Shown here: positions 1 to 45,535 of the stretch, one piece after another
How the letters are laid out: each line of letters starts with the position of its first letter
Position numbering within the stretch: the stretch's first letter is position 1
Source: Pseudomonadota bacterium
GTDB taxonomy: Bacteria; Pseudomonadota; Gammaproteobacteria; Pseudomonadales; Moraxellaceae
Assembly (NCBI GenBank): GCA_021804355.1
Contig: JAJZHP010000005.1
Coordinates: forward strand, 1 to 45,535
DNA length: 45,535 bases
Direction of reading: 5' to 3'
Program-made: the position numbers and the translations under genes
The notes under the pieces: model-generated
Seen by the model: only the letters and a program-made list of their open reading frames with translations
The model's database searches: none
What the model was told of the DNA's origin: nothing

Positions 1-177
1 GGGAGGGCCATCATGCAGCACAAATCGTTTTGCCCCCTGACGTGCCTGACGGACCTGGGCGTACAGATCCATGTCCTGCCATTGACGTAAGCGTTCAGGC
101 TCACGCATAGGCAACGAGGCTTTCATGGGAAAGGAAGTATCGGGAAGATTCAGCGTAGCCTTGTAATCCTGGGTCAT
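1..177 (-). CDS. ileS: Isoleucyl-tRNA synthetase, N-terminal part (cut by window edge)
   Basis: This is the first 59 codons of the enzyme that charges tRNA-Ile with isoleucine; the rest lies left of the window. The reverse-strand translation starts [18 protein letters not shown] and reaches FVLHDGPP at the edge. HDGPP is the start of the HDGPPYANG region that precedes the HIGH signature in class I IleS, so the identification is firm despite the short length. The ATG at 177-175 overlaps the TGA of ribF (ATGA at 177-174), so the two genes are probably translationally coupled. The ribF-ileS order is common in proteobacteria. Confidence 0.93.
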
Positions 178-1118
178 AATGTCCTAACCGCACGTTGGGC
201 AAAAAATTCACGGGCCTGAAGGATATCTAAAGCAATTGCAGCCTTCAGCGCCTCCAGCGAGGTAAATTTATGTTCCTCTCGCAGCTTGCAGAGAAACTCT
301 ACATACAAACGTTTTCCATACAGATCCCCTGAGAAATCAAGCAAATGAACCTCAAGCCTGGGTATCTGTCCCGCTACCGTCGGCCGATTTCCCACATTAG
401 CCACAGCAAGTATCTCTGAACCCGATTGCCAGCTGACCTTGACCGCATAGACACCTTGCAAGGGTGATACTTGCCGTCGCAACTGGATATTAGCCGTGGG
501 AACACCCAGCGTACGGCCTAACTGATCACCCTGCACCACCCGACCACTCATCACAAACTCATGGCCCAGGTATTGTGCGACCTTGTCAAAATCTGCCATC
601 GTCAAGGCTTCGCGCAGCAAGGTACTGCTAATACGCTGACCTGCAACCTGCACGGAAGGCGTATCCTGCACGGTATAGCCGCAGATACTCGCCTGTTTCT
701 GCAAATAGTCATAATCACCCTGACGATCACAGCCAAAGCGAAAATCATCACCCACAATCAAGAGCCGACAAGCTAATCCGCGCACCAGGACGCGATCGAC
801 AAACTCATGCGCCGTTAATGATCGCAGCGCATGATCAAAACGTAACACCACGACTTCATCCATACCCGCCTGACGCAGCGCTTCTACCTTGTCATGCCAG
901 CGCATTAACCGGGCAGGAGCCCGATCGCCTAAAAAAAACTCCATAGGCTGCGGCTCAAAAAGAACCACGGTAGCAGGAACTCCCAACTGTTGCGCAGCAT
1001 GTCGCAGACTTGCCAATATGGCTTGATGCCCCCTATGCACCCCATCGAAATTACCGATGGTCACAGCACGCCCCCGCACATCGGGAGACATATTATGGAG
1101 TCCTCGGATTAGCCGCAT
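174..1118 (-). CDS. ribF: Bifunctional riboflavin kinase / FAD synthetase
   Basis: The protein phosphorylates riboflavin to FMN and adenylates FMN to FAD in the cytoplasm. At 314 residues it has the normal family length. The N-terminal nucleotidyltransferase half carries [13 protein letters not shown] (about residues 20-32), the HxGH-type motif, and SSTLLREAL near 163. The C-terminal flavokinase half carries [11 protein letters not shown] (about 201-211) and the PTV element near 248. The start MRLIRGLHN matches the E. coli style of start, and an AAGG lies 8 nt upstream. A consensus -10 sits about 28 nt upstream of the ATG. The gene lies between murJ and ileS on the same strand. Confidence 0.96.
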
Positions 1119-1145
1119 GCCTTCAACCTTACTGCAAAGCCTTGC

Positions 1146-1180
1146 ATTATAATGGATTCCCCTGCATTAACCTAATGCAG
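1146..1180 (-). promoter_or_regulatory. Hairpin and candidate -10 box between murJ and ribF
   Basis: The 70-bp gap between murJ and ribF holds a perfect 8-bp inverted repeat, CTGCATTA / TAATGCAG, with a 3-nt loop at 1162-1180. Just downstream on the minus strand is a consensus TATAAT (1146-1151), which would start transcription about 20 nt before the ribF ATG. No good -35 was found at 16-18 bp, and the hairpin is not followed by a T run. It may be an internal promoter with an overlapping operator or processing hairpin rather than a terminator. This is inference from sequence only. Confidence 0.4.
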
Positions 1181-1188
1181 ACCAGCCC

Positions 1189-2766
1189 TCAATGTTTGAA
1201 ACGAAGATGCCCGACACGAACGCCAACCACAGCTAACAGCAGAAAATAAATCAGGGCTCCTGCCATAATAAGAGCCATCAAAATTAATAATTTATAGTGC
1301 CAGCCATGACCCAGCCAGAACGCTGAATTGGGCAGCAACCACTCCAGAAAAACAACCATGCCGACATTGGCAAATCCGAACTGCAATAACAAACGCCGCC
1401 AATGTCCTCCCAAGCGATAAACCTTTCTTTGGTGCAGCCCACGGTAGAGCAAACCTGCGTTAACAAAGGCTGCCAAGGTGCTGGCCATGGCCAATCCAAC
1501 ATGTTTGAAATGCCAGACCAGCATGAGATTGAAGACCATGTTAGCTACCATGGCGATAATTCCAATACGCACCGGTGTACGGGTGTCCTGTCGGGAGTAA
1601 TAGCCAGGCGCCAGCACCTTGATCAGCATAAAGGCCAGGATACCGCCCGACAAAGCGCGTAAAGCCGCAGCGGACTGCTCTACAGCCAGCGCAGAAAAAT
1701 GTCCGTGCATAAACAAGGTCGCCAGCATGGGCTCAGCCAGCACTTGCATAGCTAGCGAAGCCGGCACACCCACCATAACCACGACGGTCATAGCCCAGTC
1801 CAGGGTGCCTGCAAAGGCATGGTGATCTGCCTCCGCATGCCGGTTGGATAATGACGGAAGAATCACCGTACCAACAGCGATACCAATCAACCCTAATGGC
1901 AATTCAGTCAATCTTTCTGCCGTGTATAGCCAAGACACCGAACCTGCCGGCAAAAAAGTTGCTAGCACAGTATCTAATAAGAGATTGATCTGACTGACTG
2001 AAACCCCGAACAGAGCTGGCACCATCAGTCGCAGGACACGGCGTACACCTTCATCTTTCCAGTCCAGTTGCCATCGCGGCAACATGTTTATCTGAGCCAG
2101 AAATGGGATCTGAAACAATAGTTGAACCACGCCTGCAATCAAAACACCCCACGCCAATGCCTTGATAGGCACAGCCAGAAGCGGAGACAACCACCAGGCT
2201 GTGGCAATCATGCAAAGATTCAACAGCACTGGTGTAAATCCAGCCACCCAAAAGCGCCCGTAACTGTTCAGGATGGCACCTGAGAATGCCGTCAGTGAGA
2301 TCAAGGGCAGGTAGGGAAAGGTCAACTTGAGCATGCTGGAAGCCAGCTCATGACGTTGCGGATAGGCATGATAACCTGGGGCAAATACATCGATGACCCA
2401 TGGTGCGCCTGCCATAGCCAGTATCGCCAAGCCACCTAACACCAAAGTTAAGGCACTGGCCAGCTTATTGACCAGCCGTTTGACTTCCTTATCGCCGCGT
2501 TGCACTTTGTATTCTGAAAGAACGGGAACAAATGCCTGAGCAAATGCTCCTTCAGCAAATAAACGCCGTAGAAAATTAGGGATACGAAAGGCCACCAAGA
2601 AAGCATCCATCATGGCATTTGCGCCATATAGATCTAGGTAGATCATATCACGCACCATGCCGCTGATACGCGACAACATGGTCATGGCACTCAAAACCAA
2701 GGTAGAACGCCATAGTTTCTCGCGTTGACGCCCTGGAGCGGGTGATTTTTCCGCCGCTGCTTGCAC
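1189..2766 (-). CDS. murJ: Lipid II flippase MurJ (MviN family)
   Basis: MurJ moves the lipid-linked peptidoglycan precursor across the inner membrane. The sequence has the family start KLWRSTLVLSAMTMLSRISG, then GMVRD and a chain of hydrophobic segments consistent with about 14 membrane helices, including FVPVLSEY and the LLFQIPFLAQ region. The open frame runs up to an ATG at 2925, but that adds about 53 non-hydrophobic residues not usual in the family and overlaps the rpsT promoter. I prefer the GTG at 2766 (525 aa, normal length), although its ribosome-binding site (AGAGA) is weak. It is divergent from rpsT and upstream of ribF. Confidence 0.92.
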   Translation of the reverse strand: MQAAAEKSPAPGRQREKLWRSTLVLSAMTMLSRISGMVRDMIYLDLYGANAMMDAFLVAFRIPNFLRRLFAEGAFAQAFVPVLSEYKVQRGDKEVKRLVNKLASALTLVLGGLAILAMAGAPWVIDVFAPGYHAYPQRHELASSMLKLTFPYLPLISLTAFSGAILNSYGRFWVAGFTPVLLNLCMIATAWWLSPLLAVPIKALAWGVLIAGVVQLLFQIPFLAQINMLPRWQLDWKDEGVRRVLRLMVPALFGVSVSQINLLLDTVLATFLPAGSVSWLYTAERLTELPLGLIGIAVGTVILPSLSNRHAEADHHAFAGTLDWAMTVVVMVGVPASLAMQVLAEPMLATLFMHGHFSALAVEQSAAALRALSGGILAFMLIKVLAPGYYSRQDTRTPVRIGIIAMVANMVFNLMLVWHFKHVGLAMASTLAAFVNAGLLYRGLHQRKVYRLGGHWRRLLLQFGFANVGMVVFLEWLLPNSAFWLGHGWHYKLLILMALIMAGALIYFLLLAVVGVRVGHLRFKH

Positions 2767-2898
2767 GTGATAGTCTCTGATCTTGCAAAGGGAGGCTGAT
2801 GGTAGCGACTTGACTGGCCCTCGGCAATGGATGCATGCTCTGATTCGTACGACACATGAGCTTCCATCCATTCCAAGTGATTTTCCTGGCCTTTTCTC

Positions 2899-2928
2899 TT
2901 GACAAGATTTACATGACAGGCGCACAAT
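2899..2928 (+). promoter_or_regulatory. Candidate rpsT promoter
   Basis: TTGACA (2899-2904) is followed after 18 bp by CACAAT (2923-2928), a consensus -35 with a 4/6 -10 box. It would give a leader of about 90 nt before the rpsT start. The leader contains a small hairpin, CGCTG-TTA-CAGCG (2990-3002), just before the ribosome-binding site. In E. coli the rpsT leader takes part in translational feedback by S20; whether that holds here cannot be seen from sequence. Confidence 0.6.
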
Positions 2929-3024
2929 GCCGCCCCTATTGTGTGGCCCCCAGGCGTCTCATCCTGGTCGCCCTGACTGAAAATTGTTCGCTGTTACAGC
3001 GACAGAACCCGGAGGAGCCGAATC

Positions 3025-3294
3025 TTGGCTAATACGAAGCAAGCAAAGAAGCGTGCTCGTCAGAACGACCAGCAGCGCCAGCATAATGCCAGCCTGCGTT
3101 CGATGGTACGCACTTACATCAAAAAGACTTATGCCGCTATCGCCAGTGGCGATAAGGCTCAGGCAGTTGCCGCTTACATGGCTTGTGTACCGGTCGTTGA
3201 TCGCATGGCTGACAAGGGCATTATTCATAAGAACAAGGCCGCTCGTCACAAGAGTCGCCTGAATGATCACATCAAGGGCATGACAGCAGCCTGA
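3025..3294 (+). CDS. rpsT: 30S ribosomal protein S20
   Basis: This is the primary 16S rRNA-binding protein S20 of the small subunit, with 89 residues (usual length 86-90). It begins [20 protein letters not shown], the characteristic S20 start, and is a Lys/Arg/Ala-rich helical protein. The start codon is TTG at 3025, preceded by a strong GGAGGAG (3011-3017) with a spacing of 7 nt. No in-frame ATG or GTG nearby could replace it. E. coli rpsT also uses a UUG start, so the rare codon looks like a conserved control feature. It is transcribed alone and ends at a terminator 35 bp downstream. Confidence 0.97.
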
Positions 3295-3327
3295 TAGGGC
3301 TTTCACCTCTGATCGCTGATGTTCTTA

Positions 3328-3358
3328 AAAAACCGGCATACGTGTCGGTTTTTTGTTT
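3328..3358 (+). terminator. Rho-independent terminator after rpsT
   Basis: The stem AAAAAACCGGCA / TGTCGGTTTTTT closes over a TACG loop with a single G-T wobble, and the 3' arm ends in a T run (TTTTTTGTTTT). It lies 33 bp after the rpsT stop. The A-tract on the 5' side may let it act on both strands, which would also stop transcripts from the decayed region on the right. Confidence 0.9.
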
Positions 3359-3428
3359 TGTCACGGTACTATTTTTGGGCTATCCGTAATGCATGATTGA
3401 AAACGACATCAAAGCTCACCGTTTTCCA

Positions 3429-3740
3429 ACATACGGGTCAGTATTGAAATGTTGACGCCATAATTCTGATGTTCGGCAGAGCCTCGTAAAAGTTCCTGGA
3501 GCATAACTTGCCGCGATAACACCGGGTATTAATGTATAGACCAACACGTTTGCCATGTATCGGCAGATCGCGCAACACCTGTTTCTTGCGCTCAAGGCCA
3601 TCTAATTCAGTATGGCGGCAATGAGGACAACCGGCTACGCACTGCTTAGTCTCTGCCGTGATATGATATATCGTGATCGTTTTCTTGAAATGCTGCGACC
3701 AAGTAAGTAGGCTGGCAAGTTAACTCAAGTTTGTCAGCAT
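3429..3740 (-). pseudogene. ISL3-type transposase remnant (N-terminal zinc-finger region)
   Basis: The reverse strand encodes a continuous run reading ITAETKQCVAGCPHCRHTEL, then QVLRDLPIHGKRVGLYIN, then RCYRGKLCSRNFYEALPNI. The CPHC pair, DLPIHGKRV and the following CxxC-like part with FYEALP match the N-terminal zinc-ribbon region of ISL3-family transposases. The reading frame starts at an ATG at 3738-3740, meets a TAA seven codons in and a TGA after about 100 codons; a TRMLENGEL stretch continues in another frame. The DDE catalytic part is missing. It is a dead fragment that abuts the alkD-like remnant. Confidence 0.55.
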
Positions 3741-4000
3741 AAAAAGATTCTTTTATTTATCAATTGGTTGAATGACGAAAAAATTCCAAGTGACACTACA
3801 TTGTGATTTGCGGTCATATTACCAGCTTCTTGGTACCTCCTGGTGCTGCCGAAATCCAACAACCAGGGTTCAATCTGGGCCAGCTCCAGCAGCCAAGGCT
3901 GATCCCCAAGCGCAAGCCGTCTCCAAAACAGTTTAGCCCGCCTGCACACCGGAGCAGGTAGACCAAGAAATTCAAATTGATTTTTAAGATAAGCCTGCAT
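3734..4000 (-). pseudogene. AlkD-type DNA alkylation repair remnant
   Basis: The 88-codon frame opens with MQAYLKNQFEFLGLPAPV followed by RR and PWLLELAQ. This resembles the N-terminal helices of AlkD-family DNA glycosylases (Y-K-N-F-FLG-P-RR spacing). Intact family members are about 220-240 residues; here the similarity stops after roughly 42 residues and the rest (IEPWLLDFGSTRRYQEAG onward) has no resemblance I recognise. The 3' end runs into the start of the ISL3-type fragment, suggesting disruption by that element and later decay. I assume no repair function remains. An unrelated small protein is possible but less likely. Confidence 0.5.
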
Positions 4001-4229
4001 CTAGCTACTCATGAGGACATGTAAACCTGAAATATAGCCAGCTACGCGCATAGACATAGGATGCTATGTGTTTACTAGTTTCACCACCAAGTCGTGGATA
4101 ACGAAAATGTAATGGCCAACCTTACAAAAACAATACAAAAAGTGTGTGATTAGTCTGAGCATCCTTGAGAAGCACGTCCATGATGTGCTAGCTTTTATGG
4201 TGTTTGTTCCTGCCAAGGATAATTCTTAC

Positions 4230-5579
4230 ATGAAGAATTTTATGCGCACATGTCGCACATGTATTGGTATCGTCGCTGTCCTGGGTCTAACTGCCTGTGG
4301 GGGAGGATCTTCTCAATCTTCTCAATCTTCGCCACCCAATGCCACTTATCAGATCACAGGTACTGTTTCAGGACTTTCTTCAGGTGCTTCGATCAACTTG
4401 CAAGACAATGGCGCAGATACCCTGAAAGTCGCAAATAATGGCGGATTTTCTTTTCCAACCGCATTGGCCAACGGAGCCTCTTACCGAGTCTCGATTAGTG
4501 CAGCACCTTCAGGCGAGACTTGTACTCTTGTCAATCCAAGCGGCAAAGTCGGTACTACGAACATAACCAATGTTCAAGTGGCTTGCTCCGCATCCTCCAC
4601 GCCAGTCTCCTATACCGAAACCATTGTACACTCCTTTGGAGGTTTCAGTGGCGATGGTGTGTACCCCATGGCAAGCCTATTCATGGACGCCAGCGGTAAC
4701 CTCTACGGCACCACCTATAATGGTGGTGGTACCAATAATACCGGCACCGTATTCAAAATCACGCCTTCAGGACAGGAAACCATTATCTACTCCTTTGGGA
4801 GTGCTAGTAACGATGGTGTCGATCCTCAATCAAACCTGATCATGGACACCAGCGGTAACCTCTACGGTACTACCTTTGGTGGCGGCGATGTCAATTATTC
4901 TGGCACCGTATTCAAGGTAACACCTAATGGGCAGGAAATCATTCTACACTCCTTTGGTAGTTCTGGCGATGGTTGGGGTCCCAATGGAGGCCTGATCATG
5001 GACACCAGCAATAATCTCTACGGCACTACCAATACCTATGTTGGCAATAACTATTATACCAGTAGTGGAACTGTCTTCAAAATCACGCCTTCAGGACAGG
5101 AAACCATTCTCCACTCCTTTGGGGGTGTTAGTGGCGACGGTCAGACCCCCCAGGCAGGCCTGATCATGGACACCAGCGGCAACCTCTATGGCACTACCCA
5201 ATATGGCGGCAGTAACAATAATGAGGGAACTGTCTTCAAAATCACCCCTTCGGGACAAGAAACCATTCTCTACTCCTTTGGGGGTGTTAGTGGCGATGGT
5301 CAGAACCCCCAGGCAGGACTAATCATGGACACCAGCGGTAACCTCTACGGCACTACCTATGGCGGCGGTGCCTATAGCAGTACCTATAGCGGTGGCACCG
5401 TATTCAAAGTAACACCTAATGGGCAGGAGACGGTTCTCTACTCCTTTGGGGGTGTTAGTGGCGATGGTCAGAATCCCCAAGCAGGACTAATCATGGACAC
5501 CAGCGGTAACCTCTACGGCACTACCTATAGTGGTGGCAGCAACAATAGTGGAACTGTCTTCAAACTCACTGCACATTAA
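4230..5579 (+). CDS. Lipoprotein with six GloVer tandem repeats
   Basis: The predicted product has 449 residues. The ATG at 4230 is chosen because AAGGA lies 10 nt upstream and it gives a clean lipoprotein signal: MKNFMRTCRTCIGIVAVL then LTAC, with the lipid-bearing Cys followed by GGGSS. A carboxypeptidase-like/Ig-like segment (YQITGTVSGLSSGASI...) follows to about residue 120. The rest is six repeats of about 53 residues with the pattern ETIxxSFGGxSGDGxxPxAGL-IMDTSGNLYGTT-GG-GTVFKxTPxGQ, known as choice-of-anchor tandem repeat GloVer motifs. They probably fold as a beta-propeller-like surface domain. The function is unknown. The +2 Gly after Cys gives no inner-membrane retention signal. Confidence 0.85.
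   Translation: MKNFMRTCRTCIGIVAVLGLTACGGGSSQSSQSSPPNATYQITGTVSGLSSGASINLQDNGADTLKVANNGGFSFPTALANGASYRVSISAAPSGETCTLVNPSGKVGTTNITNVQVACSASSTPVSYTETIVHSFGGFSGDGVYPMASLFMDASGNLYGTTYNGGGTNNTGTVFKITPSGQETIIYSFGSASNDGVDPQSNLIMDTSGNLYGTTFGGGDVNYSGTVFKVTPNGQEIILHSFGSSGDGWGPNGGLIMDTSNNLYGTTNTYVGNNYYTSSGTVFKITPSGQETILHSFGGVSGDGQTPQAGLIMDTSGNLYGTTQYGGSNNNEGTVFKITPSGQETILYSFGGVSGDGQNPQAGLIMDTSGNLYGTTYGGGAYSSTYSGGTVFKVTPNGQETVLYSFGGVSGDGQNPQAGLIMDTSGNLYGTTYSGGSNNSGTVFKLTAH
4600..5570 (+). repeat. Tandem DNA repeats encoding GloVer units
   Basis: The six protein repeats are visible at DNA level with a period near 160 bp. The last three copies are the most alike: the segment from GGTGTTAGTGGCGATGGTCAG through GGACACCAGCGGTAACCTCT occurs almost unchanged at about 5283-5345 and 5450-5512. 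The gradient of similarity suggests recent expansion at the 3' end of the gene by slippage or unequal recombination. Confidence 0.75.
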
Positions 5580-5675
5580 TGGTGGCTTTAATTCTTCCCA
5601 TCATGCAGTAAGTATACAACTCCGCCTTGTCCCTGAACCCATGGGGGTCTAAAGAAAGGGCTGAGCTTTTCACTA

Positions 5676-5695
5676 CATCACGCCGAAGCGTAATG
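5676..5695 (-). ncRNA. Hairpin at the tnpB 3' end (possible omega-RNA / right-end remnant)
   Basis: On the minus strand CATTACGC-TTCG-GCGTGATG forms an 8-bp stem (one G-T pair) capped by a TTCG tetraloop. It overlaps the last codon of the tnpB remnant. In IS200/IS605 elements the omega RNA and the right-end hairpin overlap the 3' end of tnpB, so this may be what is left of them. The following sequence (AGCCCTTTCTTTAGACCC) resembles right-end sequence but no intact end hairpin was found. Confidence 0.35.
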
Positions 5696-6230
5696 CGCGA
5701 AATTAGGCGGGTCTACAACAGCCCTTGCGGGGCCGATAGGCTCCGCAAAACCGGCTATGTTCACCGACACATTCACGTCAGTGTGCCACCGGTTTCCGCA
5801 CGAACAGGAGAAGCGATGTTGCTCCCGTTTTTCAATAGCCCCACAGACTGAGCACGTTTGGCCGTGCAAGCTGGGTTGACGTAGACCACGCTGATTCCCT
5901 GGGCTTCAGCCTTGTAGGCAACGAACTCCTGCAACTACCGTAAAGACCAGCGGTGCAATCGGGTGCGAATTTCCCGCATGTGCAACTGATGGGTTTCCTA
6001 AACGATGGCCTTGGAAACTTCGTGATTAACGTGTTCGACATGACGCTGCTTACGACCGGAGATAGCCACTGCGGGTGGCGGCGACATTGTTTTCCCCGAC
6101 ATCGACACCCAGAACGCCAGCGTCGGAGACCGGGGCAACGTCCGGTATACCCAACACCAGTTGAAACAACCACTGCCCCTTCCGGCAGATCAGTTCAGCA
6201 TCCTTAGACCCCAATCTTTTCAGGTGTAGG
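5678..6230 (-). pseudogene. tnpB: Decayed TnpB (IS200/IS605 accessory RNA-guided nuclease)
   Basis: Pieces of TnpB appear in order on the minus strand in more than one frame. KDAELICRKGQWLFQLVLGI and GVLGVDVGENNVAATRSG carry the RuvC-I aspartate region. HRWSLR, then QEFVAYKAEAQGISVVYVNP follow. A frameshift leads to TCSVCG...FSCSCG (zinc ribbon) and HTDVNVSVNI (the RuvC-III HADxNAA region). In-frame TAG codons lie after KAIV and after HRWSLR. The N-terminal half and tnpA are absent. So this is a dead insertion of which only the C-terminal nuclease half remains. From about 6230 to 6407 I see no further gene, only a C-rich run near 6330. Confidence 0.85.
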
Positions 6231-6407
6231 CATGGGGAGGTTCAAATCCACCACGTTGATAGCGAAGTACCTATCTCTGACTAGGACCACTGACCAGAAC
6301 GGCACCACAACCATGACTTAACTACACCCCCCCCTATTAGGGTAATTTCCATTGAAAGATCGAACTCAAAGAGATCTCAGAGACTGAAGACCCTATGGTT
6401 GGCGCAT

Positions 6408-7184
6408 CTATCCCTTCTGCGCAATCAACTTCGCCAAGGCCTGCCCCATAACTTGCTCAAGGTGCAAAGCCAAGGCTCGGGCATCTCTACCTTCGCGGCT
6501 GACCGGAGGCAACAGCATGACATCAACATCGATAGGATCGGCGCGCATCAATAACAGGACATGTGAAAAAAATTCATCATCACCTATAAACGGAGCCAGA
6601 GGATGCAAGCCATCTTCGTGCCGATAACAGATAAGTGCCGGCTGAATTTCACAATCAGTCTCTACAGCAGCCACAAACAAGCGGTGAAAAAACCGTTTCA
6701 GTGCATGCCCATCGGTGGTCGTGCCTTCCGGAAAGAACAGCACATTACGTCCTGCTTTTAGATGAACTGCCAGTGTTGATCCCACCTGTCGGGAATCCCC
6801 TGAGCCTCGTTTGATAAACAGGGTCCCGGATGCTTTAGCCAAACTACCTAACACAGGCCATCCCGCTATTTCCGCTTTAGCGAGAAAATAGACAGGAAAT
6901 CGGGACCCCAACACGGGAATATCCAGCCAGGAAACATGATTTGAAACCCACAACCCTGTTCCTTGCAAGGGCTCACCATGGGTTCGTACGCGGACATTTA
7001 AAATTCGACACAGACGAGCATGCCACCAACCGATAACTGGTTGATGGCGCCGACTGTGGGGCATCCATATAAGCCCTGAACTTACGGCGATCAGTACTCC
7101 CGTGGTTAAATGCACGCCCAGCTGAGTTATTCTCCACAACATCCTGAGCTGCACCCGCCACTCAGGCCCTTTCATTGACTGCAT
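6408..7184 (-). CDS. olsA: 1-acylglycerol-3-phosphate / lyso-ornithine lipid O-acyltransferase (PlsC/OlsA type)
   Basis: This membrane-associated acyltransferase has the family block NHVSWLDI (H and D catalytic pair, HX4D), the KAEIAGWPVLG block, and FPEGTTTDG. The frame is open to an ATG at 7268 that overlaps the olsB stop by 8 bp. I prefer the ATG at 7184 because AAGGA lies 7 nt upstream and the protein then starts just before the hydrophobic segment (258 aa). Immediately after an OlsB-like gene, the likely role is adding the second fatty acid to lyso-ornithine lipid. A general phosphatidic-acid synthesis role (PlsC) is the alternative. Confidence 0.83.
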   Translation of the reverse strand: MQSMKGPEWRVQLRMLWRITQLGVHLTTGVLIAVSSGLIWMPHSRRHQPVIGWWHARLCRILNVRVRTHGEPLQGTGLWVSNHVSWLDIPVLGSRFPVYFLAKAEIAGWPVLGSLAKASGTLFIKRGSGDSRQVGSTLAVHLKAGRNVLFFPEGTTTDGHALKRFFHRLFVAAVETDCEIQPALICYRHEDGLHPLAPFIGDDEFFSHVLLLMRADPIDVDVMLLPPVSREGRDARALALHLEQVMGQALAKLIAQKG

Positions 7185-7260
7185 GAGAAATTCCTTACGC
7201 CGACACTCAATATACTCTGTACCGGTTAACAGAAAATCTTGCAAGTCTTGACGGGTCACC

Positions 7261-8049
7261 TCAGGCATTCACGGACCGTCCCATGAAACGATTGGCATAC
7301 TTTCCAGACAACTTAGCCACTTCAAGCAACACAAAAACATCGGCACAATGAAAGCTAGGATCCCAACATGCTTCACCACAGATCTGAGCTCCCATGCGCA
7401 TATAGGATCGCAATAAGGGTGGCATGGTAGGTTGATCCTCCACCATATTGCTCTCGGTTACCGCCAAGCGAGGGGTGACCCGCAGGTTATCTGGCGCCAT
7501 GTGGTTAGCACGCAAACGCTGCATAATTCCAGCAAACTGAGCCCCCCCATCAACCAACGTGATGCTAGCGCAGCCCAACAAAAACGTGTAATTCTCACGC
7601 AACAACAATTCAGCCAGGGCTGTCCACAAAACCGTGATGGCCGCACCTGAGCGAAAATCAGGATGCACACAGGTGCGTCCAATCTCAAGAACTCGCCCAG
7701 AAAGTGATTTTTTGAGATTATCCATATCAAACTCAAGCTCAGAATAATACCCACCGGCTCGTTCGGCTCGTTCTCCACTCAGCAGGCGTGTCGTGGCAAT
7801 CACACGACCGGTGTTGGGATCTCTTACTAATAAATGCCTGCAATGCTTGTCAAAAGTATCTCGATCCAATCCATCATGGCTATCAAACACCACTCCATAT
7901 TCAGCCTGAAAGACATCATGCCTCAAAGACTGAGCTTCACGTACGGACCGAGCATTATCTGCCAGCTCTGCAACCAACCGGCAGCGTTCTCGAGGCATGG
8001 GCTCTGGAGGCCGGTGCAACTCGTGGGACGTTGTCAGATTTGTCTGCAT
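7261..8049 (-). CDS. olsB: L-ornithine N-alpha-acyltransferase (OlsB family)
   Basis: The 262-residue protein belongs to the GNAT-like OlsB/hemolysin family. Signature parts are EAQSLRHDVFQAEYG (about 37-51), then HLLVRDPNTGRVIATTRLL, VLEIGRTCVHPDFRSGAAI and LLGCASI. OlsB transfers a 3-hydroxyacyl group from acyl-ACP to ornithine to make lyso-ornithine lipid. The ATG at 8049 has AGGAG 6 nt upstream. The gene is followed by an OlsA-type acyltransferase, the arrangement needed for phosphorus-free ornithine lipid. Some family members are annotated only as hemolysin-like GNAT proteins, so substrate specificity rests on the pairing. Confidence 0.83.
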   Translation of the reverse strand: MQTNLTTSHELHRPPEPMPRERCRLVAELADNARSVREAQSLRHDVFQAEYGVVFDSHDGLDRDTFDKHCRHLLVRDPNTGRVIATTRLLSGERAERAGGYYSELEFDMDNLKKSLSGRVLEIGRTCVHPDFRSGAAITVLWTALAELLLRENYTFLLGCASITLVDGGAQFAGIMQRLRANHMAPDNLRVTPRLAVTESNMVEDQPTMPPLLRSYMRMGAQICGEACWDPSFHCADVFVLLEVAKLSGKYANRFMGRSVNA

Positions 8050-8154
8050 GCTTCACTCCTGTCACAACATGGGTTTTTTTTCATATGTACAAGCTACAAA
8101 GGCTGCATGTACATCCCATGACAAAAATGTGAAGCTTTTGCTACCGCTATTGAT

Positions 8155-10842
8155 TTAACCCGTATTACGTAATCCTGCCGCAATACCAGCTATAGTTACC
8201 ATCGCTCCTCTATCCAGTAGCTTTCTTCTCTCCTCAGACAAGTCAGGCTCACGCTGCCGCGCCATGATTTCCGCCTGCAGCAGATGCAGGGGTAGAATAT
8301 AGGGCGTTCTGAGCTCTATCGATCTTTTCAGCACCGGATTAAGCGCCAGCAGGGGGCGCCCCTGATTCAGCCGTAGTAAAGACTCGAGGGTTATGATCAG
8401 CCTTTGCCGCAAAAATTCACCTAAAGTGCGTAAAGAGGGATCTTGCGTCAACCTTTGCTCGTAATGCCGTACCACATCCAGATCAGACTTCGCCAGTACC
8501 ATTTCCAGCATATCCATCAAGGCATTAAAATACGGCCATTCTCGACACATCGTACGCAAAACCTCAACCTCACCAGCATCCATGAGTGCATTCAAGGCTC
8601 TGCCGGTGCCCAGCCAGGCAGGCAGCATGAGTCTTATTTGAGTCCAGGCAAATACCCAGGGTATAGCCCGTAAGGAAGCCACTCCACCTTCAGCTGATCG
8701 ACGAGCAGGACGACTCCCTAAAGGCAATCGCTGCAAATCTAGCTCCGGTGTCACCTGACGCATATAAGGCACTAGCCTGGGATCCAGGGCTACCGTCTCG
8801 CGATAAACGTTCAAAGCTGTCTGGCTTAAGCTATCCATGACCCTGCGCCAATCTGACTGCGGTTCTGGTGGCGGACATAGACTGGCTTCCAGAGTCGCCG
8901 AGGCATAGAGTTCCAGATTACGTAACGCGACACCGGGAACCCCGAATTTAAAACGTATCATTTCACCTTGCTCGGTAATTCTGATTCGCCCTCGAATAGT
9001 TCCCGGGGGTTGCGATAGCAATGCCTGGTGAGCAGGGGCCCCACCTCGACTGACGGAGCCTCCCCGACCATGAAAGAAACTCAATATGACACCTGCCTCA
9101 TCAGCGATCTGAGCCAGGCGCTCCTGGGCGCGGTACTGCGCCCAACTGGCTGCCATAAACCCTGCATCTTTAGCAGAATCGGAGTAACCTATCATGACTT
9201 CCTGACGGTTCTGTATCAGCCGTCGGTAAGGCGGCGAAGCCAATAGTGTGCGTAAAATAACTGGGGCAAGCTCCAGATCTTGCAAGGTCTCAAATAAAGG
9301 AACCACCCGCATCGGAGGATTAACCCCCATTTCCTTTTGCAACAATTGTACAGCCAGAACATCACTCGCTGCATGGGCCATGGAAATCACATAGGCACCC
9401 AGGGCATCTTGCGGACTACGGGCCAGCATACGAAAAGTATCCAGCGTTTCTACCACCTCAGGATCCAGCAAGGGTGACCCCGCAGACAAATTGAGTCGTT
9501 GCGGAAGCAAAGGCCGTCGATTTTCAAGCTCCCGTTCCAGGAAACTTAAACGTTCCTCCTCACTCCATGCAAGATAGGTTCTCTCCTCGCCCAGATAGCA
9601 GGTAATAGCATCCAGCACCCGGGCATGGCGCCCGGATTCCTGACGAATATCAAGGCGCATCAATGGCAAACCGAAGCAGGCAACCCTGCGAATGACATCC
9701 GTCAGACCCGACCGGGCAATGGCTCCCATACCACAGGCTATCAACGAATCATGACAAGCTAATAAAGGCTTATATAACTCATTACTATGGGCGTAATACT
9801 CAACATCCGGCAGATCACGACCATCAAGTGCGGCGCGAATACGCTCATGAGTACCTTGCAAGCGTCTCCTGACATCCTTCAGAACATCTCGATAGGGCTC
9901 CATACTTTCCTCACCTGCAAGCGCTTGCAGGTCAGGTGTACATGATTGCATGGACAGATCGGTACGCAATTCTTCCACATCGCGTAAAAATAACTCCACA
10001 GCCATCCAGCGAGCCAGCAACAAGACTCTTTCCGTCACCACCGCCGTGACCGTGGGATTACCATCCCGATCCCCGCCCATCCATGAAGCAAAACGCAAGG
10101 GTGCAGCATGCATATCTAAGGCAGGCATACCCAGTTGACTCATGCCACGATCCAGCTCCCTCATAAACTGCGGAACCGCTTGCCACAAGGTCTGCTCTAT
10201 GGCAGTAAAACCCCAGCGCGCCTCATCCTCAGGCGTTGGCCGCTCATGTCGAATTTCATCAGTCTGCCAAATGGAAAGCACATGACACCGCAATAAATCA
10301 ATCTCCTCCGCCAGTTCTGGAGGGGTCATACGCTGTTTATCCATGCGTTCCAGGCTGTCATGGATATCATCATATTTCTTGATCAAGGTACGACGGCTAA
10401 CTTCTGTGGGATGCGCCGTAAGCACCAGTTCAATATCCAAGCCCGCTACCGCGTCATGAATATGCTGAGGTGACAGGCCTGCCTTAGTCAGCCGGGAGAA
10501 AAGATCAGCCAGCGAACCGGGTTGAGGCTCGGCATCCTGCTGCCGCTGGTGCGCACGGCGTCGACGTACACGATGATGTTGCTCCGCAATATTCGCCAAT
10601 TGCAAGAAGGCCGAATAAGCCCGGGCCAGAACACAAAGATCCTGGTCCCCCATAGCTGATAGCAGCTCATGGATACGATCGATGGCGAGTGACTCATCCT
10701 GTACGGCAAGTTTTGCATGCGCCCGCACTTCTTCCACCAGGCTATAAATTCGCTCACCTTGCGATGCACGTATCGCCCTACCCAATAGGCCACCTAGCAG
10801 CCGGATATCTTCTCTTAAAGCACTATAAGGATCCTCAAGCAT
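8155..10842 (-). CDS. ppc: Phosphoenolpyruvate carboxylase
   Basis: The enzyme makes oxaloacetate from PEP and bicarbonate, refilling the TCA cycle. It has 895 residues, close to the 883 of E. coli. Visible signatures are VLTAHPTEVSRRT (catalytic His, about residue 141), MGGDRDGNP, the active-site loop FFHGRGGSVSRGG (about 602-614), and the conserved C-terminal end GLRNTG. The start ATG at 10842 follows the hybrid kinase stop by 13 bp, so ppc is probably the second gene of a kinase-ppc transcript. No terminator was seen between ppc and olsB. Confidence 0.97.
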   Translation of the reverse strand: MLEDPYSALREDIRLLGGLLGRAIRASQGERIYSLVEEVRAHAKLAVQDESLAIDRIHELLSAMGDQDLCVLARAYSAFLQLANIAEQHHRVRRRRAHQRQQDAEPQPGSLADLFSRLTKAGLSPQHIHDAVAGLDIELVLTAHPTEVSRRTLIKKYDDIHDSLERMDKQRMTPPELAEEIDLLRCHVLSIWQTDEIRHERPTPEDEARWGFTAIEQTLWQAVPQFMRELDRGMSQLGMPALDMHAAPLRFASWMGGDRDGNPTVTAVVTERVLLLARWMAVELFLRDVEELRTDLSMQSCTPDLQALAGEESMEPYRDVLKDVRRRLQGTHERIRAALDGRDLPDVEYYAHSNELYKPLLACHDSLIACGMGAIARSGLTDVIRRVACFGLPLMRLDIRQESGRHARVLDAITCYLGEERTYLAWSEEERLSFLERELENRRPLLPQRLNLSAGSPLLDPEVVETLDTFRMLARSPQDALGAYVISMAHAASDVLAVQLLQKEMGVNPPMRVVPLFETLQDLELAPVILRTLLASPPYRRLIQNRQEVMIGYSDSAKDAGFMAASWAQYRAQERLAQIADEAGVILSFFHGRGGSVSRGGAPAHQALLSQPPGTIRGRIRITEQGEMIRFKFGVPGVALRNLELYASATLEASLCPPPEPQSDWRRVMDSLSQTALNVYRETVALDPRLVPYMRQVTPELDLQRLPLGSRPARRSAEGGVASLRAIPWVFAWTQIRLMLPAWLGTGRALNALMDAGEVEVLRTMCREWPYFNALMDMLEMVLAKSDLDVVRHYEQRLTQDPSLRTLGEFLRQRLIITLESLLRLNQGRPLLALNPVLKRSIELRTPYILPLHLLQAEIMARQREPDLSEERRKLLDRGAMVTIAGIAAGLRNTG

Positions 10843-10855
10843 AATGATGACCTCA

Positions 10856-13612
10856 TCAGAGAACCACCCAATGTTCCAGCTTGGTTCTTAGGTCTGCCGG
10901 ACTGATGGGTTTAGGTAAATGATCATCCATCCCTGCCTCGTAGCAAGCCAGAATATGGGGACGTGTAACATGTGCCGTAACCGCCAACATGGGGGTACGC
11001 GATTTGCCCTGTTGTTGTTCTATCTCACGGATGCGTCGTGCTGCTTCGAACCCATCACAGACAGGCATTTCACAATCCATCAAAATCAGATCAAAAGCAT
11101 GCTGTGCTGACTGAAAGCGACTGCATGCCTGCTCTCCATCAGCCACTACTTCAGGCTCCATGCCAAGTCGACGCAACATACCTACCAAGACCATTTGATT
11201 CGTAGGATTATCTTCAGCCACCAGAATTCGCAGAGGCCGGTGACTGGCTAAGGTGGAGGGAGGTCCTTCTGGCAGCACCTGATCGCGCAGAAGTATATTG
11301 GCCAAGGACTGCCTGAACTCATGTCCCATGACGGGCCTTTCCATGGCCCCGGCCACACCCGCTTGATGCAGTAAACCCGGATTAGGTTGCCAATACGGCT
11401 GAGTCATGACAATCAACTCAGTTAATTGTGTCAGTTGCAGTTCTGCCATACGTTGCCGTAAGGACAAACCATTCATATCCACCAGCTGCAATTCGGTCAC
11501 CACCAGACCAAAAGGCTTCCCCTCCGCTTCAGCCTGTGCCAGCATGCTTAAACATTCAGCTCCCGACATGGCTGTTTCGATAACCAAATCAGGCAAAGCC
11601 GCCTCACGGCTCATCAATTCAAGATATTCGAGATCAGAATCCACCAAAAGCAAACGGCAAGCCAATCCAGCTGGCCAATCTACGGGAGGAGTAGGCAACA
11701 AGGGCACCCCCAACTCCACCCAGAAACTAAAGGTGCTCCCTTGATGCAGGTGGCTTTCCACACTGATATCTCCTCCCATCAGCTGACAGAGGCGACGACA
11801 TATGGCCAGACCCAGACCGCTGCTACCTTCATTTTTCTGGGGCCGATCACCCTGTTGAAAACTGTCAAATATATGTTCCAGCGAGGCTTCCGATATGCCA
11901 CATCCTGTGTCCTTGACGGCAAATTCAAGCCGAACTCCCTGACTGGTACGCCGACTGGTCACCATCAAATCAATACGGCCGCGATCGGTATATTTGACAG
12001 CATTAGCTAATAGGTTAATCAAAATCTGGCGTAACCTGACGCTATCACCCAACACTCTGACCGGTGTGCGCGCCGACACTGAACCTAAAATCCTGAGCCC
12101 TTTGCGATATGACCTGACTTTAAATAAGGCAAGCGACTCCACCAACATGCGCAAAAGATCAAACTCTTGGATATCAAGGCTCATGCGCCCAGACTCCACG
12201 CGAGAATAATCAAGAATATCGTTAATGACTGTCAGCAAGCCTTCGCCTGAAGTCGCAATGGTTGAGACAATACGTTGTTGTTCCTGAGAAAGCCCTGAAA
12301 CGCGAAGTAGATCAATCATACCCAGAACTCCACTCATAGGGGTTCTGATTTCATGACTCATGGTGGCTAAAAACTCACTTTTGGCCGAATTTTGCGCTTC
12401 AGCGCGCAAGACTTCTCGTGCGGTGTCTTGTTGTTTACGCTGAAGCTCCCGCAGTCTTACCCCTACGCCCAAGGTGAGCAACAGCCCGGTAGCCAGCAAG
12501 GCCAGTTTAATGTCGTCCACCAGGTATCCTTGATAGGGCATCCACCCTTCCAAGGCTAAAACCGACCAGCCTCCCACCATGAAAAATGCAGCCCAACCCA
12601 CCATATAGAAGAAGGCTGCCCGTTCACCCTGACGGTAACGCCAGTAGGCGATAACAGGAAACAGCAACATATTTAAAATAGCCATCGCCATCACCAGTTG
12701 CGCAGCCAAGCGCAGATTACCTACCCAAACCGGCGTTAAGGCGAGGGCAGCGAAGACAACATTCGCTTTCAGGTAGCGCTGCGATAACGACTTATGACGC
12801 AGATTTAAATAGCTTGCAGCAAACAAGGGAGCCAATAAATTAGATAGCGCCACCCATAATAAGGCGCTGATATCCTGAATAGACGGATAAGGCCACCAGT
12901 GATAAAAAAGTCCATCAGCGCAGAGCAAGTACCCCAGCACGGGAATCTGATTGATCACATACCATAAAAATATACTGTCACGACTAAAAGCCCATAACAG
13001 CAAATTGACCAGCAGCAATACCAGCATGGCCCCGTAGAGCAGACCTTTTCGCCACGCATCACTCGTTTGATGCGCCATAAAACTCTGTTCGGTGTAAAGA
13101 TGCAGGGGTAAAACAACGCTACTGGTTGTTTGTACCTTGAGATACCAGGTGGTCTGCGTGTGCCCGGGTATCGTGAGCCGAAAGTCCAAGGAGCGCTGTG
13201 AAAGTAGTCTTTCCTCAGGAGCCACATGATCCCCACTGTGCTCCAGGTAAGTGAGCCGACCCTGTTGACATGCATACAGCCTGACTTCATCCAGCACAGG
13301 ATAATCGACATCCAAAATCCTGGTCATCGGCTGGTCAAAGCGATTATTCAGTTGCAGCCGCAACCAGACCGGATGATCGTGAAAGCCTAAATCTATGCCC
13401 CGAATGGAATGCCATCCTGTCATAGGACAGGGGGCATGATCACTCCAGCTCCCCCGTAACGAAACCGAAGTTTGTGATAGCAATGCTTGCGAATCATAGT
13501 CTGCCTTAGCTGGATCTAAATCTAGTGCACACCATACCTGCGCGCTGACCAGCAGGCATAACATTGCCATACCAACCCTGCATGCGGATATAATCAGGCC
13601 CGGCTGCTCCAT
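10856..13612 (-). CDS. Hybrid sensor histidine kinase, 7TMR-DISM type, with two receiver domains
   Basis: The 918-residue protein has a signal peptide or first helix, a periplasmic 7TMR-DISMED2-like sensor (about 40-180), seven hydrophobic segments (about 190-390), then HisKA with the H-box TMSHEIRTPMSGVLG (His 420). The HATPase domain (N box LINLLANAVKYTDRG, G boxes DTGCGIS and SSGLGLAI) and two receiver domains follow. The first receiver is degenerate: the expected phospho-Asp position reads VVTELQL, with Glu instead of Asp. The second (LVAEDNPTNQ, ILMDCEMPVCDG, PKPI) is complete. There is no Hpt domain, so a separate phosphotransfer partner is expected. The gene lies 13 bp before ppc. Its stimulus is unknown. 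Confidence 0.93.
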   Translation of the reverse strand: MEQPGLIISACRVGMAMLCLLVSAQVWCALDLDPAKADYDSQALLSQTSVSLRGSWSDHAPCPMTGWHSIRGIDLGFHDHPVWLRLQLNNRFDQPMTRILDVDYPVLDEVRLYACQQGRLTYLEHSGDHVAPEERLLSQRSLDFRLTIPGHTQTTWYLKVQTTSSVVLPLHLYTEQSFMAHQTSDAWRKGLLYGAMLVLLLVNLLLWAFSRDSIFLWYVINQIPVLGYLLCADGLFYHWWPYPSIQDISALLWVALSNLLAPLFAASYLNLRHKSLSQRYLKANVVFAALALTPVWVGNLRLAAQLVMAMAILNMLLFPVIAYWRYRQGERAAFFYMVGWAAFFMVGGWSVLALEGWMPYQGYLVDDIKLALLATGLLLTLGVGVRLRELQRKQQDTAREVLRAEAQNSAKSEFLATMSHEIRTPMSGVLGMIDLLRVSGLSQEQQRIVSTIATSGEGLLTVINDILDYSRVESGRMSLDIQEFDLLRMLVESLALFKVRSYRKGLRILGSVSARTPVRVLGDSVRLRQILINLLANAVKYTDRGRIDLMVTSRRTSQGVRLEFAVKDTGCGISEASLEHIFDSFQQGDRPQKNEGSSGLGLAICRRLCQLMGGDISVESHLHQGSTFSFWVELGVPLLPTPPVDWPAGLACRLLLVDSDLEYLELMSREAALPDLVIETAMSGAECLSMLAQAEAEGKPFGLVVTELQLVDMNGLSLRQRMAELQLTQLTELIVMTQPYWQPNPGLLHQAGVAGAMERPVMGHEFRQSLANILLRDQVLPEGPPSTLASHRPLRILVAEDNPTNQMVLVGMLRRLGMEPEVVADGEQACSRFQSAQHAFDLILMDCEMPVCDGFEAARRIREIEQQQGKSRTPMLAVTAHVTRPHILACYEAGMDDHLPKPISPADLRTKLEHWVVL

Positions 13613-13784
13613 GACACAATCCCTTGTACCGTTGCTGCGATGACATGGAGTATATATCTAAGTCGCGGCCGAACTAGACTATCAATTCATCATGGGCATT
13701 TGTGCCGATGGATTTTTTGATGATTGCATGACATATCAGCGTTAAATGGTTACCTTACTTCCCCAGACATACAAAGGGTTCACT

Positions 13785-14864
13785 ATGTCTCGCTTGCCTC
13801 AGAATGCCATCCAACCCCTTGCTCCAGATCTGCTCCAGCCCATTCTACTACCTTGGGCGCAAGCCATCTTGAGGGCCATTGCCATCTTGGCAGCGCTCGG
13901 TTATGCCTACGCGGTTCCCCAAGCACTCACGTTGACCACCTATGCCCTGTTTTTATTAGGCGGCACCATCTTCATGGCCTGCTCGGCCATGCTGGGTCTC
14001 TGGACGATACTGCGCGGTGGCCAGGCTATAGTGACCGGCTTATTGCTGATTTCAGACCTGACAGGCTGGCTCACTCTGTTGCTCAACGACCCATCGAACG
14101 CAGCGCCTAGTCTCGCTTTATGGCCGGTGGTCATGATGCTGCAAGCGATGATCCTGCCGTGGCGCTGGTGGCGCTGGTCACTAGGCTTAAGCCTCACAGG
14201 CGCGACGGCCATTCTCGCTCTGCGTCAATTTTGGCTACATATTCCCCTGAACTTCACGGGTCAGTCACTCTTGTTAATGGACATAATGAGCGCTGCCCCC
14301 ATAGCCATCTTCAGCTATTACCTGGGCCTTATGCATGAACGTACGGCGCGCATCACCGAACCTGACCCCCTGACCGGCTTGGGTAATCGCTGGACTTTTT
14401 ATGAAGCCGCCAAATATCTCCTGCCTTACCACCAGCGTAATCTGACTCCCATGATGGTGTTATATGCGGAAGTCGAAATTTTAAGTCAGCAAAAAAAACA
14501 AACCAGCTCTATGGTTGTCGATCTCGTCGTTAAACAATTTGCTTCCATACTTGATAGGCGACTACGCGCCAGTGATGTAGCCAGCCGTTATAGCCGCTGC
14601 AGCTTTGCTCTGTTGCTCGCCGATATTTCTTCCCGAGAAGCTGAAAAAATTGCCTTTGAAGTTCAGCAAGAGTTTCATCAGTGGGCAAAAAACAAGAATT
14701 ACCCTGCTTTTGCCCACCTTGGATTAGCCGTCGTACCTGTTCGGCCCATAGCATTGGATCAGATATTGATTAACATCAATGCGGCGTTATTTAGGGCCAA
14801 ACAATATAAGCGGGGGGTCAGTGGAGCTGTTTTCGCAGACCCCGAACAGACCCTGGGTGCGTAA
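13785..14864 (+). CDS. Membrane protein with degenerate GGDEF domain
   Basis: The 359-residue product is read from the ATG at 13785 because AAGGG lies 6-7 nt upstream; an ATG at 13746 without a site would add 13 residues. The N-terminal half has about six hydrophobic segments (residues 20-180). The C-terminal half starts with EPDPLTGLGNRWTFYEAAKY, the classic opening of a GGDEF diguanylate cyclase domain. However, the signature itself reads SRYSRCSFALLL, where SRYGGDEFALLL is expected. The metal- and substrate-binding residues are therefore missing and synthesis of c-di-GMP is unlikely. It may bind a nucleotide or act as a regulator. It is divergent from the hybrid kinase with a 172-bp gap. 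Confidence 0.85.
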   Translation: MSRLPQNAIQPLAPDLLQPILLPWAQAILRAIAILAALGYAYAVPQALTLTTYALFLLGGTIFMACSAMLGLWTILRGGQAIVTGLLLISDLTGWLTLLLNDPSNAAPSLALWPVVMMLQAMILPWRWWRWSLGLSLTGATAILALRQFWLHIPLNFTGQSLLLMDIMSAAPIAIFSYYLGLMHERTARITEPDPLTGLGNRWTFYEAAKYLLPYHQRNLTPMMVLYAEVEILSQQKKQTSSMVVDLVVKQFASILDRRLRASDVASRYSRCSFALLLADISSREAEKIAFEVQQEFHQWAKNKNYPAFAHLGLAVVPVRPIALDQILININAALFRAKQYKRGVSGAVFADPEQTLGA

Positions 14865-14938
14865 CAAACCTTAAAAATGCTGCATTAACATATAGCAATG
14901 CTAATTAAGGGATGATAAAATCGCCACCGCCGATGTTT

Positions 14939-14997
14939 CGGGTGCCTGGTAGTCTCGCTGAGACGACCGCCGAATTCGGCTCAATGCGAGGCGCCCG
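14939..14997 (+). ncRNA. Predicted three-way-junction RNA in leader of Ala/Pro lipoprotein gene
   Basis: The 59-nt segment can fold into a closed three-way junction. The outer stem CGGGTGCCT / AGGCGCCCG has 9 pairs with one G-T. Inside are the arm GGT-A-GTCTC-GCT-GAGAC-G-ACC and the arm GCCG-AATT-CGGC, then an unpaired TCAATGCG. The 12-bp palindrome GTTAACGTTAAC (15003-15014) follows and the ribosome-binding site GAGAGA comes shortly after. This is consistent with a cis-acting leader (riboswitch-like or protein-binding) or a small RNA. I do not recognise a named class. A DNA-level operator is possible. Confidence 0.4.
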
Positions 14998-15038
14998 GCA
15001 TGGTTAACGTTAACTGGTTACCTGAGAGACTTATCATC

Positions 15039-15329
15039 ATGCAGATCAAAAAGATTGCGATCTCCGCCGCTATTGTTGCCACGTTGGCCATGGCTGGCTG
15101 CGCCAAGAAAGACGACGCTGCTGCTCCTGCCGCTGACGCTGCTGCTCCGGCTCCTGCCGCTGACGCTGCTGCTGCTGCTCCAGCTGCTGCCCCTGCTGCT
15201 CCGGCTGCTGCCGCTGCCGCCCCTGCTGCTCCGGCTGACGCCGCTGCTGCTCCGGCCGCTGCTGCTCCTGCCGCTGCTGCTCCGGCAGACGCTGCTGCTC
15301 CAGCTGCTGCTCCAGCTGCACCCAAGTAA
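15039..15329 (+). CDS. Ala/Pro-rich low-complexity lipoprotein
   Basis: The 96-residue product begins MQIKKIAISAAIVATLAMAG then Cys, a typical lipoprotein signal with the lipobox MAGC. The mature part is AKKDD followed by about 70 residues made almost only of Ala, Pro and Asp (AAAPAADAAAPAPAADAAAA style). Such a chain is probably an extended, flexible spacer anchored in the outer membrane (Ala at +2). The ATG at 15039 is preferred over 15000 because it starts the signal peptide and has GAGAGA 10 nt before it. The coding DNA is GCTGCTGCTCC-type repeats, which makes other frames falsely open. It has its own terminator and a structured leader. Confidence 0.78.
   Translation: MQIKKIAISAAIVATLAMAGCAKKDDAAAPAADAAAPAPAADAAAAAPAAAPAAPAAAAAAPAAPADAAAAPAAAAPAAAAPADAAAPAAAPAAPK
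15115..15322 (+). repeat. GCN-rich degenerate tandem repeat
   Basis: About 200 bp consist of imperfect GCTGCTGCTCC / GCTGACGCTGCTG units encoding the Ala/Pro/Asp chain. Such repeats are prone to length change by slippage, so allele length probably varies between strains. Confidence 0.8.
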
Positions 15330-15348
15330 TCGCTGTTTGATTACTGCG

Positions 15349-15374
15349 AAAGGGCACTTCGGTGCCCTTTTTCT
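15349..15374 (+). terminator. Rho-independent terminator after Ala/Pro lipoprotein
   Basis: AAAGGGCAC-TTCG-GTGCCCTTT forms a perfect 9-bp stem with a stable TTCG loop and is followed by TTCTTT. It lies 20 bp after the stop codon, closing a single-gene unit with strong termination, as for an abundantly made small lipoprotein. Confidence 0.93.
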
Positions 15375-15481
15375 TTGGGCCGCCAGCATGATTTTTAATA
15401 TCCTTCAATCTTGGCAAATGAGATTAAGTTTGGCTTAATGGTCTCTTGTTTTTACCTTGTTATCAGCATCGGTACCCTGAC

Positions 15482-15979
15482 ATGTCATTATGCCCCTGTG
15501 GATCCGGACTGGCTTTCGAAAACTGTTGCCAGCCTGTACTAGAAAACCCAATTCAAGCACGCACTGCCTTGCAGCTAATGCGCGCACGCTACACCGCCTA
15601 CGTCATGCATCGCATGGATTTTGTACTTAGCAGCACACACCCGGATACACGCGACGCTGCTGACCAAGAAGCCATGGAATCCTGGTCACATGCCGCTACG
15701 TGGACAGGTCTTGAAATCATCTCTCCCGGCTCACAACACTCGGCAGGCGATGACCGTATTGAGTTTAAGGCCTATTTTCAGGTTCAGAATGTACCTCAGG
15801 TCCATCACGAACGCAGCCTGTTTCGTCATGATCAAGGCCAGTGGTGGTTTGTCGATGGCCAGGATATTTACAGTGGCCCTCTGGAAAAGCGACGTCCTTA
15901 CGTCAAAGAACAGCATACCGGCCGAAATGACCCCTGCCCCTGTGGCAGCGGCAAGAAATTTAAAAAATGTTGTGCCTAA
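15482..15979 (+). CDS. ychJ: YchJ/UPF0225 family SEC-C motif protein
   Basis: The 165-residue protein starts [16 protein letters not shown], a SEC-C zinc-binding motif, and ends with a second one, [13 protein letters not shown]. The middle has the YchJ-type NTF2-like region [20 protein letters not shown] and ARTWTGLEI-like sequence. The ATG at 15482 follows the family start; 15446 would add 12 residues not seen in relatives. The function is unknown; SEC-C motifs are also found at the SecA C terminus where they bind zinc and SecB/ribosome. It is 18 bp upstream of the thiolase gene. Confidence 0.9.
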
Positions 15980-15997
15980 CTTAAGAGGTACCTTGTC

Positions 15998-17173
15998 ATG
16001 ACTGATATCTATATTTTAGGTGCGGCGCGCACCCCCATGGGTAGTTTTCAAGGCAGCCTGGCTGGCGTCAGTGCAACTGACTTGGGTGCCGTGGCTTTAC
16101 GCGCTGCCCTGGAGCGAAGTGGCCTGCAGGCCACTAACCTAGATGAAGTCCTGATGGGCTGTGTCTTACCTGCAGCACTTCGTCAGGCTCCTGCGCGCCA
16201 GGCCATGCTCAAAGCAGGTTTCCTTGAGTCCACGGGCGCAACCACCATCAATAAGGTATGCGGCTCAGGCATGAAGTCCTTGATGCTGGCCGCTGACATC
16301 ATCAAGGCGGGAAGCGCTAACATCGTGGCCGCAGGCGGCATGGAAAGCATGAGCAATGCTCCTTACCTGCTGGAAAAAGCTCGTGCCGGCCTGCGTATGG
16401 GTCATGCAGAAATCAAGGACCATATGTTTCTAGACGGCCTTGAAGACGCCCAAACTGCACGCGCCATGGGCAGCTTTGCGCAAGAAACTGCCCACGCCAG
16501 GGGTATCACGCGAGAACAGATGGATGATTTTGCTCGCTCTTCACTGTTACGAGCCCAGACAGCCCAGCGCGATGGACTGTTCCAGGCCGAGATTGCAGCT
16601 GTCGAGATCACTCATCGACAGGGTACGACCCTGGTCGACCAGGATGAACAACCCCTGAACGCTCGTCCTGACAAGATTTCTAGTTTACGACCAGCCTTTG
16701 CCAAAGATGGAACCCTTACGGCAGCCAACTCCAGTTCCATTTCGGATGGGGCTTCGGCGCTGATTATAGCCAGCGCACAAGCTACCCAGGCCACTGGAAG
16801 CCACCCCATAGCCCGACTCGTCGCTCAAGCCACTCATTCACAGGCCCCTGCTGAATTTACACTCGCACCCGTGGGCGCCCTGCGTAAAGTGCTTGAACGA
16901 GCCGCCTGGAGCGTTAAGGATGTTGATCTTTTCGAGGTCAATGAAGCTTTTGCCATGGTTGCCATGTTGCCTATGATGGACCTGGGGATACCCCATGATC
17001 AACTGAACATTCATGGAGGAGCTTGTGCACTGGGCCACCCTCTTGGGTCTTCAGGTAGCCGTATTGTGGTAACCCTGATACATGCTTTGCGGGCACGCCA
17101 ACTCAAACGAGGCGTAGCCGCCCTGTGCATAGGTGGAGGAGAAGCCACCGCCGTAGCTATCGAGCTCTTATGA
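15998..17173 (+). CDS. Acetyl-CoA acetyltransferase (thiolase II)
   Basis: The enzyme condenses two acetyl-CoA to acetoacetyl-CoA or runs the reverse thiolysis. At 391 residues it is the normal biosynthetic thiolase size. Catalytic Cys 88 lies in NKVCGSGMKSL; the His is in GGACALGHPLGSSGSR (about 340-355) and the second Cys in CIGGGEATA near the end. NEAFAMV is also typical. A GAGG-like AAGAGG lies 10 nt before the ATG. No polyhydroxyalkanoate or ketone-body genes are adjacent, so the pathway (PHA, fatty acid or amino acid breakdown) cannot be fixed from this window. Confidence 0.95.
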   Translation: MTDIYILGAARTPMGSFQGSLAGVSATDLGAVALRAALERSGLQATNLDEVLMGCVLPAALRQAPARQAMLKAGFLESTGATTINKVCGSGMKSLMLAADIIKAGSANIVAAGGMESMSNAPYLLEKARAGLRMGHAEIKDHMFLDGLEDAQTARAMGSFAQETAHARGITREQMDDFARSSLLRAQTAQRDGLFQAEIAAVEITHRQGTTLVDQDEQPLNARPDKISSLRPAFAKDGTLTAANSSSISDGASALIIASAQATQATGSHPIARLVAQATHSQAPAEFTLAPVGALRKVLERAAWSVKDVDLFEVNEAFAMVAMLPMMDLGIPHDQLNIHGGACALGHPLGSSGSRIVVTLIHALRARQLKRGVAALCIGGGEATAVAIELL

Positions 17174-17275
17174 CTATCGTAAACCCCAGTAGCCCTGCTT
17201 GCCTGGATCTTGTACTCTAGGCAAGCTACGCTAGACTGTGGTATCCCCATCATAAAAAGATTAAGGGTTGTGACT

Positions 17276-18025
17276 ATGATTCGTCGTTTTGGTTATACCG
17301 CCGGACTGATAAGTCTGCTGATTGGCAGCCCCATGGTGCACGCCAGCGTTACGCCTCAGGCGCAGGATCTCCAAACCATGGAGACGGACGCTTATAAATT
17401 AGCCACACGTTACTTTATGTACACGGTGACCGAGCGCAGCCCGGATCAGCATGCGCTGCTCGATACCCTCATGCAGAACATGCAAAATCTGGTTGACCAA
17501 GCCCATAATGACAAGGTCACTGCCGCTTGGACCGAGTATCGTAAGGCCTTGGAAACCAGCCCTTATGATAAAAATAATCTCGTCAGCGAAGATACCTTGA
17601 TCAATATCGATACGCAGATCAAGCCTCTGGTGAGTGCCCTACAAAATAGTCTCGCAACAGCCCATGCCGACACTAATAGCAATGCTGCCCTGATCTTTAA
17701 GCAGTCCATCTTGATGGAACGTCTGACTGCCGAGTATCTACGACGCGCCACGGACACCATGGGTGGATCCATCGTGGCTGATAGCAGCGCTGAAGACCCT
17801 GAAGCCTTGGCTGTTGAGTTCAGTAAAGGCATGACGACCTTATTGCACACCTATCAGGGGCAGGCCAAGGTTTATAGCAGCCTGTGGAGTGCTGACCGTT
17901 ACTGGAATTTCATCAAAGGACGCATGATCGACTTTAACAGCAAGAGCGTGCCCTATATTGTCTCGACCTTTAATGACAATATCACGAACCAACTGGCCTC
18001 CGCCTACCAAGCAGCCAATCATTAA
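17276..18025 (+). CDS. Unrecognised exported helical protein
   Basis: I do not recognise this 250-residue protein. From the ATG at 17276 (AAGGG 9 nt upstream) it has a signal peptide MIRRFGYTAGLISLLIGSPM with probable cleavage after VHA. The mature part is rich in Gln, Asn, Ala and Thr, lacks Cys, and looks mainly alpha-helical (for example LLDTLMQNMQNLVDQAH and QSILMERLTAEYLRRA). It appears periplasmic and soluble. It follows the thiolase after about 100 bp and converges on the next minus-strand gene with a 3-bp gap. Confidence 0.75.
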   Translation: MIRRFGYTAGLISLLIGSPMVHASVTPQAQDLQTMETDAYKLATRYFMYTVTERSPDQHALLDTLMQNMQNLVDQAHNDKVTAAWTEYRKALETSPYDKNNLVSEDTLINIDTQIKPLVSALQNSLATAHADTNSNAALIFKQSILMERLTAEYLRRATDTMGGSIVADSSAEDPEALAVEFSKGMTTLLHTYQGQAKVYSSLWSADRYWNFIKGRMIDFNSKSVPYIVSTFNDNITNQLASAYQAANH

Positions 18026-18028
18026 GCA

Positions 18029-18427
18029 TCAAGGGCGGGGATGATGACGTCTCCGCCGCTTTTTAGCTCCCCCAGAACGATGGGCTTTGCTTTGGACTGG
18101 ACGAGTTGTACCAGGGGCCCGAGTATTTTTTCCAAGGGTATTCCAACGAAATCCCTGTACCCGCAGGAAGGCGAAGACCATACCCTGCACTATAAATCCT
18201 GCAACCGCCAGGTGGCTGAACAGGGTTACTTGCTCCGCCGTGAGACCTCTGATATAGACCGATGCAGGGTAAGCCACCAGATTCAGCGCAACCATAGCCA
18301 AGGTCAGTGCAACTTGCAGTAAAACGCCGTAAGCGACCTGAGGCCACGATAAACGCGACCACCGGGATGCGGCTTGCAGCGCTAAATACAGCAATAGATT
18401 ACTAGCTAGTACATAAGCCACCGTCAC
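18029..18427 (-). CDS. Small membrane protein with basic C-terminal tail
   Basis: The 132-residue frame has about three hydrophobic segments (VLASNLLLYLALQAASRW, then VAYGVLLQVALTLAMVALNL, and LFSHLAVAGFIVQGMVFAFL) and ends in an Arg/Lys/His-rich tail (KKRRRRHHPRP). I do not recognise a family. It starts 6 bp after the tatD stop, so it is probably the last gene of the leuA-to-tatD run. Basic tails of this kind face the cytoplasm. Being a real gene is supported by membrane pattern and tight spacing rather than by known homology. Confidence 0.68.
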   Translation of the reverse strand: MTVAYVLASNLLLYLALQAASRWSRLSWPQVAYGVLLQVALTLAMVALNLVAYPASVYIRGLTAEQVTLFSHLAVAGFIVQGMVFAFLRVQGFRWNTLGKNTRAPGTTRPVQSKAHRSGGAKKRRRRHHPRP

Positions 18428-18433
18428 CTCCCC

Positions 18434-19249
18434 CTAAATAAAAGATCCACGTTGGTTCAGGCAGCGCAGAGCGTTCGCAGACGTTGCTAGCGCTACAGCA
18501 TCCAGGGATATACCGCGCAAGGCGGCCACTTTCGCCTGAACTTCTACTATCCATGCCGGCTCATGTCGCCTTAACCCTTGACGCCATAGGGATTGAGGCA
18601 ACATATCCGGCGCATCCGTTTCCAGAACCATGGCAGAGAGAGGAAGTCGCGCCACCAAATCCGCCAAGCGATGTGCTGAATCCTGCGTCAGCACCCCTCC
18701 CAATCCCAGTAAGAATCCTGCATCAATCAAGGCCCACGCCACATCCTCAGGGCCATTATAAGCATGGACAATACCTCCAGCAGCCACGGGACAATGTCGC
18801 AAAGCACTCATCAACTCAGCATAACTATGACGAACATGAATAACCACCGGTTTACCTGCTCGGTTGGCTAAATCAAGCTGATAGCGCAGAAAATACTGCT
18901 GCTTGCGCCATACCTCAGGCTCACGTAGCTCCGGAAGGTAGCGATCTAACCCTATTTCTCCTACCGCGACGCAATCGGGACGAAAGACCCAGGTCTCCAA
19001 CTGCCGTAAGGCCTCCTCCTTGTGTTGATTGACATAGCAGGGATGGATGCCCCAGGCCGGCCATACCACAAAATCCGCCCTGTTATAACGGCAACATACG
19101 GATTCAAGCCGTTCAAAATGCTCGCAGCTGTAAGCAGGCACCAGCATGGCATTTACGCCTGCTTGCCTTGCTCGCAAGACAACTGCATCACGGTCATGAT
19201 CAAAAGCCTCCGCGTCCAAATGGCAGTGGCTATCCATCAACACGGTCAA
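18434..19249 (-). CDS. TatD-family metal-dependent hydrolase
   Basis: The 271-residue protein starts [20 protein letters not shown], with the metal-binding HxH of TatD DNases. GEIGLDRY supplies the metal Glu, [11 protein letters not shown] the next His region, VHAYNGP a further His, and [11 protein letters not shown] the final Asp. TatD enzymes are 3'-5' exonucleases or deoxyribonucleases involved in repair and DNA clean-up. It overlaps prfC by 4 bp and is co-transcribed with it. Confidence 0.92.
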
Positions 19250-20832
19250 TGTTCTCGCGTGGGACTGAAAACAATATCAGGCCACCGTTCTTGCATAAGC
19301 TGCAGATTCACCCGACTAGGCGCCAGATAAGTCAAATACCCTCCACCATCATGCGAAAGCTGGTCATGGGCTTTCTTCTTGAACTCTGCAAGCTTGCGTT
19401 CATCCTCGCTGTGTATCCAGCGAACCGTAGAAACCGTCACCGGCTCATAGATGCAATCCACCTTGTACTCTTCCAGCAAACGAAATGCTACGACATCAAA
19501 CTGCAACACCCCAATAGCCCCCAGGATCAGGTCATTATTGATCAGCGGCATAAAGACTTGGGTAGCGCCTTCTTCTGAAAGTTCCTTTAACCCTTTTTGC
19601 AGCTGTTTGCTTTTCAGCGGATCACGCAATCTTACGCGGCGAAATAGCTCTGGAGCAAAGTGCGGGATGCCCAGAAATTGCAGGGACTCCCCTTCCGTAA
19701 AGGCATCACCGATCTGTATGGTGCCATGATTGTGCAAACCGATAATGTCCCCTGACCAGGCCAGTTCCAACTGCTCACGCTCGCCTGCCAGAAAAGTCAG
19801 TGCGTCGGCAATACGCAACTCTTTACCGGTACGGACCTGCAGCATTTTCATGCCCCGCTCATAATGACCTGAGCAAATACGTAGAAACGCAATACGATCA
19901 CGATGCTTAGGATCCATATTAGCCTGGATCTTGAATACAAAACCGCTGAACGCTGGTTCATCCGCCTCTACCAGGCGTTGCGAGGTTTGATGCTGGCGAG
20001 GCGGAGGGGCATGCTCAACCAACATGTTAAGCACGTGATTGACCCCAAAATTTCCCAGCGCCGTACCAAAAAATACTGGCGTTAAGGTCCCGGCCATAAA
20101 GGCTGCATGATTAAAAGCATGGCTGGCGCCCATGACTAACTCCAGGGTTTCCCGAAGCGCATGAGCTTCATCCCCCAAGACCGCATCGACATCAGGATGA
20201 TGCAGCCCATCAATCACTTTATCTTCAATCAACTCGCTGCCATGACCAGGCTGGTATAAATAAATACGATCCTCCAGAAAATGGTAAACCCCACGAAAAC
20301 TGCGACCCGAGCCAATCGGCCAGGTCACAGGAGCACAACGAATCTTGAGCACAGATTCAATTTCGTCGAGAAGATCGACCGGTTCTCGTATTTCACGATC
20401 CAGTTTATTGATAAAAGAAATGATGGGGGTATCACGCATCCGACACACTTCCATCAATTTGATAGTGCGATCTTCTACGCCTTTGGCAGCATCAATCACC
20501 ATGAGTGCAGAATCAACCGCTGTCAGCGTACGGTAAGTGTCTTCCGAGAAATCTTCATGGCCTGGGGTATCGAGAAGGTTAACCACGCAGTCCCTGTAGG
20601 GAAATTGCATCACCGAGGTGGTAATGGAGATACCACGCTGCTTTTCCATGGCCATCCAGTCCGAGGTGGCATGGCGATCAGACTTGCGCCCCTTCACCGT
20701 TCCAGCTATCTGAATAGCCTGCCCCCAAAGAAGTAGTTTTTCAGTAATCGTGGTTTTACCGGCATCAGGATGCGAAATAATAGCAAAAGTCCGGCGAACA
20801 CCGACTTCACGGCTCACATCATGCATGTACAT
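19246..20832 (-). CDS. prfC: Peptide chain release factor 3
   Basis: RF3 is the GTPase that recycles RF1/RF2 from the ribosome after termination. The 528-residue protein has G1 SHPDAGKTT (20-28), G2/G3 with [20 protein letters not shown] (G4), and the RF3-type C-terminal part ending [12 protein letters not shown]. Length is normal (529 in E. coli). Two ATG codons lie at the start (20832 and 20826); GGAGA upstream fits the second slightly better in spacing. The stop overlaps the tatD start by 4 bp. Confidence 0.97.
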
Positions 20833-20840
20833 GTCTCCAA

Positions 20841-21302
20841 CTAAACATCGTGCCAGGTCGGGTCAAGGGTAAGCGCCATGAGCACCGCATCTTCATGGCC
20901 TCCACCGCGACGCGGATAATACCTGGGTCGACGGGCAAATTCATTAAATCCAAGGCTTTCATACAGAGCCAGGGCGCGAGCATTCGAGGGTCTAACTTCC
21001 AGATACAACACACTGGCATGCCGACGACTTTCTTCAATCATTTGTTCCGTTAACCAACGCCCTTTCCCCTGGCCCTGCTCATCAGGATGAATCGCTATGT
21101 TCAATAACGTGGCTTCATCCAGGATCAGATGAACAATGGCAAACCCCACCAAACGCTGGTCCTGATACAGCAGACTAGCCAGATGGTTCGCGGTGAGACA
21201 CCCGGAGAGTATGCCTTCCGTCCAGGGAAATTCATGGGCAGCACGCTCTATGACTAAGACCGCTGGCACATCTTCCATCCGCATGTTTACACGCGTCAAC
21301 AT
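20841..21302 (-). CDS. rimI: Ribosomal protein S18-alanine N-acetyltransferase
   Basis: The 153-residue GNAT protein has the RimI pattern: [14 protein letters not shown] near the N terminus, [20 protein letters not shown], then [19 protein letters not shown] (acetyl-CoA pyrophosphate loop, Q/RxxGxG/A) and [19 protein letters not shown] followed by YYP. It acetylates the N-terminal Ala of S18, although related enzymes modify other proteins. It overlaps the preceding gene by 7 bp and is 8 bp before prfC. Confidence 0.93.
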
Positions 21303-21958
21303 GAGGCTATGGTCCTGAATAAATCTGCTTTAGCCGCAGGGCTGGACAATAAAGTAGCCAATCCGGGTTGAACGATAACAGACGCTGCCGGCCACGCTTT
21401 GGCTAACCAGGGTTCAATCCCTGAACCCAGGACCAGCAGGGATACTTCTGACGCATAAAATCGCATGAGTAACCCCTGCATGGCATCTTGATAATCATGG
21501 GGCTCATAACGTTGCCCGACTAATCCCGGCGGGGGAAATCTAAACACAGGTCCCGGCATCAGGGCCTCTTTTCTACCCAGCCAATAGGCTAGCTGTGTCA
21601 GAAACGGCCACACGGAAGCGGGTAAATCCTGCTCCATGTGCGAAATAACGACCACCCATTGCGGCGACAATTCACACACCTGCACAGCCAGCTTAGGCAG
21701 AAGAACAGCGGGTGCCGGCGGCACCTGCTCATCAGGCCTAGGTGGAGAGACCTCCACAGCCAGGGCTGCCGTGGTTACAGGTGGATCAACGAGCTCAGCA
21801 AGCTCTACCCGAACCGTTTCCTCCACCCATGGCAAAAACTCCCAGGGCTCACTGCCATCCGCCCCTGATAACGCACCGACTCGCTGCATGACAGCGATAT
21901 CCAGGGCTGCCAAATAAGCCAGCTGTCGAGCATCAGGTTGGCCGTTAGATACCATCAC
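21296..21958 (-). CDS. Possible DNA polymerase III psi subunit (HolD-like) or unknown
   Basis: The 220-residue product has no strong motif. The N terminus [18 protein letters not shown] resembles the YL-LGI-W- start of HolD-type psi subunits, and the end [18 protein letters not shown] resembles the P-L---P-LK-xxW tail of related proteins encoded next to rimI. In E. coli holD directly precedes rimI, as here. The middle is Pro/Val rich and has [19 protein letters not shown]. The assignment rests on position and short terminal similarity. It overlaps leuA by 14 bp and rimI by 7 bp. Confidence 0.55.
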
Positions 21959-23492
21959 CGCTCATCTGTGGATGGGCCCGTTGCAGCGGACTGGATAAAA
22001 GATTCAGAGCATCCAGATAAGCCTTTACCGAGGCCACCAGAATATCGGTATCAGCACCCTGCCCATTGACGATACGACCAGCGTCATTTAATCGGACTTG
22101 CACTTCACCCTGCGAGTCGGTCCCACTGGTAATAGCATTGACCGAGTAAAGTTCTAGCGATGCTCCACTGTTGGCCAGTGCCTCAATTGCCCTGAAAGCC
22201 GCATCCACAGGGCCCGAACCCGTGGCGCGCACCTGTTTCTGTTGCCCATGGACACTTAAACTTAAATTAGCTTCAGGAGCCTGGCCGGTTTTGCTCAAAA
22301 CCTCTAATGCTATCAATGCATAGATTTTGGGAATTTCCGTCGTCGAAACTGAGCTGAGCAAGGCATGCAAGTCTTCGTCATAAATATCATGTTTTTTATC
22401 TGCGAGCTCTTTAAAACGGGCAAACAGATCATTCAACATACCATCAGAGTCCAGAGCGATCCCTAACTGCTCCAGCCGAGCCCGGAAGGCTGCTCGTCCG
22501 GAATGCTTCCCTAATACCATACGGTTGGTATTCCAGCCCACATCCTGTGCACGCATGATTTCATAGGTTTCGCGATGTTTGAGGACCCCATCCTGATGAA
22601 TGCCCGATTCGTGGGCAAATGCATTTGCACCCACAATAGCCTTATTAGGTTGAACCGGGAAACCTGTAATGCTGGACACCAGACGCGACGTTGGAACGAT
22701 TTCGGTGGTTTGAATACGTGTTTCCAACCCAAAAAGGTCTTTACGGGTAGCCAAAGCCATGACCACTTCTTCCAGAGCCGCGTTTCCTGCACGCTCACCC
22801 AATCCATTGATCGTGCATTCTACTTGGCGAGCCCCCGCCAGCACAGCTGCCAGCGAATTAGCCACCGCCAGACCTAAATCATTGTGACAATGCACCGAGA
22901 ATATGGCTTTGTCTGCATTGGGAATGCGTTGCAGTAAAGTTGCCATCAAGTCACCAAACTGGCCAGGAATGGCATACCCAACCGTATCAGGGATATTGAT
23001 GGTGCGAGCTCCCGCCGTGATAGCTGCTTCGATGATACGGCATAAGAAATCCGGCTCAGAACGCCCCGCGTCCTCACAGGAGAATTCGACATCGTCGACC
23101 AGATTCCGGGCATAGCGTATAGCCTTCACCGCATGCTCCAAAACCTGCTCTGGAGGTAAGCGTAATTTATACTGCATATGTATAGGGCTGGTGGCAATAA
23201 AGGTATGAATCCGTGACGCCTGGGCTGACCGCAGAGCGCCCGCTGCCGCATCGATATCTTCAGCACGGGCTCGCGCCAGTGAGCAAATACGGGAATCCTG
23301 TACAGCGTGGGCAACAGCCTTGACTGATTCAAAGTCACCAGGACTCGCCACAGCAAACCCAGCTTCAATGACATCAACACGCATACGCTCAAGTGCTTTG
23401 GCAATGCGCACTTTCTCTTCCAGAGTCATGGACGCACCAGGGCTCTGCTCTCCATCGCGCAACGTCGTATCAAAAATGACTATATTGGGCAT
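21945..23492 (-). CDS. leuA: 2-isopropylmalate synthase
   Basis: LeuA joins acetyl-CoA and 2-oxoisovalerate in the first committed step of leucine synthesis. I start it at the ATG at 23492 ([19 protein letters not shown]), which has GAGG 7 nt upstream; the frame extends 4 codons further. DTTLRDGEQ, the metal-binding HCHNDLG and [10 protein letters not shown] are plain. The C-terminal leucine-binding regulatory domain is present (about 390-515, with [11 protein letters not shown]), so leucine feedback is expected. No leader peptide rich in Leu codons was found. It lies 35 bp after the rhombosortase gene and begins the run to tatD. Confidence 0.96.
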
Positions 23493-23527
23493 GTCAAACC
23501 TCACTTAATCCCGATACCCGCAGTTTA

Positions 23528-24124
23528 TCACGGAAGCGAGGAACTACGATGGCGAACCTGCAGTTCATAGATGAGCCCTACGACGGCTCCGGTAAAAGCA
23601 CCGAAAGCATGGGCCGCCGGCTGCACCGCCACGTGAATCCAGTTACGCAGATAGTCAGGATTATAAAATGCCGTGTGCTCATAAACGATACGCAATACAA
23701 CACACCCCAGCACCAGACGGGTCCCCACAGGTGCATGACGCAGTGAACTGATCAAGGCAAATACCAGAACAGCTTGCACAACCCCGGAGAAGCCGGCATA
23801 TAGGCTACAGGATGGCTCCATCCACCATAACCCTGCACCGACTCCCCAGGAAGCAAGCATGATCACACTCACCCACCAACGCATGGGTACAGACTCGCCC
23901 AGGACAGCACCGATTACCATAAGCACAGCCACATTCATCAGCAGATGCCACAGAGTAAAGTGCACCCAACTACCGCTGAATATCCGCCACCACTGGCCTT
24001 GTGTTATCAGTTGCCGGTCAAAGTCCATGGTCTGAAAGATAGCTGAACCACCGCTGTAGAATCCCACTAATAGCAAACTAACCAGGCTACAGACGATCAG
24101 GCCTGAACGATGCTCTCGGCTCAA
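23528..24124 (-). CDS. rrtA: Rhombosortase (rhomboid-family intramembrane serine protease)
   Basis: The 198-residue protein has about six membrane helices and rhomboid residues: HFTLWHLLMN (His 60, Asn 64), the catalytic GFSG (Ser 113), and AHAFGAFTG (His 172). The small size and these motifs fit the rhombosortase subgroup, which cleaves C-terminal GlyGly-CTERM anchors from exported proteins. The frame starts with TTG at 24124, overlapping the TGA of the upstream gene as TTGA; no in-frame ATG precedes the first helix. No GlyGly-CTERM substrate is visible in this window. Ordinary rhomboid protease is the alternative. Confidence 0.8.
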   Translation of the reverse strand: MSREHRSGLIVCSLVSLLLVGFYSGGSAIFQTMDFDRQLITQGQWWRIFSGSWVHFTLWHLLMNVAVLMVIGAVLGESVPMRWWVSVIMLASWGVGAGLWWMEPSCSLYAGFSGVVQAVLVFALISSLRHAPVGTRLVLGCVVLRIVYEHTAFYNPDYLRNWIHVAVQPAAHAFGAFTGAVVGLIYELQVRHRSSSLP

Positions 24125-24423
24125 TGGTCAGCTAATCCTGGAGGAGGGATATTAAAGGCTGGCGTATCCTGATCCCCTCCTGACTTGATATCCAGATTGA
24201 TTTGCGGGCCAGCCGGTGGGTTGAAAGAAGGGATAGCAGGCAAATCGCCATTACTTTGCACCTTCCGCTGCATAAGATCTGCCACACAGTTTTTGAGCTG
24301 ATCCAGATCGCCTACCCGCATAACTTGTGGATTATCAGCATAAGCTCGCGCTAAATCAGAGCAATCATCAGCATGAGCGGTTCCCAAGGCCCCTACCAAC
24401 AGCCACCACCCTGGCATTTTCAT
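24121..24423 (-). CDS. Small exported Pro-rich protein
   Basis: The 100-residue product has a short signal peptide (MKMPGWWLLVGALGTAHA) with likely cleavage after AHA. The mature part is a helical CxxL...NCV segment (two Cys, DDCSDLARAY and LKNCVADLM) followed by a Pro-rich tail with FNPPAG and FNIPPPG. I do not recognise a family. It overlaps the rhombosortase start by 4 bp, so the two are probably co-translated and may work together. The tail lacks the GlyGly-CTERM hydrophobic anchor, so it is not an evident substrate. GGAGG lies 6-7 nt before the ATG. Confidence 0.75.
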   Translation of the reverse strand: MKMPGWWLLVGALGTAHADDCSDLARAYADNPQVMRVGDLDQLKNCVADLMQRKVQSNGDLPAIPSFNPPAGPQINLDIKSGGDQDTPAFNIPPPGLADH

Positions 24424-24661
24424 GAAAACCTCCCAGCTATTGCACCGGTTATTTTTTATTGTTCACCATTTCCAGCGCCACCCAAACCAGAGCCCAAGCA
24501 CGGCTCCACGGCCCTGTAAGAGCTGATACCCTCTTATACCACGACATATTGCCGAGAAGAAACCCAGCTGTCTATCTGGCTTTTACAGCATTTCAGTACC
24601 AATTCGTAACCTGACTTATCAGTTTAGGCATAAACCATCGCTGTCGCCAATCAACTTGGGT

Positions 24662-25084
24662 CTACTTGCTGGGCGGCACCATACCTTTAAGCTCCGGCGG
24701 CTGATATTTTTCATCATGTTTAGCTAACACCTCATCCGCATGCATCACCCCCTGCTCAAAATGTCCCGTCGCAATAATACCCTGACCTTCTCGGAACAAA
24801 TCAGGCAGGATGCCTGTATAAGTCACGGCAACCTGGTGTTTAAAATCGGTAATCATAAAGTGAACCGTCAACGAGTGAGGATCTCGTTGCAGGGACCCCT
24901 TAACCACCATACCTCCTGCACGCAGCCGAACTCCCTGGGGTGCATCACCCTGCGCCAATTGACTAGGGGTATAAAACAAGTTGATATTTTGACGTAGTGC
25001 ATAGGTCGTCAGGCCTACCGCCAAACCTGCAGCAGCGATGATGACCAAAATAAGGATAAGGCGCTTGCGACGTTGTGGCTTCAT
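24662..25084 (-). CDS. ccmE: Periplasmic heme chaperone CcmE
   Basis: CcmE carries heme covalently in the periplasm before attachment to apocytochrome c. The 140-residue protein has an N-terminal anchor after KPQRRKRL and an OB-fold body. The heme-binding site [17 protein letters not shown] holds His 123 and Tyr 127, as in the classical VLAKHDENY motif. It overlaps ccmD by 4 bp. The 238-bp gap that follows (24424-24661) has no gene or terminator I can support. Confidence 0.95.
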
Positions 25085-25269
25085 GAATTTTTCTCCTTAA
25101 CAACATGACGACGCTGTAACTGCGCCTGCTCTTTCAACCAGCGACGATGCCGCCATCCTGGTTGCAGAATATTCCAGACCACTATGACCGCCGTGAGACC
25201 ATACGCCGACCATACATAGGGACCATGATGACCCATCGCCCAAAAGGCAGCCCAACTATCAAATGCCAT
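25081..25269 (-). CDS. ccmD: Heme exporter accessory protein CcmD
   Basis: CcmD is a small single-span membrane protein that helps release heme-loaded CcmE from CcmABC. The 62-residue frame has [17 protein letters not shown], the family's N-terminal pattern, one hydrophobic helix and a basic tail (RHRRWLKEQ). It overlaps ccmC by 11 bp and ccmE by 4 bp, which supports it as a real gene despite the length. Confidence 0.9.
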
Positions 25270-26032
25270 AAGTATCCATCTCCGTTACAACCACTTGCCT
25301 AACCCAGGAGGATTTGGATTCCCGGAGCAATATCTCCTCACGAGTTCTTGCTATGACCATCCACCCAAACAAACAGTAAAAACCCAGCAAGTTAACTAAC
25401 AAGGGCAGGTACATGGAAGGCGGCATACTGGGCCCTTGCCTCAAACTGAAGCTGGATGCCTGGTGCAATGTATTCCACCACATGACGGAATAGTGAATGA
25501 TAGGCAGGTTGACCACGCCCACCAGAGTCAACAGAGCTGCGATACGCCCCCCGGCAGGTGAGTTCTCATAGGCCTGATAAAGAGCCATGACGCCCCAGTA
25601 TAAAAACAACAGAATCAACATGGAGGTGAGGCGCGCATCCCATACCCAATAAGTTCCCCATGTCGGCTTGCCCCATAAGGACCCCGTCAACAGAGAGATC
25701 AGGGTAAACCAAGCCCCCAAAGGTGCTACTGAGCGAGCCACCCATTCGGCAGTCTTTACTTTCCAAACCAAAAAAATGCCACTGGCGATCGCCATCAGTC
25801 CATACCCCCCCATGGCGATAGCCGCTGCAGGCACATGAATAAAAATGATGCGGTAACTATTGCCTTGTTGATAATCGGGAGGGGCAAAAGCCAAGCCCCA
25901 CACCAGTCCCAACACCAGCAAAACCAAGGCTGCTCCACCCAACCAGGGTTGCCAGCGGCCGCTGATCTCATAAAAGTGCCGAGGCCCTACGGTTTTTTGA
26001 ATGTACTGCCAAAATTTATCCCACCCGAGCAT
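25259..26032 (-). CDS. ccmC: Heme exporter / heme-handling protein CcmC
   Basis: CcmC loads heme onto CcmE at the outer face of the inner membrane. The 257-residue protein has six hydrophobic segments, the tryptophan-rich signature WGTYWVWDARLTS, and flanking heme-ligand histidines in IFIHVPAA and HYSVMWWNTLHQ. The length is normal. It lies 12 bp after ccmB in the ccmABCDE order. Confidence 0.95.
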   Translation of the reverse strand: MLGWDKFWQYIQKTVGPRHFYEISGRWQPWLGGAALVLLVLGLVWGLAFAPPDYQQGNSYRIIFIHVPAAAIAMGGYGLMAIASGIFLVWKVKTAEWVARSVAPLGAWFTLISLLTGSLWGKPTWGTYWVWDARLTSMLILLFLYWGVMALYQAYENSPAGGRIAALLTLVGVVNLPIIHYSVMWWNTLHQASSFSLRQGPSMPPSMYLPLLVNLLGFYCLFGWMVIARTREEILLRESKSSWVRQVVVTEMDTYGI

Positions 26033-26044
26033 ATCCTTTATCTC

Positions 26045-26713
26045 CTACGCTGTAACCGCCAGTCGCAATGCTCCCACGATAGCCCATGGAACCAGTAGCA
26101 AAGCCATAATCAACAATACACCCAGCAGAGCAAGATAGGCTCCCACGGGCAACCCTAGGGAAGCCGATTGCACGGCTGCCGTCGCAAAAATAAGCACAGG
26201 AATCATGAGTGGCAAACTGATCAGCGGCAACAAGACACCTGCTCGCCGCAAAGCAACGGTCAACGCTGCGGCCAGAGCAGCCAGCAAGCTGAGGACAGGC
26301 GTTCCCAGGAGTAACGTCAGCATCAATACACCCAAAGCATGTCCCTGCAGATTTAACATGACTGAAGCCAAAGGGCTGAGAAGGGTTAATGCCAAGCCTC
26401 CTGTCATCCAGTGGGCCAGAACTTTGCCAAAGACCAACGCCAGAGTCGAGGTGGGTGCCAGCAGCATCTGCTCCAGAGTTCCATCTTCAAAATCCTGACG
26501 AAACAGGCTATCCATCGACAATAACACCGCCAGTACCGCTGCCACCCATACCACCCCGGGTGCAATCTGCCGCAGCAAATTGGGTTCAGGGCTGATACCT
26601 AATGGGAACAACAAAATCACCATGAGAAAAAAAACCAGAGGATTTAACCAATCCCCCGCCCCTCTCAAAGCCAACTGCAAATCACGCCCCAGCACTGCCC
26701 AAAAACCTTTCAT
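26045..26713 (-). CDS. ccmB: Heme exporter protein CcmB
   Basis: CcmB is the membrane component of the CcmAB ABC transporter that powers release of heme-CcmE. The 222-residue protein has six hydrophobic segments, the start FWAVLGRDLQLALR and the FEDGTLEQMLLAP region, both typical. It overlaps ccmA by 4 bp. Confidence 0.95.
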   Translation of the reverse strand: MKGFWAVLGRDLQLALRGAGDWLNPLVFFLMVILLFPLGISPEPNLLRQIAPGVVWVAAVLAVLLSMDSLFRQDFEDGTLEQMLLAPTSTLALVFGKVLAHWMTGGLALTLLSPLASVMLNLQGHALGVLMLTLLLGTPVLSLLAALAAALTVALRRAGVLLPLISLPLMIPVLIFATAAVQSASLGLPVGAYLALLGVLLIMALLLVPWAIVGALRLAVTA

Positions 26714-27345
26714 ACATTTTCCCGAACCCGAAAATGGGTTAAGTCCAGAACTTGCAACAAACGATTCGGCGTCATCTCATGATGCGTGGTAAAAAGCACC
26801 ATACCCCCTGCCTCTGCATGCTGGTGCAACTGTTGCTCCAGCTCAACAACGCCCTGCCGATCTATGGCTGTAAAAGGTTCATCCAAGATCCATAAGGGCG
26901 ATGCTTCCATGCTCAGCCTGGCCAGAGCTACTCTACGTTTTTGGCCCGCTGATAAATTTATCAAGGGAGTATGCTCATAACCGGACAGGCCAATCTCTGC
27001 CAGCGCCTGCATCACAGCCTTTATGGAAGGCTGGTGATCACGTAAGGCCATTAAGAATTGTAAATTCTCAAGGGGAGTTAGTGCCGCTTTCAGCCCCGCA
27101 GCATGACCTAGGTAACTGAAATTAGCAGCAAAGATCGAGCGATCAAGTTTAACTTCTCGATGATTCCAGCACACTCTCCCACTCGCCATCGGCAAAAGTC
27201 CCGCAACGGCAGCCAGCAACGATGTCTTGCCTGCTCCATTGGGACCCACGACCTGCACCAGGCTGCCTGGCGGCAATTCAAGATTCAAGTCTTCAAACAA
27301 CCTGAAATCGCCGCGTTCCACAGCAAGATTTTCAAGACTTAGCAA
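26710..27345 (-). CDS. ccmA: Heme exporter ATP-binding protein CcmA
   Basis: CcmA is the ATPase subunit of the CcmAB complex. The 211-residue protein has Walker A GPNGAGKT (34-41), the ABC signature LSAGQ (131-135) and Walker B LWILDEP (151-157). The start codon is TTG at 27345: GAGGG lies 7 nt upstream, and the nearby ATG (27350) is in another frame and meets a stop after three codons. The family start MLSLENLAVERG supports the TTG. It heads the ccmABCDE operon; ccmF, ccmG and ccmH are not in this window. A TATACT at 27371-27376 could be its -10 box. Confidence 0.94.
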   Translation of the reverse strand: MLSLENLAVERGDFRLFEDLNLELPPGSLVQVVGPNGAGKTSLLAAVAGLLPMASGRVCWNHREVKLDRSIFAANFSYLGHAAGLKAALTPLENLQFLMALRDHQPSIKAVMQALAEIGLSGYEHTPLINLSAGQKRRVALARLSMEASPLWILDEPFTAIDRQGVVELEQQLHQHAEAGGMVLFTTHHEMTPNRLLQVLDLTHFRVRENV

Positions 27346-27481
27346 TACATTACCCTCACGACCGGATTACAGTATACCTTTAGCCTGCCAGAATCTGACA
27401 GCAAGAGTATTGACGCGGCACAATTCCATGACACTTTACTTTCAGCTAGTCTAGATGGAATGAACTCTAGGGGACCTGTGC

Positions 27482-29602
27482 ATGACCATATTGCTGAATA
27501 ATCTTGAGGCTTCCATCGATGCGTTACTAAAACGCACTGGACCCCACGTTGTACTTGGTATTCCGCTGGGTATCGGCAAACCCAATACCTGGGTAAATTG
27601 CCTGTACCGCACCATTGCCGCTCGACCTGATCACAGTCTGCGTATCATCACAGCCTTGTCATTATTGCGTCCCCAGGCTAAATCCGACTTGGAGGCCAGG
27701 TTTCTCAAGCCTTTTGCGGACCGAGTCTTTGGCAATTATCCCGACCTTGATTATGCACGTGACCTGAAAGCTGGCTGCCTGCCCAGCAACATTGAAGTCA
27801 GCGAGTTTTTTTTCAAAACAGCTGACATGCTACATAATGACCCAGCACAGCAACATTATATATGTAGTAACTACACGCATGTTGCCCGAGACATGCTGCA
27901 ATTTGGTGTCAATGTCCTCGCCCAGGAACTTGGGGTCAGAGAACAGGGCTCACATCGCCGCTACAGCATGGGAAGCAATCCTGATGTTTCACTGGATATT
28001 CGCGACATGCTGGTGCGCCATGACCAACGCCATCGTGTCGTCATGGTAGGTGTCGTCAACCATCACATGCCCTTTATGCCGCACGACGCAGAAATCAGCG
28101 CTGATGACCTGGATATGCTGGTGGAAACTCCTGAAACGACGCACACCCTTTTTGCTCCTCCCAATATGAAAGTTGGCTTGGCTGATCACTTGATTGGGCT
28201 TTATGCCAGTACCCTGATTGAAGATGGTGGTACCTTGCAAATTGGCATAGGCTCACTCGGCGATGCCATCAGCAACGCATTGATCGTGCGCCATCGCCAC
28301 CCTGAAACTTATCAAAACATGTTGAGTCATCTACCTTCAGGATCACTGCCTTTGCCGCAACAGACTCAACCCTTTACTGAAGGGCTTTATGGCTGCTCAG
28401 AAATGTTCGTCAATGGCTTTATGCAGCTGCATAAAGCCGGCATCCTGCATCGTAAAGTGTATCCTGACGTACGCTTGCAAGAGCTTTTTAATCGACGGCT
28501 GTTAAAACAAAGCATCGATATCCACACCCTGGATACCTTGATTGAAGAAGGGCTTATTCATGAATCTATTGATCCGGTTATGCTTGCCTGGTTACAACGC
28601 TATGGCGTACTCAACGAGAGTATATCCCTGGAAAAAGACCGTCTGATCATCCAGGGTCACCCTGAAACAAATAACCTTAAAAACCTGGCAACGCGCCAAC
28701 GCTTGCAGGCATTTGGGCTAGGCCATCAATTCAGAGGTGGCGTATTTATGCATGGCGGGTTTTTCATCGGCCCAAGTGACTTTTATCAAGCCCTGCGCGA
28801 CCTGTCAGAAGAAGATAGGTTTGGGATCCATATGGGGCGTATCAGCTTTATCAATCAGCTTTATGGCCAGGAACCCCTGGCGCGGGCTCAACGACAAAAA
28901 GCACGTTTTATAAATACCACCATGATGATGACCCTGCTCGGTGCAGCGGTATCCGATGGACTCGAGGACGGCCAGCTGATCAGCGGCGTCGGCGGACAGT
29001 ACAACTTTGTCGCTATGTCTCATGCTCTGCCCGATTCGCGCTCCATTCTGATGCTACGAGCAGTCAGGGATACGGCTGATGGAGCACAATCCAACATCGT
29101 CTGGAACTATGGACATGTCACCATCCCACGACATCTGCGTGACCTGGTCATCACCGAATATGGCATTGCTGATATACGTGGTCAATCTGATCATCAAATC
29201 ATTGAACGGCTGATTTGCATTGCGGATTCGCGTTTCCAGTTTGACCTTATGGAACAAGCCAAGCATGCCGGCAAGTTGCGCGCTGATTGGGAAGTTCCAG
29301 GGTGGGCCCGTGACAATCTCCCCGAGAGCCTGCGTCAACGCATGAAACCCTGGGCAAACACATCTACGCTACCTGACTTTCCCTTCGGCACCGATTTCAC
29401 GGAGGATGAATTGCATATCGTGCATGCTCTGACCCAGCTCAAAGCCAGTACAGCCCATCCTCTGGATCTGGTTAAAACGCTTATGAGTTCCGTGTTTCGA
29501 ACCGAGCCTGTTCCGGAACGGTACCTGGAACGCATGCAGCTTGATCACCCACAAAACTTAAAGCAGCGTTTGTTGCGACAGCTCTTTAGCGGTAATCTCT
29601 AA
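27482..29602 (+). CDS. Acetyl-CoA hydrolase / CoA-transferase family protein
   Basis: The 706-residue protein is longer than common acetyl-CoA hydrolases (about 430-540). The N-terminal half carries HVVLGIPLGIGKPNTW and GGTLQIGIGSLGDA (about 249-262), the oxyanion-type glycine-rich loop. The C-terminal AcetylCoA_hyd_C-like part has DGQLISGVGGQYNFVAMSHA and VITEYGIADIRGQS, where the Glu of the EYG segment matches the family's active region. It probably hydrolyses or transfers CoA between carboxylic acids. The exact substrate cannot be told. The ATG has AGGGGA 8 nt upstream, and a TTGACG at 27410-27415 may be part of its promoter. It is divergent from ccmA. Confidence 0.85.
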   Translation: MTILLNNLEASIDALLKRTGPHVVLGIPLGIGKPNTWVNCLYRTIAARPDHSLRIITALSLLRPQAKSDLEARFLKPFADRVFGNYPDLDYARDLKAGCLPSNIEVSEFFFKTADMLHNDPAQQHYICSNYTHVARDMLQFGVNVLAQELGVREQGSHRRYSMGSNPDVSLDIRDMLVRHDQRHRVVMVGVVNHHMPFMPHDAEISADDLDMLVETPETTHTLFAPPNMKVGLADHLIGLYASTLIEDGGTLQIGIGSLGDAISNALIVRHRHPETYQNMLSHLPSGSLPLPQQTQPFTEGLYGCSEMFVNGFMQLHKAGILHRKVYPDVRLQELFNRRLLKQSIDIHTLDTLIEEGLIHESIDPVMLAWLQRYGVLNESISLEKDRLIIQGHPETNNLKNLATRQRLQAFGLGHQFRGGVFMHGGFFIGPSDFYQALRDLSEEDRFGIHMGRISFINQLYGQEPLARAQRQKARFINTTMMMTLLGAAVSDGLEDGQLISGVGGQYNFVAMSHALPDSRSILMLRAVRDTADGAQSNIVWNYGHVTIPRHLRDLVITEYGIADIRGQSDHQIIERLICIADSRFQFDLMEQAKHAGKLRADWEVPGWARDNLPESLRQRMKPWANTSTLPDFPFGTDFTEDELHIVHALTQLKASTAHPLDLVKTLMSSVFRTEPVPERYLERMQLDHPQNLKQRLLRQLFSGNL

Positions 29603-29680
29603 TCCAAGCATGGTAAGGAAACCTGGCTTCTGGCCGATAACCTCCTTGCAGGCCGTCGATTTTTTCCAGGAGGACCAGGC

Positions 29681-31216
29681 ATGCAGGTGACTCCAACCAG
29701 CTCCGGGCAGGTATCCCCTGCCGGGGGACTGAAACAGATTAATGCCACACCGCAACTGGCACTGCCAGGGCCCTTGGCTGCCACCGTATTAACCAGCTTT
29801 CCCGTTTCTGGTGTCGCTGAAAGCTATGCGGGGCAGTTACGCTTGGCGTTAACCAACGAGTTGCTCAACTACATTAGCCAGCAGTCCTTGCCTGTCGGTC
29901 AGAACATCACCTTGCAACCCACCAGCGAAGGCACGTATCGAGCTACGCCGCAGGCTGCTACGGCACCTCAATTACTCACGTCTCTGACGACTCAGACGTT
30001 GCGGGATTTATTACCCTTGACCCAAAGTGGTAGTTTTATTCAATTACTGGAAAGCCTGCGCTATCTGGTGACTGCGAACCAAACTCTGGAAGAGCCTATG
30101 CCCGAAGCATTTCAACGGGCAGCGAAAGCTCTTCTGCAGAATATCCCCCAAGTCAATGCATCGGCGCCTGCCGATGCTGTTCATGAATGGGTGCAACCTC
30201 AACTGACGCCCCCAGAATCGCTGTTAGGGCAGGGAAAATTGCCACCTCCTTCTTCACCTGACCTTATGCTGGCTAATCTTTTGCAGCAATTACCCATGAA
30301 AGAGCGTCCCGCACCCCTGCCTGCAAGATCATCCACATGGAATTCACTATCTGCAGAAGTTCCTGCCTCAGACACTTCATCGGCTCCTGGCACGTTAACA
30401 CTCAACCGTTCAGCCCAGGCCGGCACCTCCCCAGCCTCGGAACACCCCACTGCCCCCCTGGTCTACGTTTTGCAACGCCCCCTCAGCACCAATCCTCCCC
30501 TGGCAGAGACAAGTGCTCCTGCCTACCCGCTGAGTGCTCAAATACCGGATGAATTCGCCGCTTTGCTTGAAACAGCCCTGCCACAGGATCCATCACCTAA
30601 TCCGGAAGCAACCTCAACAACCGATCAAGGTACTCCCACGACACCACCCAAGGTGGTGGCAGAGTTTTCACTACCCTTGGCTCCCCCCAATGAACTAGGC
30701 AACACCCTGCATCAAGTGCACGAACTCATCCTTGCCACCCTAGCCAATCATCAAATGAACCGTGCCATCACCACCCTGCAGCATGCAGGGGTGGCTGCCC
30801 TACCCGCAACACTGCATTCCTTGCCCCAGGAAAACCAGCAGGTTCTTTTCATGAACACCATGCCTATTATGGTTGGTCAGCACTATCACGCGGTGGACCT
30901 GCAAATAGGTCAACGCGAAGCAACTCCTCAGGGGGGGCAATCTACCCACATGATCTGGATTATCAGCCTGGGTTTTGATCTGGAGGGGCTGGGCCGTATC
31001 GTTGCCAAAGGAGAGCTCCAGGGACGTTCCTTAGGCACCGACTTTTGGGCTGAAAATGAAATGACTCGATTGTTATTAGACCGAAGACTTCCTGATCTTG
31101 CCACGCAACTAAAATCGGTGGGATTGAACATCAGTCACCTCACCACGCACAGTGGGCTACCCGCAACGCCGCCTAGTGATCAACCGCCTCTCAGTCTGAT
31201 TGACGTCTCAATCTAG
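29681..31216 (+). CDS. FliK-like flagellar hook-length control protein
   Basis: The 511-residue protein has a long Pro/Ser/Thr/Gln-rich, low-conservation N-terminal region and a C-terminal Flg_hook-type domain (about 380-480) with VDLQIG, MIWIISLGFDLEGLG, the G-ELQGRSLGTDFWAE part and TRLLLDRRLPDLATQL. This is the FliK/YscP-type substrate-specificity switch layout. AGGAGG precedes the ATG. The next gene is a FlhB C-terminal-like protein, its expected partner. No other flagellar gene lies in the window, so the pair is detached from a flagellar cluster. Confidence 0.8.
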   Translation: MQVTPTSSGQVSPAGGLKQINATPQLALPGPLAATVLTSFPVSGVAESYAGQLRLALTNELLNYISQQSLPVGQNITLQPTSEGTYRATPQAATAPQLLTSLTTQTLRDLLPLTQSGSFIQLLESLRYLVTANQTLEEPMPEAFQRAAKALLQNIPQVNASAPADAVHEWVQPQLTPPESLLGQGKLPPPSSPDLMLANLLQQLPMKERPAPLPARSSTWNSLSAEVPASDTSSAPGTLTLNRSAQAGTSPASEHPTAPLVYVLQRPLSTNPPLAETSAPAYPLSAQIPDEFAALLETALPQDPSPNPEATSTTDQGTPTTPPKVVAEFSLPLAPPNELGNTLHQVHELILATLANHQMNRAITTLQHAGVAALPATLHSLPQENQQVLFMNTMPIMVGQHYHAVDLQIGQREATPQGGQSTHMIWIISLGFDLEGLGRIVAKGELQGRSLGTDFWAENEMTRLLLDRRLPDLATQLKSVGLNISHLTTHSGLPATPPSDQPPLSLIDVSI

Positions 31217-31227
31217 GAGCCCAACCT

Positions 31228-31569
31228 ATGGACGATGATAAAAAAGCTGTAGCGTTGTTCTATGATGGGTCTCAGGCGCCTGAAATTTCTGCCGTCGGCT
31301 CGCATGCCTTGGCCGATCGCATCATTTCACTGGCCAGGGAGCACAATATTCCAATTTATGAAAATGCCCCTCTGGTAGAGATGCTTGCTGAACAGCAATG
31401 GGGAGAACGTATACCGCCTGAGCTTTACCGTATTGTGGCTGAAATCATTGCCTTCGTTTATTTACTGCAAGGTCGACGTCCCCAAGGCTGGCAGGAACCA
31501 CCGACCCACCGCGAGGTCACCCCGGTTGCCGACAGAATTCGGCCACCCACTCAACCAGATCATCAATAG
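31228..31569 (+). CDS. FlhB C-terminal-domain-like protein (FhlB/EscU-type)
   Basis: The 113-residue product aligns with the part of FlhB after the NPTH autocleavage site: KKAVALFYDGSQAPEISAVG, then ADRIISLAREHNIPIYENAP and IPPELYRIVAEIIAFVYLL. It has no membrane domain and no NPTH. Such stand-alone FlhB-C proteins can substitute for the cytoplasmic FlhB domain in export switching. It starts 11 bp after the FliK-like gene (AGGAG 8 nt upstream). Its last 53 bp overlap the end of serC on the opposite strand. Confidence 0.87.
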   Translation: MDDDKKAVALFYDGSQAPEISAVGSHALADRIISLAREHNIPIYENAPLVEMLAEQQWGERIPPELYRIVAEIIAFVYLLQGRRPQGWQEPPTHREVTPVADRIRPPTQPDHQ

Positions 31570-32614
31570 CTTGTAGCTGCATGGCATTGTACATGGAGAT
31601 ACGTATGCCCCCGAGGGAACGATGTCCCTCCATGCCTATAAATCCAGCTTTTTGTGACAAATCTAAAAACTTCTGCTGCCATTCAGGGTGCCTGAAGTGG
31701 AACACGGCATTCATCTGTGATCGACATGATGGCTGGGCATGAATCTTGACGTCATCGCCTAGCCTCTCCAGAGCGTTATATATCTTGCTGGCTTTAGCTG
31801 CATTGATGGCTTGCATCTTATCCAGGCCACCGATTTCAAACCTGAGCCAGCGTAATACCAGCAAGACCACATAAATCGCGAATACCGGGGGCGTATTGAG
31901 GATAGAGCGGGCTTGCAGATGCTGACGATAATCAAGAAAATCAGGCAGATCCGTCTTAGTCTGATCCAACCAGCTTTTTCTCACCAAGGCGAGGGTCACG
32001 CCAGCTGGTCCCAGATTTTTTTGCGCATGTGCATAAACCAGAGCATAACGCTTCATATCAACCGGGCGGGACAAAAAATCTGAGGACATATCACAGACCC
32101 GAGGCACACTGTCCAGCCCTGGTATCTCATGAAACTGCAAACCTTCTACCGTCTCATTGGAAACATAGTGCAAATAAGGTGCACCCGGGTCATAAACCAC
32201 CTCATGCTGTAGCGGCAAGTCACGGTAGCTGCGTGCATACCCGCTCCAGACTGTACGCATAGGACCTATCCTGGCGGCATGGGGCAGGGATTTATGGCTC
32301 CAATATCCTGTATCCAGATAATTGGCAGGCGATGTAGAGCCTGCCAAAAAGGTCATGGGTACCATGCTGAACTGCTGAGTCGCTCCCCCCTGCAGAAAGA
32401 GTACTGCAAAATCATCTTCCAGATTGAGGAGATACCGCACATGCGATTCCGCTTCAGCCACTACCTGGGCAAACCAGTCAGAACGATGACTCACTCCAAG
32501 CAGGGATATCCCCAATTCTGGAACCTGCAGAATAGCCTGCTGGACCTGCTGAAGCACGCTGGAGGGAAGTACGCCGGGCCCCCCGGAGAAATTATGTTCA
32601 TCAAGAAACGCCAT
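31517..32614 (-). CDS. serC: Phosphoserine aminotransferase
   Basis: SerC makes phosphoserine in serine synthesis and acts in pyridoxal phosphate synthesis. I start it at the ATG at 32614 (MAFLDEHNFSGGPGVLP), with GGGGA about 6 nt upstream; two more ATGs lie 2 and 5 codons before. FSGGPGVLP, LFLQGGATQQFSMVPM, YVSNETVEGLQF, DMSSDFLSRP and the PLP lysine in AHAQKNLGPAGV are diagnostic. The length of about 365 is normal. It overlaps the upstream ATP-grasp gene by 14 bp with this start and the FlhB-like gene by 53 bp tail to tail. Confidence 0.95.
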   Translation of the reverse strand: MAFLDEHNFSGGPGVLPSSVLQQVQQAILQVPELGISLLGVSHRSDWFAQVVAEAESHVRYLLNLEDDFAVLFLQGGATQQFSMVPMTFLAGSTSPANYLDTGYWSHKSLPHAARIGPMRTVWSGYARSYRDLPLQHEVVYDPGAPYLHYVSNETVEGLQFHEIPGLDSVPRVCDMSSDFLSRPVDMKRYALVYAHAQKNLGPAGVTLALVRKSWLDQTKTDLPDFLDYRQHLQARSILNTPPVFAIYVVLLVLRWLRFEIGGLDKMQAINAAKASKIYNALERLGDDVKIHAQPSCRSQMNAVFHFRHPEWQQKFLDLSQKAGFIGMEGHRSLGGIRISMYNAMQLQAIDDLVEWVAEFCRQPG

Positions 32615-33842
32615 GGACATCCCCAGCATGCCTGACTAACGAAGCCACTACGGCCTCACGCAAATGTCCCATATACACCTGCTTATAGGGAAATAGTTCC
32701 ACCGAATCCATGGCGTGCACGACCATCGCAGGATCTGCCTCGAAAAGCAATAAGCGACCATCCTGCAATTCAGCGACATCCAGCAGGACATAAGGCAGCC
32801 GCAACCGGTCAGCCATCTCATGCAGCGTCGAGCTGTGTTTCACTAAAAATTCAGGAAAAGTTTGCATCCAAGCCAGCTCCTGTGAGCGCTTAGCGGCATC
32901 TTCGTACATGCCTGCATTGACATAATGCACCATCCAATGCGATGACAGGGCGCGATGACAGGGCCAAGGCTCGCCGTCAATAAGTGCAAGTCGCATCTTG
33001 GCATACTGTCCCTGTCCATCGGCATAATCCACAAAAGGTGCCACGTAAAAAGTCTCGGCTCGAACCTTGTCTAAATATGTCGATAACTCCTCTTCCCGAA
33101 GCAAACGAGCCAGGTCGTGCCCGGCTTGTGAACCTAAAGGACGTATAATAAGAGGATAGGTTAATAGGGATGACTGTAGGCTATGACGCGAGTAGAGCTT
33201 GGTTACCGGAACCACCAAGCCTTCCACCCCCTGCAATAGCTCGGCCACATGATCCCGTGCCATACCTAGAACAGATTGAGGCGAGTTGATCACAGGCCTG
33301 GGCCAGGCCACCAGCAGATGCTCCAGCGCCTGCAGAAGTTCTTGACTGGCCGGTGACTCCGCGACCGCCATAAAAAGCACATCATGTTCAGGCACTTGCA
33401 AAGAACCCACCTGATCTGCCGTCACCAGAGTTTGAATAATCTCCACCGGAGCCTGCTCCAGCAAACACTCCAGGGGGGTATTCGCTGAGAGTTCCCCCGG
33501 CTGCATCAGCATCAGTACACGAAGGATCGGCGATAACGATGTGCCTCGAATTTTGTAATGCGTGCATAAGCTCATCGCCTGTTCCAGGAACTGTTGAGCC
33601 AGTTCGGCTTGACCCAAACACGATAAGGCGATAGAGGCATCGCGCCAGGAACCAGCATCTTCTGGGTACACCCTAACACGTTCCATCAATTCGCTGGCTT
33701 TGGCGACCAGATCTTCACCCGCCAGACTCATACGCAAAAATGGAGCCAAACCCAAGCAAACAGCACAATCCAGCAGCACTGGATCTGTTTTTACTTCCCC
33801 TCTTTGCAGAGCCCTCATGGGTATTATCGCAGCAGCGTCCAT
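32601..33842 (-). CDS. TPR protein with C-terminal ATP-grasp-like domain
   Basis: The 413-residue protein has an N-terminal helical TPR-like part (ELMERVRVYPEDAGSWRDAS, then LGQAELAQQFLEQAMSLC, about 50-100). From about residue 220 a region resembles ATP-grasp enzymes: YPLIIRPLGSQAGHDLARL as the nucleotide-binding lysine/arginine strand, then KMRLALIDGEPWPCHRALSS, HWMVHYVNAGMYEDAAKR, and the DE-like metal site in LLLFEADPAMVVHAMD. This TPR/ATP-grasp architecture occurs in several proteobacteria; I know of no defined substrate. It lies between the LpoP-like gene (11-bp gap) and serC (overlap), so a role linked to amino acids or peptidoglycan is possible but unproven. Confidence 0.75.
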   Translation of the reverse strand: MDAAAIIPMRALQRGEVKTDPVLLDCAVCLGLAPFLRMSLAGEDLVAKASELMERVRVYPEDAGSWRDASIALSCLGQAELAQQFLEQAMSLCTHYKIRGTSLSPILRVLMLMQPGELSANTPLECLLEQAPVEIIQTLVTADQVGSLQVPEHDVLFMAVAESPASQELLQALEHLLVAWPRPVINSPQSVLGMARDHVAELLQGVEGLVVPVTKLYSRHSLQSSLLTYPLIIRPLGSQAGHDLARLLREEELSTYLDKVRAETFYVAPFVDYADGQGQYAKMRLALIDGEPWPCHRALSSHWMVHYVNAGMYEDAAKRSQELAWMQTFPEFLVKHSSTLHEMADRLRLPYVLLDVAELQDGRLLLFEADPAMVVHAMDSVELFPYKQVYMGHLREAVVASLVRHAGDVHGVS

Positions 33843-33853
33843 AACAGCTCGTC

Positions 33854-34447
33854 CTAAGACCTGAGTGCCCGTTGACTTTCAGCTTCGGCCTGGCGAGCCA
33901 GGGTTAACTGCCCCTGTGCTCTATAAGCCTGAGCCATGACCTCCCATAATTGTCCACGATCCTGTGCTGATCGAGCAAATAACAGGCCCCGCCGCGCCAT
34001 ATTGGCGGCAGATGCATACTGCTTCAAAGCTAGACGCAATTGCCCGAACCGCAAGTAGGGCAACGCTGATTGTGGTGCCACACGGATAGCTTGTTCTAGC
34101 ACATGAGCTGCCTTGTACCATTTGCCTTGATGCTGATAGGTTTGTGCCCGCTTTAGCAACGATGCCAGTACTGGCGTGGTACTGCCATCAGCCAACCTCA
34201 CCTGCGGCTGAGAGGCCCAAGTATAAACGGGAGCAGCGGGTACCGCTGGGGAGGAGGCCTGGGGTCTCGGCTGAGCCGGTACTGGCGGGTGTATATGGAC
34301 CTCTGCGGCCATGGGAGGATTAGTGTGCTGAGTCCCTGGAACCGTTTTTTCAGGCACAGGCACCTGCGGTTTAACTGTCGGCTGCACCGCACAACCCGCT
34401 AGCACGCCTACCCCTCCCCACAAGACACCTAGCCACCACGTACGCAT
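33854..34447 (-). CDS. lpoP: LpoP-like TPR outer-membrane lipoprotein (PBP1b activator candidate)
   Basis: The ATG at 34447 gives a lipoprotein signal, MRTWWLGVLWGGVGVLAGC, with the lipobox LAGC and Ala at +2. A Pro-rich linker (about 20-75) is followed by TPR helices: LLKRAQTYQHQGKWYKAAHV, LEQAIRVAPQSALPYLRFGQ and AYRAQGQLTLARQAEAESQ. In Pseudomonas aeruginosa the TPR lipoprotein LpoP, encoded next to the PBP1b gene, activates that enzyme. The same layout and adjacency to mrcB here suggest the same role. A general TPR lipoprotein is the alternative. Confidence 0.75.
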   Translation of the reverse strand: MRTWWLGVLWGGVGVLAGCAVQPTVKPQVPVPEKTVPGTQHTNPPMAAEVHIHPPVPAQPRPQASSPAVPAAPVYTWASQPQVRLADGSTTPVLASLLKRAQTYQHQGKWYKAAHVLEQAIRVAPQSALPYLRFGQLRLALKQYASAANMARRGLLFARSAQDRGQLWEVMAQAYRAQGQLTLARQAEAESQRALRS

Positions 34448-34468
34448 CCAAAGTCCCCAACATTCCAA

Positions 34469-36778
34469 CTAGCGACCGAAAAAACCCTTGATCTTATCCA
34501 GCATATGATCCAGTACCGGAGATGCACCTGCTGCTTGACAGTCTAGCGTGCTCGTTGGCAAGGTGTCTTTAAAGAATGGCAACATCAAGGCTCCTGGACA
34601 GTTTTCAGTCGTGATGGCCTGATGCTCAGGGTCTACCCAAACCCAGGCTACGTTATCCGGCTGAGGCGTATCGATGGGGCGCGGATGCAGTTGACGCATC
34701 AAATCTATCCAGACCGGCAAGGCACCTGTAGCACCACTTAAGCCCGTAGGTTGATTATTATCATTGCCCAGCCAGACGACTGCCAGCTTATTGCCGGTTG
34801 CCCCAGCAAACCAGGCATCGCGTAAATCATTGGTGGTTCCTGTCTTACCCAGCATATCGGTATTTTGCGGCAAAGCAGCTGAAGCAGCCGCTGCCGTACC
34901 CGAGACCATCACCTGATGCATCGCCTGACGTAAAAGATAGACCGCACTGGCGTCCACGACCTGACGTACATCCAGATCATAACGGCTCAAGGGTTTTCCT
35001 TCTCCATCGACCACTTCCCTGATCGATCGCACAGGGGTCTCAAATCCATTAGAGACTAAAGTCTGGTACATACCGAGCACCTGCCAAGGCGTCAGGGTGA
35101 TAGCCCCCAGCAATGTGGAGGGATAAGCTGGAATATCTTGTTGCAAACCTAAATTGTGTAAAGTCGTGATAACGGCAGGCAGTCCCACGCTCATCCCCAA
35201 CCGAACGCTGGCCAAATTATACGAATGCGCCAATGCCTGTATCAGGGTGACCGATGCCGGAGCATCGGCCTCATAATTATGGGGTGACCAGGTGCTGCCG
35301 TTAGCCATCGCCAGCGTTAACGGGCTATTGTCGAGCAGCGTTGCCAGCGTATCATGGTGACTAGCCAGGGCAGTTAAGTAGATGGCTGGTTTTAGTAATG
35401 AACCTACCTGTCGCGAACTGTCGAGTGCCCGGTCATACCCCGTAAACTGCAAATCGCTGCCTCCCAACACGGCTAATAACTCCCCATTTTGAGGATTACT
35501 GACCAGCGCTGCGCCTTCGATTCGGGCAAGTCGTCGCCCTCTGGCTCGAAGTTGTTTAATCACCTGGTTCATCGCTGATTGAGCTGCATCCTGAACGCGA
35601 GGATCCAAGGTCGTAAAAATACGTAAACCCTGAGATTCCAGATCAGCATCTTTATAATCCTGATGCAATTGACGCCGAACCACATCCATAAAGGCGGGAT
35701 ACCATGTACCGCTGGCATTGGGATGACGAATCACGCTGATCGGCAGTTGCACATAGGTAGAGTACTGAGCACGACTGATAACCTGTTCGTTCAGCATATT
35801 GGCCAGCACGATATTGCGCCTTAACCTGGCCGCATGAGGATGCAAGCGTGGATCATAATGGGAAGGTCCCTTGACCATGCCCACCAGTAAGGCTATCTGC
35901 GGCAGATTCAAATCCTGTATAGGCTGTCCAAAATAGTACTGTGCAGCTAACCCGAATCCATGTATAGAATGCTGTCCAGCTTGCCCCAGACTCACTTCAT
36001 TGAGGTAGGTTTGCAATATTTCTTGCTTGCTGTAATGCAACTCCAGCAACAGAGCCATGGCCATTTCTTGCAATTTACGCCTCAGCGTGCGCTCATCACT
36101 AAGATAAAAATTTTTGACCAATTGCTGCGTCAGCGTACTACCACCCTGCCTTAATTGTCCGTGCAATAAGTCTACGGTCACGGCTCGCAAAGTTCCTCGC
36201 ACCGACACACCGTGATGATGATAAAAATTGCGATCCTCGGTGGCTAAGAGCGCAGGGATAAGCCCCTGAGGAGCATCTTTCAACTGCATGAGAATACGGT
36301 CTTCATTTTGTTGCGGATAAATACCACCAATGATCATGGGATCCATACGCACCAAGGTCTGATCAGAAACCGTGCTAGCCAGGGACGCAATCCCGGTGGC
36401 ACTCCACTGAACACGCACGACCTGTTCAGGTACTGGTTCATCCGGAAAGAGGAACCCTCGAAGATGGATGATGAGCTGATTGGCCGATGCGACATAAGTT
36501 CCTGGTGTTGCCGCGGTTCCTGACTGGTAATGCAGGCGATTTAATTCGCCAAGCACGTCCTGCTGTGTCAACTCGCTCCCTACATACAATTCCATGGGAC
36601 GGGCATAAACTTTGGCAGGCAAGGCCCATCGGTGCCCTTCAAACTTGGCCCTGACAACAGCATCCAAATGCCACAAATAGACACCCAAGCCACCCAGCAT
36701 CACCATGATCAGCAGCAGAGGAATCAGTGCGAGGACCAGCAAACCTTGCTCTTTAGATTTTAAAAATTTATCGACCAC
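34469..36778 (-). CDS. mrcB: Penicillin-binding protein 1b (bifunctional peptidoglycan synthase)
   Basis: The 769-residue class A PBP has one N-terminal membrane helix (about 13-36) and a UB2H-like region (about 60-150). The GT51 glycosyltransferase holds the catalytic Glu in ATEDRNFYHHHGV, GGSTLTQQLVKNFYL and EILQTYLNEV. The transpeptidase has the active serine in GSLLKP, then SYN (AHSYNLASVRLG) and KTGTTND. The frame starts with GTG at 36778, with only a weak ribosome-binding site. It heads the mrcB - lpoP-like - ATP-grasp - serC run. Confidence 0.95.
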   Translation of the reverse strand: MVDKFLKSKEQGLLVLALIPLLLIMVMLGGLGVYLWHLDAVVRAKFEGHRWALPAKVYARPMELYVGSELTQQDVLGELNRLHYQSGTAATPGTYVASANQLIIHLRGFLFPDEPVPEQVVRVQWSATGIASLASTVSDQTLVRMDPMIIGGIYPQQNEDRILMQLKDAPQGLIPALLATEDRNFYHHHGVSVRGTLRAVTVDLLHGQLRQGGSTLTQQLVKNFYLSDERTLRRKLQEMAMALLLELHYSKQEILQTYLNEVSLGQAGQHSIHGFGLAAQYYFGQPIQDLNLPQIALLVGMVKGPSHYDPRLHPHAARLRRNIVLANMLNEQVISRAQYSTYVQLPISVIRHPNASGTWYPAFMDVVRRQLHQDYKDADLESQGLRIFTTLDPRVQDAAQSAMNQVIKQLRARGRRLARIEGAALVSNPQNGELLAVLGGSDLQFTGYDRALDSSRQVGSLLKPAIYLTALASHHDTLATLLDNSPLTLAMANGSTWSPHNYEADAPASVTLIQALAHSYNLASVRLGMSVGLPAVITTLHNLGLQQDIPAYPSTLLGAITLTPWQVLGMYQTLVSNGFETPVRSIREVVDGEGKPLSRYDLDVRQVVDASAVYLLRQAMHQVMVSGTAAAASAALPQNTDMLGKTGTTNDLRDAWFAGATGNKLAVVWLGNDNNQPTGLSGATGALPVWIDLMRQLHPRPIDTPQPDNVAWVWVDPEHQAITTENCPGALMLPFFKDTLPTSTLDCQAAGASPVLDHMLDKIKGFFGR

Positions 36779-36882
36779 CTGACACGCTCGACATCCTCAC
36801 GGGTTGTACATGGCTATCATTGTCGCACGTCCCAGCCCTGAGTGTTAAACTCAACATCCAATCTTGCTGGCAGGTTCGCAAC

Positions 36883-37890
36883 ATGTCCACCTTTGATGTT
36901 TATGCTTTGGGTAACGCATTAGTCGATCGAGAATACCGGGTTAGTGATAATTTCTTAAGCGAGCATGGTATTCAAAAAGGCATGATGACCTTGATCGACG
37001 AGGCTCAACGTCATCAATTACTTCAAGCACTGGACCGCGAATTTGGCTGTATCAAGCAGGCCAGCGGTGGTTCAGCAGCCAACTCCATCATCGCTGTCGC
37101 CGCCCTGGGAGGGCGTGCTTTTTATGCCTGTCGGGTGGCCGCAGACGCTCATGGTGATTTTTATGCGGCTGACTTGCAAGCCGCAGGTGTCTACAGCAAC
37201 CTGGATCACCAACGCCCTGAGGGGCATACGGGGACCTGTCTGGTCATGGTGACTGAGGATGCTGAACGCACCATGCATACCCATTTAGGGATTACCGCTG
37301 ACGTTTCAGAAGAAGATGTCGTGATCGATGCCTTGCAGGCATCACAATGGCTTTACCTAGAAGGGTATCTAGCCCCTTCAAGTTCTGCGCGCCAAGCTGT
37401 AGGGCATGCCAGGCAACTGGCCAGAAAGTCTGGAGTCAAAATAGCCTTGACCTGCTCAGACCCTTCCATGGTCACCTACTTTCGCGATTCCTTACTGGGC
37501 ATGATAGATGATGGTGTTGATATTCTTTTTTGCAACGAGGAAGAAGCCTTGGGTTTAAGCGGCTGCAGCGATCTTGAATCAGCATTAGAGCCGCTGAGTT
37601 CTCATAGCCATGAGATCGTGGTGACGCGAGGCCGTGAAGGGGCGCTTGTTCTTCATCAAGGTCAGCGCATTCATATACCCGCCTTTGTCGTCTCCCCCAT
37701 TGATACCAATGGCGCAGGCGATATGTTTGCTGGTTGCTATCTTTTTGGTCGCTGCCGAGGCATGTCGCCTCATGAAGCGGGACTTCTGGCCAGCCGTGCC
37801 AGCGCAGAAGTCGTTTGTCAATTTGGCCCCAGACTGCCCCTCCATCGCTATGTCGAACTGCTGGAAGAGCATCGCGCGAGCTTAGTCTGA
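36883..37890 (+). CDS. PfkB-family carbohydrate/adenosine-type kinase
   Basis: The 335-residue protein starts at the ATG at 36883 (MSTFDVYALGNALVDREYRV), where the family fold begins; the frame is open 21 codons further. QASGGSAANSIIAVAALGG is PfkB signature 1-like and DTNGAGDMFAG is signature 2 with the catalytic Asp. The opening GNALVD and the GTC-LV region resemble adenosine/inosine-guanosine-type kinases. The substrate cannot be assigned. The gene stands alone, divergent from mrcB and convergent with the WrbA-type gene. Confidence 0.88.
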   Translation: MSTFDVYALGNALVDREYRVSDNFLSEHGIQKGMMTLIDEAQRHQLLQALDREFGCIKQASGGSAANSIIAVAALGGRAFYACRVAADAHGDFYAADLQAAGVYSNLDHQRPEGHTGTCLVMVTEDAERTMHTHLGITADVSEEDVVIDALQASQWLYLEGYLAPSSSARQAVGHARQLARKSGVKIALTCSDPSMVTYFRDSLLGMIDDGVDILFCNEEEALGLSGCSDLESALEPLSSHSHEIVVTRGREGALVLHQGQRIHIPAFVVSPIDTNGAGDMFAGCYLFGRCRGMSPHEAGLLASRASAEVVCQFGPRLPLHRYVELLEEHRASLV

Positions 37891-37903
37891 GAAAAATAAG
37901 ACC

Positions 37904-38479
37904 TTACTGAGCCCAGCGCAACACAGCCTGGGCCACTCGTTCACCTAGCAATGCTGAGGTCTTAAGATCCCCTGCACTAGGAGATTCTTCGACCGATGCA
38001 TCTGAAGGAGAGATCGTCATCACGCCTCCAAAACCTGCCGTCCAGTTAACATCCGATGAAGTATGCGCCTTGGTATTGGAAGGCATCAGGCCAGTACCTA
38101 CCCAAACTTGGCCATGCTGCTGAGATAAGGTCCAGAAGTAATTGATTGTGGCATATTTATCGCCATTGGTAGATGCTGAATTGGTAAATCCCGCAGCCAA
38201 CTTATCCTTCCAGGCCTGGCTGAACCAGGGTTTTGAACTTGCATCCGCAAATTTCTTAAATTGCCAGGCCGGACCGCCCATATACGTAGGACTACCATAG
38301 ATGATGGCATCTGCGGCCTGTAGACTTTGCCAATCTGCCTCACTTAACTGCCCTTCTGCATCGATGCGATGCAGGCTAACTTCAGTTCCGGTCACCGCCG
38401 CTGCACCGGCAGCTACGGATTCAGCAACTTTGACGGTATGTCCATAACCGCTGAAATACACAATGGCAACTTTACTCAT
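37904..38479 (-). CDS. WrbA-type flavodoxin-like NAD(P)H:quinone oxidoreductase
   Basis: The 191-residue protein has the flavodoxin FMN phosphate loop in VAIVYFSGYGHTVKVAE (about 4-20), then ADAIIYGSPTYMGGPAWQFK with the isoalloxazine-contacting YMGGPAWQF, and ALLGERVAQ near the end. WrbA-type enzymes reduce quinones by two electrons using NAD(P)H. GAGGAG lies 10 nt before the ATG. It is 14 bp tail to tail from the PfkB-type gene. Confidence 0.88.
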   Translation of the reverse strand: MSKVAIVYFSGYGHTVKVAESVAAGAAAVTGTEVSLHRIDAEGQLSEADWQSLQAADAIIYGSPTYMGGPAWQFKKFADASSKPWFSQAWKDKLAAGFTNSASTNGDKYATINYFWTLSQQHGQVWVGTGLMPSNTKAHTSSDVNWTAGFGGVMTISPSDASVEESPSAGDLKTSALLGERVAQAVLRWAQ

Positions 38480-38654
38480 GATTGGCTACTCCTCAGTGGT
38501 AATTAACTAATGGGGCTGAAATGAATGAACTCAGATCATACTCTGACTTTAACGGGTATTAAGCCTAGGACCTAGCCCCTCATCTGCAACTGATTTTTGC
38601 AATGGAGGAGCTAATCAGCCATTATTAGCACGTTTGTAATCCTTAGGACACCAT

Positions 38655-39083
38655 ATGCATAACTTTACCCCTCTCACCGGCATCATCGGTGGATTGCTGA
38701 TCGGTTTAGCCTCCACCCTGTTGCTTGGGCTTAATGGTCGCATAGCAGGCATCAGTCATATCGCAGGGCATATCCTGACCGCCCCGACAGGGGATCGGGG
38801 ATGGCGCTTTATGTTTGTCATCGGGCTGCTCGCAGGGGCTTTGCTCTATTTTCATTTCGGAGGTCACCCGCCCCTAGAACGCAAGGGCATGCCCATGGGC
38901 TTGCTCGCCTTGTCGGGGCTGCTGGTGGGTTTCGGCACCTCACTGGCCAATGGCTGCACCAGCGGCCACGGTGTCTGCGGACTGGCTCGACTTTCCCCAC
39001 GCTCAGTCGTAGCCACCCTGGTTTTTCTTATCACCGGCATCTTCAGTGCGGTGATCTTCCATGGCCTGTTGGGATTAGCCTAA
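38655..39083 (+). CDS. YeeE/YedE-family membrane protein, first half-transporter
   Basis: The 142-residue protein has four to five hydrophobic segments and the family motif SLANGCTSGHGVCGLARLS (about 98-115) with its two cysteines. YeeE/YedE proteins import thiosulfate or other sulfur compounds; the Cys residues take part in passing thiosulfate. Full-length relatives have two homologous halves; here the halves are separate genes. The stop TAA overlaps the next ATG as TAATG, indicating coupled translation. Confidence 0.9.
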   Translation: MHNFTPLTGIIGGLLIGLASTLLLGLNGRIAGISHIAGHILTAPTGDRGWRFMFVIGLLAGALLYFHFGGHPPLERKGMPMGLLALSGLLVGFGTSLANGCTSGHGVCGLARLSPRSVVATLVFLITGIFSAVIFHGLLGLA

Positions 39084-39520
39084 TGTTGCAAGCTCTTGTC
39101 AGCCTCATAAGCGGCACTCTGTTCGGTTTAGGACTGGCCATCTCTGGCATGATTTATCCACAGAAAGTTACCGCGTTTCTCAATATCATAGGCCCCTGGG
39201 ACGCCACCTTGATCACGGTACTCGGCGGCGCCACCGGCTTGTGCCTGATCACTTTCCCCTGGATTCTCAGACATAAACATCCTGCGCTGGCTACCTATTT
39301 TGCCCTGCCACGACAACACCACATCAGTAAACCCCTTATTATAGGATCACTGTTATTTGGCTTAGGATGGGGCATCAGCGGCTATTGCCCTGGACCAGCC
39401 ATAGCCAGACTCAGCTTCCCTGACAGAGAGTCCATCCTCTTTGTCTCATGCATGTTACTGGGCAGCTGGTTACAACAACGCTGGGCACGGCACCAGCAGC
39501 TACCTGCCGCAGATGACTAG
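39083..39520 (+). CDS. YeeE/YedE (DUF6691-like) membrane protein, second half-transporter
   Basis: The 145-residue product starts MLQALVSLISGTLFGLGLAI at the ATG in TAATG. It has four hydrophobic segments, GMIYPQKVTAFLNIIGPWD and the second-half motif LGWGISGYCPGPAIARLS with one conserved Cys. It pairs with the gene before it as the other half of a sulfur-compound permease. The stop TAG overlaps the stop of the CheA-like remnant on the opposite strand (CTAG, 39517-39520). Confidence 0.9.
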   Translation: MLQALVSLISGTLFGLGLAISGMIYPQKVTAFLNIIGPWDATLITVLGGATGLCLITFPWILRHKHPALATYFALPRQHHISKPLIIGSLLFGLGWGISGYCPGPAIARLSFPDRESILFVSCMLLGSWLQQRWARHQQLPAADD

Positions 39521-39927
39521 GATTTAGCCAGGTCTAATTCCTGAATTTGCGTACCATGGACTCGAAGGCTGAGCGGAGATGAAGCGCCCTCTTCTCTTGC
39601 CACGGCAAATTGCCCGGGAAGCACCATATGCAAAGCAAACTTGCGATACTCCGCACCCACGTTTTGGTCGAGAAAAACCAACTCAATACTGCCCTGTTCG
39701 CGTTTGAGAAACTCCCTCACAGCATCCATGCCCACGCCACGGCCTGAAACTTCTGTCAAACGATCTGCCGTAGAAAATCCCGCCTTGAAAATCAGATCAG
39801 CGACATCCTCATCCGTGGTAGGTTCATGGGCTAATAGCCATCCTTTGCTCACAGCTTTGCTACGAATTTTAGCTAAGGCCAACCCTCGACCGTCGTCCGA
39901 GAAGACCCTCAACGAAACAGAATCGCC
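39517..39927 (-). pseudogene. CheA-like histidine kinase remnant (part of the ATP-binding domain)
   Basis: The frame carries the second half of a CheA-type HATPase domain: FSDDGRGLALAKIRSKAV (G1 box), DLIFKAGFSTADRLTEVSG and GRGVGMDAVREFLKREQGSI (F and G2 boxes). The N box, dimerisation and phosphotransfer domains are missing, and no CheW-like domain follows. The IS21 element lies immediately upstream; joining the flanks across the target duplication extends the frame by only about 16 codons before TAG codons. The gene was therefore truncated before the insertion, or is a fragment of a larger rearrangement. It is unlikely to be functional. Confidence 0.78.
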
Positions 39928-39934
39928 CCCAAGA
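39928..39934. repeat. Target-site duplication, left copy
   Basis: CCCAAGA immediately outside the left IS end is repeated at 42550-42556 immediately outside the right end. A 7-bp direct repeat is within the 4-8 bp range known for IS21-family insertions. Confidence 0.9.
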
Positions 39935-39938
39935 TGCG

Positions 39939-40005
39939 TATTCCACTGATTCCTGCCACCTATTCCATTTGAAGGTTGCCACCTAATCCACGCAAGTCTG
40001 CCACC
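39939..40005. repeat. Left-end iterons of the IS21 element (3 copies)
   Basis: Directly inside the left TGCG are three head-to-tail units of 22, 23 and 22 bp (39939, 39961, 39984), each of the form TATTCCA-n-TGCCACC. They are inverted relative to the right-end array. Confidence 0.85.
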
Positions 40006-40037
40006 TTTTCGGAGCGTAGCGACGCGGTTTTTTATTC

Positions 40038-40799
40038 TTACTCTGATTCCTGTATTGGCGTCAATTTTGATTTGCGTTTTCGCATCGATTCTCCTTTCAA
40101 ATTGATCTTATAGGCGTTATGTACCAGACGATCCAGGATGGCATCTGCTAAGGTCGGGTCGTTGATAGTTTCATGCCAACGCTCTGTAGGAATCTGACTG
40201 GTGACGATGGTAGATCGTCGACCATGGCGGTCTTCAAGGATTTCCAGCATGTCACGGCGTTGATCCTCGGTGAAAGGGACTAGACCCCAGTCATCCAAGA
40301 TAATGACATCTGTTCGTGACAAGGTAGCTAGTAGTTTGGGATAACGTCCATCAGCTTTGGCTAGAGCTAGTTCCTGGAATAGTCGGGGCATACGTAAGTA
40401 GTGGGCCCGATATCCGTCACGGCAAGCCTTATGCGTTAATGCGCAAGCGATCCATGATTTACCCACGCCCGTTGGGCCCGTAATCAGTAGATTGAGATGG
40501 TTCGCTACCCACTGACAACTGGCAAGGGAAGCTATGACAGTTTTGTCCAGGCCGCGCGGTTGACGGTAGTCAATGTCTTCGAGGGCAGCGCTGTGGCGCA
40601 ATTTGGCTTCTCGTAGTCGCAGCGCCAGACCGCGATTCTCGCGCTCGGTGATCTCCCGATCAACCAGCAGCCCTAAACGCTCTTCAAAACTCAGGGTGTT
40701 AATTTCTGCCAGCTCATTCTGCTCTAGCAATGCCTTATGCATGCCGATGAGTCTAAGCTGAGTGAGTTTTTCCACCGTGGGATGATAAAGCATGGTCAA
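40038..40799 (-). CDS. istB: IS21-family helper ATPase IstB
   Basis: The 253-residue AAA+ ATPase has Walker A GPTGVGKS (108-115), Walker B DVIILDDWG (about 164-172) and the IstB start KLTQLRLIGMHKALLEQ. IstB selects target DNA and activates IstA. It begins 12 bp after istA. Length and motifs are complete. Confidence 0.96.
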   Translation of the reverse strand: MTMLYHPTVEKLTQLRLIGMHKALLEQNELAEINTLSFEERLGLLVDREITERENRGLALRLREAKLRHSAALEDIDYRQPRGLDKTVIASLASCQWVANHLNLLITGPTGVGKSWIACALTHKACRDGYRAHYLRMPRLFQELALAKADGRYPKLLATLSRTDVIILDDWGLVPFTEDQRRDMLEILEDRHGRRSTIVTSQIPTERWHETINDPTLADAILDRLVHNAYKINLKGESMRKRKSKLTPIQESE

Positions 40800-40811
40800 T
40801 CTCCTAGAGGG

Positions 40812-42353
40812 TTAATGGTAATACTCAGGGCCACGGATGTTATCGTGCTCTAAGGTGAGGGTCTGGGTTACTGAACTCGGCAGGGGCGCACTATCGAGTC
40901 CTTTTTTGAGGATCGACTCGATACTTTTATACCCGCAGGCAGAGAGCGCTACCGCACGACGACAGGCAGCTTCAAGTCGCTCATCACCGTAGTGTTTGCC
41001 TAATCGCATGATACCTAGGCAAGGTCGAAAGCCGTGTTGTGGATGGGGGCGCGATGTCATGATGGTATCTACCACTTTTGCCGTGGCAGGGCCGGTTTTA
41101 GTCGCCCAACCTACCAGTCGCTCAGGCGTCCAGTCGAGGTGTTTCTGGTGGGCTCGTGGCATATGTTCCCGCACCGTGGTATGCCTGCCCTCCAACATGG
41201 AGCGCAGATGGCTAGCAATACGTTTACCCTGATACAAAACCTCGATAAGGTTAGGGGTAATTCGAGCCTCCAGGGTTTGGCGCACATATGGGTAAGGCAC
41301 TGAGTAATAATGGCCGCAGACCTCTACGTGATAATCGATGTGGACACGTACCTTTTTCCATTCAGCCACCTCATGCGGTATGACGGGCAGCGGCCTAAGT
41401 GCTGGCTGATCAAGTTGCGTGAACATGGATTGGCGTGAGCCTGGCAGCTTCTTGAATGGGCGATTGTTCAGGAGTTTCAATAACGATTGGATAGCCTGAT
41501 TGAGTTCACTGAGGCTAAAGAAAGTCTGATGGCGTAGACGTGCCAAAATCCAGCGCTCAACCAGAAGCACTCCAGCTTCTGCTTTGGCCTTATCCCGTGG
41601 CTTGTAAGGTCGTGCTGGCACAACAGCCACACCATAATGACGCGCCATCTCCTGGTAACTCGGGTTAAGGTCGGGTTCATAGCGATGAGCTTTGGTTACC
41701 GCCGATTTCAAATTGTCGGGGACCACAATCTCCGGCACACCTTCCATATAACTGAAGGCTCGCATGTGCGAGCTAATCCAGTCGGGAATCTGCTGACTCC
41801 AGGTTGCTTCGGCATAGGTGTAATTAGAAGCCCCCAGCACGGCAACAAAGATTTGTGCCTGACGGACCTCGCCACTGTGAGGATTGACGACCCCCACAGT
41901 CTGACCCGCATAATCCACGAACAGTTTCTCGCCAGCACGGTGAACCTGACGTAACGGCAAATCAACCCGGTGAGCCCAGGCACGATACTGCTGACAAAAC
42001 CAGCTGTACTGATAACAACTTAGATCACCTGCCTGATACTCTTCCCAAAGCAGAAATAGCGTCACACCTTTGCGTGTGAGTTCCTGGTGTACCACCGACC
42101 AATCAGGCAGCGGGCGGGACGCCTCCGGGACCTTCAGGGGTAATAAAAACAGCATGCTCTCCAATCGTGCGTCATCAACCTCCTCTGGTAATGGCCAAGA
42201 CAACCCAGCAGTAGTGGCACGGCGTACATAGTCGGCCACGGTAGGACGTGAAACAGCGCAAGTCATCGAGATCTTGCGATCACTCAGTCCGCAAGCCCAT
42301 TTTAATCGCAATATTTCTTTTATATTTCGCATGGACAACCTCTCTGCCGGCAT
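40812..42353 (-). CDS. istA: IS21-family transposase IstA
   Basis: The 513-residue transposase starts at the ATG at 42353 (MPAERLSMRNIKEILRLKW), with GAGGAG 7 nt upstream; the frame has one more ATG 5 codons before. An N-terminal helix-turn-helix (LSDRKISMTCAVSRPTVADY) is followed by an RNase H-like core. FVDYAGQTVGVV holds the first catalytic Asp, IVPDNLKSAV the second, and the DKAKAEAGVLLVERWIL segment the Glu. The C-terminal Mu-type beta-barrel has HIDYHVEVCGHYYSVPYPY. It appears functional. Confidence 0.96.
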   Translation of the reverse strand: MPAERLSMRNIKEILRLKWACGLSDRKISMTCAVSRPTVADYVRRATTAGLSWPLPEEVDDARLESMLFLLPLKVPEASRPLPDWSVVHQELTRKGVTLFLLWEEYQAGDLSCYQYSWFCQQYRAWAHRVDLPLRQVHRAGEKLFVDYAGQTVGVVNPHSGEVRQAQIFVAVLGASNYTYAEATWSQQIPDWISSHMRAFSYMEGVPEIVVPDNLKSAVTKAHRYEPDLNPSYQEMARHYGVAVVPARPYKPRDKAKAEAGVLLVERWILARLRHQTFFSLSELNQAIQSLLKLLNNRPFKKLPGSRQSMFTQLDQPALRPLPVIPHEVAEWKKVRVHIDYHVEVCGHYYSVPYPYVRQTLEARITPNLIEVLYQGKRIASHLRSMLEGRHTTVREHMPRAHQKHLDWTPERLVGWATKTGPATAKVVDTIMTSRPHPQHGFRPCLGIMRLGKHYGDERLEAACRRAVALSACGYKSIESILKKGLDSAPLPSSVTQTLTLEHDNIRGPEYYH

Positions 42354-42430
42354 CACCGCACTCCTCAAATTTGAGAAAGGGGTAGATTACCGTTGGTTAT
42401 CCGCGTTACGTAGCACCGAACCCGACTAGG

Positions 42431-42549
42431 GGTGGCAGGATTGGCCTGGAATAGGTGGCAGCCTTCCCGTGGAATCAGTGGCAGCCTTCAAATGGAATGG
42501 GTGGCAGCTTTCGCGTGGAATCAGTGGCAAGATTGCCGTGGAATACGCA
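42431..42549. repeat. Right-end iterons of the IS21 element (5 copies, 23-bp period)
   Basis: Five head-to-tail 23-bp units begin at 42431, 42454, 42477, 42500 and 42523, with consensus (A/G)GTGGCAG then a variable part and TGGAAT(A/C/G). The last unit runs into the terminal CGCA. The exact 23-bp period (about two helical turns) suggests binding of several transposase molecules on one DNA face. Confidence 0.9.
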
Positions 42550-42556
42550 CCCAAGA
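42550..42556. repeat. Target-site duplication, right copy
   Basis: CCCAAGA, identical to the sequence at 39928-39934, directly outside the right terminal repeat. Confidence 0.9.
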
Positions 42557-42559
42557 TCC

Positions 42560-42685
42560 CCATCTTGCGAACAGCCAATGGACGAGAGCTACTAGCACAA
42601 CCCTCAGTGTGATCTGATTAGTGATAAAAACCGGTAAAGATTCTCTTTCGATTTTCAGGTTACGCAACTTGGTATCAATGGGCAT
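42560..42685 (-). other. Short frame resembling an integrase arm-binding N terminus
   Basis: From the ATG at 42685 (AAGGA 8 nt upstream) the minus strand reads MPIDTKLRNLKIERESLPV and continues to the IS end. The DTKLRNLK string resembles the start of tyrosine-recombinase integrases that begin LTDTKxRNLKP. No catalytic part follows; similarity fades after about 30 residues. It could be a relic of the integrase that brought in the toxin-antitoxin region, or a chance match. Confidence 0.25.
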
Positions 42686-42739
42686 GGATTTCTTCCTTTT
42701 AGGCAAGAAATACCACACTGAGCAACAGCGCCCATTCAT

Positions 42740-43138
42740 CTAGGTAAGCAATCGCGTAGCTTCGCCCAGCTTGGATAACTGCGAGACAGCCTTCTTATCG
42801 AAGGACACGAAGGTTTCGCCGCCCAGCCATTTGCCTTCGTACGCCATGATGCCATCAGCAAAATCACCTCCGGCTTCCAGCAGCGCAAGGCCGGCCTCTA
42901 CAGCAGGTCGGTTCATAACAACGTTGCCTGCATCAAGCAGCGCCCGGATAGCAATTGATACGTCCTCTTTCGCCAGCTTAGCTCCCTGCCGCAGTATCCA
43001 GACCAGTTCGCACAGCGACGGTAACGACACGGCAATCAGCGTCGCTTCCTTGAGCAAATCACGAGCCTTACGGCATTGCACGGCGTCGTCTTGCAGTATC
43101 GCGCGAGCTAGCACATTGGTATCAGCGGTGATCTTCAT
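42740..43138 (-). CDS. vapC: PIN-domain ribonuclease toxin (VapC type)
   Basis: The 132-residue protein has the PIN acidic residues in order: MKITADTNVLARA (Asp 6), SLCELVWIL (Glu 44), DFADGIMAY (Asp 92/95) and FVSFDKKAV (Asp 114). VapC toxins cut tRNA or rRNA when freed from antitoxin. The start overlaps the antitoxin stop by 4 bp. All key residues are present, so the toxin should be active. Confidence 0.92.
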   Translation of the reverse strand: MKITADTNVLARAILQDDAVQCRKARDLLKEATLIAVSLPSLCELVWILRQGAKLAKEDVSIAIRALLDAGNVVMNRPAVEAGLALLEAGGDFADGIMAYEGKWLGGETFVSFDKKAVSQLSKLGEATRLLT

Positions 43139-43401
43139 TTGCCGTCCAATTGCCCCGCCCAGCCAGCCGCCGCAATATCGTTCATTTCTTCAATAGTTAG
43201 CGACTTTTGCAGCTTCACCTTGCCGTCCAGCGAATGAAAAAAACCGTCAATCGATCCACTTGGCCGCGCCGCTCGTACCTTCAGTTCGCCGCCCGGCAGT
43301 TTTTCAAACTCAACCCTCTCCCCCGGCTTAATACCGAGATGCTGTAACAAGTCCCGTTTCAGCGTAACCTGCCCTTTCACTGTGACCGCAAGTGATGCCA
43401 T
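43135..43401 (-). CDS. vapB: AbrB/MazE-type antitoxin paired with VapC
   Basis: The 88-residue protein has an N-terminal SpoVT-AbrB swapped-hairpin DNA-binding domain (LAVTVKGQVTLKRDLLQHLG, then IKPGERVEFEKLPGGELKV) and an acidic-to-neutral C-terminal tail (SLTIEEMNDIAAAGWAG) of the kind that wraps the toxin. I start it at the ATG at 43401, with AAGGAGG 5-6 nt upstream; the frame begins one codon earlier at TTG. It is likely to repress its own promoter just upstream. Confidence 0.92.
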   Translation of the reverse strand: MASLAVTVKGQVTLKRDLLQHLGIKPGERVEFEKLPGGELKVRAARPSGSIDGFFHSLDGKVKLQKSLTIEEMNDIAAAGWAGQLDGK

Positions 43402-43429
43402 CAAAGCCTCCTTAGCTTTGCCCTAACTT

Positions 43430-43458
43430 AATGTAAGGTGTTTTTTAATTACCGTCAA
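43430..43458 (-). promoter_or_regulatory. Promoter of the vapBC-type operon
   Basis: On the minus strand TTGACG (43453-43458) and TACATT (43430-43435) are separated by 17 bp, close to a consensus sigma-70 promoter. The start of transcription would lie about 20 nt before the antitoxin ATG. AT-rich sequence in the spacer and the TTAG...CTAA repeat downstream could be antitoxin operator. Confidence 0.75.
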
Positions 43459-43575
43459 GATAAGGCATCTAGGCAAGACTGCTAAGCGTTCGAGGATCAT
43501 TCCCCAACGAGCAGGCCGTGGAACTGAACGATGAGTAGGCCGTGCAACGTGCTGGGTATATGGCACTAGAAACGA

Positions 43576-43762
43576 TTGACACACCCTTGCCATATCGTTG
43601 AAAGGTAAGCATCCAGCGAAGACACCTCGACTGCACGCACACCCAGCGATAGCTTTCGTGCGGCAACAGCTCGTGAGTTCCTTGACTTTTTCCCGGCCGC
43701 CCCAGCTTCTGATGATCGGCAAGCCTAGCTGCCGTATCGCTGAAAAGAATGGGGTCTATCAA
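43576..43762 (-). pseudogene. Broken parE copy
   Basis: The frame reads FSDTAARLADHQKLGRPGKS then HELLPHESYRW, matching FSDAAARLADHPKLGRPGKI and ELVPHESYRL of the intact ParE at 44533-44817. The DNA at 43645-43747 matches 44616-44718 over 103 bp with about ten mismatches and no gaps by eye. The N-terminal third is absent and the end is frameshifted after the TYR region (WMLTFQRYGK corresponds to WMLALVHTAR). Between this remnant and the HTH gene (43763-43883) I see no gene. Confidence 0.85.
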
Positions 43763-43883
43763 AGATCCTGTAAGGATGGAAACGGCAGGGTTTTACGTAC
43801 AAACTGACAAAAAGTCTTTGCAAGACAATTGCTTACAATTAACAGCACTGCCAATGCCATGAAAATACCACGTTCAGTATATT

Positions 43884-44207
43884 TCATGTCACGCTCAACT
43901 CTTGGGACAACTCTGGATGCTTGATGATCAGCCGAAGCAGGCACAGCACTCCTCCTGGAGGCGCAAACCGTCCTTGCTCCCAATCACGCAACGTCGCCAT
44001 AGGGGTTTTGATGCACTCAGCGAAGGCGGATTGCGTCAGCCCCGACTTCTCCCGCGCTTGACGCACAATTATTTGCTCAGGCGTTGTGACACGCCCAATC
44101 CCTGCCTTTGCTTCCGCGAGCGCCTGACGCAGGTCTGGTAGAGTTTCACCGGCATCGGCCTCAATAGCCGTTGCCACCTTCTCAACGTCGATTTTCTTGA
44201 TGCCCAT
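43884..44207 (-). CDS. HTH-type antitoxin (HigA/NadS-like), toxin partner broken
   Basis: The 107-residue protein has a Cro/C1-type helix-turn-helix in the C-terminal half: QIIVRQAREKSGLTQSAFAE, then CIKTPMATLRDWEQGRFAPP. LLRLIIKHPELSQEL is typical of antitoxins paired with RelE/HigB-type toxins in toxin-first operons. The gene starts 1 nt after the stop of a toxin C-terminal fragment, which confirms the original order. With the toxin inactivated it is an orphan that may still bind its operator or neutralise related toxins. Its original promoter would have been upstream of the lost toxin part. Confidence 0.85.
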   Translation of the reverse strand: MGIKKIDVEKVATAIEADAGETLPDLRQALAEAKAGIGRVTTPEQIIVRQAREKSGLTQSAFAECIKTPMATLRDWEQGRFAPPGGVLCLLRLIIKHPELSQELSVT

Positions 44208-44208
44208 G

Positions 44209-44298
44209 TCACATCACCTTTTTGATTTCAGCGGGAAGCATGTTGGCACGTTCGGCTTTGGCATACGCCGCAACCAGCAGCACCATCCGTCGTACCAT
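44209..44298 (-). pseudogene. C-terminal tail of a RelE/HigB-type toxin gene
   Basis: The short frame reads MVRRMVLLVAAYAKAERANM then LPAEIKKVM. The pattern hydrophobic strand - Y-AK-E--N-- matches the last beta-strand and helix of RelE/HigB-type toxins (YAKNExxNL). The preceding frame has a TAG, and the upstream toxin body is not recognisable. The next gene is its antitoxin 1 nt downstream. Confidence 0.6.
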
Positions 44299-44532
44299 TA
44301 GAAAAGCGTACTAGCCGGTGCTTGAAGATGCCAGCCAATGCTAGACATCAAATCACTCCCACTCAATTATCAATGAGCCGCAAATTACCAATATCGGCGC
44401 GGCCTTTGAGGCCATCAGACCAGACAATGCCATAAAAAATACCATGTTCATTCGATAGTAAGAATTCGCAACCAACATTCGGCCCCATCAAGCGTGGTCA
44501 GCCTCTTATTCCCAGGCTCCCGCCCTCCTCGC

Positions 44533-44817
44533 TCAATCACGGACCAACGGCCACTGACGCGCAGTGTGGACCAAGGCCAGCATCCAAACGGTTTCGCCGC
44601 TGATTTCGTACACCAAGCGATAGCTTTCATGCGGCACCAGCTCGCGGGTTCCTTGAATCTTTCCCGGCCGCCCCAGCTTCGGGTGATCGGCAAGCCTAGC
44701 TGCCGCATCACTGAAAAGCTCATCCATACGGGCCGCCGCTCGCGGATTGTCGGCCGCGATGTAGTCCCAAACGTCAGCGCGATCCTGCAGCGCTTCAGGC
44801 GTCCAAATAACCCTCAC
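44533..44817 (-). CDS. parE: ParE-type toxin
   Basis: The 94-residue RelE/ParE-superfamily protein starts MRVIWTPEALQDRADVWDYI, has NPRAAARMDELF, then HPKLGRPGKIQGTRELVPHE and SYRLVYEISGETVWMLALVH, with the HTARQWP end. ParE toxins inhibit DNA gyrase; other members of the superfamily cut mRNA. It overlaps its antitoxin by 4 bp (44814-44817). The reading frame is intact, in contrast to the copy near 43.6 kb. Confidence 0.92.
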   Translation of the reverse strand: MRVIWTPEALQDRADVWDYIAADNPRAAARMDELFSDAAARLADHPKLGRPGKIQGTRELVPHESYRLVYEISGETVWMLALVHTARQWPLVRD

Positions 44818-45092
44818 GCCTGGTTCGCCACGGCAGCACGCCGAGCAGCGAACGTGGCTTCAACCTCATCATTGGAGTGACCAACACCAGCGCGCATTGA
44901 AGCACGACCAGCCTCAACCTTGCGACCCAGGAACTCGTCATATTCCCGACTCTCCCGCTGACGCTGAACGAATTCGCGCATCAACTCACGCAGGACTTGC
45001 GAAGCCGGCCTGTGGGCAGCCTCCGCTTCGGCCATGAACTCGGCGCGCAACTCAGGCTCCAGCTTCATCGTGAAAACAGCTTCTTTGGACAT
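44814..45092 (-). CDS. Antitoxin of the ParE module (ribbon-helix-helix type)
   Basis: The 92-residue product is taken from the ATG at 45092, where the family fold begins: MSKEAVFTMKLEPELRAEFM, then HRPASQVLRELMREFVQR forms the strand-helix-helix of RHH antitoxins. The C-terminal part (GHSNDEVEATFAARRA) is the likely toxin-binding tail. The frame is open 29 codons further but passes through the promoter. It overlaps parE by 4 bp. Confidence 0.87.
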   Translation of the reverse strand: MSKEAVFTMKLEPELRAEFMAEAEAAHRPASQVLRELMREFVQRQRESREYDEFLGRKVEAGRASMRAGVGHSNDEVEATFAARRAAVANQA

Positions 45093-45119
45093 GATGCACC
45101 TCATCAAATGTACTTCCAA

Positions 45120-45148
45120 AGTATATACGTTTTCAGTACCATCAGCAA
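45120..45148 (-). promoter_or_regulatory. Promoter of the RHH/ParE operon
   Basis: On the minus strand TTGCTG (45143-45148) and TATACT (45120-45125) are 17 bp apart. The palindrome GTATATAC overlaps the -10 box and could be part of the antitoxin operator. The transcript would start about 20 nt before the antitoxin ATG. Confidence 0.7.
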
Positions 45149-45300
45149 CTGCGCACGATGCTGGCCGAGGCACTAACAACCCATGTCATTGCGATAATTA
45201 ACGAAACTGACCATTGACTTTCATCATGACTACCCCCCATCTGTTACATTTTACTTGTCAATTCTGAAAAACAACGAAAACTAGTCTACCGGGGGCATTA

Positions 45301-45435
45301 ATGAGCACAGTTGATGACGGGTACTTGCAGCAACTTGATGAATTTTTGAGCAGGCCAAACCAAATGTGGCTGCTTGGCGCTGGTGTTAGCCGCGACGCAG
45401 GGATACCTTGTCATCAGCAACTCGAAACTCCATGA
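45301..45435 (+). pseudogene. Truncated SIR2-type gene
   Basis: The 44-codon frame from the ATG at 45301 (GGGGG upstream) reads YLQQLDEFLSRPNQMWLLGA then GVSRDAGIP, followed by eight unrelated residues and TGA. LLGAGVSRDAGIP is the NAD-binding start of SIR2-like domains found in SIR2 proteins of phage-defence systems. Similarity stops abruptly after GIP (about 45408), which indicates a deletion or insertion junction there. The remaining 100 bp to the window edge hold nothing I recognise. Confidence 0.72.
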
Positions 45436-45535
45436 ATACCAGCAGATTGAAATTCCTGTTTTTATCGGTAGTGCTGCCTGATGGGTTGAGATTTTTTGCG
45501 TAGTATCACAAGCTGACTCAGGCATCTTCTTCAAG

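Follow-up and report, generated by a model that had tools for sequence, protein, structure and literature searches.

A structured leader RNA, probably an uncatalogued control element, precedes a lipoprotein gene of the Moraxellaceae

We analysed the leader of an Ala/Pro-rich lipoprotein gene in a stretch of 45,535 nt (hereafter the window), which makes up an entire contig of a 2.6-Mb draft genome. Comparison of homologous sequences supports a structured leader RNA, in which the pairing of a closing stem, P1, appears to have been maintained by two-sided changes in at least two clades. The leader is probably a real, uncatalogued control element of modest effect and no recognised riboswitch. We give about even chances to the reading that this 5′-UTR of ~110 nt is a gene-specific cis element, which would set the stability and the translation of a monocistronic lipoprotein mRNA.

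The lipoprotein gene and its leader

The locus comprises the following features:

13746-14864, GGDEF-domain gene, the upstream neighbour
14913-14921, forward strand, putative extended −10 box TGATAAAAT, read by eye
14928-14938, forward strand, 5′ segment CGCCGATGTTT before P1, largely invariant in seven close leaders (alignment A4)
14939-14947, forward strand, 5′ strand of the closing stem P1 (9 bp), from folding and covariation
14952-14964, forward strand, inner hairpin A, sequence not alignable across genera (folding, alignment)
14969-14980, forward strand, inner hairpin B, sequence not alignable across genera (folding, alignment)
14989-14997, forward strand, 3′ strand of the closing stem P1 (9 bp), from folding and covariation
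15002-15022, forward strand, hairpin P3, weaker, containing the palindrome GTTAACGTTAAC (folding, covariation)
15003-15014, forward strand, 12-bp palindrome GTTAACGTTAAC, read from the sequence
15023-15029, forward strand, Shine-Dalgarno-like TGAGAGA (GAGAGA ribosome-binding site); a GAGAG-type site is kept in the aligned leaders
15039-15329, forward strand, Ala/Pro-rich lipoprotein gene, 96 aa, start ATG 15039-15041, from the ORF listing
15351-15372, forward strand, intrinsic terminator 3′ of the lipoprotein gene (−15.9 kcal/mol, z −4.19)
15446-15979, YchJ-like/SEC-C gene, the downstream neighbour

The first-pass annotation had described a 9-bp stem enclosing two hairpins, followed by a 12-bp palindrome and the ribosome-binding site, and every named part is present in the sequence. 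It had also called the gene a strongly terminated single-gene unit, and the gene indeed has its own intrinsic terminator. The encoded lipoprotein has no match in Pfam and none above the cut-off in NCBIfam. In particular, the model NF040598 of the Lpp/OprI alanine-zipper lipoproteins (cut-off 43 bits) did not match the protein of the window, and its scores for homologues, 17.1 bits and 11.0-12.3 bits, are below the cut-off. GCT accounts for 42 of the 58 alanine codons of the gene, compared with 247 of 857 across the long reading frames of the window; such a preference can, however, arise in a repetitive Ala tract without high expression. With this caution, the preference for GCT, together with the terminator and the kept promoter motif, suggests an abundant monocistronic mRNA.

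Of the 78 collected leaders, 73 have the motif TGnTAnnnT between −160 and −70, compared with 13% of shuffled leaders, and it lies upstream in all seven close leaders (that of the window and L005 to L010). A promoter scan of the window did not have TGATAAAAT among its listed sites. Because the motif is kept in these 73 leaders, transcription is expected to start at about 14926-14929, upstream of P1, as judged from the −10 motif. The first base of P1 would then be ~10 nt past the start, and P1 would therefore not be strictly 5′-terminal. The scan reported a promoter-like site inside the leader (15010-15037), which was rejected, as its second hexamer is not kept in homologous leaders.

The leader also contains an upstream ATG at 15000, in frame with the gene, which would lengthen the lipoprotein by 13 residues and is lost in L006 and L007. 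It was rejected as the start of the gene: it is matched in L008, but L005 has TTG, and the frame of L006 and L007 contains a stop.

Pairing in the leader and its conservation

The best fold of 14939-15039 consists of P1 and two hairpins, with a minimum free energy of −37.9 kcal/mol and a z of −2.41; 3 of 200 shuffled sequences fold as well. For comparison, 606 further 101-nt stretches were taken from both strands of the window (20 shuffles each): 21 (3.5%) also have a z of −2.41 or lower, and the fold of 14 (2.3%) is no weaker than that of the leader. The first-pass annotation had claimed more pairing than expected by chance, which holds against shuffles but is a weak statement on energy alone, because these 21 stretches reach the same z. 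Fold energy was thus discarded as a proof of structure. The mean z of 76 leaders is −0.99 (L142 and L144 were omitted as unrelated, and weak homologues, e.g. L118 and L130-L138, were included), compared with −0.15 for the 606 stretches, and the leaders of close relatives have values near 0 (−0.49 to 0.64).

The case for structure comes from the comparison of homologues. Alignment A4, which represents the clade of the window, contains seven leaders from three genera, six of them distinct. Across the 16 pairs of P1 and P3, 91.6% of the cells are paired, and both sides have changed at three pairs (five cells), located in P1 and in the palindrome hairpin P3. At the outer pair of P3, A-U and U-A replace one another in four of the six distinct leaders. 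The covariation score is 0.233 versus 0.162 in shuffles, and none of 500 shuffles scored as high; of the 500, 3 matched the fraction of paired cells, 105 the number of two-sided pairs, and 61 the further pair types. When the structure was slid along the alignment, 24.7-49.0% of the cells were paired with 0-1 two-sided pairs, a control that favours the actual position, since the structure was derived from the tested sequences themselves.

P1 was also followed in related genera. Alignment A3 holds 32 leaders (27 distinct) of a large genus, g15, and its 19 pairs are 97.8% paired, with two-sided changes at four pairs (six cells). None of 500 shuffles reached the paired or the two-sided measures, and 59 reached the further pair types. 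A set from four genera (g15, g7, g9 and g11, mostly g15) comprises 41 leaders with 16 distinct P1 stems, in which 131 of 144 cells are paired, and six of the nine pairs, in 17 cells, have changed on both sides; any of the three measures was reached by 0 of 2000 shuffles. Outside this count, in a leader that the search pattern had skipped (L013, genus g16), P1 pairs at eight of nine positions. In the clade of g13 (A5, seven leaders), P1 is 97.9% paired over 14 pairs with one two-sided change, and its covariation stays within the range of the shuffles (401 of 500). The stems in the leaders of g2 (A6) and g4 were drawn by eye and by script fold only. None of the shuffle figures is to be read as a probability, because shuffling ignores the relatedness of the sequences. 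The structured leader RNA that had been proposed, with covariation among homologues as its test, thus gains support: two-sided changes are found in P1 and P3 among the close leaders, and those in P1 are strong in related genera.

The interior of P1 is the fastest-changing part of the leader and cannot be aligned between genera. When the segment closed by P1 is folded, P1 with two hairpins is the best structure in four of the seven close leaders (the window, L005, L006 and L007). P1 is weaker in L008-L010, whose interior forms one long hairpin, so that the three-way junction of the first-pass annotation applies to the former four and not to the latter three. In folds of whole leaders, the pair probability of the P1 core is 0.82-0.92 in the window and 0.71-0.73 in L007, and the core is improbable (0.04-0.21) in L005, L006, L008, L009 and L010, i.e. 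in five of the seven. For L005, pairing of the 3′ strand of P1 with the ribosome-binding region is predicted instead. The low probabilities in these five leaders could either weaken the proposed structure or reflect two states.

Distribution of the leader and its gene

A DNA search matched the leader together with the gene in other genera of the same GTDB family. The N-terminus of the lipoprotein (first 36 residues) matches 256 of 348 genomes of the family at E ≤ 0.001. In the order, the lipoprotein model matches 6 of 244 genomes at E ≤ 1e-5, three within the family and three, weakly, outside it. The lipoprotein is thus found mainly in one family, very probably the Moraxellaceae. The lipoprotein matches in g8 and g10 seem unrelated and were excluded from the leader set.

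Two covariance models were searched against the 348 genomes with stricter filters, which may have lost weak copies. Model R1, built on the clade of the window, matched eight genomes, i.e. its seven sources and one further genome weakly (E 0.017). Model R2, built on the large genus, matched 172, namely 166 of g15, four of g9 and two, weakly, of g8. R2 has one match per genome, and 9 of the 175 g15 genomes in the family set have none. Genus g15 is probably Acinetobacter. In all eight genomes compared (G083, G099, G224, G167, G164, G162, G183 and G068), the RNA match ends one base 5′ of the lipoprotein match. The neighbouring genes are not the same in the window as around leader L085, which presumably has a Rho-like gene 5′ of the leader and an IHF-like gene 3′ of the lipoprotein gene; this difference indicates that the leader has stayed with its gene.

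Possible roles of the leader

In the reading that we prefer, P1 lies near the 5′ end and would close off most of the leader, while the ribosome-binding site would stay outside; in the clade of the window, the second hairpin, P3, would stand directly before that site. P1 would act in cis. It would shield the 5′ region from 5′-initiated decay (RppH/RNase E) and would keep the ribosome-binding site clear of pairing with the leader. Shielding by P1 and a free ribosome-binding site would together result in a long-lived, well-translated mRNA, as with the ompA 5′-UTR. We infer the exact start as well as the effects of the leader on decay and translation. A stem that keeps its pairing while its letters drift, around an unconstrained interior, is more in keeping with a structural protector than with a sensor.

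Structured mRNA leaders are a known kind of element, and the lipoprotein leader itself looks uncatalogued, with no match in Rfam. In PMC7509114, 5′ stem-loops are listed among the features that protect mRNAs, the ompA mRNA is described as stable, and the recA mRNA of Acinetobacter baumannii as stabilised by a stem-loop in its 5′-UTR; ompA and papA studies are cited in PMC3997798. The lipoprotein leader resembles such stabilisers (E. coli ompA and papA, A. baumannii recA) in several respects: it is long, with stem-loops towards its 5′ end, it belongs to a gene for an envelope protein, its ribosome-binding site lies outside the stems, and the pairing is kept as the letters change. P1 is a 5′ leader stem-loop of this type that is kept in relatives, both in the close leaders and in related genera. 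In contrast to these stabilisers, the gene is a different one, and P1 encloses a multi-hairpin segment and begins ~10 nt from the proposed start; the likeness is one of structure. If the reading as a cis leader is correct, the model matches in 166 of the 175 g15 genomes would represent an uncatalogued structured leader of a very large genus, probably Acinetobacter, linked to a lipoprotein of no described family. The natural covariants would then make it straightforward to test a stem near the 5′ end for its effect on mRNA life, and the U-run (see below) for a small RNA.

The main rival, tentative as it is, would be an attenuator or a small RNA derived from the leader. P1 and a U-run would terminate transcription and release a leader RNA of ~90 nt, read-through would yield the lipoprotein mRNA, with a further layer of translational control from a hairpin over the Shine-Dalgarno. 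The large genus g15 has the features for this: all 33 leaders folded (among L077-L128; the L059 row, from g4, was excluded, and L124 was missed by the search pattern) carry a U-rich run after P1, and their Shine-Dalgarno is covered by a CUC...GAG complement, an arrangement like that of attenuators and 5′-UTR-derived small RNAs. L109 is a natural deletion that has lost the inner hairpin yet retains P1, the run and the complement, and the P1 fold energies of L085 and L115 are −17.8 and −22.5 kcal/mol. However, no U-run directly follows P1 in the window and its close leaders, the run is interrupted in L124, and P1 closes a long segment, whereas terminators usually have a compact hairpin. The complement of the Shine-Dalgarno is invariant and, because it never varies, yields no covariation. 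The accessible parts of PMC12802169, PMC12153292, PMC11472050 and PMC3976366 report no small RNA at this locus, and neither they nor that of PMC2864571 describe the leader; the A. baumannii transcriptome tables are outside this scope and may list it. AbsR-19, according to PMC3976366, lies 2356 nt from the IHF-alpha gene, versus ~430 nt from the IHF-like gene in L085, and was therefore not equated with the leader. The independent small RNA that the first-pass annotation had envisaged is thus unsupported for the clade of the window, which lacks the U-run, and conceivable in the large sister genus.

A combined version, which we regard as unlikely, is one ancestral leader of the family with two states: either P1 is formed and the Shine-Dalgarno free, or the strands pair elsewhere, as predicted for L005 with the ribosome-binding region. 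In the large genus this stem would have acquired a U-run, and the leader would there be a control element of the mRNA and also a genus-wide small RNA outside Rfam.

Riboswitches with a three-way junction, such as that for TPP, are built from a closing stem with two hairpins, and the folds in the window, L005, L006 and L007, located in a leader 5′ of the ribosome-binding site, resemble them. Yet a ligand-binding aptamer of this type is highly improbable here. The junction is missing in L008-L010, no conserved letters of the kind expected of an aptamer core were found in its interior (alignment A4), and the element is linked to one gene, with one copy per matching genome. At gathering scores, Rfam has no matches in the whole window or in 14 related-leader loci, in agreement with the initial impression that no known riboswitch class is involved. 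The ligand sensor once suggested for this leader is not borne out, as the junction interior is its most variable part and neither model finds more than one copy in a matching genome; the variable interior, the single copy and the lack of an Rfam match also argue for a gene-specific cis leader. At a lax threshold, Rfam returned only SNORD44 on the opposite strand, which is chance-like (E 2.4). A resemblance to 5S rRNA was dropped, with no match in Rfam.

Two further explanations relegate the stems to a minor part. The leader could be a docking site for a small RNA acting in trans or for an RNA-binding protein (Hfq, CsrA-type), with the stems only presenting it. The invariant unpaired or loop stretches of the close leaders, e.g. 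CGCCGATGT and GTTAAC, and the U-runs of the large genus would suit this, but the invariant stretches differ between clades, and we consider docking quite unlikely. The palindrome could instead be a DNA operator, or the region could encode an N-terminal extension from the ATG at 15000, and the RNA folds would be incidental. This is very unlikely, even though GTTAACGTTAAC is almost invariant (a single T-to-C change in L008-L010) and that ATG is in frame: the switching outer pair of P3 speaks against it, as do the TTG of L005 and the stop in the frame of L006 and L007, and neither variant explains P1.

Some leaders have features of their own. The leaders L038, L039, L102, L107, L110, L112 and L116 of g2 keep CCGCAA inside an otherwise differing sequence. 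In most of the g4 leaders L059, L060, L074 and L089, CCGCUU/AAGCGG and AUGCU/AGCAU interleave when inspected by eye, so that a pseudoknot is possible. L097-L099 and L129 have a perfect palindrome, GGTTTTCGAAAACC, after P1 and just 5′ of the lipoprotein start, where the window has GTTAACGTTAAC.
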